Shown here one piece after another: positions 1 to 64,000 of a DNA stretch of 64,000 nt. Below the pieces are notes generated by a model. It made no database searches. It saw nothing but the letters and a program-made list of their open reading frames with translations, and was not told where the DNA came from. Within the stretch, counting starts at the first letter, position 1. Each line of letters opens with the position of its first letter. The translations under genes and the position numbers were made by a program. The stretch comes from an uncultured Alteromonadales bacterium (GTDB lineage: Bacteria > Pseudomonadota > Gammaproteobacteria > Pseudomonadales > Cellvibrionaceae): positions 1 to 64,000 of the forward strand of contig CALMJT010000041.1 of the NCBI GenBank assembly GCA_937864365.1. Reading direction: 5' to 3'.

Positions 1-735
1 CGATTCGATTCTACCGCCAACAATAACAGTATGAGTACCGGAGCGCGCCGCAAGTCGCGCTGCGCGAACTTTGGTTTGCATTCCACCACGACCCAAGGCG
101 CCACCGCCCCCGGCCATTGCATCTAAAGATGTATCACTGGCATTAGCTTCGGCAATGAGTTTCGCGTCAGGATTATTGCGAGGATCTGCGGTATACATGC
201 CGTCTTGGTCGGTAAGAATGACGAGAACGTCAGCATCAACAAGATTCGCAACCAGTGCCGCAAGACTGTCGTTATCACCAAAACGGATTTCGTCGGTTAC
301 CACGGTATCGTTTTCGTTAACGACCGGGATCACACCATAATGCAATAAAGTATTAAGAGTTGATCGACTGTTTAGATAGCGCTCACGACTGGATAAATCG
401 TCGTGATCAAGAAGTACTTGTGCGGTTTGAATAGAGTACTTCGAGAAGGCTTCTTGATAAGTCTGAATCAGACTCATCTGACCAACCGCCGCGGCTGCCT
501 GTAGTTCGTGAATACGATCTGGGCGCTCGTTCCAACCCAAACGTTTCATGCCTGCGGCCACAGCGCCAGAGGAAACTAAAATGATTTCTTTATCGAGCTT
601 TTGCAATCGAGCAATTTGCTCAACCCAACGCTCGATTGCGGGTTTATCCAGTTTACGTCCGTTGTCGGTTAATAATGCACTGCCAATTTTTATAATCCAG
701 CGTTTACGCTGGTGTAGGCTTTCCCTGATACTCAT
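1..735 (-). CDS. proB: Glutamate 5-kinase, partial (C-terminus beyond window edge)
   Basis: The enzyme phosphorylates L-glutamate with ATP to glutamyl 5-phosphate, the first and feedback-inhibited step of proline synthesis in the cytoplasm. The frame starts at the ATG complementary to 733-735 and stays open to base 1, giving 245 codons of a protein usually about 370 residues long. Visible are the N-terminal kinase motif [12 protein letters not shown], the segment [14 protein letters not shown], the substrate region [19 protein letters not shown], and the loop [18 protein letters not shown] near the cut. The amino acid kinase domain is therefore nearly complete. The C-terminal PUA domain, if present, lies outside the window. 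It follows obg on the same strand after a 335-bp gap, an order typical of Pseudomonas relatives. Confidence 0.95.
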
Positions 736-1025
736 GATGACTACTCAACTCCCGAAATAATTATAGGCTCGTATGACTTGCGAACGCTCACTATCACAGC
801 AAGCGCGCAAGTGTAACTCGCTCGGTTTTTTTTTGGGAGCCAACCATTACTCAGATCTATAGTTAATAAGTAAAACTTGAGAGTCTAAATTAACTTATTG
901 AAAAATATAAAAAAACTGATCAATCCTGACCAAAAATTTCATTTGAGCCACGTTTAAATGCCGAGCTTCCTCACGTAAATCAACCTAGACGCACCGACTC
1001 GGCTTTAACTCTGTTTTGGGAGTAC
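736..1025. other. Intergenic region between obg and proB
   Basis: No gene is apparent here. The stretch is A+T-rich around 840-960 and has a nine-T run near 825-833. A possible weak long-range pairing exists between 960-965 (GCCGAG) and 998-1003 (CTCGGC). I could not name a convincing promoter for proB. The obg-side end of the gap is a tandem repeat, listed separately. Confidence 0.5.
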
Positions 1026-1070
1026 TTACTTGATAGTCCTTACTTGATAGTCCTTACTTGATAGTCCTTA

Positions 1071-1072
<2 letters not shown>
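1026..1072. repeat. Three tandem copies of a 14-bp unit plus a partial copy
   Basis: The unit TTACTTGATAGTCC occurs at 1026-1039, 1040-1053 and 1054-1067 with no mismatches. A five-base partial copy (1068-1072) runs into the obg stop codon. The unit is not a multiple of three and lies after the obg stop on the coding strand. Identical copies suggest recent slippage expansion. No function can be read from it. Confidence 0.95.
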
Positions 1073-2276
<1,204 letters not shown>

Positions 2277-2372
2277 CTACCTCTGTTTGGAGTTGTTCGG
2301 TCTTGGAAACCGCAACAGTTGAATCCCTTTGTTCGCGGCCTTGTTACCATATCCAATTTACTTAATTTCATA

Positions 2373-2405
2373 ATAAAAAAAACCCCATCAGAGTGATGGG
2401 GTTTT
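2373..2405 (-). terminator. Intrinsic terminator after rplU-rpmA
   Basis: Arms 2381-2390 (AACCCCATCA) and 2394-2403 (TGATGGGGTT) pair perfectly around a 3-nt loop. An A-run at 2375-2382 gives a U-tract on the minus strand. It sits between rpmA and obg, and would cut or attenuate transcription into obg. Confidence 0.85.
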
Positions 2406-2445
2406 TCGAAGAACCTTACAAGAAGGTTGGCTTTAATCGCCCTGC

Positions 2446-2709
2446 TTATTGAACAACAGGAACAATACTTACGTATTTACGATTTTTTGGGCCTTTAACT
2501 TCAAATTTTACAGTGCCATCTTCTTTTGCAAACAAGGTATGGTCTTTACCAATACCAACGTTTACACCAGCATGGAACTTAGTACCGCGTTGGCGAACTA
2601 GAATGTTGCCAGCAAGTACTTCTTGACCGCCAAAGCGCTTAACCCCTAAGCGTTTACTTTCCGAGTCGCGGCCGTTACGTGTACTACCACCTGCCTTTTT
2701 ATGAGCCAT
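2446..2709 (-). CDS. rpmA: 50S ribosomal protein L27
   Basis: L27 sits near the peptidyl-transferase centre of the large subunit. The 87-residue protein begins [16 protein letters not shown] and carries the conserved [22 protein letters not shown]-type core. Length and sequence fit the family over its whole span. It lacks the N-terminal extension cleaved in Firmicutes. It lies 18 bp after rplU on the same strand, forming the usual rplU-rpmA pair, and is followed by a strong terminator. Confidence 0.98.
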
Positions 2710-2727
2710 TAGATTATACCTCTTAGA

Positions 2728-3039
2728 TTAGCCTTGGATGCCGGTGATTTTCACCTCAGTGTACCACTGACGGTGACCCTGGCGCTTCATGGAGTGCTTA
2801 CGGCGACGGAATTTAACAATTTTCACTTTGTCAGCACGACCGTGGGCAACAACTTCTGCAGAAACTTTTGCACCATCAACAATTGGTGCACCAATTTTTA
2901 CGTCGTCACCGTTGGCAACTAACAAAACTTTATCAAAATCAACGGTTTCACCGGTGGCAACTTCGATTTTTTCTAATCGAAGAACTTCACCTTCGGCGAC
3001 ACGGTGTTGCTTACCGCCACTAACAATAACTGCGTACAT
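2728..3039 (-). CDS. rplU: 50S ribosomal protein L21
   Basis: L21 binds 23S rRNA in the large subunit. The 103-residue protein begins [14 protein letters not shown] and ends with the basic segment [15 protein letters not shown] followed by YTEVKITGI, all typical. A longer frame reaches upstream to 3090, but the family N-terminus and a GGAG sequence about ten bases before the ATG at 3039 fix the start. It is the first gene of the rplU-rpmA pair. Confidence 0.98.
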
Positions 3040-3093
3040 GCATTTGCTCCAATTAATGAAATCGGACGCCACGAAGTATGATGAATGCAAAAA

Positions 3094-3122
3094 ATTACTT
3101 GTTCATCATTTTTTCAAGTCAA
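3094..3122 (-). promoter_or_regulatory. Candidate sigma-70 promoter for rplU-rpmA
   Basis: On the minus strand TTGACT (complement of 3117-3122) is followed after 17 bases by AGTAAT (complement of 3094-3099). It lies about 55 bp upstream of the rplU start. The -35 box is good and the -10 box is weak. Confidence 0.4.
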
Positions 3123-3475
3123 CACGAATGAAAAACTTGCGACGTTTGTTTAAGGGTGGCGGATTTTATGGGAAATGAAGCAAAGATACAAGCGCCTATT
3201 TCATAACCAAATATTTTAACGCGAAACGGCAATCTTAGGCGCTGCTGTCAGTTGTTGGTCATCCGGCTGTGGTCATCAAAGAGCAGATAATCGGCGTTAG
3301 CACGTCCTAGCGCGACGACTGCCTATTAATAGGATCTCTTATTTTAATCAGACCAAAGGATGAGCGAACTGAAAATGTGTAAAACAAGCGGCATACAATG
3401 ATAACTAAAGCGTCACAACAGCTTGACGGTAGCAGCTCTCGTGCCTAGGATGCGCCTAACTTTATTTTTTGTAAA
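3123..3475. other. Divergent intergenic region between rplU and ispB
   Basis: No gene seen. The region contains a perfect 12-bp palindrome CCTATTAATAGG at 3322-3333 and the candidate ispB promoter near 3423-3451. The remainder is unexplained. Confidence 0.5.
3423..3451 (+). promoter_or_regulatory. Candidate sigma-70 promoter for ispB
   Basis: TTGACG (3423-3428), a 17-bp spacer and TAGGAT (3446-3451) lie 24 bp before the ispB ATG. This would give a very short untranslated leader. Confidence 0.5.
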
Positions 3476-4450
3476 ATGAATCACCGAATGCTCTCTTTTC
3501 ATAATGTTGTCCGCACTGACTTTGAAGCGGTTAATCAACTTATCATCGATGAACTCTATTCCGACGTTACTCTTGTTGAGAATATTGGCCAATACCTAGT
3601 CGAAGCCGGCGGCAAACGCCTGCGACCACTTCTGGTTCTGCTCGGTGCAAACGCATTGGGCTACTCAGGCACAAACCATTTAAAACTTGCAGCTATTATT
3701 GAATTTATTCACACCGCAACACTACTGCATGATGATGTTGTCGACATGTCTGAACTGCGACGAGGCCGCCCTACAGCCAATGCCAACTGGGGTAATGCGC
3801 CAAGCGTCTTGGTCGGTGACTTCTTATACAGCCGAGCCTTTCAAATGATGGTCGCCATTGGCAATATGGACATCATGAGCATTCTTTCGAACACCACTAA
3901 CGTGATTTCGGAAGGAGAAGTACAGCAATTGGTTAACGCCAAAGACCCGAACGTTAGCGAAGAGAATTACTTTAAGGTTATCAACAAAAAGACCGCCGCA
4001 CTGTTTGAAGCTGCCTGTGAGACCTCCATGGTTTTGTGCAATGCAACCGATAAACAGCGACAAGCCTTTGCCGCGTACGGCTCCAGTCTTGGTCTTGCCT
4101 TCCAATTAGTCGACGACGCCTTAGATTACGAAGGTGACGCACAAGCGTTGGGCAAGAATGTCGGCGACGATCTCGCCGAAGGCAAACCAACATTACCTCT
4201 TATTTACACCATGAATCACGGCACCGCTGCCGAAAAAGATCTGGTGGCAAACGCGATTCGTAATGGTAGCGTTGAACATCTAAATGAAATCGTCGCGCTG
4301 GTAAAATCGACCGGCGGGCTAAAATATACTCATGAGCAGGCGGCACACCATGTGCAGAGAGCTAAAGATTCTCTTTTAGAACTGCCCAAAAGTGATTACA
4401 GAGATGCGATGGAGGACTTGGCTAATTTCGCCATAAACCGAGATCGCTAA
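3476..4450 (+). CDS. ispB: Octaprenyl (polyprenyl) diphosphate synthase
   Basis: IspB adds isopentenyl diphosphate units in trans geometry to build the long side chain of ubiquinone and menaquinone. The 324-residue protein matches the family length. It has GGKRLRPLLVLLGA, the first aspartate-rich motif LLHDDVVDMSELRRGRPTA around residue 80, and the second motif FQLVDDALDYEG around residue 205, followed by GKNVGDDLAEGKPTLPL. These aspartates bind magnesium and diphosphate. It ends FAINRDR. No strong ribosome binding site precedes the ATG at 3476, and a second ATG four codons on is also possible. It is divergent from rplU, as in most gammaproteobacteria. Confidence 0.95.
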   Translation: MNHRMLSFHNVVRTDFEAVNQLIIDELYSDVTLVENIGQYLVEAGGKRLRPLLVLLGANALGYSGTNHLKLAAIIEFIHTATLLHDDVVDMSELRRGRPTANANWGNAPSVLVGDFLYSRAFQMMVAIGNMDIMSILSNTTNVISEGEVQQLVNAKDPNVSEENYFKVINKKTAALFEAACETSMVLCNATDKQRQAFAAYGSSLGLAFQLVDDALDYEGDAQALGKNVGDDLAEGKPTLPLIYTMNHGTAAEKDLVANAIRNGSVEHLNEIVALVKSTGGLKYTHEQAAHHVQRAKDSLLELPKSDYRDAMEDLANFAINRDR

Positions 4451-4500
4451 AGAAGGACAAACCTTAAGCAAGGATAGCAGGCAAGGGATTACAGCGAACC

Positions 4501-6156
4501 ATGACCAACAATCTAGATTCGAACACTTCAATTAAAGACCACTATTCTTACCCCAGCTGGGAAAAGCTAAAGTCTTTAGCGCTCAGCTGGGATGAAAATC
4601 TTACCAATCTATTTGCAAAAGATCCTAAACGAGCCGAGAAATACTCACTCTCAGTAGGACAAATCTTTCTGGATTTCTCGAAAAATCACATCGACGAAGA
4701 CATTTTCGAGGCACTTTGCGAAATTGCCAACGACGCAAAACTGCCCGCGTGGATTCAAGCATTATATTCCGGTGATCTGGTCAACAATACCGAACACCGC
4801 CCTGCCCTGCATACGGCATTAAGAACACCGGAACTTTGCCCCTCAGAAAAACAAGCCGAGGTAAAAGCGGCGCTCGAAAAAGTTGAAACATTGGTTAATG
4901 AGGTTCATACCGGCCAATGGCTTGGTCACACCGGCAAAGCTATTACCGATGTAGTTAACATTGGTATCGGCGGATCGGATCTTGGCCCAAGAATGGTAGT
5001 TACTGCACTTAAGGCATTTAAAAATAAATCCTTAGAGGTTCATTTTGCAGCAAACATTGACGGCGCCGATCTTGCCGACCAGCTGGAAGCATTAAATCCA
5101 GAAACGACATTGTTCGTCATAGCGTCAAAATCATTCTCAACCTTAGAAACTCGTGAGAATGCTCTGGCTGCACGACGTTGGTTATTAAACTTCGGCTGCA
5201 AACACGAACAGCTACAGCACCATTTTGTGGCCGTTAGCAGCAATATTTCAGCAGCCATTGAATTTGGCATTGCTGAAAACAACATTCTGCCAATGTGGAG
5301 TTGGGTTGGCGGACGCTATTCCTTATGGTCAGCCATTGGCTTGCCAATCGCGTTCGCACTGGGCTTTGATAATTTCAGACGTCTACTCGACGGCGCCGCC
5401 GTAATGGATCGGCACTTTCACGATGCTCCGCTCAAAGAAAATATGCCAGCGGTGCTCGCTTTACTGACGTTTTGGTACAGCTCGACACAAGGTTACGAGA
5501 GCCAAGCAATCCTGCCTTATGCTCAGCGCTTAAATCGCCTTCCCGCTTATCTTCAACAGTTAGACATGGAGAGCCTCGGCAAGCGCGTAAACCATAATGG
5601 CAATCCTCTGGATTACAATTCGGGACTTATTCTTTGGGGTACTGAGGGAACCAACGGTCAGCACTCTTTCCACCAGCTACTGCACCAAGGCACTCGCAAG
5701 GTGTTAGTGGATTTTATTGCCAGCATAAAACCTATGAGTGGTTTAGACAGCCATCACCATTATTTATCGGCAAACTGTATTGGCCAATCCCAAGCATTAC
5801 TTGCGGGAAAATCTTTTGAACAGGCTTATGAAGAGCTTCTTGAAAGCGGCAAAACAGAAGATGAAGCGCGAAAAATAGCGCCTCACAAAGTTATCCCTGG
5901 CAATCGCCCGAGCAATACATTACTTCTAGAGCAGCTCACACCAGAGTCTCTGGGAAGTTTAATCGCTCTGTACGAACACAAAGTATATTGCCTAGGCGTG
6001 CTTTGGGATTTAAATCCTTTTGATCAATGGGGCGTTGAGCTTGGCAAACAACTCGGGATGAAAATCTACCCAGCGCTCACCAGCGGGGAATGCCCAGACT
6101 CTTGGGACTCTTCGACTCGCTCTTTGATCGCTAAATTAGGGGCCACCGGCAAATAA
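4501..6156 (+). CDS. pgi: Glucose-6-phosphate isomerase
   Basis: Pgi interconverts glucose 6-phosphate and fructose 6-phosphate in glycolysis. It also supplies fructose 6-phosphate for mannose nucleotides made by other genes in this window. The 551-residue protein has the usual length. It shows NIGIGGSDLGPRM near residue 155, the phosphate-binding segment SKSFSTLETRENA, the family signature VGGRYSLWSAIGLPIA, the segment GTEGTNGQHSFHQLLHQGT and the C-terminal NPFDQWGVELGK. The ATG at 4501 gives the expected N-terminus, with only a weak ribosome binding site. It lies 50 bp after ispB on the same strand and may be cotranscribed with it. Confidence 0.97.
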   Translation: MTNNLDSNTSIKDHYSYPSWEKLKSLALSWDENLTNLFAKDPKRAEKYSLSVGQIFLDFSKNHIDEDIFEALCEIANDAKLPAWIQALYSGDLVNNTEHRPALHTALRTPELCPSEKQAEVKAALEKVETLVNEVHTGQWLGHTGKAITDVVNIGIGGSDLGPRMVVTALKAFKNKSLEVHFAANIDGADLADQLEALNPETTLFVIASKSFSTLETRENALAARRWLLNFGCKHEQLQHHFVAVSSNISAAIEFGIAENNILPMWSWVGGRYSLWSAIGLPIAFALGFDNFRRLLDGAAVMDRHFHDAPLKENMPAVLALLTFWYSSTQGYESQAILPYAQRLNRLPAYLQQLDMESLGKRVNHNGNPLDYNSGLILWGTEGTNGQHSFHQLLHQGTRKVLVDFIASIKPMSGLDSHHHYLSANCIGQSQALLAGKSFEQAYEELLESGKTEDEARKIAPHKVIPGNRPSNTLLLEQLTPESLGSLIALYEHKVYCLGVLWDLNPFDQWGVELGKQLGMKIYPALTSGECPDSWDSSTRSLIAKLGATGK

Positions 6157-6195
6157 AACACGGCATTTCTACGGAATTGCGTATACCCGTTTTGT

Positions 6196-6246
6196 GTATC
6201 TCTCTTGATAATTACTGAAACCATTGAGAGAGATACCCTCTTAGTT
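6196..6246. repeat. 10-bp inverted repeat after pgi
   Basis: GTATCTCTCT (6196-6205) is exactly complementary to AGAGAGATAC (6237-6246), separated by 31 bases. There is no T-run, so it is not a textbook terminator. It could be an operator or an RNA 3-prime structure. Confidence 0.5.
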
Positions 6247-6311
6247 TTAGGTCAACAAACCCTTTAATCACAATAACATTAGATCAATAATAGCCCGGTG
6301 CCCTATAAACT

Positions 6312-6743
6312 ATGTCTCCGGCGAATTCACAATTGCATTCTCAAGATAAATACACCGAAATACATTTTTCGAAACGCTGGTTACTCATTGTTACCGGCTG
6401 GATATCGTTAACGCTGGGTATCTTGGGAATTTTCCTACCGTTACTGCCTACCACACCTTTTGTGTTGCTCTCGTCATGGTGTTTCGCTCGATCCAGTAAG
6501 AGATTTCATCAACTGCTGGTATCGAATCGATTTCTTGGGCCAATTATCACCGAATGGGAGGCTGGCCGGGGAATCTCATTAAAAGTGAGGAATCGAGCAC
6601 TGATCACCTTGTGGATCACATTAGTGATATCGATGTTCATTGTGGGTAAATGGTGGTCGGTGCTTCTTCTGTCGAGCATCGGCACAGGAACAACAATCTA
6701 TCTGTGCCGCTTGGCTCGAAAAGCGAAATCGGAACAACTTTGA
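6312..6743 (+). CDS. DUF454 (YbaN-like) small inner-membrane protein
   Basis: The 143-residue protein matches the DUF454/YbaN family, whose role is not known. The family hallmark is a hydrophobic hairpin with GIFLPLLPTTPF followed by CFARSSKRFH, both present around residues 45-75. A second membrane pair spans roughly residues 95-135 (LITLWITLVISMFIVG and SVLLLSSIGTGTTIYL). The tail is basic. Three to four membrane segments place it in the inner membrane. It stands alone between pgi and the convergent manB gene. Its ribosome binding site is poor. Confidence 0.85.
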   Translation: MSPANSQLHSQDKYTEIHFSKRWLLIVTGWISLTLGILGIFLPLLPTTPFVLLSSWCFARSSKRFHQLLVSNRFLGPIITEWEAGRGISLKVRNRALITLWITLVISMFIVGKWWSVLLLSSIGTGTTIYLCRLARKAKSEQL

Positions 6744-6848
6744 TGGAGCAAGATCGTCTCGGAAAATCATCGAAATGATCAGTCGACAGACTATGGCAAT
6801 GAGATTTCTTTCTCGCGACCAAACGACGCTCGAATCAACGAAAGGTAT

Positions 6849-8204
6849 TTAGGGCGATTCCATAAGCGCCAATAGCTCATCCCTTTTTTCTTCCATCAAT
6901 GCTTGATTAGCGCGAGTTTCAACATTTAGGCGAATAACGGGCTCGGTATTCGATCTGCGAAGATTAAAACGCCAATCATCGAACTCTATTGATACGCCAT
7001 CGGTGTAGTCTATGTGGTTGGCAGATGCCGAATAGAAAGCTTCAATACGATCAATGACTGTCTGAGAGTTCTCAACTACGCGATTAATTTCACCACTGCA
7101 CGGATAAGCACGCATACACTCATCCACCAATTTTGATAGAGGTTTACCCGTAACAGAAACAAGCTCGGCGACCAGTAACCACGGAATCATACCGCTATCG
7201 CAGTATGCAAAGTCTCTAAAGTAATGGTGGGCGCTCATCTCACCGCCATAAATAGCGTCTTCTTCGCGCATTCGTTCTTTAATAAACGCATGGCCGGTTT
7301 TACTCATAACCGGCACACCACCGTGTTGCTTGACAATACTTTGGGTATTCCAAGTCAAACGCGGATCATGAACGATTTTGCTGCCAGCCGATTTTTTAAG
7401 AAAAGCCTCTGCTAGCAAACCAACTAAATAATACCCTTCGATAAAACGACCATTTTCATCAAAGAAGAAACAACGATCAAAATCACCATCCCAAGCAATA
7501 CCAAAATCTGCCTGATTATCGATAACCGCACGAGAAGTGCTACTACGATTCTCTGGTAATAAAGGATTAGGAATGCCATTTGGGAAATGGCCATCAGGCT
7601 CGTGCTGAATTTTTACGAATTTAATGGTTGGAAGGCGTTCCTCGATCGCATCTATGATAAGACCCGCCCCACCATTACCGGGATTGGCGACAATCTTAAG
7701 AGAAGAGAGCGTGGAAAGATCAACGTAAGTCAGAAGATGATCAATGTACGAAGGTCTTGAATTTGAATGACTAACTGCGCCTTTTTTAACTTGGTTAAAA
7801 TCACCAGATTCCGCCAGTGCTTGGATATCAAACAATCCGGTATCACCACTGATTGGGCGAGAACCTTGTCGGACCAGCTTCATACCATTGTAATCAATGG
7901 GGTTGTGACTGGCGGTCACGCAAATACCGCCGTCTACATCTTGACTAAAACTCGCAAAGTAAACTTCTTCTGTTCCGCAAACACCAATGTGCAACACATC
8001 GGCGCCGCCGTCGGTAAGGCCGTCGATAAGACTGTCTGTCAGGGCTGGGCTGGACAATCTAATGTCGTGCCCAACAACGACCTTTTTAGCCGATAAGTAC
8101 TGAGCAAACGCGCGACCTATACGATAGGCGACATCTTCGTTTAACTGACCGGGAACCTGTCCGCGGATATCATAAGCTTTAAAACAGGATATTTTGTTAT
8201 CCAC
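6849..8204 (-). CDS. manB: Phosphomannomutase (ManB/CpsG type)
   Basis: The enzyme interconverts mannose 6-phosphate and mannose 1-phosphate on the way to GDP-mannose. Some family members also act on glucose phosphates. The 451-residue protein has the four-domain hexose phosphomutase plan: N-terminal FKAYDIRG, active-site serine loop [13 protein letters not shown] near residue 100, magnesium loop DGDFDRCFF, sugar-binding [10 protein letters not shown] and phosphate-binding [16 protein letters not shown]. The start is a GTG at 8204 with AAGGG about ten bases upstream. It follows galU after 44 bp on the same strand, so the pair is probably one sugar-nucleotide operon. manC in this window would take its product to GDP-mannose. 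Confidence 0.93.
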
Positions 8205-8248
8205 GGAAGGGAACCCTTATTTCTTTACCAAGCAATACAGATTGGAGA

Positions 8249-9079
8249 TTACATCTTATAAATGTTGTTGTAGACGTAGTTGGTTGCTTCTACGAAGCCA
8301 TCCACACTGCCGCAATCGAAACGAGTGCCTTTGAATTTGTAACCTAAAACGCAACCATTTTTGGCTTGCGTTAATAGAGCATCGGTCAGTTGAAGCTCGC
8401 CATTTTTACCGGGAGGCGTATTCTCGATGATTTCAAAAATATCTGGTGTCAAAATGTATCGACCGATAATCGCAAGGTTACTTGGTGCCTCTTCTACCGC
8501 AGGTTTTTCAACCATGTTGGTGACTTGGAAGATACCGTCTTTCAGTTTTTCACCGGCAATCACACCAAACTTACTGATCTGATCTTCTGGAACTTCTTGA
8601 ATTGCAACAATGCTGCATCGGAATTGTTTGTACAACTGAACCATCTGCGCCAAAACACCATCACCACCTTCGGTGTTTAAACACAAGTCATCCGATAAAA
8701 CCACGCCGAAGGGCTCGTCACCTATTAAGCGACGACCGTTTAAAATAGCGTCACCCAAACCACGCATTTCTTGCTGGCGAGTCATTGAGAAGGTAGCTTT
8801 GCTCATAACTTCGCGAATACTGCTCAAGAATTCTTCTTTAGACGTTCCCGCGATTTGATGCTCGAGTTCATAACTAACATCAAAATGGTCAGCAATTGCG
8901 CGCTTTCCACGACCTGTCACTAAACCGATTTCGGTTAGCCCAGCTTCAATGGCCTCTTCCACACCGTACTGAACCAAGGGTTTATTTACGATCGGTAGCA
9001 TTTCTTTCGGCATTGATTTGGTTGCGGGAAGAAAACGGGTACCGTAGCCCGCCACCGGGAACAGACACTTCTTGATCAT
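8249..9079 (-). CDS. galU: UTP-glucose-1-phosphate uridylyltransferase
   Basis: GalU makes UDP-glucose from glucose 1-phosphate and UTP. UDP-glucose is the substrate of ugd, also in this window, and feeds polysaccharide synthesis. The 276-residue protein starts MIKKCLFPVAGYGTRFLP, the nucleotide-binding signature with the GxGTRxLP core, followed by KSMPKEMLPIVNKPLVQY. Further motifs are VLSDDL near residue 130 and VEKPAVEEAPSNLAIIGRY. Length is slightly below the E. coli enzyme. An AAGGA lies about nine bases before the ATG. It is the upstream gene of the galU-manB pair. Confidence 0.96.
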   Translation of the reverse strand: MIKKCLFPVAGYGTRFLPATKSMPKEMLPIVNKPLVQYGVEEAIEAGLTEIGLVTGRGKRAIADHFDVSYELEHQIAGTSKEEFLSSIREVMSKATFSMTRQQEMRGLGDAILNGRRLIGDEPFGVVLSDDLCLNTEGGDGVLAQMVQLYKQFRCSIVAIQEVPEDQISKFGVIAGEKLKDGIFQVTNMVEKPAVEEAPSNLAIIGRYILTPDIFEIIENTPPGKNGELQLTDALLTQAKNGCVLGYKFKGTRFDCGSVDGFVEATNYVYNNIYKM

Positions 9080-9543
9080 TTCATTTAATCCTTAAATTAA
9101 TTGATTCTTTCAAACTTATGCTATCCAAGATTTGCGATCTTTGATGGTTTTATTCACACAAGTATCACCTTAACATAGTTTTTCTGAACGTGTTCTGTGA
9201 TAAAAGTTGCAAATAGCTCAACTCGCAAACTTTGGAATTTATTTACAAATTCAAAGCAAATGGCCGTATTTTCAGACGTAAGTTTGATCTTTACGACCCT
9301 TGAAGCTTCACTAGAGATGTCATTATCATCTATCTGATTACCGAAATTCCAGCTCGCAAAAAATGTATGTATAGAAATAATTTCACTTCAAAAACCGCAG
9401 TATCAAGAACCAACATTCCAACAAACACAAGTATTTAATCTGGACAAGAAGCCATCATCCATTAGAATGTGCCCCCTTCGCTAGCCAGCACATCGACTTT
9501 CGAACAATGGCTCATTCGTAACGAAAACTGTTAGAGTCAATTT
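9080..9543. other. Divergent intergenic region between galU and fabA
   Basis: No gene seen in 464 bp. A candidate fabA promoter lies at 9441-9468. A small perfect inverted repeat TTCGT-A-ACGAA sits at 9515-9525, just before fabA, and could be an operator. The galU side is A+T-rich with no clear promoter that I could name. Confidence 0.5.
9441..9468 (+). promoter_or_regulatory. Candidate sigma-70 promoter for fabA-fabB
   Basis: TGGACA (9441-9446), a 16-bp spacer and TAGAAT (9463-9468) lie about 76 bp before the fabA ATG. The TTCGTAACGAA repeat at 9515-9525 would fall in the 5-prime leader. Confidence 0.5.
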
Positions 9544-10068
9544 ATGGATTCTTTTATACCTAAAAACGCCTATAGCCGCGAAGAGCTAATCGATTGCGGA
9601 CATGGAAAAATGTTCGGGCCTGATAACGCTCGCTTACCTGTACCTAACATGTTGATGATCGATAGAATTACGCACATCAGCACTGAGGGTGGGGAATTCG
9701 GTAAAGGCGAGATTATCGCTGAGCTGGATATCAATCCCGATTTGTGGTTTTTTGAATGTCATTTTCCAGGCGACCCGGTTATGCCCGGCTGCTTAGGCTT
9801 AGATGCCATGTGGCAATTGGTTGGCTTCTATCTAGGATGGCGAGGCAATCCTGGTAAAGGAAGAGCATTAGGCTCTGGGGAAGTAAAATTCTCCGGTCAA
9901 ATTTTACCAACCGCTAAAAAAGTCACCTATCATATAAACCTAAAGCGTGTGGTAGAAAGACAACTGGTTATGGGTATCGCAAATGGCTCCGCATCGGTTG
10001 ATGGCAAGCCAATTTACACAGCGAACGATTTGCGTGTTGGTCTATTTACAGACACCAGTAAGTTCTAA
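9544..10068 (+). CDS. fabA: 3-hydroxydecanoyl-ACP dehydratase/isomerase
   Basis: FabA dehydrates 3-hydroxydecanoyl-ACP and isomerises the trans-2 product to cis-3-decenoyl-ACP, the branch point to unsaturated fatty acids. The 174-residue protein has the hot-dog fold signature [20 protein letters not shown]. Catalytic His is at about residue 73 and Asp at about 87, matching His70 and Asp84 of the E. coli enzyme. The C-terminal half contains [16 protein letters not shown]. It is followed by fabB after about 100 bp on the same strand, the standard fabAB pair. Confidence 0.97.
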
Positions 10069-10171
10069 TGTAATTGCAGTTCAGCTTTCAATATTGAGCA
10101 CTACAAATTATATTGAATTTTCACAGTTATAACTTTTTAGCCAGTAAATGGCTCATCAGGTGGGGCAGCAT

Positions 10172-11389
10172 ATGAGACGCGTTGTAGTTACCGGAATGGG
10201 TATTGTTTCCTGTATTGGTAATGGCCTAGATACGGTTCTCGAATCACTGAGAAATGGACGCTCTGGTATTCGCTTTCAGCCGCAATACAAAGAAATGGGC
10301 TTTAGAAGCCATATCGCCGGAAGTATAGACTTAGACCTAAAAGAGTTGATTGATCGCAAGATTTATCGCTTTATGAGTCCGGCGTCCGGATACGCATACC
10401 TATCTATGCAACAAGCTATTGCCGACTCCGGGCTTGAAGAGTCCGACGTTTCCAATGAGCGCTCCGGCATCATCATGGGCTCCGGTGGAGCATCCACAGC
10501 CAATCTAATTGAGACGGCGGATATTCTTCGCGAGAAAGGCGTAAAACGTGTTGGGCCTTATCGTGTAACCCAAACCATGGGCAGTACCACCTCAGCTTGT
10601 CTAGCAACACCGTTTAAAATCAAAGGTGTTAACTATTCAATCTCTTCTGCTTGCGCAACCAGCGCACATTGCATTGGTAACGGCGTTGAGCAAATCCAGC
10701 TGGGTAAGCAAGACATAGTCTTCGCCGGTGGTGGTGAGGAAGAGCATTGGTCGTTAACATGCATGTTCGATGCAATGGGCGCCTTATCAACCAAGTATAA
10801 CGATACTCCCGAAAAAGCATCCCGCGCGTACGATGCCGACCGAGACGGCTTTGTCATTGCTGGTGGCGGCGGTTGTGTGGTGTTAGAAGAACTTGAGCAT
10901 GCTAAGGCTCGTGGCGCAAAAATCTACGGTGAAATCATCGGTTACGGAGCTACCTCAGATGGTTACGACATGGTCGCGCCTTCTGGAGAAGGTGCAGTAC
11001 GATGTATGAAGCAAGCCATGTCTACCGTTAATAGCAAAATTGATTACATCAATTCACACGGTACATCGACACCTGCGGGAGATATCCAAGAGCTTGGCGC
11101 CGTTAAGCAAGCCTTCGCTGGCGCTGTTCCTCCAGTTAGCTCTACAAAATCTCTAACCGGTCATTCCTTAGGCGCTACAAGTGTTCAGGAAGCTATTTAC
11201 TGCATGCTTATGATGAAACATAGATTCATTGTTGCCTCTGCAAACATAGACCAGTTGGATGCCGGCGCAGATGGAGCCAACATTGTACAAACACGTATTG
11301 ATGATGTTGATCTCAATACCGTGATGTCTAACAGCTTCGGTTTTGGTGGCACTAACGCAACCTTAATCATGAGCAAGTATCAAGACTGA
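10172..11389 (+). CDS. fabB: 3-oxoacyl-ACP synthase I
   Basis: FabB elongates cis-3-decenoyl-ACP by condensation with malonyl-ACP and so commits carbon to unsaturated fatty acids. The 405-residue protein starts [16 protein letters not shown]. The catalytic triad is visible: Cys161 in [12 protein letters not shown], His296 in [11 protein letters not shown] and His331 in [11 protein letters not shown]. The C-terminus carries [12 protein letters not shown]. An in-frame ATG at 10148 would add eight residues. The ATG at 10172 fits the family, and AGGTGGGG precedes it by six bases, so that start is chosen. It forms the fabAB unit with the gene upstream. Confidence 0.97.
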
Positions 11390-11723
11390 TCGACCCAGTA
11401 ACATGCTCTCGACTGCGCAAAGCTTAGAGAGCATGATCCATTATCACCACCGCTAAACTCCCACTAAGTCCAACAATCGCCTCTCACCCGTAAACAACCT
11501 AGAACCTAATACCAATCTCGCTTATTAACAGCTAGTAACAAACTTATCATTGCAAGTTCCCAATACCTCTCTCGATTTCACTGACTAACTCCGTCAAGTG
11601 GCATGGTTTCTCGATCAGCTACTGTTCAGCCAATTTCTGTAAACTGAAATCTGCTTAATGCGATAACGCAGCTCCATAAATTACGTTGACTTGAACTAAT
11701 AATGAAAATGAGGGGATTTAGTT
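11390..11723. other. Intergenic region after fabB with a hairpin
   Basis: CATGCTCTC (11402-11410) pairs with GAGAGCATG (11427-11435) across 16 bases. It may end fabAB transcription, although no T-run follows. The rest of the 334-bp gap shows nothing I can name beyond the GAGGGG ribosome binding site of the next gene. Confidence 0.5.
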
Positions 11724-12665
11724 ATGCGACAGCTTAACAAAGCAACCCAAGAAAATGATAAAAACGCGCGCACTCATGTAAGAGGCGAGAACAAAAGATG
11801 GGGTAGGCTCAGCTCATCGGTAGCTGCTTTATTAATGGCTTTTACCCTGAGCCATTCTGCTCACGCTGAACTTAACCAAATCAAAAAAGAACATAGTTCA
11901 AAAAATTACCATGCCCAAGAGCATTCTGGGCACAAGTCTAACTATGAAAATCTAAAGAAAACTTACTCCAGTAAGCCGCAAAATCATAACAGTAATTGGA
12001 GTCACAACAGAGATAATCGCCAAACCAGTTACAATCGGAACAACAACTATTCCAATAACAATTATTCTCATAACAACAATTACTCTCACGGCGATAACAA
12101 CAACTATCATCGAAATTACACAAACAACTACAACTACCGTAATCATCACACCAACGCTCATCACCGTTACGGACACGAAGTAAGATATTTGCCACGTGGA
12201 TACAAGCGATTACGCTACAGTAGCTATCCACTGTATTACCACGGCGGCAACTACTACAGACCCAGTTCATACGGTTATGTTGTTGTCAGAGCGCCTTACG
12301 GGGTTCACGTGAGTCATCTACCCTATGGTTATGCAACCTTTGCTTTTGGCGCTCTCACCTACTTTGTGGTTAACGATATTTACTACCAAAAACATGGCGA
12401 TGATTACGTGGTGGTAGAACCTCCTAAACAAACACAAGTGTCCTATAACGAAACCAGTTCAGATTACTCACGAGAATGGCTTATCTATCCGGCCGAAGGA
12501 CAGACCGAATCTGAGCTTGAAGCAGATCGATACCAATGTCATCGCTGGGCTACCGACCAATCCGACTATGACCCAAGTAACAGCAACCGTAACAGAGGAA
12601 GTCGAGAAAACTATTATCGCGCACAGGCTGCGTGCTTAGAGGGCAGAGGTTATGTTGTTAAATAA
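11724..12665 (+). CDS. Exported DUF6515-like protein with Asn/Tyr/His-rich linker
   Basis: The function of this 313-residue protein is unknown. A long basic N-region is followed by a hydrophobic segment (SSVAALLMAFTLSHSAHA) and a likely signal cleavage after residue 48. Residues about 80-175 are extremely rich in Asn, Tyr and His, a low-complexity linker. Residues about 180-260 resemble the DUF6515 family (LPRGYKRLRY, YYHGGNYYRP, GYATFAFGALTYFVVNDIYY). The last 60 residues form a module with YPAEGQTESELEADRYQCHRWA and a second Cys in AACLEGRGYVV. The next gene starts inside its last codons, so the two are translationally coupled. Both encode the same end module. Confidence 0.75.
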   Translation: MRQLNKATQENDKNARTHVRGENKRWGRLSSSVAALLMAFTLSHSAHAELNQIKKEHSSKNYHAQEHSGHKSNYENLKKTYSSKPQNHNSNWSHNRDNRQTSYNRNNNYSNNNYSHNNNYSHGDNNNYHRNYTNNYNYRNHHTNAHHRYGHEVRYLPRGYKRLRYSSYPLYYHGGNYYRPSSYGYVVVRAPYGVHVSHLPYGYATFAFGALTYFVVNDIYYQKHGDDYVVVEPPKQTQVSYNETSSDYSREWLIYPAEGQTESELEADRYQCHRWATDQSDYDPSNSNRNRGSRENYYRAQAACLEGRGYVVK

Positions 12666-13215
12666 ATTACTAGTAAACAGCGCGAAGATTACAGGTATCT
12701 CGTTACTTGCTTTAGTTTCTGTTATCTCACACGCATCAGATCCGGATATTTTTACCTATCCAGCAGCAGGCCAAAGCCAAGAGCAGACGCAGAGAGATCG
12801 CTATGAATGCTATCGCTGGGCGGTTTCAGCGACAGGAGTAGATCCGTCAACTCTGCAGGAGCCAGCTGCCAACTATTCAACCAGAGTGGTAGCTAACCAA
12901 AATCGCGGCGATACAGCTAGAGGCACAATAATTGGGACTATCGCAGGAGCCGTTATCGGTTCAACCATAAAATCTGGCGGCGGATATCATCGCGGTGAAC
13001 ACAGAAATACTGCCGCAGGAGCAGTTGTGGGGGCAACGGTAGGAGCGATAATCGGCTCTCAAAATGAACAGTCGGGATATCGTAAGGCTCAGGAACAAGC
13101 TACCGTGCTCTCAGAAAAACAACAAAGGGAACAACAAGCCTATGAGCAAGGTATCAACGACTATATTCGTGCGTTCTCAGCCTGTATGACTGGAAGACAT
13201 TACAGTGTTAGGTAA
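12652..13215 (+). CDS. Exported glycine-zipper protein sharing the Cys/Trp module of its neighbour
   Basis: A 187-residue protein with a hydrophobic N-terminal signal (ITGISLLALVSVISHAS, likely cleavage near residue 29). It then has YPAAGQSQEQTQRDRYECYRWA at residues 36-57, a glycine-zipper stretch at about 92-132 (GTIIGTIAGAVIGS and AAGAVVGATVGAIIGS), and a final ACMTGRHYSVR. Glycine zippers of this type usually insert in or oligomerise at the outer membrane. The flanking Cys/Trp module is split around the zipper and closely resembles the C-terminus of the preceding gene. The genes overlap by 14 bp, which implies coupled expression and perhaps a shared complex. The specific role is not known. 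Confidence 0.75.
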   Translation: MLLNKLLVNSAKITGISLLALVSVISHASDPDIFTYPAAGQSQEQTQRDRYECYRWAVSATGVDPSTLQEPAANYSTRVVANQNRGDTARGTIIGTIAGAVIGSTIKSGGGYHRGEHRNTAAGAVVGATVGAIIGSQNEQSGYRKAQEQATVLSEKQQREQQAYEQGINDYIRAFSACMTGRHYSVR

Positions 13216-13226
13216 ATAATGTGGGG

Positions 13227-14102
13227 CTATTGATCGCAGGATGTCTTGTGTTGTTGGTAATGATTAACCCACAAACCCAATTCTGTCGATAAACTTTGGC
13301 GCCACATTTTAGGCTGGATGCCAAAGTTATCCATTAGACGCTTATAACCCAATGCAGCACTCACAGGCTCGGAATCCATCTCTACAACATTGGCTGTGAT
13401 GGTTCCGAGATCAAAACTAGACTGCAATTCGGACAAAACCTCACGGGCAAATTCCCCTTCGGTACAGGCGTCACTGGAACTGTAGTGAAAAGTACCCCAG
13501 TTTTCCGACCCACAACTGATCTGCTTAACCAATGCCAAAATAATACGAGCGACATCGTGGTGACCAACCGGTGAGCCTCTGCGCTCAGAAAAGATTGCAG
13601 CGTCATCGCCTGCAACAAACTTACTCGCAATCTCCGTCAGAAGATTAGTGCCACTGGCGCCAAGCACCCAACCCAGCCGTAAAATAAGATGCTTATCCAG
13701 AGCCTCGACGATCTTTTCAGAATTTAAATACACTTCGCCAATGTTATCTCTAGCGACTGGTTCGTCCGACTCGATAAAACCGGATTTTTTACCGCTGAAT
13801 ACTCGGTAATTCGACAACTGAATTAATGGTGAACCTATGTTCCGGCAACCATCGACAAGACACTGAGCAACTGCCAGATGATTTTCTAAATTCAAAGAAT
13901 TTCCATTGTCACTCCAACCAAAATTGTTAATCACTAAGTTTGGAGCGTTTTTGGCAAGATAGGCCAACGTAAAATCGGGCTCGTGCCAACGTCCGGAGTC
14001 ATCGGAGAGAATTGTTACGTCAAAGGAGCTTTCAAGCAGCTCTTTAACAATAACCGCACCAAGAGCACATTGAGTGTCGGTGATCAAGACGGAATAAAAC
14101 AA
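13227..14102 (-). CDS. Degenerate RmlD-like sugar nucleotide-binding protein
   Basis: The 291-residue protein has the overall plan of an NAD(P)-dependent short-chain reductase of the dTDP-4-dehydrorhamnose reductase type. SVLITDTQCALGAVIVKELL occupies the nucleotide-binding loop, then come LVINNFGW and PLIQLSNYRVFSG, then LRLGWVLGASGTNLLT. The usual GxxGxxG is not intact, and the catalytic YxxxK is replaced by YLNSE with Lys one place late. It may bind without reducing, or have a changed activity. The start is TTG at 14102 with AAGGG seven bases upstream; no in-frame ATG exists near the N-terminus. It ends the ssb-side minus-strand run and is a diverged relative of the true rmlD at 24231. Confidence 0.7.
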   Translation of the reverse strand: MFYSVLITDTQCALGAVIVKELLESSFDVTILSDDSGRWHEPDFTLAYLAKNAPNLVINNFGWSDNGNSLNLENHLAVAQCLVDGCRNIGSPLIQLSNYRVFSGKKSGFIESDEPVARDNIGEVYLNSEKIVEALDKHLILRLGWVLGASGTNLLTEIASKFVAGDDAAIFSERRGSPVGHHDVARIILALVKQISCGSENWGTFHYSSSDACTEGEFAREVLSELQSSFDLGTITANVVEMDSEPVSAALGYKRLMDNFGIQPKMWRQSLSTELGLWVNHYQQHKTSCDQ

Positions 14103-14134
14103 AGACGAGCCCTTACTCTGAATAAAATCTTCAA

Positions 14135-14671
14135 TTAAAACGGGATATCATCGTCGAAGGAATCGAAACTCGGCGGTTGCTGAGGTTGCTGCGGCGTTGA
14201 AGGAGCAGGCTTCTGAGCACTGGAGTTGTTAGGGCGACTGTTGTAGTTTCCACCTGATTGGCCGCCACCGTATCCGTCCATATCGGACTCATAAGCCGGA
14301 GCCTGATTTCGTTGATTTTGCATAGCCGCTTCGGTACGACCGCCTAACATTTGCATCTCCGACGCAACTATTTCGGTGGTGTATCGATCTTGGCCACCTT
14401 GATCTTGCCACTTGCGGGTGCGCAGAGATCCTTCAACATAAACTTGCGACCCTTTACGTAGGTATTCGCCAGCAATTTCGGCCAATCGGTTGAAAAAAAC
14501 CACCCGATGCCACTCGGTTCGTTCTTGGGGCTGTCCAGTTTGCTTGTCTTTCCAAGTTTCACTGGTGGCAATACTGATATTCGTCACGGCCCCACCACTT
14601 GGCATATAACGAGTTTCTGGATCTTGACCACAATTGCCGACAAGAATCACTTTGTTTATGCCGCGAGCCAT
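14135..14671 (-). CDS. ssb: Single-stranded DNA-binding protein
   Basis: SSB coats single-stranded DNA during replication, repair and recombination. The 178-residue protein begins [22 protein letters not shown], the N-terminal OB fold. A Gly/Gln/Asn/Pro-rich linker follows (from about residue 115), and the acidic tip [11 protein letters not shown] recruits partner proteins. A longer frame to 14716 exists, but the family N-terminus and an AGGAG six bases before 14671 fix the start. It lies downstream of the MFS gene, as in Pseudomonas-type genomes where uvrA, an MFS gene and ssb cluster. Confidence 0.97.
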
Positions 14672-14751
14672 GTAAATCTCCTGAAAATTTTTAATTTCAA
14701 CAATCACCACGACCAATTTCGTGGAAAAATAATAGTAACAAGAATAACACG

Positions 14752-16113
14752 TTACCGAATAGAAAGACCTAAACCAAGACCATCAATACTGTCTTGCTTA
14801 AATTTAGATTGATCAACCCTCATCAATATCTCTTGGCTATTTTCTTTAAAAGAAACTTCACAAACACCAGTCAATTGACGAAGTTTTGGTTCCAGCTCAC
14901 TAAAACAATGTTCATCAGCCGATAACACCAGTTCACGCAGCGGAAGCGGGACTTTCATAGATAGCGACAGAGAAAACCAGATCAATATCATTACAGCAGC
15001 AAACTCAAATACAGCTGCCGATCCGTAATTCTGCACTAGGAATCCGCCAACAACCCCACCACAAAACGCGCCCAAAAACTGGAAGGTCGAGAAAACTCCC
15101 GATGCTGTGCCTTTCGAACCAGCAGGTGCCTGTTTGCTCATCAAACTGGGAAGTGTCGCTTCCAATAGGTTAAATCCCCAGAAAAACACAAACAAAGCAA
15201 TTACCCATAACGCTGTATTGTGAATCAATTGTGAAAAGACAATCTGAGCCAGAAAAACAAAGGATATCGCCAACATAAATACCGGTTTCATTTTTTGCCT
15301 TTTCTCAGCAATGATGACCAACGGCACCATAGCAATAAAAGAAACCAACATAACGGGCAAATAAATCATCCAGTGACTATCAACGGCCAAGGCAAGTTCA
15401 TCGCGTAAAAAAGTCGGAATAACCACAAACATCGATGTCATTGCCATATGCAGAACAAACACCCCCACATCCAAACGCAACAGTTGACCGTGTCGTACGA
15501 TACTTGAGATCTGATGAAACACAGGCTGTGACTTGTTTATTAAACTTTTTGGTGGGTTAGGAACGACACCTAGAGTTATCCAAACGCCGGGAATAATTAA
15601 CGCAGCAGATACCCAGAAAATTCCCGAAAGCCCCCAAGCAGAGGCGATCAAAGGACCAATCACTAGAGAAATAGCAAATGCAACACCAATAGAAACGCCC
15701 AACGAAGCCATTGCTTTGGTGCGATTTTTTTCACTGGTGAGATCGGTTAACAAGGCCATAATAGCAGCCGCTATTGCCCCAGCCCCTTGCAAGCCACGAC
15801 CTAAAATAAGCATCCAAATAGAATTTGCTTCTGCGGCAATGACACTGCCTACTCCAAAAATGACTAAGCCAAAAATAATAACGGGCTTTCTGCCGATATG
15901 ATCGGACAACAGTCCCAGAGGAATTTGCAGCAACGCTTGGGTCAGGCCATAAACACCAATAGCGATACCAATTAAGGCAGGTGTCGCTTGTGGATATTCT
16001 TGCCCTAAAACCGAGAGAACAGGCAAGACCATAAAAAGCCCCAACATCCTAAAGATGTATAGAGCTGCCAGAGCAGCAACGGTCTTTCGCTCGAGAGGTT
16101 GTGAATCGGCCAC
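14752..16113 (-). CDS. MFS transporter, YajR-like, with C-terminal soluble domain
   Basis: An inner-membrane major facilitator protein of 453 residues with about twelve membrane segments. The loop 2-3 motif is [17 protein letters not shown]. After the last segment comes a soluble tail of about 70 residues ([17 protein letters not shown] and onward), which in length and position resembles the ferredoxin-like YAM domain of E. coli YajR. The substrate is unknown and proton-driven efflux is only inferred. It starts at GTG 16113 with AGGAAG eight bases upstream. It lies between ugd and ssb on the same strand. An MFS gene between uvrA and ssb is a conserved arrangement in relatives. Confidence 0.85.
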
Positions 16114-16295
16114 GCTACTTTCTTCCTAAAACTTTGCGGGCAACTATTTTAATGCCATGCTCATTGTCTGACCAGCTGAAGGGAAATTCAATTTAGTCGC
16201 ATCTGGCACACCAAATGACACTCAAATTAAAAAAACGTACTGCCATGCGCTCAGAGGCTTAACCGAAATTAGGTCTCCGAGTGCGCATTCACCCA

Positions 16296-17621
16296 TCAGT
16301 TAGATCGTCCAATACCTATGTATTTAATGCCAATTTGAGACAGCCGAGACGGGCTGTACATATTTCGACCATCAACGATTAACGGGGTTTTTAAGCTAGA
16401 TTTAATGAGCTCAAAATCAGGCGCCCAAAACGCTTTCCACTCCGTACAAATCAAGAGCGCATCGGCTGCCAACAAACAGGATTCTTTGGTTCCCATCAGC
16501 TGAAGATCTTCTCGCTGCCCATAAATACGCTGCGCTTCGTGCATGGCTTCGGGGTCAAAAGCCTTAACCGAGGCACCACTGGCCCACAGAGACTCCAACA
16601 ATACCCGAGAAGATGCTTCTCGCATGTCATCAGTGTTGGGTTTAAAAGCTAATCCCCAAACGGCGAAAGTCTTACCTTTCAGATCGCCTGAAAAATAGGC
16701 CGTCAATTTTTCAAACAATCTAGATTTCTGCCGGTGATTAACGGCTTCAACAGACTCTAGTAATTGTGCGTGATAACCAACCGACCTGGCTGTGGAAACT
16801 AGAGCTTTAACATCTTTTGGAAAGCAAGAGCCACCGTAACCACAACCGGGATAAATAAACTGGTAACCAATGCGCGGGTCCGACCCGATTCCCTGTCTCA
16901 CTCGTTCAATATCAGCACCCACGTATTCCGCAATATTAGCCACTTCATTTATAAAACTAATTTTGGTTGCCAACATGGCGTTAGCCGCATACTTTGTAAG
17001 CTCAGCCGAGCGAACATCCATAAACATGAGTCTGTCGTGATTGCGATTAAACGGCGCATACAACTCCTCCATTGAAGCCCGCACACGCTCGGAATCCGTA
17101 CCAACAATAATTCGATCAGGCTTCATGAAGTCCGATACTGCGGCTCCCTCTTTCAAAAACTCTGGGTTAGAAGCGATGTGGTAAGCAATATCAACATTGC
17201 GAGCAGCTAAAACTTCAGCAACTTTTGCTCTCACTTTATCTGCGGTGCCAACAGGTACGGTAGATTTAGTGACCAAAATGACTTCGCGACTGACATATTC
17301 GGCGACTGTCTCGGCAACCTTCAGAACATACGATAAGTCTGCGGCGCCGTCTTCATCGGGCGGAGTACCAACCGCAATAAAAATGACCTGACCGTGTTTG
17401 ACGGCGTCTTCAGCGTTAGTGGTAAACGCTAAACGTCCGTGCGCAAAATTGGCTTTAACAACCGATTCCAACCCGGGCTCATAAATAGGAATTTGCCCGT
17501 TTTGCAAATTAAGAATCTTCTGTTCATCAACATCGACACAGACAACACTGTGGCCAACCTCTGCGAGACATGCACCGGTTACCAAACCGACATAACCCGT
17601 ACCAAAAACTGTTACTTTCAC
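16296..17621 (-). CDS. ugd: UDP-glucose 6-dehydrogenase
   Basis: Ugd oxidises UDP-glucose twice with NAD+ to UDP-glucuronate, a precursor of acidic exopolysaccharides. The 441-residue protein starts [20 protein letters not shown] with a Rossmann GxGxxG. It contains [35 protein letters not shown] and the catalytic cysteine in [14 protein letters not shown] at residue 266. The C-terminal UDP-binding part contains [15 protein letters not shown]. The start is GTG at 17621 with AAGGA about eleven bases upstream. It lies between the MFS gene and a divergent LuxR-type regulator, sharing a long upstream region with it. galU in this window supplies the substrate. Confidence 0.95.
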
Positions 17622-18411
17622 TAACTTAAATTTCCTTTAATCACTCACAATGCCTAACTGAAAAGCCCTATCAAAAAGCCTCTCAAGCAATTCGATCATA
17701 TCTGTAAATTAATCAGACATTATGCTCTAAGCGTTAATTCATTCCCATGATAATTAAACAAATAAGAGTCTTCTAATGGCTCTCAAAAACCTTGTTAAAC
17801 ATAAATTACCGGAAGGAAAATCCACAAAAGATGATATTGGCGCCAACAATTACAAAACTTAAATAAAAGGCAATTAATTTTACATTCAAAATACCCAAAA
17901 CCACCTAAATGACCTTATTTGTCACCAAATTAATTTAAACAAATACTCTAATAATAATTTTCTCTCCACTGTAGTGAGAGAGACTGTAATAAGGCGGCAC
18001 TACCTTTCTGTAGTTTTAGTGATATTAAGTTGGCGTTTCGTACACTTTTAACCGATTAAAGTCGTCAAAAACGTTAATTAAAAATTATTTTGATGACAAC
18101 AACGCCAACAATCTCACAGTTCTTAACTTAATTTCACAAACTGAGCAGTTTTAACAGCTAGACCGATATAAGATCACCGGATAAGTCAAAAATTAATGGG
18201 TTAATTTACAATTGTAGAGCTTAAAAACCTCTATAAAAATGATTTAAACGCCAACTTATCCCTATTTTGCAACATAAAAAATCCAACGATACGAGCTTTT
18301 TGTTTTACCAGTTTTTGGAATCCATTGCGCACATTGTTCGTGACTCTATAGATTCAAAACAGACGCTCAAATCAGCCAACGCCAAACGAATTGAGAATAG
18401 TAAGGAAGTTC
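17622..18411. other. Long A+T-rich divergent region between ugd and the luxR-type gene
   Basis: This 790-bp stretch has no convincing gene. An ORF at 18267-18578 overlaps the regulator gene in another frame and looks spurious. It holds repeated ACGCCAAC motifs, listed separately, and a small hairpin near 17961-17980. Its length and base composition suit a heavily regulated promoter region. Confidence 0.6.
17837..18386. promoter_or_regulatory. Cluster of ACGCCAAC motifs, candidate operator sites
   Basis: The 8-mer ACGCCAAC occurs at 18102-18109 and 18248-18255 on the plus strand and at 18029-18036 on the minus strand. The minus-strand copy and the 18248 copy form a 12-bp inverted repeat (18027-18038 with 18246-18257). 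Near copies are the palindrome TTGGCGCCAA at 17837-17846 and ACGCCAAA at 18379-18386. Three exact copies in about 230 bp are far above chance. They may bind the adjacent LuxR-type protein or another regulator; this is inference. Confidence 0.5.
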
Positions 18412-19101
18412 ATGAATATCCCCGGACTACAAACGGGCCGTTATTTGGGCCACCAAACCATTTCACCTCTCGCGGTGAAAGAATCTTCCACCTCACTGCC
18501 ATTAGTTTTTGTTTCTCAACATGGCGGTTTTGCGAGCAAATTCTTACCAGACATGCTGCAAAGAGAACTCGGTTGTGACTGTTCGCAAATTGGTATGGGA
18601 ATGCCATTAAAGGAAGAAGTCGATCTTGTTGTTATTGATTGCCAAGAGACTGATTCCAAATCAATTAGTATTTGGTTGCAGAAAAACCTCCATCGCTGTC
18701 GAGCCATCGCACTCGTAAAAATGCCACACGAGACGAAATTTGAGAATCTTATTGAATGGCCGAAAGTAAACGGTATGTTTTATCTTGAAGCTACCGATGA
18801 ACAGATCTCCCGCGGTATTCGACGAGTATTGCTGGGTGATTTTTGGCTGCCTCGCCGCTTGTTATCAGCGCACTTAGAGAAATCCCGTGAGTCACACCAC
18901 GGTAAAATTGACGTCAAATTAACGCCCCGCGAAAAAGAAATTCTTCGTTTAATTAAACGCAGTGCAACCAATGCTGAGATTGGTGAAATTTTGAATCTGA
19001 GTGAGAATACTGTGAAGAGCCACCTGTATAAGGCATACAAAAAAATAGGCGTAGTAAACCGCCTAGACGCATGCAACTGGGCACGCTTAAACATCGACTA
19101 A
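18412..19101 (+). CDS. LuxR-family transcriptional regulator, VpsT/CsgD-like
   Basis: The 229-residue protein has a C-terminal LuxR-type helix-turn-helix: KLTPREKEILRLIKRSATN, then AEIGEILNLSENTVKSHLYK. The N-terminal domain resembles a degenerate receiver as in CsgD and VpsT (LPLVFVSQHGG and EVDLVVIDCQE). Before the HTH linker is DFWLPRRLL. VpsT proteins that bind cyclic di-GMP carry W-[FLM]-[TS]-R at this place; here it is W145-L-P-R148. A biofilm or exopolysaccharide regulator is the best guess, supported by ugd next door and manC, rmlCD and a WcaJ-like gene nearby. The ATG at 18412 is preceded by AAGGAAG; the TTG at 18391 is less likely. Confidence 0.8.
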   Translation: MNIPGLQTGRYLGHQTISPLAVKESSTSLPLVFVSQHGGFASKFLPDMLQRELGCDCSQIGMGMPLKEEVDLVVIDCQETDSKSISIWLQKNLHRCRAIALVKMPHETKFENLIEWPKVNGMFYLEATDEQISRGIRRVLLGDFWLPRRLLSAHLEKSRESHHGKIDVKLTPREKEILRLIKRSATNAEIGEILNLSENTVKSHLYKAYKKIGVVNRLDACNWARLNID

Positions 19102-19116
19102 TCGATGTTTAAGCGT
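19083..19116. repeat. Perfect 15-bp inverted repeat over the luxR-type stop codon
   Basis: Arms 19083-19097 and 19102-19116 are exact complements around the 4-nt loop CTAA, which contains most of the TAA stop. The left arm encodes the last residues of the regulator. No T-run follows directly. It may stabilise the mRNA end or act with the next hairpin. Confidence 0.8.
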
Positions 19117-19117
19117 C

Positions 19118-19154
19118 ATAGGGCAACACTTTGCTGGGTGCTGTCCTATTTTTT
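19118..19154 (+). terminator. Intrinsic terminator for the luxR-type gene
   Basis: A 12-bp stem (19118-19129 with 19138-19149, one G-T pair and one mismatch) is followed by six T residues to 19154. It overlaps the uvrA stop codon, so the two convergent genes share this site. Confidence 0.65.
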
Positions 19155-21974
19155 ATCCAAAAGTGGTTTTAGAAAACGCCCTGTATGTGAATGTTTAATT
19201 TTTGCAACCTGCTCGGGTGTGCCTTGAGCAATAATTTCGCCGCCACCACTGCCACCTTCGGGGCCCAAATCAACAATCCAATCCGCAGTTTTAATAACAT
19301 CCAAGTTATGCTCAATAACAACCACCGTATTGCCATGATCGCGCAGTCGATGCAGCACGCTTAATAGCAATTCGATATCTTGAAAATGCAAACCCGTTGT
19401 TGGCTCATCGAGGATATACAGAGTTTTTCCTGTATCGCGCTTCGAAAGCTCTCTGGATAATTTCACCCGCTGTGCTTCACCACCCGACAAGGTCGTAGCC
19501 GCCTGTCCAAGCTTCAAATAACTGAGACCGACATCCATCAGAGTTTGTAATTTTTTGGCAACCGCAGGGATGGCATCAAAAAATTCACGAGCATCTTCAA
19601 TTGTCATTTCTAATACTTCATGAATGCTTTTTCCCTTGTATTTAACCTCTAATGTTTCACGGTTATAACGTTTACCGTGACAGACATCGCAAGGGACATA
19701 AATGTCTGGAAGGAAGTGCATTTCTACCTTAACCACGCCATCGCCCTGACAAGCCTCGCAACGCCCACCCTTGACGTTAAAACTGAAACGTCCGGCCTTG
19801 TAGCCCCGTGAACGAGCTTCTTGAGTACCCGCAAATAACTCTCGGACCGGCGTGAAAATACCCGTATAGGTAGCCGGGTTGGATCTGGGTGTGCGGCCAA
19901 TAGGACTTTGATCGATATCGACACACTTATCCAAATGCTCAAAACCAGACACGCTCTCATATGGAGCAGGCTTCAACGTACTGGCTTTATTCAATTCTGT
20001 TGCGGCAATTGGATATAGCGTGGCGTTTATCAAAGTAGACTTACCGGAGCCAGACACGCCTGTGATACACGTCATTAGGCCAATTGGAAGAGAAAGAGTG
20101 ACGTTTTGAAGATTGTTGCCAGTAGCACCGGTTAAAACTAGGCTCTTCTCAGGATCAGCAACACCTCTTTTCTCGGGAATCGCGATTTTTTTCTCACCCG
20201 ATAGATATTTTCCGGTCACCGAATTTTTATTTTTCATGATTTGCGCAGGCGTTCCCTTAGCAACCACTTCGCCACCATGAACACCAGCACCTGGACCAAT
20301 ATCAACGACGTAATCCGCCAAACGAATTGCGTCTTCATCGTGCTCAACCACGATTACCGTATTACCCAATTCTTTTAAATGAGTAAGGGTATTGAGCAGC
20401 CTTTCGTTATCACGCTGATGTAAGCCGATCGAAGGTTCATCCAGAATATACATGACACCTACCAAACCAGCACCGATTTGACTGGCCAACCGAATTCGTT
20501 GAGCCTCACCACCGGAAAGAGTCTCGGCACTTCGACTGAGCGTCAGGTAATTCAAACCTACATCGACCAAAAACTTTAGCCGATCTCGAATTTCTTTGAG
20601 GATCTTATCGGCAATTTTTCCTTTGGCCCCTTCAAACTTGACCTCATGGAAATACTTAAAAGCATCTGCCACGGGCATCAAGGTGATATCGGGTAAGTTT
20701 TTATTATCTATAAAAACGTTTCTGGCATCGCGCCGCAGACGTGCACCCTGACATTCGGGGCAATTTTGGCTGGACATGTACTTAACCAGCTCTTCGCGCA
20801 CCATATTAGAGTCGGTGTCGCGATAGCGTCTCTCCATGTTAGGAATCACACCTTCAAAGGTGTGCGTGCGAGAAATAACATCGCCACGATCATTAACATA
20901 ACTAAAATTAATTTCTTCGCTTCCCGAGCCTTGAAGGATGACTTTTTTGTATTTTTTTGCGAGCTTGTTCCATGGCTGATCAACATCAAAACCATAGTGT
21001 TCAGCCAACGAGGCTAGCATGTGGTAGTAATAAACGTTGCGTTTATCCCAGCCTCTTATTGCACCTTCAGATAAAGAAGCCGTCTCGAACTGAATAACTT
21101 TGTCTTCGTCGAAATATTGCTTAACCCCCAAACCGTCACAACTTGGGCAAGCACCGGCCGGATTGTTGAAAGAAAACAATCTGGGCTCTAGTTCTGCCAG
21201 GGCATAATCACAAATCGGACAGGCATGCTTGGATGAAAATGTTTTATCTTCTTTATCCCCATCCATAGACGCGAGAATTACCGATCCCTCCCCAAGAACT
21301 AAAGCAGTTTCAAAAGATTCGGCTAACCGTTGCTGTAAGTCATCGCGAACCTTAAAACGGTCTACAACAACTTCAATAGAATGCTTCTTTCTTTTATCGA
21401 GGGATGGTGCTTCATCAAGATCAACAACCAACCCATCGATTCGTGCACGGATATAACCTTCGCGCTTAAGTTGCTCAAAAACATGCAGATGCTCACCTTT
21501 TCGATCACGGATCACAGGTGCAAGTAACATCAGCTTTTCGCCTTCGGGCATTGCCAATACCTGATCAACCATTTCGCTGACGGTTTGAGCACTGAGAGGC
21601 TCACCATGGATTGGACATCTCGGCTCTCCCACGCGTGCAAATAGCAAACGCAAGTAGTCGTAGATTTCAGTGATAGTGCCAACAGTTGATCGAGGGTTGT
21701 GTGAAGTAGATTTTTGCTCAATAGAAATGGCTGGACTTAAGCCTTCGATATGATCCACATCGGGCTTTTCCATCATCGATAAAAACTGCCGAGCATAAGT
21801 AGAAAGCGACTCTACATAACGACGTTGCCCCTCGGCATAGAGCGTATCAAATGCAAGGGAAGACTTACCAGAACCCGAAAGTCCGGTAATTACAATCAAT
21901 TTGTCGCGGGGTAAATCAAGGTCGATATTTTTGAGGTTGTGGGTTCTAGCGCCACGAACAATGATGGTATCCAC
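19146..21974 (-). CDS. uvrA: Excinuclease ABC subunit A
   Basis: UvrA is the damage-recognition ATPase of nucleotide excision repair. The 942-residue protein has two ABC modules: the first Walker A is [19 protein letters not shown] near the N-terminus, the second is [17 protein letters not shown]. Signatures are [12 protein letters not shown] and [12 protein letters not shown]. Zinc-finger cysteines occur in CPICDYAL...CPSCDG and CEACQGDG...CDVCHGK. A longer frame begins at 22055, but the family N-terminus matches the GTG at 21974, preceded by AAGGA. No LexA-like CTG-N10-CAG box was found in the gap to manC. It follows manC on the same strand and converges with the LuxR gene. Confidence 0.97.
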
Positions 21975-22100
21975 AAAAGTCCTTGTTTTTAGGTTCGGAA
22001 AAATTAACGCATTAGTATACGCTGAACCTAAAAAATTGGCTGTCTTCCCTGACATACTTTTCGATTAAGCGACGTTGTTCAATAAAATAAAAAACGAAGA

Positions 22101-23525
22101 TCAATCTGCCGATGACCTTCCATACTTATCTTCAAAACGAACAATATCATCCTCACCAAGATAACTTCCCGATTGCACCTCAATTAACTCAAGGGGAATA
22201 CTCCCAGGGTTTTTAAGTTGATGGATTTGACCAATCGGAATATAGGTTGATTGATTTTCGGTCAAGATTGTTTCTGTGTCGCCATTTACGACCAATGCGG
22301 TGCCTGAGACAACTATCCAGTGCTCGGCGCGATGATGATGCATTTGTAACGACAGCTCGGCGCCTGGATTGACAACAATACGCTTTACTTGGAATCGATC
22401 ACCGCTATCAATTGAGTCGTAATATCCCCAAGGCCGGTAGACTTTTCGATGCACAGTCGCTTCAGGACGATTCTGGGTTTTTAACATCGAGACAATTTTT
22501 TTAACGTCTTGTACTCGATTCTTGCTGGCAACCATTAGAGAGTCGTCTGTATCAACAATAACCAAATCGTCAACACCTACAATAGCGATGAGTTTGTTAT
22601 CTGCCTGAACGAAGCATCCTGTAGCGTCTTCAGCAACCACATCGCCTTTTAATGTATTGCCGCTCGAATCTTTCTCAGAGACCTCCCAAAGAGCAGACCA
22701 AGATCCAACGTCACTCCAACCGGCATCCAAGGTAACCATAAGAGCGGATTCCGTTTTTTCCATAACAGCGTAGTCAATGGAATCCTCTGGACATTGCTCA
22801 AAAAAATCTTTGTCCACTCGGATAAAGTCCAAATCAGCTTGTGCCAATTCAAGAGCTTTTCGACAATACAAGACTATCTCGGGATTATGCTTTTCTAATT
22901 CTGCTAAATACCGCGAAGGCTTGAACAGAAACATGCCGCTGTTCCAGAAATAACTACCAGAACTTACATAATCTTTAGCGATTTCAATGGAAGGCTTCTC
23001 CACAAAACGATCAACTTTATACGCTGAATCTGAAAAGCCGCCCGCAGCTGTGCCTTTTTTTATGTAACCGTAACCCGTCTCGGGAGAACTAGGAACAATG
23101 CCAAATGTGACTAGGTACCCACTCAGCGCGCACTCCCGTGCAACCTCTATGGCTTTATGAAAAGCACCTATGTCTTTTATGACATGATCTGCCGGTAAAA
23201 TCAGCATAGGTGAATCATTACCAACGGATAACAACTGAAGAGCAGCCAAAGCAATTGCAGGAGCGGTGTTCTTCCCTACCGGCTCCAAAATAATGCCGGC
23301 TTGGCCCAGACCAATTTCTCTAAGTTGTTCAGCAACAGTAAATCGATGTTCTTTGTTACAAATGATCCAAGGCTCTTCAACAAACGACAATCCTTTCGTA
23401 CGTAAAAGGGTTTCTTGAATCATGGTATGGTTAGATACTAAAGACAGAAATTGTTTAGGATGTAATGACCGCGAATAGGGCCATAGACGAGTTCCGGAGC
23501 CGCCGGACAAAATTATCGGTACCAT
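22101..23525 (-). CDS. manC: Mannose-1-phosphate guanylyltransferase / mannose-6-phosphate isomerase
   Basis: A bifunctional enzyme of the AlgA/ManC type. The N-terminal nucleotidyltransferase makes GDP-mannose, and the C-terminal cupin isomerises fructose 6-phosphate to mannose 6-phosphate. The 474-residue length covers both. Visible are MVPIILSGGSGTRLWPYSR and KQFLSL at the start, FVEKPS and NSGMFLFKP in the middle, and the cupin segments RPWGYYDSIDSGDRFQVKRI, QMHHHRAEHWIVVSGTA and IPIGQIHQLKNPG with metal-binding histidines. With manB (6849) the route from fructose 6-phosphate to GDP-mannose is complete. It is divergent from rmlC and lies upstream of uvrA. Confidence 0.94.
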   Translation of the reverse strand: MVPIILSGGSGTRLWPYSRSLHPKQFLSLVSNHTMIQETLLRTKGLSFVEEPWIICNKEHRFTVAEQLREIGLGQAGIILEPVGKNTAPAIALAALQLLSVGNDSPMLILPADHVIKDIGAFHKAIEVARECALSGYLVTFGIVPSSPETGYGYIKKGTAAGGFSDSAYKVDRFVEKPSIEIAKDYVSSGSYFWNSGMFLFKPSRYLAELEKHNPEIVLYCRKALELAQADLDFIRVDKDFFEQCPEDSIDYAVMEKTESALMVTLDAGWSDVGSWSALWEVSEKDSSGNTLKGDVVAEDATGCFVQADNKLIAIVGVDDLVIVDTDDSLMVASKNRVQDVKKIVSMLKTQNRPEATVHRKVYRPWGYYDSIDSGDRFQVKRIVVNPGAELSLQMHHHRAEHWIVVSGTALVVNGDTETILTENQSTYIPIGQIHQLKNPGSIPLELIEVQSGSYLGEDDIVRFEDKYGRSSAD

Positions 23526-23578
23526 GCCTGTTTAATATATACCTTATACACTGAGTATGAATTGATTATTTTGTAAGT

Positions 23579-23608
23579 TTGTTCAGCATAAAACAACTTC
23601 TATACAAT
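23579..23608 (+). promoter_or_regulatory. Candidate sigma-70 promoter for rmlC-rmlD
   Basis: TTGTTC (23579-23584), an 18-bp spacer and TACAAT (23603-23608, within TATACAAT) lie about 70 bp before the rmlC start. The -10 box is good and the -35 box is modest. Confidence 0.4.
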
Positions 23609-23675
23609 AGGGCATGTCTTTTACGTAGATTTTTTTAGAATTACTTCTGACAAAATTCATTTAGAGTAGATAAAA

Positions 23676-24212
23676 ATGGAAATCCTAACAACAAAGCTTG
23701 AAGGTGTGGTAATCATAGAGCCAAAGATTTTTGGTGACGAAAGAGGTTTTTTCTTGGAAACCTTTCAGAAAGATCGATACAAAGATCTCGCTGGAATTCA
23801 CCTAGAATTCGTTCAAGATAACCATTCACGATCGTCTAAAGGGGTATTACGCGGACTTCACTTTCAAAAGTCCAAGCCTCAAGGAAAACTGGTTCGAGTT
23901 GTGCGCGGCGAAGTTTACGACGTAGCCGTGGACATAAACCCTGCCTCACCTACTTATGGTCAATACGAGGGCGTCATATTGAGCGAAACCAATAAGCGAC
24001 AATTCTGGGTTCCACCCGGCTACGCGCATGGTTTTGTTGTACTGAGCGACACCGCCGACTTCGAGTACAAATGCACAGATTATTATGACCCAAGTGACGA
24101 AGGTGGCATCATATGGAACGACCCCGATGTCGGTATCGATTGGCCGATTCTCGATCCCAAGCTTTCAGAAAAAGATTCGATTCTACCGACGCTAAAAGAA
24201 CTAAACGCATAA
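23676..24212 (+). CDS. rfbC: dTDP-4-dehydrorhamnose 3,5-epimerase
   Basis: RmlC epimerises dTDP-4-keto-6-deoxyglucose at C3 and C5 on the way to dTDP-L-rhamnose. The 178-residue length is typical. Visible cupin motifs are EPKIFGDERGFFLETF, the active-site segment DNHSRSSKGVLRGLHFQ with its His, GKLVRVVRGEVYDVAVD, and WVPPGYAHGFVVLS. It sits 18 bp before rmlD on the same strand. The partner genes rmlA and rmlB are not in this window, so the early steps must be encoded elsewhere. It is divergent from manC, inside a group of polysaccharide precursor genes. Confidence 0.95.
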   Translation: MEILTTKLEGVVIIEPKIFGDERGFFLETFQKDRYKDLAGIHLEFVQDNHSRSSKGVLRGLHFQKSKPQGKLVRVVRGEVYDVAVDINPASPTYGQYEGVILSETNKRQFWVPPGYAHGFVVLSDTADFEYKCTDYYDPSDEGGIIWNDPDVGIDWPILDPKLSEKDSILPTLKELNA

Positions 24213-24230
24213 TTTAACGAAGGAATTAGA

Positions 24231-25121
24231 GTGAAAATTTTAATTTTTGGGGCAAAAGGGCAAGTTGGAACCAGCTTAGTTAATGCATTAAAAGCCATCG
24301 AGGATTTATCTCTGTGTGCCCTGGATCGCGAAGACTGCGACTTTACAGACACACAAAAGATCAAAGAACAAATCTCTCTAATTCGTCCAGATCTTGTCAT
24401 TAATTGCTGCGCTTACACTGCAGTTGATAAAGCAGAGAGTGATGAAATCACTGCAGACCTTGTTAATCACACAGCAATGGAAACTATCGGGAAAGAAACC
24501 CACAAGCTCGATGCTCCCGTCATCCATATTTCAACCGATTATGTGTATACCGGAGAAGCTAAGGAACCCTATCAAGAAACCGATGAAACAGGGCCTTTGA
24601 GTGTTTATGGAAAAACAAAATTACTCGGAGACCTGAGTTTAACAGCCTCAAACGCAAAGCATATTATCTTGAGAACCAGCTGGGTGTTTGGAGAGCATGG
24701 CGCCAATTTCGTTAAAACCATGCTGCGATTAAGCGAAGGTAGAGATGAGATTAATGTCGTCTCAGATCAAAGAGGAAGACCTACCTATTCCGGCGATATT
24801 GTCGCGAGCATTGTCTTTTTTGTTGAGCAAATACGCACAAAAAAAGCAGTAAATTGGGGTATTTATCATTGCTCCAGTAATGGTGAAACCAATTGGTATG
24901 AGTTTGCCGTTGCGATTTTCGCTGCTGCCAAGGTTAACGGGCTAATAAATAAATCCATGAAGGTAAACCCGATTCCAACCTCTCAATACCCTACCCCTGC
25001 GCCAAGGCCTTTATACTCGGTTCTAAACACCCAAAAGCTCGAGAAAACTTTGGGACATAAAATTCCGCATTGGAATATCGGTTTAGAAAAAGTACTCTCG
25101 TTTATTAAAGCCGAAAAGTAG
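24231..25121 (+). CDS. rfbD: dTDP-4-dehydrorhamnose reductase
   Basis: RmlD reduces the 4-keto group with NAD(P)H to give dTDP-L-rhamnose. The 296-residue protein has the nucleotide-binding loop MKILIFGAKGQVGTSLV, VINCCAYTAVDKAESD, ISTDYVYTGEAKEPYQE, and the catalytic YGKTK with both Tyr and Lys. LRTSWVFGEHGANFVKTM and VVSDQRGRPTYSGDI follow, all characteristic. The start is GTG at 24231 with GAAGGA seven bases upstream. It is cotranscribed with rmlC. It is intact, unlike the degenerate paralogue at 13227. Confidence 0.95.
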   Translation: MKILIFGAKGQVGTSLVNALKAIEDLSLCALDREDCDFTDTQKIKEQISLIRPDLVINCCAYTAVDKAESDEITADLVNHTAMETIGKETHKLDAPVIHISTDYVYTGEAKEPYQETDETGPLSVYGKTKLLGDLSLTASNAKHIILRTSWVFGEHGANFVKTMLRLSEGRDEINVVSDQRGRPTYSGDIVASIVFFVEQIRTKKAVNWGIYHCSSNGETNWYEFAVAIFAAAKVNGLINKSMKVNPIPTSQYPTPAPRPLYSVLNTQKLEKTLGHKIPHWNIGLEKVLSFIKAEK

Positions 25122-25133
25122 TTGTACCCCACC

Positions 25134-25170
25134 TCTCGATGACAAAACTTGTCTGGTTAAGTCATCGAGA
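25134..25170 (+). terminator. Candidate terminator hairpin after rmlCD
   Basis: TCTCGATGAC (25134-25143) pairs perfectly with GTCATCGAGA (25161-25170) over a 17-nt loop that can extend the stem a little. Only a short A/T-rich tail follows, with no clear T-run. Confidence 0.4.
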
Positions 25171-25339
25171 AAATATAACTCTCGCCAACATTATTAATTA
25201 CGACGCCACTTATTCCTCTATTACCGAGTTCCTTTCAACAACAAATGCGCAAAGACACTACCTTGGCATTTTGATAGCATAAACACCTTTTACCCTTCGT
25301 AAAAATAGTCATTCTCATTACACAACAGCAGAGGAAGTG

Positions 25340-26905
25340 ATGTTTAACCTCTTGGATCAGCGTCCAACCAACATTAAAAATGACGTACTTTCTGGAATAA
25401 CAGTTGCGCTAGCGTTAGTGCCGGAAGCCGTTGCATTTGCATTTATTGCCGGTGTAGAGCCAATGGTTGGTCTCTACGCCGCCTTTATGATGGGATTAAT
25501 TACATCGATTGTTGGTGGTCGGCCCGGAATGATCTCCGGAGCCACGGGAGCAACCGCTGTCGTTATGACATCACTGGTTGTTGTGCATGGTGTCGAATAT
25601 CTATTTGCAACCGTTCTTCTCGCTGGAATATTGCAAATAATCGCCGGAATTTTAAAACTGGGAAAATTTATCAGAATTGTTCCACACCCGGTGATGCTCG
25701 GTTTTGTAAATGGGTTAGCGATTGTCATTTTTCTTTCTCAAAAAGATTTATTTAAGTTCGAATCGAGCGAAGACGTGTGGCAGTGGTTGCAAGGCACCGA
25801 AATGCTATTCATGGTCAGCCTTGTTGCGATTACCATGTTGATCATGCACTTTCTGCCTAAAATAACTAATGCTGTACCGGCAGGTCTCGTCGCAATTGTC
25901 TCCGTGTCCCTCGCCGTTTTAATGCTCGACCTACCGGCTAGAACAGTAATCGATTTTGTTGCCGACAAGCTACCCGAGTCCCTAGCCGACTCAGCTACGC
26001 TACAAGGAACACTTCCCAGTTTTAGCATCCCGCAAGTTCCTTATACCTTTGCAACTCTTTGGATCATTTTGCCTTACGCAGCCATTATTGCTGCCGTAGG
26101 TTTAATCGAATCTTTGTTAACACTCACCGTTATCGACGAACTGACTAACACGCGTGGAAAAGGCAATCGGGAATGTATTGGTCAAGGCGTTGCCAACTCC
26201 GTAAATGGCCTATTCGGCGCCATGGGTGGCTGTGCGATGATCGGCCAAAGCATGATTAACATCAACAATGGAGGGCGCGGTAGGTTATCGGGAATCACTG
26301 CAGCCTTGGTCTTGTTAGCATTTATCTTATTCGCCGCACCTCTCATTGAGCAAATCCCACTGGCGGCATTAGTCGGCGTTATGTTCATGGTGGTGCTAGG
26401 CACATTTGAATGGTCTAGTTTCAGAATAATGCGCAAAATTCCAATCACAGACGCCTTTGTCATCGTACTCGTGTCCGTCGTGACTGTATTTTTTGATCTA
26501 GCCATTGCTGTTATTACCGGAGTAATAGTCTCCGCTCTGGCATTCGCTTGGAAACATGCTCAACATATTTATGCAGATGTTTCCTATGATAGTTATGGCA
26601 GAAAAATCTACGATTTAAGAGGCCCTGTGTTTTTCGGGTCCGTTAGTAATTTTAAAGAGATCTTTGATATTGAAAACGATCCTCAAGAAGTGATCATCGA
26701 ATTCAAAAGATCCAGAATCAGCGACCACTCTGGTATTGATGCATTGGATGCTATTGCCGAAAAATATCAGAACCTCGGTAAGACACTTCACATAAGACAC
26801 ATCAGTGAGGAATGTAGAGAGTTACTTTCTAAGGCAGGAGACCTGTGTGAAATCAATGTGCTGGAAGACCCAATCTATCACGTTGCCAGTGATAAGCTGG
26901 GATAG
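25340..26905 (+). CDS. SulP-family inorganic anion transporter with STAS domain
   Basis: SulP proteins carry sulfate, bicarbonate or similar anions across the inner membrane; the substrate here cannot be told. The 521-residue protein has the family N-terminus ([22 protein letters not shown]), about 12-14 membrane segments to near residue 415, and the conserved [16 protein letters not shown] region. A cytoplasmic STAS domain follows ([12 protein letters not shown], then [16 protein letters not shown] with the conserved DHSGIDAL loop). The start is taken as the ATG at 25340, where GAGG is five bases upstream. The GTG at 25337 would be too close. It follows rmlCD after a hairpin and ends at a shared terminator. 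Confidence 0.9.
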
Positions 26906-26952
26906 CGTTTAGCAGAGGTTACTGAATAACGTTTTCGTTGTTAGACCTTTAT

Positions 26953-26982
26953 AAAAAAGCCGAGCATTTGCTCGGCTTTTTT
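26953..26982. terminator. Bidirectional terminator between sulP gene and wcaJ-like gene
   Basis: GCCGAGC (26959-26965) pairs with GCTCGGC (26970-26976), flanked by A6 and T6. It works for both convergent genes. Confidence 0.9.
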
Positions 26983-26993
26983 GCTCTTTTTAG

Positions 26994-28445
26994 CTAGTAA
27001 GCATTCTTATTGATGAAACCTTTAAAGATAGTTAAGAAGATTATCTTGATATCCCATGCAACCGACCAGTTACGAATATAATGTAGGTCGTACTCAACGC
27101 GCCGCTCCATCTTATCTAAGGTATCGGTTTCACCTCTAGCTCCGTTTACCTGCGCCCAACCAGTAATTCCAGGTTTAATCTTATGGCGTAACATATATCC
27201 CGATATTTTCTCACGATACATTTCGTTGTGAGCAACAGCATGAGGACGAGGACCAACAATAGACATGTTGCCCTCAAGCACATTTAAGAACTGAGGTAGT
27301 TCGTCCAAAGAGGTTCTTCTTAAAAAAGCACCTAGTTTAGTGATACGCGTATCATTTTTCTGTGCTTGTTTAATTTGAGAAGAGTCATCTTCACACACGG
27401 TCATTGATCTAAATTTCCACATTTTAAACGGGCGGCCATCCAAACCATATCGCGTCTGCCGGAAGAAAATTGGTCCCTTGGAAGTTAATTTAACCGCCGC
27501 GGCGATAACCAGCATTGGACCACTGATAATTGCCAGAATTATCAACGCCAAAACGATATCTTCCATCCGTTTTAACATAGACATGGTGCCGCGATTAGGT
27601 TCACCAACAATACCAATAGCGGGAATACCGTTTAAGTTTACAGTTCGCGCATGAAGTAAATCGAACATAAACACATCCGGAATGATGTACACGGACGTCG
27701 CCGAAGTCGCCAGGCGTTTGGTGATCCAGCGGATTCTCTCCTCACCGCGCATTGGAATGGTTAGGTATACTTGATCAATTTTTCCAGCTCTAGCTTCGGC
27801 AATGAGATCAGAAAAATCCCCGCTGAGAGGACATACGTGAGAGACGCCCGAATCAGTACGTTCTTTTTGATTGGGTTCCAAATCTCTTTTAACGGGGTTT
27901 TGTCTGTCGTCGTAAAACCCTCTGATTACATAACCGCCCCAAGTGCACTTCTGCAATCTGTGAGCAACTTCAAGCGCTAACTCACCGTTTCCGACAATAG
28001 CCACATTACGGGTGTTATAACCTTTATCACGCAGTTTCTGTACAAGGACACGAGCTGATAAACGCCAGCCCAGCAACAATATAAGGGAGACAAAAAACCA
28101 AAGAGAAAACTGAGGCCATGCGAATAATGATGCCTCTAAATTGGTTAGGCTTCCTATTGCGAGTATTACAATGAAACTGGCTAACCAGCAGTAAGTAACT
28201 TGCTTAGCCTCAGCCCAGATGGTTTCGGACCGCCAAGAGCGATAAATTTCTGCAAATTCCGCAGCAAACTGAAGGCAAATAACGGCGCCTAACGCTGCCA
28301 ATAAATAAGTTTGAGGTAGGGATTGCACAGTGATAAGCGATGTGATTACAACACCGGTAATTACGATTGCACAATCGACGACCCGCGCTAACAACGCAAA
28401 TAAAGAACTATGAGGCTTAACCACTCCTTTGGCGTTCATTCCCAT
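26994..28445 (-). CDS. Undecaprenyl-phosphate glycosyl-1-phosphate transferase, WcaJ-like
   Basis: Polyprenyl-phosphate hexose-1-phosphate transferases of this type start a lipid-linked repeat unit at the inner membrane by moving a sugar phosphate (often glucose) to undecaprenyl phosphate. About 483 residues: four N-terminal membrane segments, a CoA-binding-like Rossmann part (NTRNVAIVGNGELALEVAHRL), a further membrane segment, and the catalytic domain with PIFFRQTRYGLDGRPFKMWKFRSM, RRTSLDELPQFLNVLEG and MSIVGPRPHAV. It ends in GWAQVNGARGET and a tail region. Start choice is uncertain: GTG at 28457 has a GGGA too close, so ATG 28445 is used; 28439 is also possible. It is probably the first step in the polysaccharide route of this region. 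Confidence 0.9.
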   Translation of the reverse strand: MGMNAKGVVKPHSSLFALLARVVDCAIVITGVVITSLITVQSLPQTYLLAALGAVICLQFAAEFAEIYRSWRSETIWAEAKQVTYCWLASFIVILAIGSLTNLEASLFAWPQFSLWFFVSLILLLGWRLSARVLVQKLRDKGYNTRNVAIVGNGELALEVAHRLQKCTWGGYVIRGFYDDRQNPVKRDLEPNQKERTDSGVSHVCPLSGDFSDLIAEARAGKIDQVYLTIPMRGEERIRWITKRLATSATSVYIIPDVFMFDLLHARTVNLNGIPAIGIVGEPNRGTMSMLKRMEDIVLALIILAIISGPMLVIAAAVKLTSKGPIFFRQTRYGLDGRPFKMWKFRSMTVCEDDSSQIKQAQKNDTRITKLGAFLRRTSLDELPQFLNVLEGNMSIVGPRPHAVAHNEMYREKISGYMLRHKIKPGITGWAQVNGARGETDTLDKMERRVEYDLHYIRNWSVAWDIKIIFLTIFKGFINKNAY

Positions 28446-28457
28446 AAATACATTCAC

Positions 28458-28772
28458 TCCCTATGTGTCTGCCGCTTTGGTGAATTCATTACAAATTTGT
28501 AGAATATTCAAAAGCGCAGTCTGGAAACATTAACTAAATAAACACCTTATCACTTAATAATTTGAACAAACAAAAGTTCAATAACACATTTAAGTTTGAA
28601 GCTGTTCACAAATTACAATACAAAAGCGAGTTTTAAACAAACGAATTTTGTGGATTACAGCAAGATTTGACAATGATATTGCAATTAGTAAAAAAATAAA
28701 TTCTAAACTAGACAGTGTCGAAATAATCTGCAAATTCTGAACCGTCTAGAATATTTTTATATCGCACATACA
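28458..28772. other. A+T-rich intergenic region between wcaJ-like gene and rplQ
   Basis: No gene seen. It contains small palindromes ACAAATTTGT (28491-28500) and TTGAAC/GTTCAA (28562-28567 with 28576-28581). These could belong to the promoter of the wcaJ-like gene, but I cannot place -35 and -10 boxes with confidence. Confidence 0.4.
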
Positions 28773-28800
28773 AAAACACCGAGCATAAGCTCGGTGTTTT
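28773..28800 (-). terminator. Terminator of the ribosomal alpha operon
   Basis: AAAACACCGAGC (28773-28784) and GCTCGGTGTTTT (28789-28800) pair perfectly around a 4-nt loop, with U-tracts on both strands. It lies 25 bp beyond the rplQ stop. Confidence 0.9.
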
Positions 28801-28825
28801 GTAAAAACGTCTAAGAAAATATAAA

Positions 28826-29212
28826 TTAATTTTCTTCAACCGCTTCAGCTTCAACTGGACGATCTACCAACTCAACGTAAGCCATTGGAGCTTTATCACC
28901 AGCACGGAAACCGCATTTTAAAATACGAATGTAACCACCTGGACGATTTTGGTAGCGAGGGCCTAATTCCGTGAAAAGTTTACCAACGACAGCGTCGTTT
29001 CTTACACGAGAAAAAGCCAATCGACGATTCGCAACACTGTCTTTCTTCGCAAGAGTAATTAACGGCTCAGCAACACGGCGAAGCTCTTTTGCTTTAGGCA
29101 ACGTAGTTTTAATCAACTCGTGCTCAACAAGAGAAGCAGCCATATTGCTAAACATAGCCTTACGGTGAGAACTGTTACGATTCAGCTTACGGCCACTTTT
29201 ACGATGACGCAT
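28826..29212 (-). CDS. rplQ: 50S ribosomal protein L17
   Basis: L17 belongs to the large subunit and is the last gene of the alpha operon. The 128-residue protein begins [20 protein letters not shown], contains [20 protein letters not shown] and [19 protein letters not shown], and ends with an acidic tail (EAEAVEEN). It follows rpoA with 63 bp between, and a strong terminator lies directly downstream. Confidence 0.98.
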
Positions 29213-29275
29213 GACTCTAAATCCTATTAATATTCTATTGCTATCACAGCAATGGTTAATTGGCGAACGATTTAA

Positions 29276-30265
29276 TTAATCGTCATTTCGTAGGCTTGCT
29301 GGCGGCCAGTTTTCTAGGCGCATGCCCAATGACAAGCCACGTGTAGCCAAAATGTCTTTAATTTCAGTCAGAGACTTTTTACCCAAGTTAGGCGTTTTTA
29401 ATAGCTCAACTTCAGTACGCTGAATAAGATCACCAATATAGTAGATATTCTCAGCTTTCAAGCAGTTTGCCGAACGAACAGTAAGTTCCAAGTCATCAAC
29501 TGGACGAAGCAATACTGGATCGACTTCTTCTTGTTTCTCTTCAGGCTCAGATTGTTTCTCACCTTCGAAGTCAACAAATACAGCAAGCTGCTGCTGAAGA
29601 ATGGTAGCCGCTCGACGGATAGCCTCTTCCGGATCGATCGTACCGTCTGTCTCCAAATCGAGCACAAGACGATCAAGGTTGGTGCGCTGTTCAACACGGG
29701 CACTCTCTACAGTGTAAGCTAAACGCTTTACGGGGCTGTAGGTTGCGTCCAATTGAAGACGACCAATTGCACGAGTTTCATCATCATCGCTAACACGAGC
29801 ATCAGCTGGTTGATAGCCTCGACCACGAGCAACGGTAAGCTTCATATCAAGCTCAACATCACCTGTGATATTTGCAATTACATGCTCTGGGTTAACAACT
29901 TCTACTTCATGATCAAGCTGAATGTCGCCAGCAGTAACAACACCGGGACCTTTCTTACTTAAAGATAAAGTAGCAGTTTCTTTACCATGCATAACGATCG
30001 CAACACCCTTAAGGTTCAGTAAGATTTCGATAACATCTTCCTGAACACCTTCGATCGCGCTGTATTCATGCAACACACCGGAAATTTCTGCTTCGATAAT
30101 CGCACATCCTGGCATAGAGGACAGCAAAATACGACGCAGCGCATTTCCTAATGTGTGGCCAAAACCACGTTCTAAAGGCTCAAGTACAACCTTCGAGTGA
30201 TTTTTGCTGATGTCGGTAACATCAATAGTTCTTGGAGTTAAAAAATCGTTTACAGCACTCTGCAT
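29276..30265 (-). CDS. rpoA: DNA-directed RNA polymerase subunit alpha
   Basis: The alpha subunit dimerises to nucleate RNA polymerase, and its C-terminal domain contacts UP elements and activators. The 329-residue protein has the N-terminal assembly domain ([20 protein letters not shown], then LSSMPGCA), the segment [16 protein letters not shown], a linker of about residues 235-250 rich in Glu, and the C-terminal domain with [20 protein letters not shown] and [19 protein letters not shown]. All match the gammaproteobacterial form. It lies between rpsD and rplQ in the alpha operon. Confidence 0.99.
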
Positions 30266-30292
30266 AATCGTACCTTAGTTATTGGCTGGCGC

Positions 30293-30913
30293 TTACTTAG
30301 AGTAAAGCTCGACGATAAGGTTTTCGTTAATTTCTGCAGGTAAATCGCTACGATCAGGCTTACGCTTGAAAGTACCTTCTTTCTTCTCAGTATTAACGTC
30401 AACCCACTCAACGTCACTACGCTGGCTAGAAAGCTCTAAAGCGTTGTTGATGCGCAATTGATTTTTAGCACGTTCACGAACTGAAACTACATCGCCAACT
30501 GAAATTTGGTATGACGGAATATTAATTACTTGACCATTTACAAGTATAGACTTATGTGAAATCAACTGACGTGATTCTGCTCTGGTAGAGCCAAATCCCA
30601 TACGGTATACCACATTGTCTAATCGACATTCCAACAACTGAAGAAGGTTCTCACCAGTAGCACCTTTGATACGGGCTGCTTCTTTATAATAAGAACGGAA
30701 TTGCTTCTCCAAAAGGCCGTAGATACGACGTACTTTTTGCTTTTCACGCAACTGAACACCGTAGTCAGATAAACGACCACGACGAGCACCATGCTGACCA
30801 GGAGTTGTTTCAACTTTACACTTGGAGTCAAGTGGACGAGCACCGCTTTTTAGAAATAAGTCGGTACCTTCACGACGCGCAAGCTTACATTTTGGACCAA
30901 TATAACGAGCCAT
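30293..30913 (-). CDS. rpsD: 30S ribosomal protein S4
   Basis: S4 starts assembly of the small-subunit body by binding 16S rRNA. In enterics it also represses translation of the alpha operon. The 206-residue protein begins [20 protein letters not shown] and contains the S4 RNA-binding domain ([40 protein letters not shown]). Length and order are standard, 15 bp after rpsK and 27 bp before rpoA. Confidence 0.99.
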
Positions 30914-30928
30914 CTAAATCTATCCCCC

Positions 30929-31321
30929 TTATACTCGACGTTTCTTAGGTGGACGACAGCCGTTATGAGGAATCGGTGTCACATCAGTAATGTTAGTTAC
31001 TTTAAAACCAACATTATTTAAAGCCCTAACTGCTGATTCACGACCAGGACCAGGACCTTTAACCTCAACATCGAGATTTTTTAAACCATATTCTTTAGCT
31101 GCTTCGCCAGCACGCTCTGCGGCTACCTGTGCAGCAAATGGAGTACTCTTACGAGAACCGCGGAAACCAGAACCACCAGCAGTAGCCCAGCTCAAGGTGT
31201 TTCCTTGACGATCCGTAATAGTAACAATTGTATTATTAAAAGACGCGTGAATGTGCGCAACGCCATCAACAACCGTCTTCTTCACTTTTTTACGAGTGGT
31301 TTTATTACTTGGCTTGGCCAT
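30929..31321 (-). CDS. rpsK: 30S ribosomal protein S11
   Basis: S11 lies on the platform of the small subunit near the Shine-Dalgarno helix. The 130-residue protein has [40 protein letters not shown], and the C-terminal [16 protein letters not shown]. It is the second gene of the alpha operon, 21 bp after rpsM. Confidence 0.99.
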
Positions 31322-31342
31322 GCAATTTATCCTTTCGGTTGA

Positions 31343-31699
31343 TTATTTCTTGATGGGTTTGCGCGGACCCTTACGAGTTCTCGCGTTTGTCTTTGTACGC
31401 TGTCCACGAAGTGGAAGGTTACGGCGATGACGAATGCCGCGGAAGCAACCCAAGTCCATCAAACGTTTGATGTTCATAGAAACCTCACGTCGAAGATCAC
31501 CTTCAACAGTAAGCTTTGCTACTTCTTCACGCACTGCGTCCATTTGCTCTTCTGAAAGCTCACCAATTTTGGTAGTTTCAGCAATTCCCGTAGCTGCACA
31601 AATACGTTGAGCGGTTGTTTTACCAACACCGTAAACGTATGTGAGGGAAATAACGGCATGTTTGTTATCTGGTATATTGACACCAGCAATACGAGCCAT
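31343..31699 (-). CDS. rpsM: 30S ribosomal protein S13
   Basis: S13 sits in the head of the small subunit and contacts the 50S subunit and P-site tRNA. The 118-residue protein begins [20 protein letters not shown] and contains [20 protein letters not shown] and a lysine-rich end. It is the first gene of the alpha operon. GGAG precedes the ATG by about eight bases. Upstream is a 250-bp gap holding a terminator and a candidate promoter, so the alpha operon appears transcriptionally separate from spc. Confidence 0.99.
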
Positions 31700-31703
31700 T
31701 CAA

Positions 31704-31749
31704 CTTACTCCACTATATATTAAATTTCAGCACCAACAGCGATCAGTGG
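31704..31749 (-). promoter_or_regulatory. Possible Shine-Dalgarno-sequestering helix before rpsM
   Basis: On the minus strand CCACT (complement of 31745-31749) can pair with AGTGG (complement of 31710-31714), which overlaps the GGAG ribosome binding site of rpsM. Translation of this operon is repressed by S4 in enterics through a leader structure. The sequence here is not recognisably the enteric pseudoknot, so this is only a possibility. Confidence 0.2.
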
Positions 31750-31819
31750 TATGACTACAATAATCAGAGACAATGAAAAACCAGTAAAAAGTTGTTTACC
31801 GCTCTAAAAAAGGTGCGCA

Positions 31820-31848
31820 ATCATACTGACACTGTCACAAGAATGCAA
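31820..31848 (-). promoter_or_regulatory. Candidate promoter of the alpha operon, with palindromic spacer
   Basis: On the minus strand TTGCAT (complement of 31843-31848) is followed after 17 bp by TATGAT (complement of 31820-31825), about 120 bp upstream of rpsM. The spacer contains the perfect palindrome TGACA-C-TGTCA (31827-31837), an operator-like position. Confidence 0.45.
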
Positions 31849-31897
31849 TAGCTTGGCGATTTCTCAACCAAACGACAGTTGGTGCCTCCTATCCAAT

Positions 31898-31930
31898 AAG
31901 AAAAAGCGCAGCAAAGCTGCGCTTTTTCTT
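31898..31930 (-). terminator. Terminator at the end of the spc operon (after rpmJ)
   Basis: A perfect 15-bp inverted repeat (31898-31912 with 31916-31930, loop AAA) has A5/T5 runs in its arms. It would end or attenuate transcripts leaving rpmJ before they reach rpsM. Confidence 0.85.
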
Positions 31931-31950
31931 ATGAATGCGCTTGGCTAAAC

Positions 31951-32067
31951 TTAGCCTTGGCGTTGCTTGTGACGAGGTTCTGCACTACAGATCACACGTA
32001 ACACACCGTTACGACGAACCATCTTACAGTTCCGGCACATTTTTTTAACAGACGCTCTTACTTTCAT
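31951..32067 (-). CDS. rpmJ: 50S ribosomal protein L36
   Basis: A 38-residue protein encoded between secY and rpsM. The translation starts [20 protein letters not shown] and ends [11 protein letters not shown]. It has the zinc-ribbon residues of the C+ form: Cys11, Cys14, Cys27 and His33. L36 is a small zinc-binding protein of the large subunit, and this is its standard place at the end of the spc operon. It begins 18 bp after the secY stop. Confidence 0.97.
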
Positions 32068-32084
32068 TTTAACTAACCTCACAT

Positions 32085-33419
32085 TTAGCGAGCAACGCCG
32101 CTACCGTAGCCCTTTAAATTAGACTTTTTCATCAGCGAATCGTACTGACTAGACATCAGGTGAGACTGAACCTGAGCCATAAAGTCCATGACTACGACCA
32201 CTGCAATTAACAAAGAGGTACCTCCTAAATAGAAAGGAACATCAGTTGCTAATATCAAAAACTGCGGCAATAAACAGACAGCTGCGATATATATTGAGCC
32301 AACAAGTGTCAAACGAGTTAATACTTTATCAATATATTTCGACGTATGATCACCAGGACGTATACCTGGGACATAAGCCCCTGATTTTTTGAGATTATCC
32401 GCGACTTCTTTCGGGTTAAACATCAAAGCCGTATAGAAGAAACAAAAGAAGATAATCAAAGCCACAAACAAAATAAGGTTCAAAGGCTGGCCAGGACCAA
32501 TAAGCAAGGCAAATTCTTGCAGTAAATCGGAACCTGTACCGCCTGTACTATTACCAAACCATTGAGCAATAGATGCAGGGAAAAGTAATATCGTGCTTGC
32601 GAAAATTGCAGGAATAACACCAGCCATGTTCACTTTAAGCGGCAGATGGCTACTTTGGGCTGCAAAAACTTTACGACCACGTTGTTGCTTCGCATAATTT
32701 ACTGTTATGCGTCGCTGACCACGCTCCATTCTCACAACAAACCAAATAACCGCAATCGCTATCGCACAAACAACCAAAAGAATGAATACATTCAAGTCGC
32801 CTTGGCGTGCCGATTCAAACGCTTGACCAACAGCAGCAGGAATACCAGCAACAATACCTGCGAAAATCAGCATAGAAATACCGTTACCGATACCTCTTTC
32901 AGTCACTTGTTCGCCAAGCCACATCATAAACACGGCACCGGTTACAAGCGAAACTACAGCGACAAAGTAAAAACTAAAATCCGCTGTGTACGCAAAACCC
33001 TGAGCCAAGCCTACCGACATACCAATGGCCTGCACAGTAGCCAACAACACAGTTAAATAACGTGTATATTGGTTTATCTTTCTCCGACCAGCATCACCTT
33101 CTTTCTTCAATTGCTCCAATGAAGGAGTCACAGCAGACATAAGCTGCATAATAATTGAAGCGGAGATGTAGGGCATTATCCCAAGAGCAAGAATACTCAT
33201 ACGCTCCAAAGCACCACCCGAGAACATATTAAATAGACCGAGGATTGTGCCTTGATTTTGGTTGAATAAATCTGAAACTCTATCGGGATCGATACCAGGA
33301 ACAGGAATATGAGTACCTATTCGGTATACAATAATTGCGATAAAGAGAAAGCGAAGGCGAGCCCAGAGCTCGCCCAAACCTTTTTGATCTCCGAATCCTA
33401 ATCCACCTGCGTTAGCCAT
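32085..33419 (-). CDS. secY: Preprotein translocase subunit SecY
   Basis: SecY forms the protein-conducting channel of the inner membrane. The 444-residue protein has ten hydrophobic segments. Typical regions are [14 protein letters not shown] near the start, [14 protein letters not shown] (second segment), [20 protein letters not shown], and the cytoplasmic loop [20 protein letters not shown] with the following [18 protein letters not shown]. It also has [20 protein letters not shown] and [11 protein letters not shown]. It lies after rplO in the spc operon and before rpmJ, the universal arrangement. Confidence 0.99.
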
Positions 33420-33466
33420 TGGCTTCCCCCAAAAACGACTTAACCTAAACTAAGCCATGGATTATA

Positions 33467-33901
33467 TTAATCTTCGATCTTTCCGCCAGCTGCTTCGATC
33501 GCTTCACGAGCGCCTTTAGTAGCTGTAATACCTTTCAACGTAACGGCTTTAGTAATTTCTCCAGAAAGAAAAACTTTTGCACGTTTGATAGAGGCATTAA
33601 CGATACCCGCTTCACATAGAGCAGTTACATCAATGATCTCTGCGTCGACTTTATTCAATTCAGAAAGACGAACTTCTGCGCTCACACGTCCAATACGAGA
33701 AGTAAAACCGTATTTTGGAAGACGCTTTTGAAGTGGCATCTGACCGCCTTCGAAACCAGGCTTAACTGAACCACCTGAGCGAGACTTCAAACCTTTGTGA
33801 CCGCGACCACCAGTTTTACCTAAACCGCTACCAATACCACGTCCTAGACGCTTCTTAGGAGATACCCGGCCAGGAGCTGGAGCTAGAGTATTAAGTTTCA
33901 T
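33467..33901 (-). CDS. rplO: 50S ribosomal protein L15
   Basis: L15 is a late-assembly protein of the large subunit. The 144-residue protein begins [20 protein letters not shown] and contains the glycine-rich [20 protein letters not shown] and [17 protein letters not shown]. An in-frame TTG at 33916 would add five residues, but the ATG at 33901 matches the family. Its start nearly touches the rpmD stop. Confidence 0.98.
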
Positions 33902-33902
33902 A

Positions 33903-34088
33903 TTACTCACCTTCAACCTTAACCAAGTAGCTTACTTTATTAATCATGCCACGAGTAGAAGGAGTATCTTCAACTTCTACGGAGTGACCAATACGGCGTA
34001 ACCCTAAACCAAGTAAGCATGCCTGATGAGCTTTTAACCGACCTGCTTTGCTCTTAATCTGAGTTACTTTGACAGTTTTATTAGCCAT
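33903..34088 (-). CDS. rpmD: 50S ribosomal protein L30
   Basis: A 61-residue large-subunit protein. [40 protein letters not shown] and [16 protein letters not shown] follow the family from end to end. It lies between rpsE and rplO, one base short of touching rplO. Confidence 0.98.
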
Positions 34089-34136
34089 AGTAATTCTACC
34101 TAGATTCTAAAACTTGCCCTAGAGCAAGTTCGAATT

Positions 34137-34658
34137 TTAACCCGTAATTTCTTCTACCGACTTACCGCGTTTAGCAGCTACAGACTCTGGAGATGCCATT
34201 TGTTGTAGTGCTTTAAAAGTTGCACGTACAACGTTAACGGGGTTAGTAGAACCGTAACATTTCGCCAAAACGTTCTGTACGCCAGCAATTTCAAGAACCG
34301 CACGCATTGCACCACCAGCAATAACGCCTGTACCTTGAGAAGCAGGTTGCATGTACACTTTAGAAGCTGAGTGACGACCTTTAGTTGGATACTGGATGGT
34401 ATCACCATCCAAATCAACTTGAATCATGTTACGGCGTGCTGCTTCCATCGCTTTTTGAATAGCTTGTGGCACTTCACGAGCTTTTCCGCGACCGAAACCA
34501 ACACGGCCATTACCGTCACCAACAACAGTTAAGGCGGTAAATGTAAAAATACGGCCACCTTTTACGGTTTTAGCAACACGGTTAACACCGACAAGCTTCT
34601 CTTGCAAACCTTCTTCTTGTTGACCGTTGTTGCGATCGTCTTTTTTCTCTTTAGCCAT
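34137..34658 (-). CDS. rpsE: 30S ribosomal protein S5
   Basis: S5 helps decoding accuracy and lines the mRNA entry site. The 173-residue protein has the double-stranded RNA-binding-like part ([20 protein letters not shown], then [20 protein letters not shown]) and the second domain with [19 protein letters not shown] and [15 protein letters not shown]. It lies between rplR and rpmD. Confidence 0.99.
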
Positions 34659-34668
34659 TGCTTAACCT

Positions 34669-35019
34669 TTAGAATTCCAGACCTGCTTCGCGCGCAGCGT
34701 CAGCTAACGCCTTGATACGACCATGGTATTTAAAACCGCTACGATCAAATGCTACTTCGGTAACGCCAGCAGCTTTAGCTCGTTCGGCAATCAACTTACC
34801 AACTGTAGCCGCGGCATCTGCGTTACCGGTTTTACCTTCACGTAGATCTTTCTCAACAGTTGACGCGCTGGCCAAGACTTTAGCACCATCGGCAGCAATA
34901 ATTTGAGCATAAATGTGCTTCGGAGTACGAAATACACTTAAACGCGTAGCACCTAACTCACGAATTTTTGCTCGGGAGCGTCTTGCACGACGTAAACGAG
35001 ATTCTTTTTTTGCATTCAT
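34669..35019 (-). CDS. rplR: 50S ribosomal protein L18
   Basis: L18 binds 5S rRNA. The 116-residue protein contains [35 protein letters not shown], and the C-terminal [20 protein letters not shown] followed by AREAGLEF. It is 10 bp from rpsE and 11 bp from rplF in the spc operon. Confidence 0.99.
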
Positions 35020-35030
35020 AGTCTTAGGAC

Positions 35031-35564
35031 CTACTTCTTCTTAGCTTCTTTACGACGAACAAGTTCGTCGGAATAGCGAACACCTTTACCTTTATAAGGC
35101 TCTGGCGGACGAAACGCTCGAATTTCCGAAGCAACCTGACCTAACAAATGCTTGTCAGCACTCTTAAGCAATACTTCTGTTTGACTTGGAGTCTCAACAG
35201 TAACACCCGCAGGTAGTTCATAATCTACCGGATGAGAGAACCCCAAAGTCAGGTTTACAGTATTGCCTGTAGCTTTAGCACGGTAACCAACGCCAACCAA
35301 GTCAAGTTTTTTCTCAAAACCCTGGGTAACACCGACTACCATATTGTTAACAAGGGCACGCATTGTACCCGCTAAAGCGACTGACTGCTTGGCTTGATCG
35401 CGAGGTTGGAACTTAAGAACGTTTTCCTCTTGAGTCACAGCAACATTACTGTGAATCTCCAAAGCCAAAGTACCCTTGCTGCCTTTAATAGAAAGTGATT
35501 GACCGTCTAGATCCACTTTCACACCAGCAGGTATTTCAACCGGACTTTTTGCAACTCGTGACAT
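35031..35564 (-). CDS. rplF: 50S ribosomal protein L6
   Basis: L6 lies at the base of the L7/L12 stalk near the factor-binding site. The 177-residue protein begins [20 protein letters not shown] and contains [34 protein letters not shown] and [21 protein letters not shown] longer frame extends to 35630 into rpsH, but the ATG at 35564 matches the family and leaves 13 bp to rpsH. Confidence 0.99.
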
Positions 35565-35577
35565 GTTTAAATTCCAC

Positions 35578-35970
35578 TTAGAATACTGTGCAGAGTACTT
35601 CGCCACCGACGCCAGCTGCACGAGCCGCACGATCAGTCATCACACCTTTACTGGTGGATACAATGGCAATACCTAAACCACCACGGACAGATGGTAATTC
35701 ATTTTTGCCCGCATAATTGCGCAATCCTGGACGACTAACGCGATCCAATTCTGCAATTACTGGCTTGCCTTCAAAGTACTTTAACTTAATAGAAAGAGTT
35801 GGTTTTGCATCACCTTCAATGCCGAAATCGGCAATGTAACCTTCATCTTTTAAAACAGTCGCTACGCTGACTTTTAATTTAGAAGAAGGCATGCTTACAG
35901 TGGTCTTACCAACCATCTGTGCGTTACGGATGCGTGTCAGCATATCTGACAAAGGATCCTGCATGCTCAT
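35578..35970 (-). CDS. rpsH: 30S ribosomal protein S8
   Basis: S8 binds the central domain of 16S rRNA and, in enterics, represses spc translation at rplE. The 130-residue protein begins [20 protein letters not shown] and has [40 protein letters not shown] and a final GGEVLCTVF. It lies between rpsN and rplF. Confidence 0.99.
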
Positions 35971-35991
35971 AACTTTCGCTCCTGAATCTGT

Positions 35992-36297
35992 TTACCAGCT
36001 GGCTTTAACTAAGCCAGGCACATCACCGCGCATAGCTGCTTCACGTAACTTGTTACGGCATAGGCCGAACTTACGGTAAACAGCATGTGGACGACCAGTT
36101 ACTCGACAACGACGCTGAATACGAGTCGCACTAGCATCGCGAGGCATTTGTTGCAATTTTACTTGCGCTTCCCAAACTTGGTCTTCAGAAGATTCAGGAC
36201 TGGCAATAATTGCTTTTAATTCAGCTCTTTTAGCTGAGAATTTAGCAACGGCTTTCGCACGCTTTACATCACGTGCAATCATTGATTTCTTTGCCAT
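35992..36297 (-). CDS. rpsN: 30S ribosomal protein S14, zinc-independent form
   Basis: S14 belongs to the head of the small subunit. The 101-residue length and the absence of paired CxxC motifs mark the long C-minus form. Visible are [40 protein letters not shown] and [20 protein letters not shown]. It lies between rplE and rpsH. Confidence 0.99.
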
Positions 36298-36306
36298 AAC
36301 AGTCTC

Positions 36307-36846
36307 TTAACCTTTGAATGGGAAGTTAAAGGCTCTCAACAATGCACGACCTTCATCGTCATTGCGGGCAGTGGTGGTAATACAAATATCCAAACCGCGA
36401 AGCTTGTCTACTTTGTCGTAATCAATTTCCGGGAAGATGATTTGTTCGGTAACACCCATAGAGAAATTACCGCGACCATCAAATTGCTTGGGGCTAATAC
36501 CACGGAAATCGCGAATTCGTGGGATGGCGATAGAAACTAAACGCTCTAAGAATTCGTACATACGATCTTGACGCAAAGTCACTTTACAACCAATCGGCCA
36601 ACCATCACGAATTTTAAAACCTGCAATTGATTTGCGAGCTTTAGTTACAACCACTTTTTGACCAGTGATCGCTTCTAAGTCACGAACTGCATTTTCTAAA
36701 ACTTTTTTGTCACCAACCGCTTCACCAACACCCATGTTAACAGTGATCTTGGTGATGCGAGGAATTTCCATAACATTCTTAACGCCGAGCTCTTTTTGTA
36801 GCGCAGGCGCGATCTCAGATTTGTAGACTTCTTTTAACTTAGCCAT
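36307..36846 (-). CDS. rplE: 50S ribosomal protein L5
   Basis: L5 binds 5S rRNA and contacts P-site tRNA. The 179-residue protein contains [60 protein letters not shown] and [20 protein letters not shown], and ends [13 protein letters not shown]. It lies between rplX and rpsN. Confidence 0.99.
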
Positions 36847-36858
36847 TCTGCTCTCACC

Positions 36859-37176
36859 TTACGCGTCTACAGCTTCGCCGCTGGATTTGAAAACGCGAAT
36901 TTTCTTTCCATCTTCAAGAATTTTAAAGCCAACACGATCAGCTTTACTGGTTGCACTATTGTAGATAGCTACATTAGACGCTTGAATCGGGGCTTCTTTT
37001 TCTACGATACCACCAGCTACACCCAATTGTGGGTTTGGCTTCTGGTGCTTCTTCACGATTTGCACGCCTGAGACAAGTAGACGATCATCAGCTAAAACTT
37101 TGATGACCTTACCACGTTTACCTTTGTCTCGACCGGCAATGACGATTACTTCATCGTCACGTTTAATCTTGCGCAT
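36859..37176 (-). CDS. rplX: 50S ribosomal protein L24
   Basis: L24 initiates assembly of the large subunit. The 105-residue protein has the KOW motif region [20 protein letters not shown], then [20 protein letters not shown] and [20 protein letters not shown]. It follows rplN after 46 bp in the spc operon. Confidence 0.99.
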
Positions 37177-37222
37177 TTGCCGTTCCTCTATAACTCTGAC
37201 CGGTATACTGTAAGCCGTGACC

Positions 37223-37591
37223 TTACAGCACCTCTGGCGCCAAAGAGATAATTTTCATAAATTTTTCGCTACGTAACTCACGAGTTACGGGGCCAAAAAT
37301 ACGAGTGCCAATTGGCGCTTCGCTTGCGTTTAACAACACTGCTGCGTTGTCATCAAATTTGATCAATGAACCGTCTGGGCGACGCACACCTTTTCTGGTA
37401 CGCACTACCACAGCCTTCATCACTTGACCTTTTTTGACCTTACCGCGTGGAATTGCTTCTTTCACGGTAACCTTAATGATGTCACCAACAGCTGCATATC
37501 GTCGGTGAGAACCACCAAGTACTTTGATACACATAACGCGGCGAGCACCTGAGTTGTCAGCTACCTCTAGATAACTTTGTGTCTGAATCAT
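37223..37591 (-). CDS. rplN: 50S ribosomal protein L14
   Basis: L14 is at the subunit interface. The 122-residue protein begins [20 protein letters not shown] and contains [40 protein letters not shown] and [19 protein letters not shown]. It lies 35 bp after rpsQ. I saw no room for a clear separate spc promoter in that gap. Confidence 0.99.
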
Positions 37592-37626
37592 CGTCCGTCT
37601 CCGAAACTTTTAGAATGCTCTGTGTA

Positions 37627-37893
37627 TCAAATTACGGTTGCGCGTTCTTCGATCTTAACCAAAGTCCAAGACTTGGTTTTAGAAAGAGGGCGAGTCTCAG
37701 CGATTGTAACTAAATCGCCTTCCTTACACTCATTGTTCTCATCGTGCGCTTTGATTTTAGAGGACTTACTTACGTATTTTCCGTATACAGGGTGCTTAAC
37801 ACGTCGCTCAATAAGAACAGTAACTGTCTTATCCATCTTGTCGCTAACGACTTTACCGGTTTGAGTACGAGCTTGGTTTTCTGCCTGAGCCAT
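37627..37893 (-). CDS. rpsQ: 30S ribosomal protein S17
   Basis: S17 is a primary 16S rRNA-binding protein with an OB fold. The 88-residue protein has [40 protein letters not shown] and [20 protein letters not shown]. Its ATG overlaps the last base of the rpmC stop, indicating coupled translation. Confidence 0.99.
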
Positions 37894-38084
37894 TATTCAC
37901 CTGCCTTTTGCTTAAGCACTGTCTTTATACGGGCAATATCGCGTCGTGTTTGCTTCAACATGTGAGTTTGATTTAGCTGTTGAGTTGCAGATTGCATACG
38001 CAATCTAAACTGCGACTCTAACTTAACAACCAACTCTTTATTGAGCTCTTCAACTGTTTTTTCGCTAAGCTCTTTAGCATTCAT
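37893..38084 (-). CDS. rpmC: 50S ribosomal protein L29
   Basis: L29 is near the nascent-chain exit and takes part in binding trigger factor and SRP. The 63-residue protein begins [18 protein letters not shown] and contains [20 protein letters not shown], matching the family. The ATG at 38084 overlaps the rplP TGA by one base. The GTG one codon earlier is less likely. It also overlaps rpsQ by one base. Confidence 0.98.
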
Positions 38085-38497
38085 CACATTACCGTCCGTT
38101 TAACAAAAGTGGTGCTTACAGGTAACTTCGCTGCTGCCAATTGGAAAGCTTCACGAGCCAACTCTTCGCTAACCCCCTCCATTTCATAGAGGACTTTTCC
38201 TGGCTGGATCTGACAGATCCAATATTCAACGTTACCCTTACCTTTACCTTGTCGAACTTCCAACGGTTTTTCGGTAATCGGTTTATCTGGAAATACTCGA
38301 ATCCAAATTTTTCCGCCACGCTTAATGTGACGCGTCATTGTTCGACGTGCAGCTTCGATTTGACGTGCTGTAATGCGACCACGACCGGTTGCTTTCAAGC
38401 CATACTCACCGAAACTAACTTTAGAGCCGCGCTCTGCAAGACCGCGATTGCGGCCTTTTTGCATCTTTCTAAATTTGGTACGCTTTGGCTGTAACAT
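38084..38497 (-). CDS. rplP: 50S ribosomal protein L16
   Basis: L16 helps place A-site tRNA in the large subunit. The 137-residue protein begins [20 protein letters not shown] and contains [40 protein letters not shown] and [20 protein letters not shown]. It lies between rpsC and rpmC. Confidence 0.99.
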
Positions 38498-38510
38498 TTA
38501 TGCGTACTCC

Positions 38511-39188
38511 TTACTTAGTTCGTTTTTTCTTAGCAGAAGTGTCTTCAACTTGCTCGACACCACCGATAACTTCGCCTTTGAAGATCCAAACTTTTACACC
38601 GATGATTCCATAGGTGGTTGAAGCTTCAGCCGTTGCATAGTCAATGTCCGCACGTAAGGTGTGTAATGGTACACGACCTTCGCGGTACCATTCAGAACGG
38701 GCAATCTCTGCACCACCTAAACGGCCACCAACTTGCACTTTGATACCTTGAGCGCCTTGACGCATAGCGTTTTGTACAACTCGCTTCATAGCGCGACGGA
38801 ACATTACGCGGCGCTCAAGCTGAGAAGCAACACTCTGCGCTACTAGCGTAGCATCGATGTCTGGCTTGCGAATTTCTTCAATATTGATATGAACTGGCAC
38901 GCCCATTTTCTTGGCAAGCTCATTTCGTAGCTTCTCAACATCTTCACCTTTTTTACCGATAACGATACCAGGGCGAGCGGTGTGAATAGTTACGCGAGCA
39001 GTGTTTGCTGGACGTTCAATTTCAATACGACTTACAGAAGCGTGAGCTAAACTCTTTTGCAGATAGTCACGAACACTTAAATCTGTGTATAACTTGTCTG
39101 CGTAGGCGTCACTTCCAGCATACCATGTAGAAGTATGCTTCTTAACGATACCCAGACGAATGCCTGTCGGATGTACTTTCTGACCCAT
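38511..39188 (-). CDS. rpsC: 30S ribosomal protein S3
   Basis: S3 forms part of the mRNA entry channel. The 225-residue protein has [20 protein letters not shown], a KH domain with [20 protein letters not shown], and the C-terminal [20 protein letters not shown] followed by [15 protein letters not shown]. It lies between rplV and rplP. Confidence 0.99.
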
Positions 39189-39200
39189 AACGCCTGTCTC

Positions 39201-39533
39201 TTATATTTCAGCTACTTTTACGGTGATGTGACAAGATCGTTTAAAGATACGATCTGCACGTCCCTTAGCTCGAGGGCGAATGCGCTTCATTGTCATTCCT
39301 TCATCTACGAAAATCGTAGAAACCTTGAGCTCGTCTACATCGGCACCTTCATTGTGCTCAGCGTTAGCTATTGCTGACTCAAGCACTTTCTTGATGATTG
39401 CGGCACCTTTTTTGGTACTAAAAGTCAAAATATCCAACGCTTCTTCGACATGCTTGCCACGGATTTGATCGGCAACCAAGCGGGCCTTTTGCGCTGATAG
39501 ACGCGCACCGCTCAATTTTGCAGCTACTTCCAT
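39201..39533 (-). CDS. rplV: 50S ribosomal protein L22
   Basis: L22 lines the exit tunnel with an extended beta hairpin. The 110-residue protein has [40 protein letters not shown] and [15 protein letters not shown]. Two ATG codons stand in tandem. The second at 39533 matches the family and is better spaced from GAGGG. Confidence 0.98.
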
Positions 39534-39548
39534 CATTAAACCCTCGAA

Positions 39549-39827
39549 TTAGCGTTTCTTAGCTTTTTTGTCTGCCGCATGGCCGCGGTAGTTGCGAGTC
39601 AAAGAGAACTCACCCAACTTATGACCTACCATTTCTTCGTTAATCAACACAGGAACGTGTTGCTTGCCGTTGTGAACAGCAATGGTAAGACCGACCATTT
39701 CAGGCATAATCATCGAACGACGAGACCAAGTTTTGATTGGACGTCGATCATTTTTTTCGATCGCAGCTTCAACCTTCTTAATAAGATGAAGATCGATGTA
39801 AGGACCTTTCTTCAGTGAGCGTGGCAC
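39549..39827 (-). CDS. rpsS: 30S ribosomal protein S19
   Basis: S19 sits in the head of the small subunit next to S13. The 92-residue protein begins [20 protein letters not shown] after the initiator and has [20 protein letters not shown] and [18 protein letters not shown]. Initiation is at GTG, with GAGGAAG five bases upstream. It lies between rplB and rplV. Confidence 0.99.
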
Positions 39828-39860
39828 TGCAACTTCCTCTTCAGCTAGTTATTCGCGCGC

Positions 39861-40688
39861 TTATTTCTTATCGCGACGACGAACAATCATGTTATCGGTA
39901 CGTTTGTTAGTGCGAGTCTTATACCCTTTAGTTGGGGTACCCCATGGACTCACAGGATGACGACCACCTGAGGTACGACCTTCACCACCACCGTGCGGAT
40001 GATCTACCGGGTTCATGGCAACACCACGAACTGTCGGTCGAACGCCTCTCCAACGAGATGCACCGGCTTTACCGAGTGAACGAAGGTTATGCTCCGAATT
40101 CGAAACTTCACCGATAGTCGCACGACAATCAGATAGAACTCGACGCATTTCTCCACTGCGCAAACGAATTGTTGCGTAGTTACCTTCACGAGCCACCAAC
40201 TGAACCGAAGTTCCAGCAGAACGCGCTAACTGAGCACCTTTACCAGGCTTCAATTCTACACAGTGAACAACAGAACCCACTGGCACATTACGAAGCGGTA
40301 AAGTGTTACCAACTTTAATCGGAGCTGAAACGCCAGTCTCAACTACGTCACCAACAGAAAGACCTTTTGGTGCAATAATGTAACGGCGCTCACCATCAGC
40401 GAAACAAACCAATGCAATGTAAGCAGTGCGGTTTGGATCATATTCAAGACGCTCTACTTTCGCAGGAATACCGTCTTTATTTCGCTTAAAGTCAACGATT
40501 CTGTAATGATGCTTGTGACCACCACCAACATGACGCGTCGTAATACGACCCGCGTTGTTACGGCCACCGGTTTTGGACTTCTTCTCTACCAAAGGTGCAT
40601 ATGGATCACCTTTGTGCAAATCTGGGTTTACAACGCTAACAACAAAGCGGCGACCCGGAGAAGTAGGTTTGCGTTTTACAATAGCCAT
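39861..40688 (-). CDS. rplB: 50S ribosomal protein L2
   Basis: L2 is a core large-subunit protein near the peptidyl-transferase centre. The 275-residue protein contains [40 protein letters not shown], and the conserved [20 protein letters not shown] with the essential histidine. It ends in a basic tail. It lies between rplW and rpsS. Confidence 0.99.
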
Positions 40689-40701
40689 TTCCCAGCTCCT
40701 C

Positions 40702-41001
40702 TTAGTCAGCTACTTGAAGATCAATTTCTTGACCTTCTTGAACTCGAACGTAAGCCTTTTTCCAATCATTGCGCTTACCGATACCATAACGAGTTCGCTT
40801 TGTTTTACCAGCAACGTTAAGAGTACGAACACCGACAACGGTCACATCGTACAACTTTTCAACTGCCGCTTTGATCTCAGCTTTTGACGCATCAGTGGTA
40901 ACTTTAAAACCATACTGATTGCTCAACTCAGTAGCCATTGCTGACTTTTCAGACTGAATTGGGGCTAAAATTACTTTGTAAATTCGCTCTTGAATACTCA
41001 T
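40702..41001 (-). CDS. rplW: 50S ribosomal protein L23
   Basis: L23 is at the tunnel exit and docks trigger factor and SRP. The 99-residue protein has [40 protein letters not shown] and [20 protein letters not shown]. Its start overlaps the rplD stop by four bases, a coupled arrangement. Confidence 0.99.
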
Positions 41002-41612
41002 GCCAGCACCTCTTCAAACTTTTTAAGCGCAGCAACTGTCATCAATACTTTTTCACAGCGAATTAGTGAAACAGGGTTAACACCACTGACATCACACACA
41101 TCAACTTTGTGCAGGTTACGTGAAGACAAGTACAGTGACTCGTTTACTTCTTCGGTAACAATCAACACATCGTTAAGATCAAACTGTGCAAGCTTTTGGA
41201 CAAGAGCCTTAGTTTTTGGAGCATCAACTTCGAAGGATTCAACAACGATTAATCGTTCTTGACGAGCCAACTCAGAAAGAATGCAGCGTAGAGCACCACG
41301 GTACATCTTCTTGTTCAACTTTTGTTCGAAGTCGCGAGGCTTAGCCGCGAAAGTAGTACCACCACTTCTCCAAAGAGGGCTGCGAATGGTACCAGCGCGA
41401 GCACGACCAGTGCCCTTCTGACGGAATGGCTTTTTACCACCACCAGAAACTTCAGAGCGTGTTTTTTGAGCTTTTGTACCTTGACGAGCACCAGCCATGT
41501 AGGCAACTACTGCTTGATGCACCAAGTCTTGGTTAAATTCTTTACCAAAGGTCGCTTCAGAAACGTTTACTGTTCCTGCACTACCTTCTGGCGTAGCTAT
41601 GGTTAATTCCAT
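40998..41612 (-). CDS. rplD: 50S ribosomal protein L4
   Basis: L4 lines the exit tunnel and in enterics autoregulates the S10 operon. The 204-residue protein has [59 protein letters not shown] and [20 protein letters not shown]. It overlaps rplW by four bases. The S10 leader upstream of rpsJ is short here, so enteric-type L4 attenuation is not evident. Confidence 0.99.
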
Positions 41613-41626
41613 GAAACCCCCTGATC

Positions 41627-42265
41627 TCAGCCGCGAGCTTTAACTGCTGGACGAACAACAACTTGACCACCAGGAGCACCAGGAACAGCACCCTTGATAA
41701 GCAGCAATTTGCGCTCGGCATCAACACGAACAACTTCTAAGTTCTGAACAGTCTTGCGAACTGCACCTAAGTGACCTGCCATCTTCTTGCCTTTAAATAC
41801 ACGGCCAGGAGTTTGACATTGACCAATAGAACCAGGAGCACGGTGTGATAGAGAGTTACCATGTGTAGCGTCTTGCGTGCGGAAATTCCAACGCTTAACA
41901 CCACCAGCAAAACCTTTACCTTTAGAAGTGCCAATCACATCAACTTTTTGGCCAGACTCAAAAACGTCTAAAGAAAGCTCAGCACCAACTTCGAAAGATT
42001 CTTCACCTTCCAAACGGAACTCAACCAAGCTAGAGCCAGCTTCAACATTCGCTTTCGCGTAGTGACCAGCTAAAGACTTAGAAACCTTAGATGCACGAAC
42101 AGAACCTACAGCGACTTGAATAGCGCTATAACCGTCTGTTTCATCGTTTTTTACCTGAGCAACGCGATTGGATTCAATTTCAATCACGGTTACAGGAACA
42201 GACACACCCTCGTCAGTAAAGACGCGAGTCATGCCGCACTTGCGACCGACAATACCAATTGTCAT
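41627..42265 (-). CDS. rplC: 50S ribosomal protein L3
   Basis: L3 is an early assembly protein near the peptidyl-transferase centre. The 212-residue protein begins [20 protein letters not shown] and contains [40 protein letters not shown] and [15 protein letters not shown]. It contains the Gln within this loop that is N5-methylated in E. coli. It lies between rpsJ and rplD. Confidence 0.99.
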
Positions 42266-42420
42266 TTTGTAGACCTCTTAGTGTACGGGGCTGTAACCCG
42301 CTATGGCCGCCCATTTCAGAGCGTTACACAAACCCAAACTTGGGATTCGGCGACTTGCGAGACTTTTCACCAGTTTTCAGCCAGGGCAATACGACTGAAC
42401 ACGATAAAAAGCAGGAGTTA

Positions 42421-42753
<333 letters not shown>

Positions 42754-42808
42754 TTAAAGAACTTTTCCGTTAGGACTTTCTGACCGTGCAGGTCAAAAAG
42801 GAGGCGCA

Positions 42809-42837
42809 ATTCTATAGACGGAAAATCATACTGTCAA
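42809..42837 (-). promoter_or_regulatory. Promoter of the S10 operon
   Basis: On the minus strand a perfect TTGACA (complement of 42832-42837) is followed after 17 bp by TAGAAT (complement of 42809-42814). Transcription would start near 42802, giving a leader of about 70 nt before rpsJ. This is the best-looking promoter in the window. Confidence 0.85.
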
Positions 42838-43230
42838 ACCTTTTCCTCAAGATATTTCGGGCAATCAGAGATATTTTTTACGCCACTTGCTGGCGGCTAT
42901 CCGCTCGCTACCTTTACACGAAGATAACTTCGCATTGGCCTCTTGTTGGCGTAAAATTATCCATCTAAGATGTCATAAATTTGTGTGTATTAAGCAATAA
43001 TTCACATCAGTTATGTGCTGACCTTTGCAAATTAGATTCAACCTTAACTTTTGCTGGTTTTTCTTAGGCTTTTTGATAGTTGGCGCTCTGACTTTCAGTA
43101 TTGGTAACAGAACATCACTATTTTCGATCTCCACACGTTTGGCTTTAGCCATCCATGTTTTGATCGGAGCCCAGAGTACTCTTGCCAAGCAACGGACAGC
43201 TGATTACACAATCAAGGAAATTTTCTGGCG
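42838..43230. other. Divergent intergenic region between rpsJ and the A-T-TE gene
   Basis: No convincing gene. Two ORFs here start with TTG and resemble nothing. A weak plus-strand promoter candidate is TTGATA (43073-43078), a 17-bp spacer and CAGTAT (43096-43101). GTTGGCGT at 42945-42952 and GTTGGCG at 43079-43085 repeat the motif seen upstream of the LuxR-type gene. Confidence 0.45.
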
Positions 43231-45885
43231 ATGGATGATGTATTACAACGCAACCCGGATAACGACTCTAGCGGCGACCCTTTTTTCGCGACTCCAGAAA
43301 ACTCCCAAACGATCCGCTGTTATACCCTAGCAGCTATTGAAACGCACACTCAAAAATTTCCGGAAAAAATAGCCGCAAGCTTTGAAGGTGAGTCGATTAG
43401 CTATCGCGAACTAGAACAACAGTCTCAAATACTAGCAAACGCTTTAATATCGAGCTTTGGCCCCAAACCTGTTTGCGCTTGCAGTATACGTCCAAGCTTA
43501 TTTAATCCAGTCATTCTGCTCGCAATTTTAAAATCAGGCGGAACCTATGTTCCAATTGATCCCGATTTTCCAGAAACGCGGATTATTTACATTTTAGAAA
43601 CCACTGGCGCCAACATTTGTTTTGTTAGCGATTCCGATCTTGCCAATTTTCCAAAACAAACTTCCAGACACTCTTTTTCTGTTCTAGCCAGCTCCGCAAT
43701 TGATACATTTTGCGAAAACGCATTAAAAGGCCAGCTCGACAATTCCGATAAAAAAAGCACTCAGCCTTTGTTTGGAAAAAATACAACACCTTCAGATATT
43801 GCGTATATCTTTTTTACGTCAGGAACCACTGGCAATCCAAAAGCTGTACAGGGCTCCTACTCAAACCTAAATTATTACGTTCAAAGTGCTATTCAAGAAT
43901 TTCACTTGGATACTCAAACTCACATGGCTGTAATAGCCAAATTTAGCTTTAGCATTAGCCTATTTGACCTTTTATGCCCACTGGTTGCCGGTGGCACTAT
44001 CGAAATATTACCTAGGGATTTAATCGTTAACGATGAGGCCATGTTGACGGTATTTACCAAGGTCAACACATTTCATATCGGACCTACGCTTCTTCGAAAA
44101 ATATTAAAACTTTTAGATGCAACTGATCCTGCCAAAATCCCTTCGTTTGCGCACATCCGTCATGCATCTTCGGGCGGAGATATAGTACCCGCCGATATTA
44201 TGTTAAAACTCGGTCGCATTTTCCCCAACGCCGAAATATTTACTATTTATGGCTGCACAGAAATCGCATGCATGGGTTGTAGATACGAGCTTAACCGAGA
44301 AAATCCGGCGGATATCTCACTCGTCGGCAAGGCGTTTCCCAACACTCAAGCCATTCTACTTGATGAAAATTTCACACCTGTTGATCAAGGCGAGAAAGGG
44401 GAAATATTTTTTTCTGGGCCGGGTGTTACTTCGGGATACATTAACAACGAACAGGAAAATACCTCAAAGTTTATTGACTTGAACGGCCAACGTTTTTATC
44501 GCACCGGCGATATTGGTGCCCAAGACAAGAACGGTAATATCGCGGTTTTGGGCCGCAAAGATTTTCAAGTAAAAATTAACGGTATTCGTGTTGAGCTTGC
44601 CGAAATAGAAACGCAAATAAAATCACTAACAAAAATTCATGACGCCGCCGTTATGAATTTCTTGGTAAACGACGAAACCAAAATCTACGGTTTTCTGGTC
44701 GGCGACATTATTCAGTCTGACATTAAAGAAATTCGTCTAGCACTTAAAGAAAAGCTACCTTCATTTATGATTCCCAATGGATTTGTCATTCTCGACAAAT
44801 TACCGCTAAACAATAATATGAAGGTTGATCGAAAAGCCTTAACTTTACCGTCCCGAAATGAATTAGTCCGTGAAACTCAGTTTCAAGCCGCGATCACCGA
44901 CACGCAAATTAGCTTGGTAAAAATCTGGCAGACAATTTTGAAAGAGGCTCAAGTCGGTATTGATGACGACTTTTTTGCGCTTGGCGGCGATTCTTTAGCC
45001 GCCGCACAGATGCTTTCAAGCATTCATTCCGAGCTTCTAGTTGCGCTTCCAATCCAGACTTTTTTGCAAAGACCAGTGCTGCGCGACATCGCAGAATTAA
45101 TCGATTCTAAAGACAAACAATTGTCTTGCGAAAATACTGTAGAGCTTAAGTCTGGCGACTCAACCCCGCTGTTTTGTTTTTACGGAGTACTACTGTATCG
45201 CGATCTTGCAAATGCATTACCTGAACAGCAGCGCACCATTGGCGTTTTCTTACACGAAGAATTGGAATTACTCGCAAAAAATAATCTTGCCGATATGCTT
45301 ACAGAGTTATCCAGCGTGCGAGTTATTGCGGAAAAGTACATTAACGAGATAAAAAAATCACAACCCCAAGGCCCATACTTGTTCGCCGGGGAATCCTTTG
45401 GCGGCATTGTAGCACTTGAAGCAGCCTCTATTTTAAGTGACCAAGGCGAGACCGTGAGCTTGGTTGCAATGCTTGATTCTTGGCTACCGCATTCGGCTCA
45501 GGGTACAACGTTTAGAAGAAATCTTGAAAAAGCCGTCTATTTAGCATCGACTCCACAAAAACTTTATCAAAAAGTAAAATCACACATTTTAAATAACAAA
45601 AAAAATATTGCTACGAATACAACCGCATCCCCTCAATTTGATATAGCAGAAAAAGCCCGACTTATACTTACACAAAACTACATTCCACCTACGTATTCGG
45701 GCGAAGTAGTGTTTTATCAAGCGCGCGAAAGTGATCCTAGATCTACTTTTGAAAGCTCCAGAGGCTGGTCAAAATATCTGAAAAATTTAACAGTAAAAAC
45801 CATTCCCGGCGACCATTTGGGTATTTTAAAACACCCCAATGTTGATGAATTAGCAAGAGATCTAGCTGGTCGATTAAAAAAATAA
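43231..45885 (+). CDS. Stand-alone NRPS-like synthetase, adenylation-thiolation-thioesterase
   Basis: The 884-residue protein has three domains and no condensation domain. Adenylation (about 30-540): TSGTTGNPKAV (196-206), YGCTEIA (340-346), YRTGD (423-427), GRKDFQVKINGIRVEL and the catalytic Lys531 in NMKVDRKAL. Thiolation: DDDFFALGGDSL with phosphopantetheine Ser588. Thioesterase: GESFGG with Ser722, Asp749 and His862. At the place of GrsA Asp235, which holds the alpha-amino group, the motif FSFSISLFD puts Ser241. By eye this suggests a substrate that is not an ordinary alpha-amino acid, such as a keto, hydroxy or aryl acid. A-T-TE enzymes that dimerise aryl-pyruvates (RalA type) share this plan. 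No carrier-activating transferase gene is in the window. It ends 20 bp from a convergent GT2 gene. Confidence 0.88.
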   Translation: MDDVLQRNPDNDSSGDPFFATPENSQTIRCYTLAAIETHTQKFPEKIAASFEGESISYRELEQQSQILANALISSFGPKPVCACSIRPSLFNPVILLAILKSGGTYVPIDPDFPETRIIYILETTGANICFVSDSDLANFPKQTSRHSFSVLASSAIDTFCENALKGQLDNSDKKSTQPLFGKNTTPSDIAYIFFTSGTTGNPKAVQGSYSNLNYYVQSAIQEFHLDTQTHMAVIAKFSFSISLFDLLCPLVAGGTIEILPRDLIVNDEAMLTVFTKVNTFHIGPTLLRKILKLLDATDPAKIPSFAHIRHASSGGDIVPADIMLKLGRIFPNAEIFTIYGCTEIACMGCRYELNRENPADISLVGKAFPNTQAILLDENFTPVDQGEKGEIFFSGPGVTSGYINNEQENTSKFIDLNGQRFYRTGDIGAQDKNGNIAVLGRKDFQVKINGIRVELAEIETQIKSLTKIHDAAVMNFLVNDETKIYGFLVGDIIQSDIKEIRLALKEKLPSFMIPNGFVILDKLPLNNNMKVDRKALTLPSRNELVRETQFQAAITDTQISLVKIWQTILKEAQVGIDDDFFALGGDSLAAAQMLSSIHSELLVALPIQTFLQRPVLRDIAELIDSKDKQLSCENTVELKSGDSTPLFCFYGVLLYRDLANALPEQQRTIGVFLHEELELLAKNNLADMLTELSSVRVIAEKYINEIKKSQPQGPYLFAGESFGGIVALEAASILSDQGETVSLVAMLDSWLPHSAQGTTFRRNLEKAVYLASTPQKLYQKVKSHILNNKKNIATNTTASPQFDIAEKARLILTQNYIPPTYSGEVVFYQARESDPRSTFESSRGWSKYLKNLTVKTIPGDHLGILKHPNVDELARDLAGRLKK

Positions 45886-45905
45886 TCCACCAGCTAAAGT
45901 TAGAT

Positions 45906-46883
45906 TTAGGAAATGTTGGGACCCTTAGCAAAAACACTGTTTTTGATTGAGTCGGAAAGAAGATGTGGTGGATCTGTGTCTGTTTTACCCTGAATTTTTC
46001 GGCGTAATCGCCAAAGCGCGAAGCACGCAATCCAAAATATGTCGGCAAAAGCCGCGTAGAAAACAGAATAATTTTTTGAAAAATAATAACGACGTGAATC
46101 AAATAAATATTTAGGCGTACGCTTAGGCTTAGTGTCGGCAGAATTCACTCCGGTACTGTCTCCAGCGATGTGCATTACTCGACTTTCTGGCACATACCAA
46201 CATTCCCAACCCGCACGATTGGCTGCCAAGCAAAAATCCGTCTCTTCGTAATAAAGAAAATAGGTTTCATCCATAAGCCCGACCGTTTGGTAAACCTCTT
46301 TACGCACCAGCATGCTTGCACCCGGCAACCAATCAACCTGTTCGGCTTTATCAGACATTTCTCGCGGCACAATATAATTGTTGAGCAGTTTAGTAACCAC
46401 ACCCAACTTCAAGCCGCGATCAATTTCGCTCAATATGGAAGGAAAGCGAAACGCGATTTGCCATAAAGAGCCGTCTGGATTTTCAAAACAACCACCGGCA
46501 ATGCCTGCTTTTGGATGCACTTCTAAAAAGTCTTTAAGAATAACGAGTGCGTTTTCGCGAACTTCGGTATCGGGATTTAATAAATGGAAATAATCTGGCG
46601 GAGAATCGCTTTCTAGTGCTTGGCGGATTGCGTAATTATTTCCATACGCATAGCCGCCATTTTTGGGCGCCTGCAAAGCAAATGCCCAATTCCAGCCCTG
46701 CGCTTTAATGTGTGAATCAATGATACTGCAAGAATCATCTTGGGAGTCGTTATCGACAACAACAACACATGTGTTTGGGATTTTATCCACTTCTTTGGAT
46801 AATTCATTCAAGCAATCTATGGTGCGTAGCGGTGTTTTGTAATTGACAATTACCACCAAATAATCGCACTGGGTCCAATCCAT
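45906..46883 (-). CDS. Glycosyltransferase family 2, rhamnosyltransferase-like
   Basis: A GT-A fold transferase of 325 residues, soluble or loosely membrane-associated. Motifs are VVIVNYKTPLRTIDCL at the start, VVVVDNDSQDDS, PKNGGYAYGNNYAIRQAL, the metal-binding YFHLLNPDTEV, and DWLPGASMLVRKEVYQTVGL. FFLYYEETDF-like LYYEETDFCLAANRAGW follows, typical of rhamnosyl- and related transferases. Donor and acceptor cannot be told; dTDP-rhamnose from the rmlCD products is one possibility. The TTG at 46913 was rejected for the ATG at 46883, which has AGGA about nine bases upstream. It stands alone, convergent with the A-T-TE gene. Confidence 0.88.
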   Translation of the reverse strand: MDWTQCDYLVVIVNYKTPLRTIDCLNELSKEVDKIPNTCVVVVDNDSQDDSCSIIDSHIKAQGWNWAFALQAPKNGGYAYGNNYAIRQALESDSPPDYFHLLNPDTEVRENALVILKDFLEVHPKAGIAGGCFENPDGSLWQIAFRFPSILSEIDRGLKLGVVTKLLNNYIVPREMSDKAEQVDWLPGASMLVRKEVYQTVGLMDETYFLYYEETDFCLAANRAGWECWYVPESRVMHIAGDSTGVNSADTKPKRTPKYLFDSRRYYFSKNYSVFYAAFADIFWIACFALWRLRRKIQGKTDTDPPHLLSDSIKNSVFAKGPNIS

Positions 46884-47029
46884 AACTAACGTCCTAAATA
46901 GGTTGTTGAACAATTATTAGCGTTCGGCGCCAGCATTAACATGCAAGTAACCCAGAACCAAGCCTGTACAGAAGTTATTTTTGACTATACAGGATAGATT
47001 TCTCGCGCTCAATTCGGGAAAAATGACAT

Positions 47030-47061
47030 AAAAAAAGCGAGGCAGAAACTACCTCGCTTTT
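47030..47061 (-). terminator. Terminator after ilvIH
   Basis: AAAAGCGAGG (47033-47042) pairs with CCTCGCTTTT (47052-47061) over a 9-nt loop, with an A-run at 47030-47036 giving a U-tract on the minus strand. It lies 30 bp past the ilvH stop. Confidence 0.85.
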
Positions 47062-47090
47062 AGCGGTTTGCAATGGGAAAAATGACTGAC

Positions 47091-47582
47091 TTAAGCAGAC
47101 AGCACTTTTTCACCACGAGCGATACCAGAAACGCCGCTTCGAACCACTTCGATCACCGCAACCTCACCCAAAGATTGAATAAACGCATCCAGTTTATCGC
47201 TGGTACCAATCAATTGAATGATATAAACACTTGGGGTTACATCCACAATTTGGCCGCGAAAAATATCGGTACAACGCTTAATCTCAGCTCGTGCAGCGCC
47301 GGTTGCTTTGACCTTAACCAGCATCATCTCGCGCTCAATGTGAAAACCTTCGCTTAAATCAACAAGCTTTACAACATCAATTAACTTGTTTAAATGCTTA
47401 GTGATTTGCTCAAGTTTATGATCATCACCCAGAGTCGTTAACGTCAAGCGCGACAGGGTTGGATCTTCGGTTGGTGCAACCGTTAGCGTTTCAATGTTAT
47501 AGCCACGCTGTGAAAACAAGCCGACTACTCGTGACAGTGCACCCGGTGCGTTTTCCATCAAAATTGAAATAATTCTACGCAT
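47091..47582 (-). CDS. ilvH: Acetolactate synthase small (regulatory) subunit
   Basis: IlvH binds valine and controls the large subunit in branched-chain amino acid synthesis. The 163-residue length equals the E. coli protein. It has an N-terminal ACT domain (MRRIISILMENAPGALSRVV, GLFSQRGYNIETLTVAPTED) and a second regulatory half with IFRGQIVDVTPSVYIIQLIG and EVAVIEVVRSGVSGIARGE. It starts 2 bp after the ilvI stop, so it is in one operon with it, and is followed by a terminator. Confidence 0.98.
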   Translation of the reverse strand: MRRIISILMENAPGALSRVVGLFSQRGYNIETLTVAPTEDPTLSRLTLTTLGDDHKLEQITKHLNKLIDVVKLVDLSEGFHIEREMMLVKVKATGAARAEIKRCTDIFRGQIVDVTPSVYIIQLIGTSDKLDAFIQSLGEVAVIEVVRSGVSGIARGEKVLSA

Positions 47583-47584
47583 GA

Positions 47585-49321
47585 TTAAGTTCGCTCCGTC
47601 TTGCTCAACAACATATCGCGCATGGAACCGTTAGGCGCGATCAACATTGGATAAACATGCTCAAGCGGATCTACGCTGACATCCATAAACACAACACGAT
47701 CTTTCATAGCGAAACATTCGCGCATTTTCTCTTCCAGCTCTTCACGCTTGGTAACTTTCATACCTACGTGGCCATAAGCTTCCATCAGTTTTACAAAATC
47801 AGGCAGCGATTCTTCGTATAGGCTCTCGGAATAACGGCTGCTGTACTGCATGTCTTGCCACTGTTTAACCATGCCAAGGGCTTGATTGTTTAAACAGATG
47901 ATTTTAACGGGCAGGTGGTATTGAGTAAGCGTTGAAAGCTCCTGAATACACATTTGAATACTGCCTTCACCGGTAATACAAACAACGCATTCATCTCTAA
48001 AGGCAAGCTGCACCCCTAAGGCTGCTGGCAAACCGAAACCCATGGTTCCAAGGCCACCGGAGTTGATCCAGCGACGTGGTTTATCGAACAGATAATACTG
48101 AGCCGCGAACATTTGATGCTGACCCACGTCAGAACAAATGTAAGCATCGCCATTGGTGACCTTGTGCAGCATCTGCACAACTTCTTGCGGTTTAAGTTTG
48201 TCACCGCTGGTATCAAATCGATTAGCCGTATACAAACCGTGTCGTTCACGCCAGCCATCAATTTGCGCCCACCAATCTTTTAACGCCGGTTTTTGCGGTT
48301 CAACTTTCGACGACTCAATCAAGGTCAGCATTTCTGCCAATACACTTTCTACCGAACCCACGATTGGAATGTCGGCAGTGATGGTTTTAGAAATTGACGC
48401 AGGATCAACATCAATATGAATGATCTTTGCGTGCGGACAGAACTTGTTTGGCGTGTTGGTTACACGATCATCGAAGCGAGCGCCAACCGCAAAAATAACA
48501 TCCGCGTGATGCATTGCAGTGTTGGCCTCGAAAGTACCGTGCATACCCAACATACCCACGAATTGACGATCTGTGCCGGGATAAGCACCTAAACCCATCA
48601 ACGTATTAGTCACCGGGTAATTGAGCTTTTGCGCAATCGCAGTTAACAAACCGCTAGCATTACCTTGAATCACACCACCACCGGCGTAAATTACTGGGCG
48701 CTTTGCTTCCAACAAAAGCTGCACGGCTTTTTTGATTTGCCCGCTGTGACCACGAACCGCCGGGTTGTACGAACGAATTTTTACAGACTCAGGAAATTCG
48801 TACGGGAATTTGGTTGCTGGATCGGTCTTGTCTTTTGGAATATCGATAACAACCGGGCCAGGACGACCAGTACTGGCTATGTAATACGCCTTGCGAATAA
48901 TTTCAGGAATTTCTGCTGGATCGGTGATCACAAAACTGTGCTTAACGATTGGCCGAGACACACCAACCATGTCGGTCTCTTGGAACGCATCTTCACCAAT
49001 TTTATCAGAGACAACCTGTGCAGACAGGACCACCATCGCGATCGAATCCATGTACGCTGTTGCAATACCGGTAATTGTGTTGGTTGCACCTGGGCCAGAA
49101 GTGACCAGGACTGTACCGACTTTACCCGTGGCGCGCGTGTAGGCATCAGCAGCATGTGCTGCTGCTTGCTCGTGGCGCACCAAAATGTGTTGCACATCTT
49201 GCTGTCTGAAAATTGCGTCGTAAATATGAAGAGCGGCTCCGCCTGGGTAGCCAAAGACGTGTTCAACGCCTTGGTCTTTCAAAGCGCGAACGAGCATATC
49301 TCCACCAGATAGCATCTCCAC
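47585..49321 (-). CDS. ilvI: Acetolactate synthase large (catalytic) subunit
   Basis: The thiamine diphosphate-dependent enzyme makes acetolactate and acetohydroxybutyrate, the first common step to valine, leucine and isoleucine. The 578-residue protein has [34 protein letters not shown], the catalytic Glu in [35 protein letters not shown], and the cofactor motif [14 protein letters not shown] to [13 protein letters not shown]. The motif reads GEGS where E. coli has GDGS. A longer frame reaches 49390. The GTG at 49321 with GAGG seven bases upstream gives the family N-terminus. A 440-bp leader region precedes it. Confidence 0.97.
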
Positions 49322-49762
49322 GTTAAGTCCTCTTTGTCGGTTAGGTTTGCATTCGGTCGGCTCTAACAAAGCGAGCCCACATTTCACCAATAGCGACTAG
49401 GCTGCGATCTCTTGCATACAAGAAACAGCCCCACTATTAATAATGAGATAATTAGTTTTTGCGAATGCTCTGAATGAAGACACGCGTTTTAGTCGTATCG
49501 ACACACAGGCAACGTTGGTGAACGCGGCTCCGCATGAGGATGGTAAGGCGAGATTTTGACCCGCCCGGGGTAGGCACCTGTCTAGGTTGGCTGAAGAGCC
49601 TACACGCCATCATGAGAACCGGACATTTTGTGGATTTAACGGCCAAAGTCAAGGTCGGAGAGATAATTTCCAAAGCATCTTAGATTTCGTGTAATCGTCC
49701 GTACTTTTGTGCGACACAAAACGCTATAGTTAACTTTTAAATCTGCCATTTGATTAAACACT
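49322..49762. other. Divergent region between ilvI and the DUF4124 gene
   Basis: No clear protein gene. An ORF on the minus strand (49452-49673) has no family resemblance and low-quality composition, though its last 27 codons could be a leader peptide. The region holds several base-paired elements on the ilvI strand; see the candidate leader RNA. Confidence 0.5.
49401..49690 (-). ncRNA. Candidate structured leader RNA of ilvIH
   Basis: On the ilvI strand a helix GUAGGC/GCCUAC (complement of 49598-49603 and 49570-49575) stacks on ACCU-AGAC-AGGU (complement of 49576-49587), forming a 10-bp stem with one 10-nt bulge and a tetraloop. A second hairpin, 49401-49405 with 49427-49431 and inner 49412-49415 with 49420-49423, lies nearer the gene. 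The area is more G+C-rich than neighbouring gaps. A motif called ilvB-OMG is described upstream of acetolactate synthase genes in marine gammaproteobacteria. Whether this is it needs a covariance-model search. Confidence 0.4.
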
Positions 49763-50263
49763 ATGATCAGTTTTCGTCGATTTGCCTCAGACCCCACCGC
49801 ATTCACTCTTAAATCCTCTAAAAACTTAACAAAGTTTTGTGCAGCAGTATCGTTTGCGTTGTTTGCAACCAGCTCGGTTTACGCCGCCACCTTATACAAG
49901 TGGACTGACAAAGACGGAGTTACTCATTATGCCGAACACCCGCCAACGAATGTGACCAATGCGGAGAAAATACGCTCGAATGTCGCGCCCGGTAATAGCC
50001 CTGTGCAATATCAATCGCCCACCGCCCAAGCCGAAGCTAAGCGTCAACAGGCGGCTCAGGATGAGTCTTTAAGCCCAGAAGAACAGGCCGCTAAAAAGGC
50101 TCGCTGTGATATCGCGCGTAAAAATCTAGAGTCATTGAACACCTTTGTGCGTGTTCGAGAGAAAGATGAAAACGGGGAAATTCGCTTTTTAAGCGAAGAA
50201 GAAGTGAATGACCGCAAAGAGAAGTTTAAAAACGTACTCAATAAAGAGTGCGGCGGCGCTTAA
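49763..50263 (+). CDS. Exported DUF4124 domain protein
   Basis: A 166-residue protein of unknown role. An N-terminal signal (LTKFCAAVSFALFATSSVYA, cleavage near residue 41) precedes the DUF4124 hallmark ATLYKWTDKDGVTHYAEHPP. A charged, probably helical region follows (AQAEAKRQQAAQDESLSPEE, KKARCDIARKNLES), and the protein ends LNKECGGA. Two late cysteines (about residues 112 and 163) might pair. DUF4124 proteins are common periplasmic proteins in gammaproteobacteria. It is divergent from ilvI and convergent with clpB, with a shared terminator downstream. Confidence 0.85.
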   Translation: MISFRRFASDPTAFTLKSSKNLTKFCAAVSFALFATSSVYAATLYKWTDKDGVTHYAEHPPTNVTNAEKIRSNVAPGNSPVQYQSPTAQAEAKRQQAAQDESLSPEEQAAKKARCDIARKNLESLNTFVRVREKDENGEIRFLSEEEVNDRKEKFKNVLNKECGGA

Positions 50264-50304
50264 TTACATTCTTGGCAAAAAAAATAAAACTTGGTAAAAA
50301 AATA

Positions 50305-50330
50305 AAAAGCGCGGATCACCCCGCGCTTTT
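50305..50330. terminator. Bidirectional terminator between DUF4124 gene and clpB
   Basis: AAAAGCGCGG (50305-50314) pairs with CCGCGCTTTT (50321-50330) over a 6-nt loop, with A/T runs on both sides serving both convergent genes. Confidence 0.85.
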
Positions 50331-50360
50331 CAGGTTTGCGTCAAGCTAACTACAACCCTG

Positions 50361-52946
50361 TTACTCTCGGTCAAAAGAGAGCTTTTCGCCGTCTAAACCA
50401 ACCCGAATGGTATCGCCTGCATAAAATTTCCCAGCCAACACATGTTGAGCAAGTGGGTTTTCAAGCAACTGCTGAATAGCTCGTTTCAGCGGCCTTGCAC
50501 CATAAACCGGGTCAAAACCCGCGGCACAAAGCTTTTCCATCACAGGTTCGGCAATTTCGATGCCCAAATCTCGATCAGCCAAACGTTTGCGCAGTCTTTG
50601 CAATTGAATATCGGCAATACCGCGTATTTGATTCATCGATAACGGATCAAATACCACAACTTCATCAATACGGTTGATAAATTCTGGGCGGAAATGATTG
50701 CCTACTACCTCTAGCACCGCACTTTTGATCAACTCTGGGTCTGAAGTCGCTGTCGATCGAGACATCTCCTGAATAACATCAGAACCCAAGTTCGACGTCA
50801 TAATAACCACGGTGTTGCGGAAATCGACGGTGCGACCTTGGCCATCCGTTAAACGGCCATCTTCTAACACTTGCAACAAGATGTTGAACACATCGGGATG
50901 CGCCTTTTCGACTTCATCCAACAACAATACCGAGTAGGGTTTACGGCGCACGGCTTCGGTTAAGTAACCACCCTCCTCGTAACCTACGTAGCCAGGCGGC
51001 GCACCAATAAGTCGAGCCACGGAATGCTTCTCCATAAACTCAGACATATCAATGCGAACCATGGCGTCTTCGGTATCAAACAAGAACTCCGCTAACGCTT
51101 TACAAAGCTCGGTTTTACCAACACCGGTTGGCCCCAAAAACAAGAACGAACCGTTGGGTCGATTTGGATCAGCCAAGCCCGCTCGACTGCGACGCACCGC
51201 GTTCGACACAGCTTCAACCGCTTGTTGCTGACCAATCACACGATTGTGCAAACCGTCTTCCATGCGAAGTAGCTTTTCGCGCTCACCTTCCAGCATTTTC
51301 GCCACGGGAATGCCCGTCCATTTCGAAACTACTTCCGCGATTTCTTCATCGGTAACCTTATTGCGCAGCAACTTCATTTCTTGGGTTTCAACTTGCGAGG
51401 CCATTCCCAACTGTTTTTCCAGATCTGGAATGATGCCGTACTGCAATTCGGACATTCTGCCCAAATCACCGGCGCGGCGTGCTGCTTCTAAATCCAATCG
51501 CGCCTGCTCCAACGCGCTTTTTATTTCTTGAGAACCGTGTAACGCTGCCTTTTCAGCACGCCAAACTTCTTCTAGATCGGCGTATTCACGTTCTATATGG
51601 CTAATATCATCATCGATTTTGGCTAGGCGTTTTTTCGAAGCTTCGTCTTCGTCTTTCTTAACGGCTTCGCGCTCGATTTTTAACTGAATCAAACGTCGTT
51701 CTAGACGATCCATGGATTCAGGTTTAGAGTCGATTTCCATTCGGATTCGACTGGCGGCCTCGTCGATAAGATCGATGGCCTTATCGGGCAACTGGCGATC
51801 GGTAATGTAGCGTTGCGACAACTTAACCGCGGCGACAATTGCCGGGTCGGTGATATCAACACCGTGGTGCAACTCGTAGCGTTCTTTTAAACCCCGCAAG
51901 ATTGCAACCGTATCTTCTTCACTGGGTTCATCGACCAACACTTTTTGGAAGCGACGCTCCAGAGCGGCATCTTTTTCAATGTACTGGCGATATTCATCCA
52001 ATGTGGTCGCACCCACACAATGCAATTCACCGCGCGCCAACGCTGGCTTGAGCATGTTGCCAGCATCCATAGCGCCTTCGGCCTTACCCGCACCAACCAT
52101 GGTATGGATTTCATCGATGAACAAGATCACCCGGCCTTCTTGCTTGCCAAGTTCGTTTAAAACCGACTTCAAACGTTCTTCGAATTCACCGCGGAACTTG
52201 GCACCGGCAAGCAACGCCCCCAAATCCAATGAAAGCAATCGTTTGTTCTTAAGACCTTCGGGCACTTCACCGTTGATAATACGTTGCGCCAGACCTTCAA
52301 CAATGGCGGTTTTACCCACGCCGGGCTCACCAATTAGCACCGGATTATTTTTGGTACGACGCTGTAAAACCTGAATGGTACGGCGAATTTCATCGTCTCG
52401 TCCGATCACTGGATCAAGCTTGCCGGCCTCGGCGCGCGCGGTAAGATCAACCGTGAACTTTTCTAAAGACTGACGATTACCTTCTGCATCTGGATTATCC
52501 ACAGTTTCCCCTGCACGAACCTTGGTAATCGCGTCTTTCAAACGCTGTTGCTGACCAAAGTTTTTCAGCGCCTTGCCCAAACTACTGTTGGCGTCGTCCA
52601 GAGCTGCAATCAGCAGGGATTCACTAGAAATAAATTTGTCGCCCGCTTTTTGCGCTTGTTTATCAGCAAGATTAAATAAGCGCACCAACTCAGGCGACAT
52701 GTGAACATCACCGGTAGGATTTTGAATTCGAGCGAAGTTTTCGAGGTCTTTTAGTAACGCATTGCGCAAACCGGTTACATCAAAACCAGCCTGGGCAAGC
52801 AGTGGTCGAACCGAGCCACCTTGCTGGTCTAGCATGGCTAGCAAGGTGTGGGTGGGCTCAATTTGGTTGTGATCTCGACCGATCGCCAAAGATTGCGCAT
52901 CGGCAAGAGCTGTTTGTAATTGGTTCGTTAAACGATCGATTCTCAT
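50361..52946 (-). CDS. clpB: ATP-dependent disaggregase ClpB
   Basis: ClpB is a hexameric AAA+ chaperone that extracts proteins from aggregates together with DnaK. The 861-residue protein has the N-domain (about 1-145), first AAA+ module with Walker A GEPGVGKT, a coiled-coil middle domain of about residues 410-530 (the M-domain that separates ClpB from ClpA/ClpC), and the second module with GPTGVGKT. It also has [20 protein letters not shown] and the sensor region. Length is as in E. coli. It lies downstream of pgeF with a heat-shock type promoter in the gap. Confidence 0.98.
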
Positions 52947-53014
52947 AACATCCTCTAGCAGCCCGCTTAGGGCGAAATCTATAAATACAGCCGTTTAAGG
53001 CATCATTGATTCAC

Positions 53015-53044
53015 TAAATGGGAGTTCAGTGGAGAGAATACAAG
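53015..53044 (-). promoter_or_regulatory. Candidate sigma-32 (heat-shock) promoter for clpB
   Basis: On the minus strand CTTGTAT (complement of 53038-53044) is followed after 14 bp by TCCCATTTA (complement of 53015-53023). The sigma-32 consensus is CTTGAAA, 13-17 bp, CCCCATNT. It lies about 70 bp upstream of clpB, a known heat-shock gene in gammaproteobacteria. Confidence 0.65.
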
Positions 53045-53192
53045 TTTGGGAATGGATATTTATTTGATTTGTAGCAAAAAATATAGTAGGCGAAAAACCT
53101 TGAAAATCAATGCTGCGTCCCAAAACCCTCCGCTTAGGCGCGCCATCGCGTCTTTCAGCGAGTCGAATTAAAACGACGTGACGTAGCAAAGA

Positions 53193-54008
53193 CTAACTTA
53201 TTTTCCAAATTAGACTGGCAAATCGGCCACCTTGAGGATTCTGTCGATGGGAATACCAGCGATCGTCAGAGAAGGTACAATAATCTCCACCGTAGATCTG
53301 CTGAACGCCTAAAGCCGTCAATTGAGCTTTAGCGATCGCGTACAAATCGAGCTGAAATTTATTAGGCCTAAGATTCAAACTCGCCGTAAAACTACCCTCT
53401 AACGCATCGGCAAAGGAATTTTTGGTTTGTTCTGAACACGTTGATAAATATTGATGGCTAAATTGTTTGCCACGAGCCAACACCTGGTCAATCACTTCTC
53501 CGCCAACCTCGTAATGCAATTGACTGATACCTGGACCTAAATACGCAATTAAATCTTGGGCGGGTTGAACAAATGCATTAATGGCTCGACCGAGAATACC
53601 ATCGGCTAGGCCGCGCCAACCAGCATGAACTGCTGCCACTTGAGACCCATCGGAGCTTGCCAAGAGTATCGGTAAACAATCTGCGGTTAAAACCGCACAA
53701 GCCTTATTCAGCGCAGCTGTTATCGAGCCGTCGGCCTCGATTTGATCTGCTTGAAAATCAGAAACCGCATCGAGATCGACAACTCTTAAACCATGCACCT
53801 GTTTCAACCACATAGGTTTAGAACCTACCAAGTATTGCTCTAAAGCGAATCGATTAGCTGCGACGGCTTTTGGGTCATCCTCTACATGAACCGCTAGATT
53901 AAATGACTCACATCCGCCGACGCTAACACCGCCCGATCGAGCGGTGACCAAGGCTCGAACATTGCTCGGCCAAGGCACGGCAGGCTCATAAACAAACGAT
54001 GGTTTCAC
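53193..54008 (-). CDS. pgeF: Purine nucleoside phosphorylase-like / peptidoglycan editing factor (YfiH family)
   Basis: YfiH/PgeF proteins are copper/zinc laccase-domain enzymes, linked in different studies to purine nucleosides and to removal of mis-incorporated serine in peptidoglycan precursors. The 271-residue protein has LVTARSGGVSVGGCESFNLA, LKQVHG, TADCLPILLAS and AAVHAGWRGLADGI, with the His/Cys/His metal residues of the family. It starts at GTG 54008, overlapping the rluD stop by four bases, so it is coupled to rluD. The order rluD-pgeF-clpB is common in gammaproteobacteria. Confidence 0.93.
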   Translation of the reverse strand: MKPSFVYEPAVPWPSNVRALVTARSGGVSVGGCESFNLAVHVEDDPKAVAANRFALEQYLVGSKPMWLKQVHGLRVVDLDAVSDFQADQIEADGSITAALNKACAVLTADCLPILLASSDGSQVAAVHAGWRGLADGILGRAINAFVQPAQDLIAYLGPGISQLHYEVGGEVIDQVLARGKQFSHQYLSTCSEQTKNSFADALEGSFTASLNLRPNKFQLDLYAIAKAQLTALGVQQIYGGDYCTFSDDRWYSHRQNPQGGRFASLIWKIS

Positions 54009-54979
54009 AGGTCTTGATTATATTCTTTGGTGTGTTTACGCAGTGCCTGCAATAGCAAATCAAAATCTTCCGGCAATGGCGCCTGCCACTGCATATACTC
54101 TGCGGTATCTGGATGAATTAGGCCCAACTGCGCTGCGTGTAATGCTTGGCGAGGGAAACTTTTTAGAACTTCGATAAGCTCGTCGGTAGAGCCTTTAGGA
54201 ATTTTAAATCGACCCGCGTAGGTATGATCACCCACCAATGGATGACGAATATGCGCCATATGAACACGAATCTGATGGGTACGACCGGTTTCGAGCTTCA
54301 ATCGAAGATGCGTATGCCCCACAAAACGCTCCACCAATCGATAGTGAGTAATCGCTTCTTTACCATCACGAACAACTGCCATCATGGTTCTCTGTTTTGG
54401 ATGGCGACCAATTGGCTCATCAACACAACCACCACCTGTCATGGTGCCAATAGCAATGGCTTCATATTCACGACTGACAGATCGCTCCTGTAACTGTGCG
54501 ATTAGATCGTTATGTGCTGCCAGAGTTTTGGCGACAACCATCAAACCCGTGGTGTCTTTATCAAGACGATGAACAATTCCCGCTCGCGGTAGCAGCTCTA
54601 AGTTTTTATTATGATTCAAAAGCGCATTCAATAAAGTACCCTGGTGATTACCTGCAGCAGGATGAACCACAAGACCAGCGGGTTTATTAATCACCAGCAG
54701 GTGATCATCCTCATAAACAATATCCAGATCGATCTCTTCGGCCTGCCACTCGCCTTTAGGCTTGAGTTCGGTTTCGAGAGAAAGCAATTCACCGCCAAAC
54801 AGCTTGTCTTTGGCTTTTGCGGCTTTTTGATTGACTTGAAGCTCTCCAGACTTAATCCACTCTTGCAATTGCGAGCGTGAAAAGTCGGGAAACAGTTGTG
54901 CAGCCACCTGATCCAATCTGGAACCACGATGTTCGATTTGAGCAGTTGCCGCTTGAGAGATTTTTTCTGAGGACGTCAT
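54005..54979 (-). CDS. rluD: 23S rRNA pseudouridine synthase D
   Basis: RluD makes pseudouridines 1911, 1915 and 1917 in helix 69 of 23S rRNA. The 324-residue protein has an N-terminal S4 domain (RLDQVAAQLFPDFSRSQLQE, WIKSGELQVNQ) and the catalytic domain with LVINKPAGLVVHPAAGN, active-site IVHRLDKDTTGLMVVAKT and LKLETGRTHQIRVHMAHIRH. It overlaps pgeF by four bases. It is divergent from bamD, as in many gammaproteobacteria. Confidence 0.97.
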   Translation of the reverse strand: MTSSEKISQAATAQIEHRGSRLDQVAAQLFPDFSRSQLQEWIKSGELQVNQKAAKAKDKLFGGELLSLETELKPKGEWQAEEIDLDIVYEDDHLLVINKPAGLVVHPAAGNHQGTLLNALLNHNKNLELLPRAGIVHRLDKDTTGLMVVAKTLAAHNDLIAQLQERSVSREYEAIAIGTMTGGGCVDEPIGRHPKQRTMMAVVRDGKEAITHYRLVERFVGHTHLRLKLETGRTHQIRVHMAHIRHPLVGDHTYAGRFKIPKGSTDELIEVLKSFPRQALHAAQLGLIHPDTAEYMQWQAPLPEDFDLLLQALRKHTKEYNQDL

Positions 54980-55208
54980 GGGATTACAACAAAGTTAAAC
55001 GTGCCATAATAGCACTAAGTGATCTTTTTAACCCATGGCCTCTATTAGAAAGCATCGATTTGTGTCTAAGTCCAAGCGATGGGCTACAGAGCTTTTGCTC
55101 AGCTTTCCCTATGATATCACTGAATAGAAACATGACTCGATGAGTCTTACTAAAAACCAAATCTCTGCTTGGGTCTTATCAAGCACTGTGATTAAATATT
55201 GCTCTGTG

Positions 55209-55237
55209 TGAACTTGGTCAAGGTTGACATACTCAAA
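55209..55237 (+). promoter_or_regulatory. Candidate sigma-E promoter for bamD
   Basis: TGAACTT (55209-55215), a 17-bp spacer and TCAAA (55233-55237) fit the sigma-E pattern GGAACTT, 16-17 bp, TCAAA. Bam genes belong to the envelope-stress regulon in E. coli. The distance to the bamD start is about 110 bp. Confidence 0.5.
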
Positions 55238-55251
55238 GCATTTGATAAAAC
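55224..55251 (+). promoter_or_regulatory. Candidate sigma-70 promoter for bamD
   Basis: A perfect TTGACA (55224-55229), a 16-bp spacer and TAAAAC (55246-55251) overlap the sigma-E candidate. The -10 box is moderate. Confidence 0.5.
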
Positions 55252-55347
55252 AGCCCAATAGAGTTCGTGATTTGAATACCAATCACGCACCTCTGTATAA
55301 ATGCTTGTGGCTTAACACTTACTTTTTTGTTTTTGATGAAAGAATCT

Positions 55348-56340
55348 ATGCGTATTACTTCAATTGTTGTGGCTTTTTCCTTGTTACTTTTAAGCGGATG
55401 TTCGCTGTTTGGTTCAAAAGAAGATAAAACCGAAAAAATCGGCGAAAATACCACCGAAAAGCTGCTTTATGACGCAGCCCAACGATTTTTAAGATCAGGT
55501 CAATGGGACACGGCTATTCAAAACCTGCAACTGCTTGAAGAGAATTTTCCGTTTGGCAACTACGCAGAACAAGCTCAGCTTGAATTGATTTACGCCTATT
55601 ACAAGAGCTACGAAGTAGAAGCTTCAATTGCTGCTGCCGATCGATTCATTCGCCTGCACCCGCAACACCGACAAGTTGACTATGCCTACTACATGAAAGG
55701 TTTAGCGACCTTTACAGAAGGCAAGGGTTTGTTTGAGCGCTTTGTACCAACCGATCTAACTCGCCGTGATCCCGGCCCAGCTCGTGAATCTTTCGCGCAC
55801 TTTTCACAACTGTTGGCTAAATTCCCGAACAGTACCTACGCACCCGATGCCAAAAAGCGCATGATTTATTTGCGTAACCTTTTGGCGCGCTACGAAATTC
55901 ACGTTGCTAACTACTACTTCGAGCGTGGTGCTTACTTAGCCGCCGCAAACCGTGGCCGCTATGTGGTTGAAAACTTCCAAAAAACCCCAGCGGTACCTGA
56001 TGGCTTGGCGGTTATGGTTCAAGCCTATAAGTTTTTGGGTAAAGATGACTTGGCCGAGCAAAACCGCGAGGTTCTTGCACAAAACTATCCTGAGCATCCT
56101 GCTTTAAATAACGATGGCAGCTTCAAATACGCGGATTCAAGTGTTGATGATGATCGCTCTTGGTTGAGCACCTTAACATTAGGTCTGTTTGAAAAACCCG
56201 ATACACCAGCCTACGACTCACGTGAAATTTACAACTCCGTTTATCTGGATAAACCCCAACAGGTTGCCAAACAAGATAACAAGCAAGCCGAACAATCTCG
56301 CTCTTGGGCAAGTAAACTGAGCTTCGGGCTGTTTAACTAA
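55348..56340 (+). CDS. bamD: Outer membrane protein assembly lipoprotein BamD
   Basis: BamD is the essential TPR lipoprotein of the BAM complex that inserts beta-barrel proteins into the outer membrane. The protein has a lipoprotein signal ([18 protein letters not shown], lipobox LSGC). TPR repeats follow: [60 protein letters not shown] and [20 protein letters not shown]. It is about 330 residues, longer than the 245 of E. coli but like Pseudomonas relatives, with a C-terminal extension. Start choice between 55336 and 55348 is uncertain. 55348 gives a standard signal peptide. It is divergent from rluD. Confidence 0.94.
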
Positions 56341-56360
56341 GGCTCAAAATCAACGTATAA

Positions 56361-56386
56361 AAAAAACCGGCTTTTGCCGGTTTTTT
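56361..56386. terminator. Bidirectional terminator between bamD and nadE
   Basis: AAAAAACCGGC (56361-56371) pairs with GCCGGTTTTTT (56376-56386) over a 4-nt loop, with A and T runs on either side. Confidence 0.9.
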
Positions 56387-56417
56387 TATGTGTAAGATTT
56401 ACAGCGCATACCTGCTC

Positions 56418-58058
56418 TTATTCACCAATTTTCCAACCGTTGGTAATTGGATAACGGCGATCGCGACCAAAGCCTCTTTGACTGATACGTGGCCCCACCG
56501 GTGCTTGACGTCGCTTGTACTCGTTGATGTCCACCAAGCGTAAAACTCTACGTACGGTGTCTCCGTCAAAACCCGCGGCAATGATAGTGTCCGAGCTTTC
56601 GTCCAGCTCTACGTAACGATACAAGATCTCATCCAACACCTCGTAGGGAGGAAGGCTGTCTTGGTCTTTTTGATCCGGTGCCAACTCCGCAGATGGTGGT
56701 CGCTCAATAACACTGACCGGAATAACCTCACTGATGGTATTACGGTATTTAGACAGCTCGAACACATCCACTTTAGGCACGTCTTTTAAGACATCAAAGC
56801 CGCCAGCCATATCGCCATAAAGAGTCGAATAACCTACAGCTACTTCACTTTTGTTACCGGTTGTAAGCACCAGATAGCGTTTCTTGTTGGAAATCGCCAT
56901 CAAAATCACACCGCGAATACGCGCTTGCAGGTTTTCTTCGGTCGTATCTCGCTCAGTACCGGCAAACTCTTCGGCAAGGCTTGCCATAAAGCTGTCAAAG
57001 GTCGCTTCAATACTGATCGATTGATAACGAACACCTAAACGCTGAGCTTCATCAGCGGCGTCATTTTTGGAAAGATCACTGGTGTATCGAAAAGGCATCA
57101 TCACCGCTTCGACACGATCTTTACCCAGTGCATCTACAGCAATTGCCAAGGTCAACGCCGAATCGATACCACCAGATAAACCAAGCACAATGCCTTTAAA
57201 ACCATTCTTATTAACATAGTCGCGCACACCCAAAACCAGAGCGTTGTATATGGACTCTAGCTCATGCGGTACCGGTGATGATTCAGCGGGCGATGCCAAC
57301 AGAGAGTCACCGCGTTGCAAACTCACGCAATACAAGCCTTCTTCAAAAAATGGTGCCTGATAAACCTTTGCACCCTTGGCATTGACCACCATGGAGCCGC
57401 CATCGAATACCAATTCGTCTTGAGCACCTACAAGATTGGTGTAGATCACCGGCATCGAACCTTCTAGAGCGCGCTGTTCAAGCAGGTTTTCTCGTTCGTT
57501 TGATTTTCCACGATGGAACGGTGACGCATTTAGGTTAAGCATAAACTCCGCCCCTGCGGCTTTCGCCTGAGCCATGGGTTCTGAAAACCAAATGTCTTCA
57601 CAAACGCTCAGCGCAAACTTAGCGCCAAAAAGCTCGAACACACAAACTTCGCTTCCGGCGCTAAAGTAACGCTTCTCGTCAAACACACGGTAATTGGGTA
57701 AACATTGCTTGCGATATTGCGCAATTAACTCACCGTTAAAGATTACCCCAGCCATGTTATACAGATGACCATCGATCAGCTGTGGATAACCCACCACCAA
57801 AGCAATATCACCTGGAGCTTCGTTCTTTAGCGTTTCTAGGGCCTTAGAAATACGAGTTTCTAGGCTCGGGCGCAACAACAAGTCTTCTGGCGGATAGCCG
57901 ATCAAAGACAGCTCCGGAAAGACAATAATATTGGCGTGGTGAAGATCGCGCGCACGTGTTACAGCGTTTAACGTCTTTTCGACATTTCCTGGAATATCAC
58001 CTACCAGAAAATTCACCTGCGCCATCACTAGATTAATCGCTGCTTTGTTTTCTATCAC
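56418..58058 (-). CDS. nadE: Glutamine-dependent NAD+ synthetase
   Basis: NadE amidates nicotinic acid adenine dinucleotide to NAD+, the last step of NAD synthesis. At 546 residues it is the two-domain form. The N-terminal nitrilase-type glutaminase has the Glu in FPELSLIGYPPEDLLLRP, the Lys in QYRKQCLPNYRVFDEKRYF and the Cys in LSVCEDIWFSEP. The C-terminal synthetase has the P-loop GLSGGIDSALTLAIAVDALG. The start is GTG at 58058 with GGTGG five bases upstream; starting at the ATG 58025 would lose a core beta strand. It lies between bamD and pilS, on the opposite strand from both. Confidence 0.95.
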   Translation of the reverse strand: MIENKAAINLVMAQVNFLVGDIPGNVEKTLNAVTRARDLHHANIIVFPELSLIGYPPEDLLLRPSLETRISKALETLKNEAPGDIALVVGYPQLIDGHLYNMAGVIFNGELIAQYRKQCLPNYRVFDEKRYFSAGSEVCVFELFGAKFALSVCEDIWFSEPMAQAKAAGAEFMLNLNASPFHRGKSNERENLLEQRALEGSMPVIYTNLVGAQDELVFDGGSMVVNAKGAKVYQAPFFEEGLYCVSLQRGDSLLASPAESSPVPHELESIYNALVLGVRDYVNKNGFKGIVLGLSGGIDSALTLAIAVDALGKDRVEAVMMPFRYTSDLSKNDAADEAQRLGVRYQSISIEATFDSFMASLAEEFAGTERDTTEENLQARIRGVILMAISNKKRYLVLTTGNKSEVAVGYSTLYGDMAGGFDVLKDVPKVDVFELSKYRNTISEVIPVSVIERPPSAELAPDQKDQDSLPPYEVLDEILYRYVELDESSDTIIAAGFDGDTVRRVLRLVDINEYKRRQAPVGPRISQRGFGRDRRYPITNGWKIGE

Positions 58059-58244
58059 TTAAACCACCATCACAACTAAATTACGACAAAACAGACCTAG
58101 TGAATTCAGAGCCCGCTTCGCTACGATCCATTCACACCCTCGAAAATAGCACTGGGGCGAACATTAAAACTGGAGTAATTGTAACACTTTGACGCTGGAA
58201 CTCATTCTGCCATTGCACACAAGAAAATTAGAAACGGAGGAAAA

Positions 58245-58289
58245 ATGTTTCAGATCTGGATCTACTGTTACAATCTGCGCCAACAGTAA
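58245..58289 (+). CDS. 14-codon small ORF with ideal ribosome binding site before pilS
   Basis: GGAGG at 58236-58240 lies exactly four bases before an ATG that opens MFQIWIYCYNLRQQ and a TAA stop. The ORF ends 15 bp before the pilS ATG, whose own ribosome binding site is weak (AAGG ten bases away). It may be a leader peptide that couples ribosomes to pilS, or a small hydrophobic protein. The peptide is rich in aromatic residues (Phe, Trp, two Tyr). An ACTGTT/AACAGT pairing lies inside it. No family is recognised. Expression is inferred from the ribosome binding site alone. Confidence 0.45.
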   Translation: MFQIWIYCYNLRQQ

Positions 58290-58304
58290 TAAGGCTCGCT
58301 AACT

Positions 58305-59930
58305 ATGCATCGCTCTGATATCTCCAACAACAGCTACGGTTTATTGCGAATTTATACCTATTATCGTGTCGCGCTAGGCAGTTTATTTTTACTGCTATAC
58401 ACCACAGATTTACTGGATGATGTGCCGGGCGAATTTAACCGATCCCTATTTTTGTACGTCACCAGCGTCTACACTGGTCTCAACATACTTATCTTGTTAC
58501 GACTTTGGATCGCTCGTATTGAACCTTCCACCGCACAGGTGATTTTTTATCTCATCATCGATGTGTTGGCATTGACCACCATGAGCTACGCCAGCGGCGG
58601 AATTCAAAGCGGTATTACCTATCTGCTGATCATTACTACAGCCACCGGCGCGATATTCTTGCGAGGACAGTGGTCGTTCAGTATCGCTGCCTTCGCAGCT
58701 CTTGCAACCTTAGCGGAAAGCATCATCTCTAACGTAACCAGCAAAGCCGATACCGCCGATTTATTCTCAGCAGGTGCTCTCGGTATTTTATTTTTTGCGA
58801 CCGTTATTTTATTCCACTATTTAACGCAACGAATTCGCGAAAGCACGGCGGAAGCAAAAGACCAAGCACATCTTGCAGCGAAGGCCATCGATATTTCCCA
58901 ACAAATCATTGCGAGAATGCGCACCGGAGTAATTGTTTTCGACGCCGAACACAACATTCAATTAATTAATATCGCCGCAGAAAAACTCCTTGGCCTCGAC
59001 ATTCATACACCCAACTTGGAAGAGGCCAACCTACAAACCCTTTCAGACATTCCTGTTGTTGCCACGCATTTTGAAAACTGGAAAAAATTTCCCAATCAAC
59101 AATTAAAACCCATAGTCGTTGAAGATTCTAAAAGTGAAGTGCGAATTAATTTTGCCAAGCTGAGCGAACCAACCAATCCGGGCACCTTGGTATTTATTGA
59201 AGACCACCGCCAACTGGCCCAAGAAGCGCAAAGACTGAAACTCGGATCATTAGGACAGCTAACGGCCAGTATCGCCCACGAAATTCGCAATCCATTGGGC
59301 GCCATTAGTCACGCCGCACAACTATTAGCGGAAGCACCCGACCTCAATCCCGCCGATCAACGCCTGCTCGACATTATTGTCAACCACACCAGACGCGTGA
59401 ATCTGATTATTGAAAACACCCTACAACTCTCGCGTCGCAGCCAGAGCCAAGCCGAGGTTGTTGATTTGGTCGAATGGCTGCCTAAATACATAGAAGATTA
59501 CAAGCTCACCAACCAACAACAGGTTCGACCAGAAATTGACTTGGAAATCATACAGTTAGAAGAACAGTCTATACTCGCTAAAATAGACCTGAATCATCTG
59601 CGCCAAGTGCTCAATAACTTACTAGACAATGGTTTGAGATACAGCTTTAAAAAAACCGGTCACTATCATATGAAATTAATTTTAAGCACCCTGCATTCTA
59701 GCGAACTCGCTTGCTTAAAAATAATCGATGACGGCCCCGGAATTAATGATGAACACGTCGACCATATTTTCGAACCGTTTTACACCACCGAAAACAGCGG
59801 TTCGGGCCTTGGTTTATACATTTGTCGTGAGCTTTGTCAGTTAAACCAAGCAGCTTTGACCTATTACAAAAACGACGCCCAGCAAAGCTGTTTTCAAATC
59901 AATTTTGCTCACGCCCAACAGGTATTTTAA
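58305..59930 (+). CDS. pilS: Sensor histidine kinase PilS-like
   Basis: PilS senses pilin levels in the membrane and phosphorylates PilR to control type IV pili. The 541-residue protein has about six N-terminal membrane segments (to near residue 172), and a PAS-like part from about 195 to 300. The kinase core has His325 in SIAHEIRNPLGAISHA, an N box HLRQVLNNLLDNGLRYS (431-447), G1 DDGPGI (475-480), FEPFYTT, and G2 GSGLGLYICREL (499-510). It lies 15 bp upstream of pilR in the same operon. No pilus structural genes are in the window, so the regulated genes are elsewhere. Confidence 0.9.
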   Translation: MHRSDISNNSYGLLRIYTYYRVALGSLFLLLYTTDLLDDVPGEFNRSLFLYVTSVYTGLNILILLRLWIARIEPSTAQVIFYLIIDVLALTTMSYASGGIQSGITYLLIITTATGAIFLRGQWSFSIAAFAALATLAESIISNVTSKADTADLFSAGALGILFFATVILFHYLTQRIRESTAEAKDQAHLAAKAIDISQQIIARMRTGVIVFDAEHNIQLINIAAEKLLGLDIHTPNLEEANLQTLSDIPVVATHFENWKKFPNQQLKPIVVEDSKSEVRINFAKLSEPTNPGTLVFIEDHRQLAQEAQRLKLGSLGQLTASIAHEIRNPLGAISHAAQLLAEAPDLNPADQRLLDIIVNHTRRVNLIIENTLQLSRRSQSQAEVVDLVEWLPKYIEDYKLTNQQQVRPEIDLEIIQLEEQSILAKIDLNHLRQVLNNLLDNGLRYSFKKTGHYHMKLILSTLHSSELACLKIIDDGPGINDEHVDHIFEPFYTTENSGSGLGLYICRELCQLNQAALTYYKNDAQQSCFQINFAHAQQVF

Positions 59931-59945
59931 TCTCAGGTAATACAT

Positions 59946-61319
59946 ATGCCCCACCACGCGCTGATTATTGACGACGAGCCAGACATTCTCGAACTACTCG
60001 ATATCACCCTATCGCGTATGGGTATTGTCGCCTTTAAAGCTAAAGATATTCACGCCGCCGACGAACAGCTCGAAAAAAATCGTTTCGATTTATGCCTTAC
60101 CGACATGAAATTGCCCGACGGCAACGGCATTGATTTGGTGAAAAAGCTGCAATTAACGCAACCAAAGCTGCCAGTAGCGGTATTTACCGCTCACGGCAAT
60201 ATGGATACCGCCATCGAAGCAATGAAAGCCGGTGCGTTCGATTTTATTAATAAACCTGTCGATTTAGAACAACTCCGAGCACTGGTCAATTCCGCACTGA
60301 GTTTATCAAGCGCCGAACCAGAAAGCGTTGTAAACGATAGCGAGCTTATTAAAGGACAATCTAAAGGCGTTATCGAGCTAAAAGGCAAAATCAAAAAGCT
60401 CTCAAGATCCCAAGCACCGGTATTTATCTCCGGCGAATCCGGCAGCGGTAAAGAATTGGTAGCCCGCTCTATACACCTGCAAGGCCCACGCGCAGAAAAA
60501 CCGTTTATCGCCGTCAACTGCGGAGCAATTCCCAGCGATCTTGTAGAAAGTGAATTTTTTGGCTACAAAAAAGGCAGCTTTACCGGCGCCCAAACCGACA
60601 AACAAGGTTTATTTCAGGCGGCTAACGGCGGCACCTTATTTTTAGATGAAATTGCCGATCTCCCCTTAGACATGCAAGTTAAACTGTTGCGGGCAATTCA
60701 AGAAAAAGCCGTGCGAGCCATTGGCGATTCTGTCGAAACAAAAATTGACGTACGCATCTTAAGTGCAAGTCACAAAGATTTACCCAAAGCCATCCAAGAC
60801 GGATTATTTCGAGCCGACTTGTATTATCGAGTAAACGTAATTGAAGTATCCGTACCACCGCTTCGCGAGCGGGAAGGCGATATTTTATTACTGACCGATT
60901 ATTTTCTGAAAAGCTTCGCCGAAGAAATGCAGACTCCCCAAGCGAACTTATCAGATTCCGCCAAACAAGCATTGTTGAATTATGACTTTCCCGGAAATGT
61001 ACGTGAACTCGAAAATATTCTAGAACGCGCTTTTACCCTGTGTGATAACAACGAAATTACCGAACAAGATTTGCAACTGTCACCCATCTACAAAGAACAG
61101 CTACCAAAATCCACAAAAAGAAGCGGCGATGCTGGACAAATTGCAGGCTACGATGGAAGTGTTTCGATCGACGAATATCTCGAAGAAATTGAAAAAGAAA
61201 TATTGCTCAGCGCACTGGAAGAAAATCGTTGGAATCGAACCTCTACCGCAAAATCGCTCGGCATCACCTTTAGATCGTTACGTTATCGCCTAAAAAAACT
61301 GGGCTTAGATAACGACTAA
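59946..61319 (+). CDS. pilR: NtrC-family response regulator PilR-like
   Basis: PilR activates sigma-54 promoters, typically pilA. The 457-residue protein has a receiver domain (HALIIDDEPDILELLD, phospho-accepting Asp53 in LTDMKLPDGNG). The AAA+ domain has Walker A GESGSGKE (163-170), the sigma-54 contact loop GSFTGA (210-215, with Ser in place of the more usual Ala) and Walker B LFLDEIAD (231-238). The C-terminal Fis-type HTH is NRWNRTSTAKSLGITFRSLR. AGGT lies seven bases before its ATG. It follows pilS directly and is followed by a hairpin. Confidence 0.92.
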   Translation: MPHHALIIDDEPDILELLDITLSRMGIVAFKAKDIHAADEQLEKNRFDLCLTDMKLPDGNGIDLVKKLQLTQPKLPVAVFTAHGNMDTAIEAMKAGAFDFINKPVDLEQLRALVNSALSLSSAEPESVVNDSELIKGQSKGVIELKGKIKKLSRSQAPVFISGESGSGKELVARSIHLQGPRAEKPFIAVNCGAIPSDLVESEFFGYKKGSFTGAQTDKQGLFQAANGGTLFLDEIADLPLDMQVKLLRAIQEKAVRAIGDSVETKIDVRILSASHKDLPKAIQDGLFRADLYYRVNVIEVSVPPLREREGDILLLTDYFLKSFAEEMQTPQANLSDSAKQALLNYDFPGNVRELENILERAFTLCDNNEITEQDLQLSPIYKEQLPKSTKRSGDAGQIAGYDGSVSIDEYLEEIEKEILLSALEENRWNRTSTAKSLGITFRSLRYRLKKLGLDND

Positions 61320-61329
61320 ATTATTTACC

Positions 61330-61355
61330 TGCCGGTAGATCAAATACTACCGGCA
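61330..61355. terminator. Candidate terminator between pilR and the peroxiredoxin-like gene
   Basis: TGCCGGTAG (61330-61338) pairs perfectly with CTACCGGCA (61347-61355) over an 8-nt loop. The T-run is poor, but the position between convergent genes fits. Confidence 0.55.
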
Positions 61356-61396
61356 CGAGCACAAAATTATACAGCCACAGAGCTGAGATAATTCTG

Positions 61397-61927
61397 CTAA
61401 CCGACGTAGGTGCCACGAATTGGATAATTGTTTTCAGGGTTACGAATAAAAGTAATTCCACCAACAATCATGCTAAGATCAGGACGCAAGAAAGGTGCAT
61501 TAGAAATATCAACAAGATGAGCGTTGCCTTTTTCATTCACAACAAATAAACCGGGCTCAGCAAAAATGTGATCGGTTTCTTTTTCTGATCTAGGCTCAGA
61601 AATATACAGTCCCAACGCCTGCATTTGCTCAATGCTAAGACCATAACCAACGGGATATTCCGGGCTTACTGATTCCATTTGCATTTCTGCTTGTTCTTTA
61701 GAATCGGCAGAAACCACAGCTACAGACACTTTCAGTGCTTTTAATTCTTTAGTAAGACCGTTTAGTGTTTTTAAATAATTCGTGCAAATTGGGCAGTGCT
61801 TACCACGATAGACAACTATCAAAGACCAGTCGCATTCACCCTCCGCTTTACCAAGAGTTAACTCACCACCACCCAATTTAGCGACGGTAATTGAGGGGAA
61901 AGTATCACCGGCAGACATTTTTGTCAT
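61397..61927 (-). CDS. Peroxiredoxin-like (AhpC/TSA superfamily) protein
   Basis: A thioredoxin-fold protein of 176 residues. It has SAGDTFPSITVAKLGGGELT, VVYRGKHCPICTNYLKTLNG and ALKVSVAVVSADSKEQAEMQ, as in the peroxiredoxin-like family. The active-site area reads HCPIC, a CxxC pair, where classical peroxiredoxins have T-x-x-C, so a thiol-disulfide or atypical peroxidase role is possible. There is no signal peptide, so it is cytoplasmic. It is monocistronic, convergent with pilR. AGGT lies nine bases before its ATG. Confidence 0.85.
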   Translation of the reverse strand: MTKMSAGDTFPSITVAKLGGGELTLGKAEGECDWSLIVVYRGKHCPICTNYLKTLNGLTKELKALKVSVAVVSADSKEQAEMQMESVSPEYPVGYGLSIEQMQALGLYISEPRSEKETDHIFAEPGLFVVNEKGNAHLVDISNAPFLRPDLSMIVGGITFIRNPENNYPIRGTYVG

Positions 61928-62521
61928 AATTCAAGTACCTGTTAATCAATTAAACGAAAAGTAATTAAGTTAATTTAGAAATAATCAACTTCAAAACGCC
62001 AAGTTGAACTCATAACACCCACCGGTGACAATCACAAGCCTTAGCTGTTGATGTTGAAATAGATTCAACATAAATGTGATAAACCCTAAAGAAATTAAGA
62101 GATAACACAACATACTCAGATATTTAAAATCAAAACGGCTATAAAAAACCAGTAGTTTTATCTATTTTTGATAGATTCAATAACACGCATTTTTATACAA
62201 GGCGTTTTTATAATAACGCCGTTAAAAGATTGGAGAATTTAAAAAAGGAGAAATTTAAGAGAAGGGATAATTTAAAAAAAGAACAATTCTTTAATTATGT
62301 AACGGTACAAAATTAGGTAAAAATTCAAACAAAAGAAACACTACAGAAACGCAAAAATTGTCCCTAAAAACTGCGACGTAATTGGAGTATAAAAAACTCT
62401 AATTAACTTAGAGTTTCCTTCAATACTAAGAATGGGTCATCAATTTCAAGAACATTAAGTGATTAAAATTGTGAAGAAATTGAACATTACATTTTCAATC
62501 TCTTCACAGCATTTAATTAAC
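61928..62521. other. A+T-rich intergenic region with degenerate repeats
   Basis: No gene seen in 594 bp. It holds a loosely repeated purine-rich unit at about 62231-62279 (GAGAATTTAAAAAA-like, three imperfect copies), and an AAACTCT/AGAGTTT hairpin at 62394-62416. A stronger hairpin at 62471-62507 is listed separately. The promoter of the peroxiredoxin-like gene should lie at its left end but was not located. Confidence 0.5.
62471..62507 (-). terminator. Candidate terminator after the secreted protein gene
   Basis: GTGAAGAAATTGAA (62471-62484) pairs with TTCAATCTCTTCAC (62494-62507) with one mismatch over a 9-nt loop. A short T-rich run follows on the minus strand. It lies 14 bp past the stop. 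Confidence 0.6.
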
Positions 62522-63472
62522 TTATTCTAAAAATGGTTTTGGACCAAAACAGCCGTGCACTCTTGGCTTAGTAAACTGACGAGCTGGTTCTTGCAATAAA
62601 TCACCAGCAATCGGCCAAATCATTTGTACACCGGCATAAACCCCGGTAGGCGCGTTTGCAAAGGTAGCTGCCGGAGAAGCACCGTAAAGCTGGCCGTCCC
62701 AGTGATAGAATCCAGCCACAAAACTGGTACACGAACTAGCACCGGTTTCACAAGCTCGGACAAGATCGTATGGCACTTCAAATTCTTTAAACGCACAACC
62801 TTCAGAGTTGGTAACCGCCACATTTGGTACACCGCCTAAAGGAATAACATAACCTGACTCTTCAGAACTCAGAGGTGAATAGGCACCGGCATCCCAGAAA
62901 GTATAGACAGCATCAGGGAACGCATCGCGAATGGTGATACGCACAACTGAGGTACCATCATCTTTAGATTTCACGGTTAATAGGCCATTAATTTGTTCCC
63001 ATTGACCAACGGTTGGGTTTTCAACCAAACCCTCGCGACGAGTAGGCTCTGGCTCAGCAGGACCTTCAGGGAAAGAAGGAAGAACAACGCGATCATCAAC
63101 GCTGCCAAATCCAAAAAAGTTATTGCCAATATTACCTAATGGTTGATTCACTAAGCTTTGGTCAATTGCACCACCAGGATTAAAGAAATCCAAAAAACCA
63201 CTGGTTGTTGCGATTAAAGTACTGCGATCGGTTTCAGGGGTGATGATGCCAGCATCAATGGCGTCTGGATTTGGGTCTAAAAAGCCAACCTCACGAGGTG
63301 TTTGGAATAACTGGCCAATAGTTGGAGAAACACTGGAATAATCGCCAATTCGGCTACCGTTATAGAAATTCACGCCGTGCGCAGCATAACCGGTAAAACT
63401 GGTTACCTGCGCCTGTACAGAAACTGCTGTAATTGCACTAAAAACACCTAAAGCTATTTTATTTAATTTCAT
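62522..63472 (-). CDS. Secreted protein of unknown function
   Basis: I do not recognise this 316-residue protein. It has a clear signal peptide (MKLNKIALGVFSAITAVSVQ, cleavage after QA near residue 22). The mature part has no further membrane segment, is rich in Gly, Pro, Phe and Asp, and contains GFLDFFNPGGAIDQSL and NFFGFGSVDDRVVLPSFPEG. The second half has WEQINGLLTVKSKDDGTSVV and DAVYTFWDAGAYSPLS. Four cysteines lie in CAFKEFEVPYDLVRAC and GASSC, plus one near the end in HGCFGPKP, which may form disulfides outside the cytoplasm. The ATG at 63472 is preceded by AGGT seven bases away; the GTG at 63481 is less likely. It stands alone. Confidence 0.75.
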   Translation of the reverse strand: MKLNKIALGVFSAITAVSVQAQVTSFTGYAAHGVNFYNGSRIGDYSSVSPTIGQLFQTPREVGFLDPNPDAIDAGIITPETDRSTLIATTSGFLDFFNPGGAIDQSLVNQPLGNIGNNFFGFGSVDDRVVLPSFPEGPAEPEPTRREGLVENPTVGQWEQINGLLTVKSKDDGTSVVRITIRDAFPDAVYTFWDAGAYSPLSSEESGYVIPLGGVPNVAVTNSEGCAFKEFEVPYDLVRACETGASSCTSFVAGFYHWDGQLYGASPAATFANAPTGVYAGVQMIWPIAGDLLQEPARQFTKPRVHGCFGPKPFLE

Positions 63473-63747
63473 GTAATGCACCTATTGCCATACTGCGTTA
63501 ATTAAAAATATTTTTAAATACAAAGTGATTTAACGTCACAAATTCTGGTAAAAAAACCTTTTTAAATCATTAATAAATTAATCAAGGTTTATTAAAAAGC
63601 AGCCAACAAAGTTAGTAAGGTATTCAAATACCGACCTATTAAAAATACCCTTTCATTTAACTGATAGTTTCAAAATTAACGCCCTGAAACCAAACCGCAC
63701 ATGCTAAACTGGTGAGGACATTCATCTCAGTAGAAAAGGAGCAGCCC

Positions 63748-63936
63748 ATGCCATTTATCAATGTAAAACTTATAAAAAATGAAAAAAATAAAGCCAAAAA
63801 AGCCGAACTTATTCGACGCTTGACCGAGGTGATGACCGAAGTTATGGATAAACCACCTGCATCCACACATGTCGTAATTGAAGAAATTGATGCGCAAGAC
63901 TGGGGTGTAGCCGGAATACAGATTTCTGAACGCTAA
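63748..63936 (+). CDS. 4-oxalocrotonate tautomerase family protein
   Basis: A 62-residue protein of the tautomerase superfamily, whose members use an N-terminal proline as catalytic base. The start MPFINVKLIKNEKNK leaves Pro1 after Met removal. KKAELIRRLTEVMTEVMDKP and THVVIEEIDAQDWGVAGIQI follow the family pattern, including the DxWGxxG-like motif. The arginine usually at position 11 is not present, so substrate choice may differ. An ideal AAAAGGAG precedes the ATG at 63748; the longer frame from 63712 is rejected. Substrate and pathway are unknown. Confidence 0.88.
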   Translation: MPFINVKLIKNEKNKAKKAELIRRLTEVMTEVMDKPPASTHVVIEEIDAQDWGVAGIQISER

Positions 63937-64000
63937 GCTAATATCCAATAATCTAATCTGGCCTGTTTTAACTTACATGTATTCATAAACAAACAGCCTC

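What the first reader, a model, noticed from the sequence alone, without database searches (positions are those of the whole stretch)
43231..45885. Stand-alone A-T-TE synthetase whose adenylation domain appears to lack the alpha-amino-acid aspartate
The sequence shows adenylation, thiolation and thioesterase domains with intact catalytic residues and no condensation domain. Aligned by eye to GrsA, the Asp235 position reads Ser (FSFSISLFD), while the catalytic Lys (KVDRKAL) is kept. Known A-T-TE enzymes of this plan (bacterial RalA, fungal atromentin-type synthetases) join two aryl-pyruvates, and they too lack that Asp. A small furanone, quinone or ester product is therefore possible. The gene stands next to the ribosomal S10 operon and not in a recognisable biosynthetic cluster.
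Basis: partly seen in the sequence, partly recalled or inferred. Interest (0 to 1): 0.75.

Follow-up and report, generated by a model that had tools for sequence, protein, structure and literature searches.

The report
Tyrosine-fed A-T-TE synthetase with odd pocket
This bacterial gene encodes a small assembly-line enzyme whose substrate pocket is not built for ordinary amino acids, and many of its relatives sit beside an enzyme of the kind that makes homogentisate from a tyrosine breakdown product, which suggests that homogentisate or a near relative is its unexpected building block.

Summary
Window 43231-45885 (+) is an 884-aa A-T-TE enzyme with Ser, not Asp, at the GrsA-235 position; the pocket reads SIFHSGICMK. 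The arylpyruvate-dimer interpretation is weakened: published alpha-keto-acid A domains are said to carry Val there. The A domain belongs to a well-supported clade seen in 24 of 144 genomes of its family. The clade is tied to 4-hydroxyphenylpyruvate dioxygenase (HPPD). A divergent HPPD clade occurs in 11 of the 144, all 11 with the S235 A domain, close to it in 7. A half-size HPPD-like protein occurs in 13; it adjoins the A domain in 12, and in the 13th it holds a stop codon and no A-T-TE was found around it. The pocket differs consistently between the two partner types. An order-wide search by A domain alone then found two more genomes with this code; HPPD or a fragment of it adjoined 3 of their 4 loci. 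The own genome has one HPPD, of the divergent clade but on another contig, and no homogentisate dioxygenase match. Best reading: HPPD makes homogentisate and the A-T-TE activates it; the product is unknown, possibly linked to a polysaccharide. No biochemistry has been done.

The parts
43231..45885 (+). A-T-TE synthetase gene, 884 aa
43339..44841 (+). adenylation domain (residues 37-537, including the C-terminal sub-domain with Lys531)
   Evidence: AlphaFold2 model, ten-residue means mostly above 80 here; GrsA 1amu matched with target TM-score 0.84
43942..43968 (+). pocket block FSFSISLFD; Ser241 codon 43951-43953 stands where GrsA has Asp235
44914..45102 (+). thiolation (carrier) domain, Ser588 in GGDSL
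45190..45864 (+). thioesterase domain, Ser722 / Asp749 / His862
45906..46913 (-). family-2 glycosyltransferase, convergent neighbour; a homologue lies in the neighbourhood read in 4 of 24 family loci (window, L066, L090, L099); possible partner only
42421..42747 (-). rpsJ, first gene of the S10 operon, divergent neighbour; marks a shared site, not thought to be part of the system

Best explanation
The protein is an NRPS-like enzyme that activates the product of a dedicated 4-hydroxyphenylpyruvate dioxygenase, most likely homogentisate. Proposed steps: 4-hydroxyphenylpyruvate is turned into homogentisate by the divergent HPPD encoded on contig C216 of this genome; the A domain adenylates homogentisate, its Ser235 pocket having no alpha-amino group to hold; the acyl group is loaded on Ser588 of the carrier domain; the TE releases it through Ser722 as an ester or lactone, or hands it to an acceptor. 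Shown: domain anatomy, loss of Asp235, monophyly of the S235 clade, its co-occurrence and frequent adjacency with HPPD-type genes, HPPD-type catalytic residues in the partner, no match to homogentisate dioxygenase in this genome. Inferred: that the A domain's substrate is the HPPD product; that this product is homogentisate; everything about release and final product.
For: Co-occurrence: the divergent HPPD clade is in 11 of 144 family genomes and all 11 have the S235 A domain. The half-size HPPD-like protein c6 is in 13 of 144, 12 with the S235 A domain; the 13th (G106) has a TGA in c6 and no A-T-TE hit in the 19 kb read around it. Fisher p 2.7e-10 and 3.1e-10, relatedness ignored. Adjacency: HPPD next to the A domain gene in 7 of 24 loci (L065, L067 with one ORF between, L068, L090, L091, L098, L099), c6 in 12 of 24 (11; the twelfth, G111, by coordinates). 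Held-out test: an order-wide search with the A domain alone (390 genomes) found G694 and G645 outside the family; 4 of 4 loci read SIFHSGICM(K) and 3 of 4 have HPPD, once a broken fragment, next door. Pocket tracks partner: HPPD genomes SIF[HL]SG[IL]CMK (11 of 11), c6 genomes SIFH[LI]G[NC]C[ML]K (12 of 12). HPPD type: two His, one Glu, two Gln and Phe364/Phe368 (human numbering) in 13 of 13 full-length partner HPPDs; changing that first Phe to Ile makes a bacterial HPPD form hydroxymandelate as well (PMC3739788, passages). Sink: homogentisate dioxygenase matches in 20 of 144 genomes, not in this one.
Against: No biochemistry and no docking. In the window's own genome the HPPD lies on a different contig amid housekeeping genes. 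It is also unlinked in G001, G021 and G092, and no HPPD was seen on the short contig of G645's locus L178. G024 has the S235 A domain but neither the divergent HPPD nor c6; it has an ordinary HPPD and an odd one. G016 keeps a homogentisate dioxygenase. The 12 c6 cases lie in one genus and mostly in one locus type, so they are few independent events. Pocket and partner are confounded with descent: the c6-linked A domains are one clade. In one relative, L067, the TE nucleophile column has Arg, in L066 Cys (17 of 19 rows have Ser).
Confidence: 0.55

Rival explanations
1. Arylpyruvate synthetase of the RalA/EchA/atromentin plan: the A domain activates 4-hydroxyphenylpyruvate or phenylpyruvate itself and the TE joins two of them to a furanone or quinone; HPPD is present only because both draw on the same pool.
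For: Same A-T-TE plan, no Asp235. The HPPD substrate is 4-hydroxyphenylpyruvate, so the linkage also points to that pool. c6-linked rows have Leu/Ile at code position 5, which resembles the Val/Ile of phenylpyruvate enzymes (PMC10316625, section 11).
Against: Code position 1 is Ser throughout the clade, while Val is stated to indicate alpha-keto-acid A domains (PMC10316625, passages). HPPD-linked rows have Ser at position 5, not Asn, Val or Ile. An adjacent HPPD would consume the substrate. In G016 and G027 the domain is the first A domain of a longer NRPS.
Confidence: 0.15
2. The dioxygenase partner yields another aryl acid, for example 4-hydroxymandelate, and the A domain is specific for that; the alpha-hydroxyl would allow TE-made oligoesters.
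For: c6 is far from ordinary HPPD (best PDB match E 8.5e-9) and by eye keeps the first of the two Phe but not the second; c6-linked pockets differ at code positions 5 and 7.
Against: 13 of 13 full-length partner HPPDs keep the homogentisate-type residues, the window genome's own among them.
Confidence: 0.15
3. The A domain activates an unrelated acid, and linkage to HPPD reflects a larger biosynthetic island, for example an exopolysaccharide cluster, and not a substrate relation.
For: Polysaccharide genes surround many loci; a ten-residue code cannot be read safely outside characterised clades.
Against: HPPD adjoins the A domain gene also in L065, L067, L068 and L091, where no member of the export gene clusters c1-c5 was seen (other neighbours there were not family-searched), and c6 and A-T-TE decay together in G106.
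Confidence: 0.15

Closest known systems
Fungal atromentin/polyporic acid synthetases and bacterial RalA, EchA (A-T-TE)
   Same: A-T-TE without C domain; no Asp at code position 1; substrate probably from the aromatic keto-acid pool
   Different: Ser instead of the Val named for alpha-keto-acid enzymes (PMC10316625, passages); tied to HPPD; same kind of A domain also occurs first in longer NRPSs. No sequence comparison with RalA or EchA made
GrsA/LgrA-type alpha-amino-acid A domains
   Same: closest by sequence (LgrA) and by fold (AB3403, EntF, SrfA-C, LgrA, also GrsA)
   Different: Asp235 absent in the whole clade; FSIS in place of the usual SFDxS block and YG[CSA][ST]E in place of YGPTE
4-hydroxyphenylpyruvate dioxygenase (partner enzyme)
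   Same: TIGR01263 above cut-off, catalytic residues kept
   Different: divergent clade that goes with the S235 A domain; in this genome without homogentisate dioxygenase
EntE/DhbE aryl-acid ligases (recalled)
   Same: A domain for an aromatic acid without alpha-amine
   Different: stand-alone enzymes with Asn at that position (recalled); here nearest to the amino-acid type and fused to T-TE

Membership tests
Arylpyruvate-dimerising A-T-TE synthetases (atromentin, RalA) | A-T-TE architecture without condensation domain | tested here: met
Arylpyruvate-dimerising A-T-TE synthetases (atromentin, RalA) | Val at code position 1 (alpha-keto-acid marker, PMC10316625 passages) | tested here: not met
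   Ser in the window gene and in the clade
Arylpyruvate-dimerising A-T-TE synthetases (atromentin, RalA) | groups with RalA/EchA in an A-domain tree | not tested
   no RalA or EchA sequence was obtained
Arylpyruvate-dimerising A-T-TE synthetases (atromentin, RalA) | makes a furanone or quinone from two arylpyruvates | not testable with these tools
   needs biochemistry
alpha-amino-acid-activating A domain | Asp at GrsA 235 | tested here: not met
alpha-amino-acid-activating A domain | Lys517 equivalent | tested here: met
   Lys531; Lys in 19 of 19 rows
HPPD (own-genome partner, G000:C216, L137:8966-9991 -) | score above the TIGR01263 cut-off (277 bits) | tested here: met
   336.2 bits
HPPD (own-genome partner, G000:C216, L137:8966-9991 -) | two His and one Glu iron ligands, Phe364/Phe368 equivalents | tested here: met
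4-hydroxymandelate synthase | Ile at the Phe364 position (F337I gives hydroxymandelate, PMC3739788 passages; Ile355 in the S. coelicolor enzyme is my reading of a residue list in PMC3720870) | tested here: not met
   Phe in 13 of 13 full-length partner HPPDs
functional unit A-T-TE plus HPPD | A domain accepts the HPPD product | not testable with these tools
   genomic association only

The most novel reading that the evidence does not exclude
HPPD plus S235 A-T-TE is an unrecognised cassette that activates homogentisate and attaches this redox-active hydroquinone to a surface or secreted polysaccharide, the TE acting as transferase; in genus g4 the HPPD has been replaced by a protein reduced to the catalytic half, with a matching change of the A-domain pocket.
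Probability: 0.2. Interest if true: 0.85.

Novelty: new variant of a known kind. Interest (0 to 1): 0.6.

Why it matters
If right, it adds an HPPD product (homogentisate, best known as a tyrosine breakdown intermediate and melanin precursor) to the building blocks of nonribosomal assembly lines, gives a readable pocket signature for it, and predicts a function for a set of orphan genes in Cellvibrionaceae and related bacteria. It would also show an amino-acid-type A domain losing its Asp together with the arrival of a dioxygenase partner. Five paper searches aimed at such a link (open-licence PubMed Central papers only) listed no paper whose title or abstract start reports an adenylation domain for homogentisate or an HPPD paired with an A-T-TE; I judged from the listings and did not open those papers.

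Tried and rejected
Dimerising arylpyruvate synthetase as the main reading: kept as a rival, weakened by Ser at code position 1 and by the HPPD linkage. Hydroxymandelate as the product of the full-length partners: argued against by their residues.

The class-wide search (369 genomes, E <= 1e-110) brought no clade member besides the window's own gene; codes of its 17 other loci are, where L152 has Ser but an unrelated code. The phylum-wide search (398 genomes, E <= 1e-122) brought only the own gene and G1136, whose A domains are Asp-type. G814 has SILHWGAGLK and no HPPD in the 20 kb read; counted outside the clade. G003's HPPD is in the low score band but not of the partner clade.

Limits: searches scored only 4 candidates a genome and only 6, so members may have been missed in genomes rich in NRPS genes. 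One search used E <= 1e-100; G027 (7.4e-100) was added; weaker S235 domains in the other 120 genomes were not sought. The first HPPD tree holds 22 of the 88 HPPD places; the rest were sorted by score only (ordinary 382-418 bits, partner clade 321-366). G024b and the L180 fragment were left out of the second tree. AlphaFold2 on c6 failed (mean pLDDT 37.6) and was not used. The A-T-TE model gave no coordinates to scripts, so no pocket superposition was made. A half condensation domain in the N-terminal extension of some relatives was suspected by eye; Pfam reported none in the one A-T-TE with such an extension that I tested (L063). Papers: five were opened, by passages only (PMC10316625, PMC12105029, PMC3720870, PMC3739788, PMC13111500), plus section 11 of PMC10316625.

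Full report
WHAT IS THERE. The window gene at 43231-45885 (+) encodes 884 aa. Pfam finds AMP-binding, PP-binding and Thioesterase and no Condensation domain. Lys531 of the A domain, Ser588 of the carrier and Ser722, Asp749 and His862 of the TE are present. An AlphaFold2 model has mean pLDDT 80; its best PDB matches are termination modules (AB3403, EntF, SrfA-C), and GrsA matches with a target-normalised TM-score of 0.84. The block FSFSISLFD aligns gap-free with the Asp-bearing block of LgrA, so the GrsA-235 residue is Ser. The full code is SIFHSGICMK (positions placed from recalled GrsA motifs).

WHERE IT IS. The gene lies divergent from rpsJ. In S. corallicola and G016 the related gene is in the same region, with one gene between it and rpsJ: a WecG-type glycosyltransferase and an HPPD respectively. 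A family-2 glycosyltransferase is the convergent neighbour in the window.

THE CLADE. A search of 144 genomes of the family gave 23 genomes at E <= 1e-100, the own one included; G027 was added. In each of the 24 one A domain has Ser at 235 and a nearly fixed code (Ser rows kept; the Asp-type hits of the same genomes are). In a tree of 43 A domains these 24 form one side of a branch with 100/100 support, in 100% of 200 bootstrap trees. A-T-TE was confirmed by Pfam in the window gene, L063, L091 and, outside the family, L177; in most others it rests on the alignment through the TE. L067 is doubtful (match stops before the TE, Arg in the nucleophile column) and L099 is split over two overlapping frames. 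In G016 and G027 the domain is the first A domain of a longer NRPS that ends in a TE.

THE PARTNER. Comparing 24 neighbourhoods showed an HPPD gene next to the A domain gene in 7 loci (in L067 with one ORF between) and a half-size HPPD-like gene, c6, in 11; a twelfth c6, in G111, had been hidden by an overlapping ORF and shows by coordinates. The window's genome has a single HPPD, 341 aa, on contig C216 amid housekeeping genes. In a tree of 22 HPPDs it falls, with ten others, on one side of a branch (95/93) whose other side holds the ordinary HPPDs and the odd G024b. All 11 genomes of that group have the S235 A domain. By score none of the other 133 genomes has such an HPPD; two low-scoring exceptions, G003 and G024b, do not group with it. 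The match also holds inside two genera: in g17, G062 has both genes and G017 and G063 neither; in g23, G159 has both and G023 neither. c6 occurs in 13 of 144 genomes, in 12 with the A domain gene next to it. In the 13th, G106, c6 carries a TGA and no A-T-TE hit is found in the surrounding 19 kb. So 23 of 24 S235 genomes have one or the other partner, none both; G024 is the exception.

AN INDEPENDENT CHECK. An order-wide search of 390 genomes with the A-domain alignment alone found, outside the family, G694 (one locus) and G645 (three loci) with 506-566 bits, and G814 with 432. The first four loci read SIFHSGICM(K). In G694 and in one G645 locus a full-length HPPD adjoins the gene in the same direction; in a second G645 locus a broken HPPD fragment does, beside a split A-T-TE frame; in the third none was seen, the contig ending about 800 bases beyond the gene. 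G814 has a different code and no HPPD in the 20 kb read. In a second tree with the two new full-length HPPDs (G024b left out), the ordinary HPPDs are one side of a 100/100 branch and all 13 partner HPPDs lie on the other.

WHICH PRODUCT. The 13 full-length partner HPPDs keep both iron-binding His, the Glu, the two substrate Gln and both C-terminal Phe. Changing the first of those Phe to Ile in a bacterial HPPD gave hydroxymandelate and an oxepinone besides homogentisate (PMC3739788, passages). Homogentisate is therefore the likely product. Homogentisate dioxygenase, the next step of tyrosine breakdown, has a match in 20 of 144 family genomes; of the 24 S235 genomes only G016 is among them. c6 has invariant His9, His90 and Glu146, which I take by eye for the iron ligands, but is only weakly similar to HPPD; its reaction is open.

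POCKET AND PARTNER. HPPD genomes have SIF[HL]SG[IL]CMK (11 of 11), c6 genomes SIFH[LI]G[NC]C[ML]K (12 of 12). This is what one expects if the A domain reads the partner's product, but the c6-linked A domains are also one clade, so common descent explains part of it.

SURROUNDINGS. Members of the gene cluster named Wzc-like (c1) lie in the 20-kb neighbourhood in 13 of 24 family loci, 12 of them in one genus (named by Pfam in one of them, L103), and in 2 of 4 outside loci. Sugar-transferase, rhamnose or glycosyltransferase genes are near several others, the window among them. In L063, L065, L067, L068, L091 and L092 no member of clusters c1-c5 or of the glycosyltransferase cluster c14 was seen; their other neighbours were not family-searched. 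A polysaccharide role is thus a lead, not a finding.

A study of fungal quinone synthetases states that Val at code position 1 indicates alpha-keto-acid activation, and that position 5 is Val/Ile for phenylpyruvate and Asn for 4-hydroxyphenylpyruvate (PMC10316625, passages and section 11). The present clade has Ser at position 1, and at position 5 Ser (HPPD-linked) or Leu/Ile (c6-linked); the latter would suit a phenyl group. RalA and EchA sequences were not compared.

VERDICT. Observation confirmed; interpretation partly supported. The most likely mechanism is activation of homogentisate, or a close relative made by the HPPD-type partner, by an A domain nearest to the amino-acid type, with TE release to an unknown product. 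Confidence 0.55 that the HPPD product is the substrate; the final product is open.

Noticed in passing
L094:6970-7638, and 12 further genomes of genus g4: c6, about 220 aa, looks like an HPPD reduced to its catalytic C-terminal half, with invariant His9, His90, Glu146; no Pfam match in the two tested, weak TIGR01263 match. Reaction unknown.
   Followed up: partly
G000:C141:5945-7873 (L013): Another A domain of the own genome without Asp235 (Thr; code TPFYxGGCIK), in a 1061-aa frame; groups with a Met-type domain of G024 on long branches.
   Followed up: no
G000:C216:18000-54000: Large NRPS cluster of the own genome with ten condensation domains and a fragment; the A domains read there are Asp-type.
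   Followed up: no
L066:8065-10794: The S. corallicola relative has Cys in place of the TE nucleophile Ser (GLCIGG), a swap known (recalled) from lactone- and lactam-forming TEs.
   Followed up: no
window:6849-9079, 16296-17621, 22101-28457: Sugar-nucleotide and polysaccharide initiation genes lie 15-36 kb left of the A-T-TE gene: ManC-, RmlC-, RmlD- and WcaJ-type by Pfam, UDP-glucose dehydrogenase and others by eye.
   Followed up: partly
L164 (G106:C2:33000-52000): Apparent decay of the system: c6 with a TGA, an HPPD about 40% identical to the partner type near by, no A-T-TE hit.
   Followed up: partly
G645 (L178, L179, L180): One genome with three S235 A-domain loci, one of them with a broken HPPD and a split A-T-TE frame.
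   Followed up: partly
L063, L064, L065, L068, L093, L094, L095, L099: about 200-300 aa before the A domain: Extra N-terminal region in several relatives, by eye like the end of a condensation domain; Pfam reports none in L063.
   Followed up: partly
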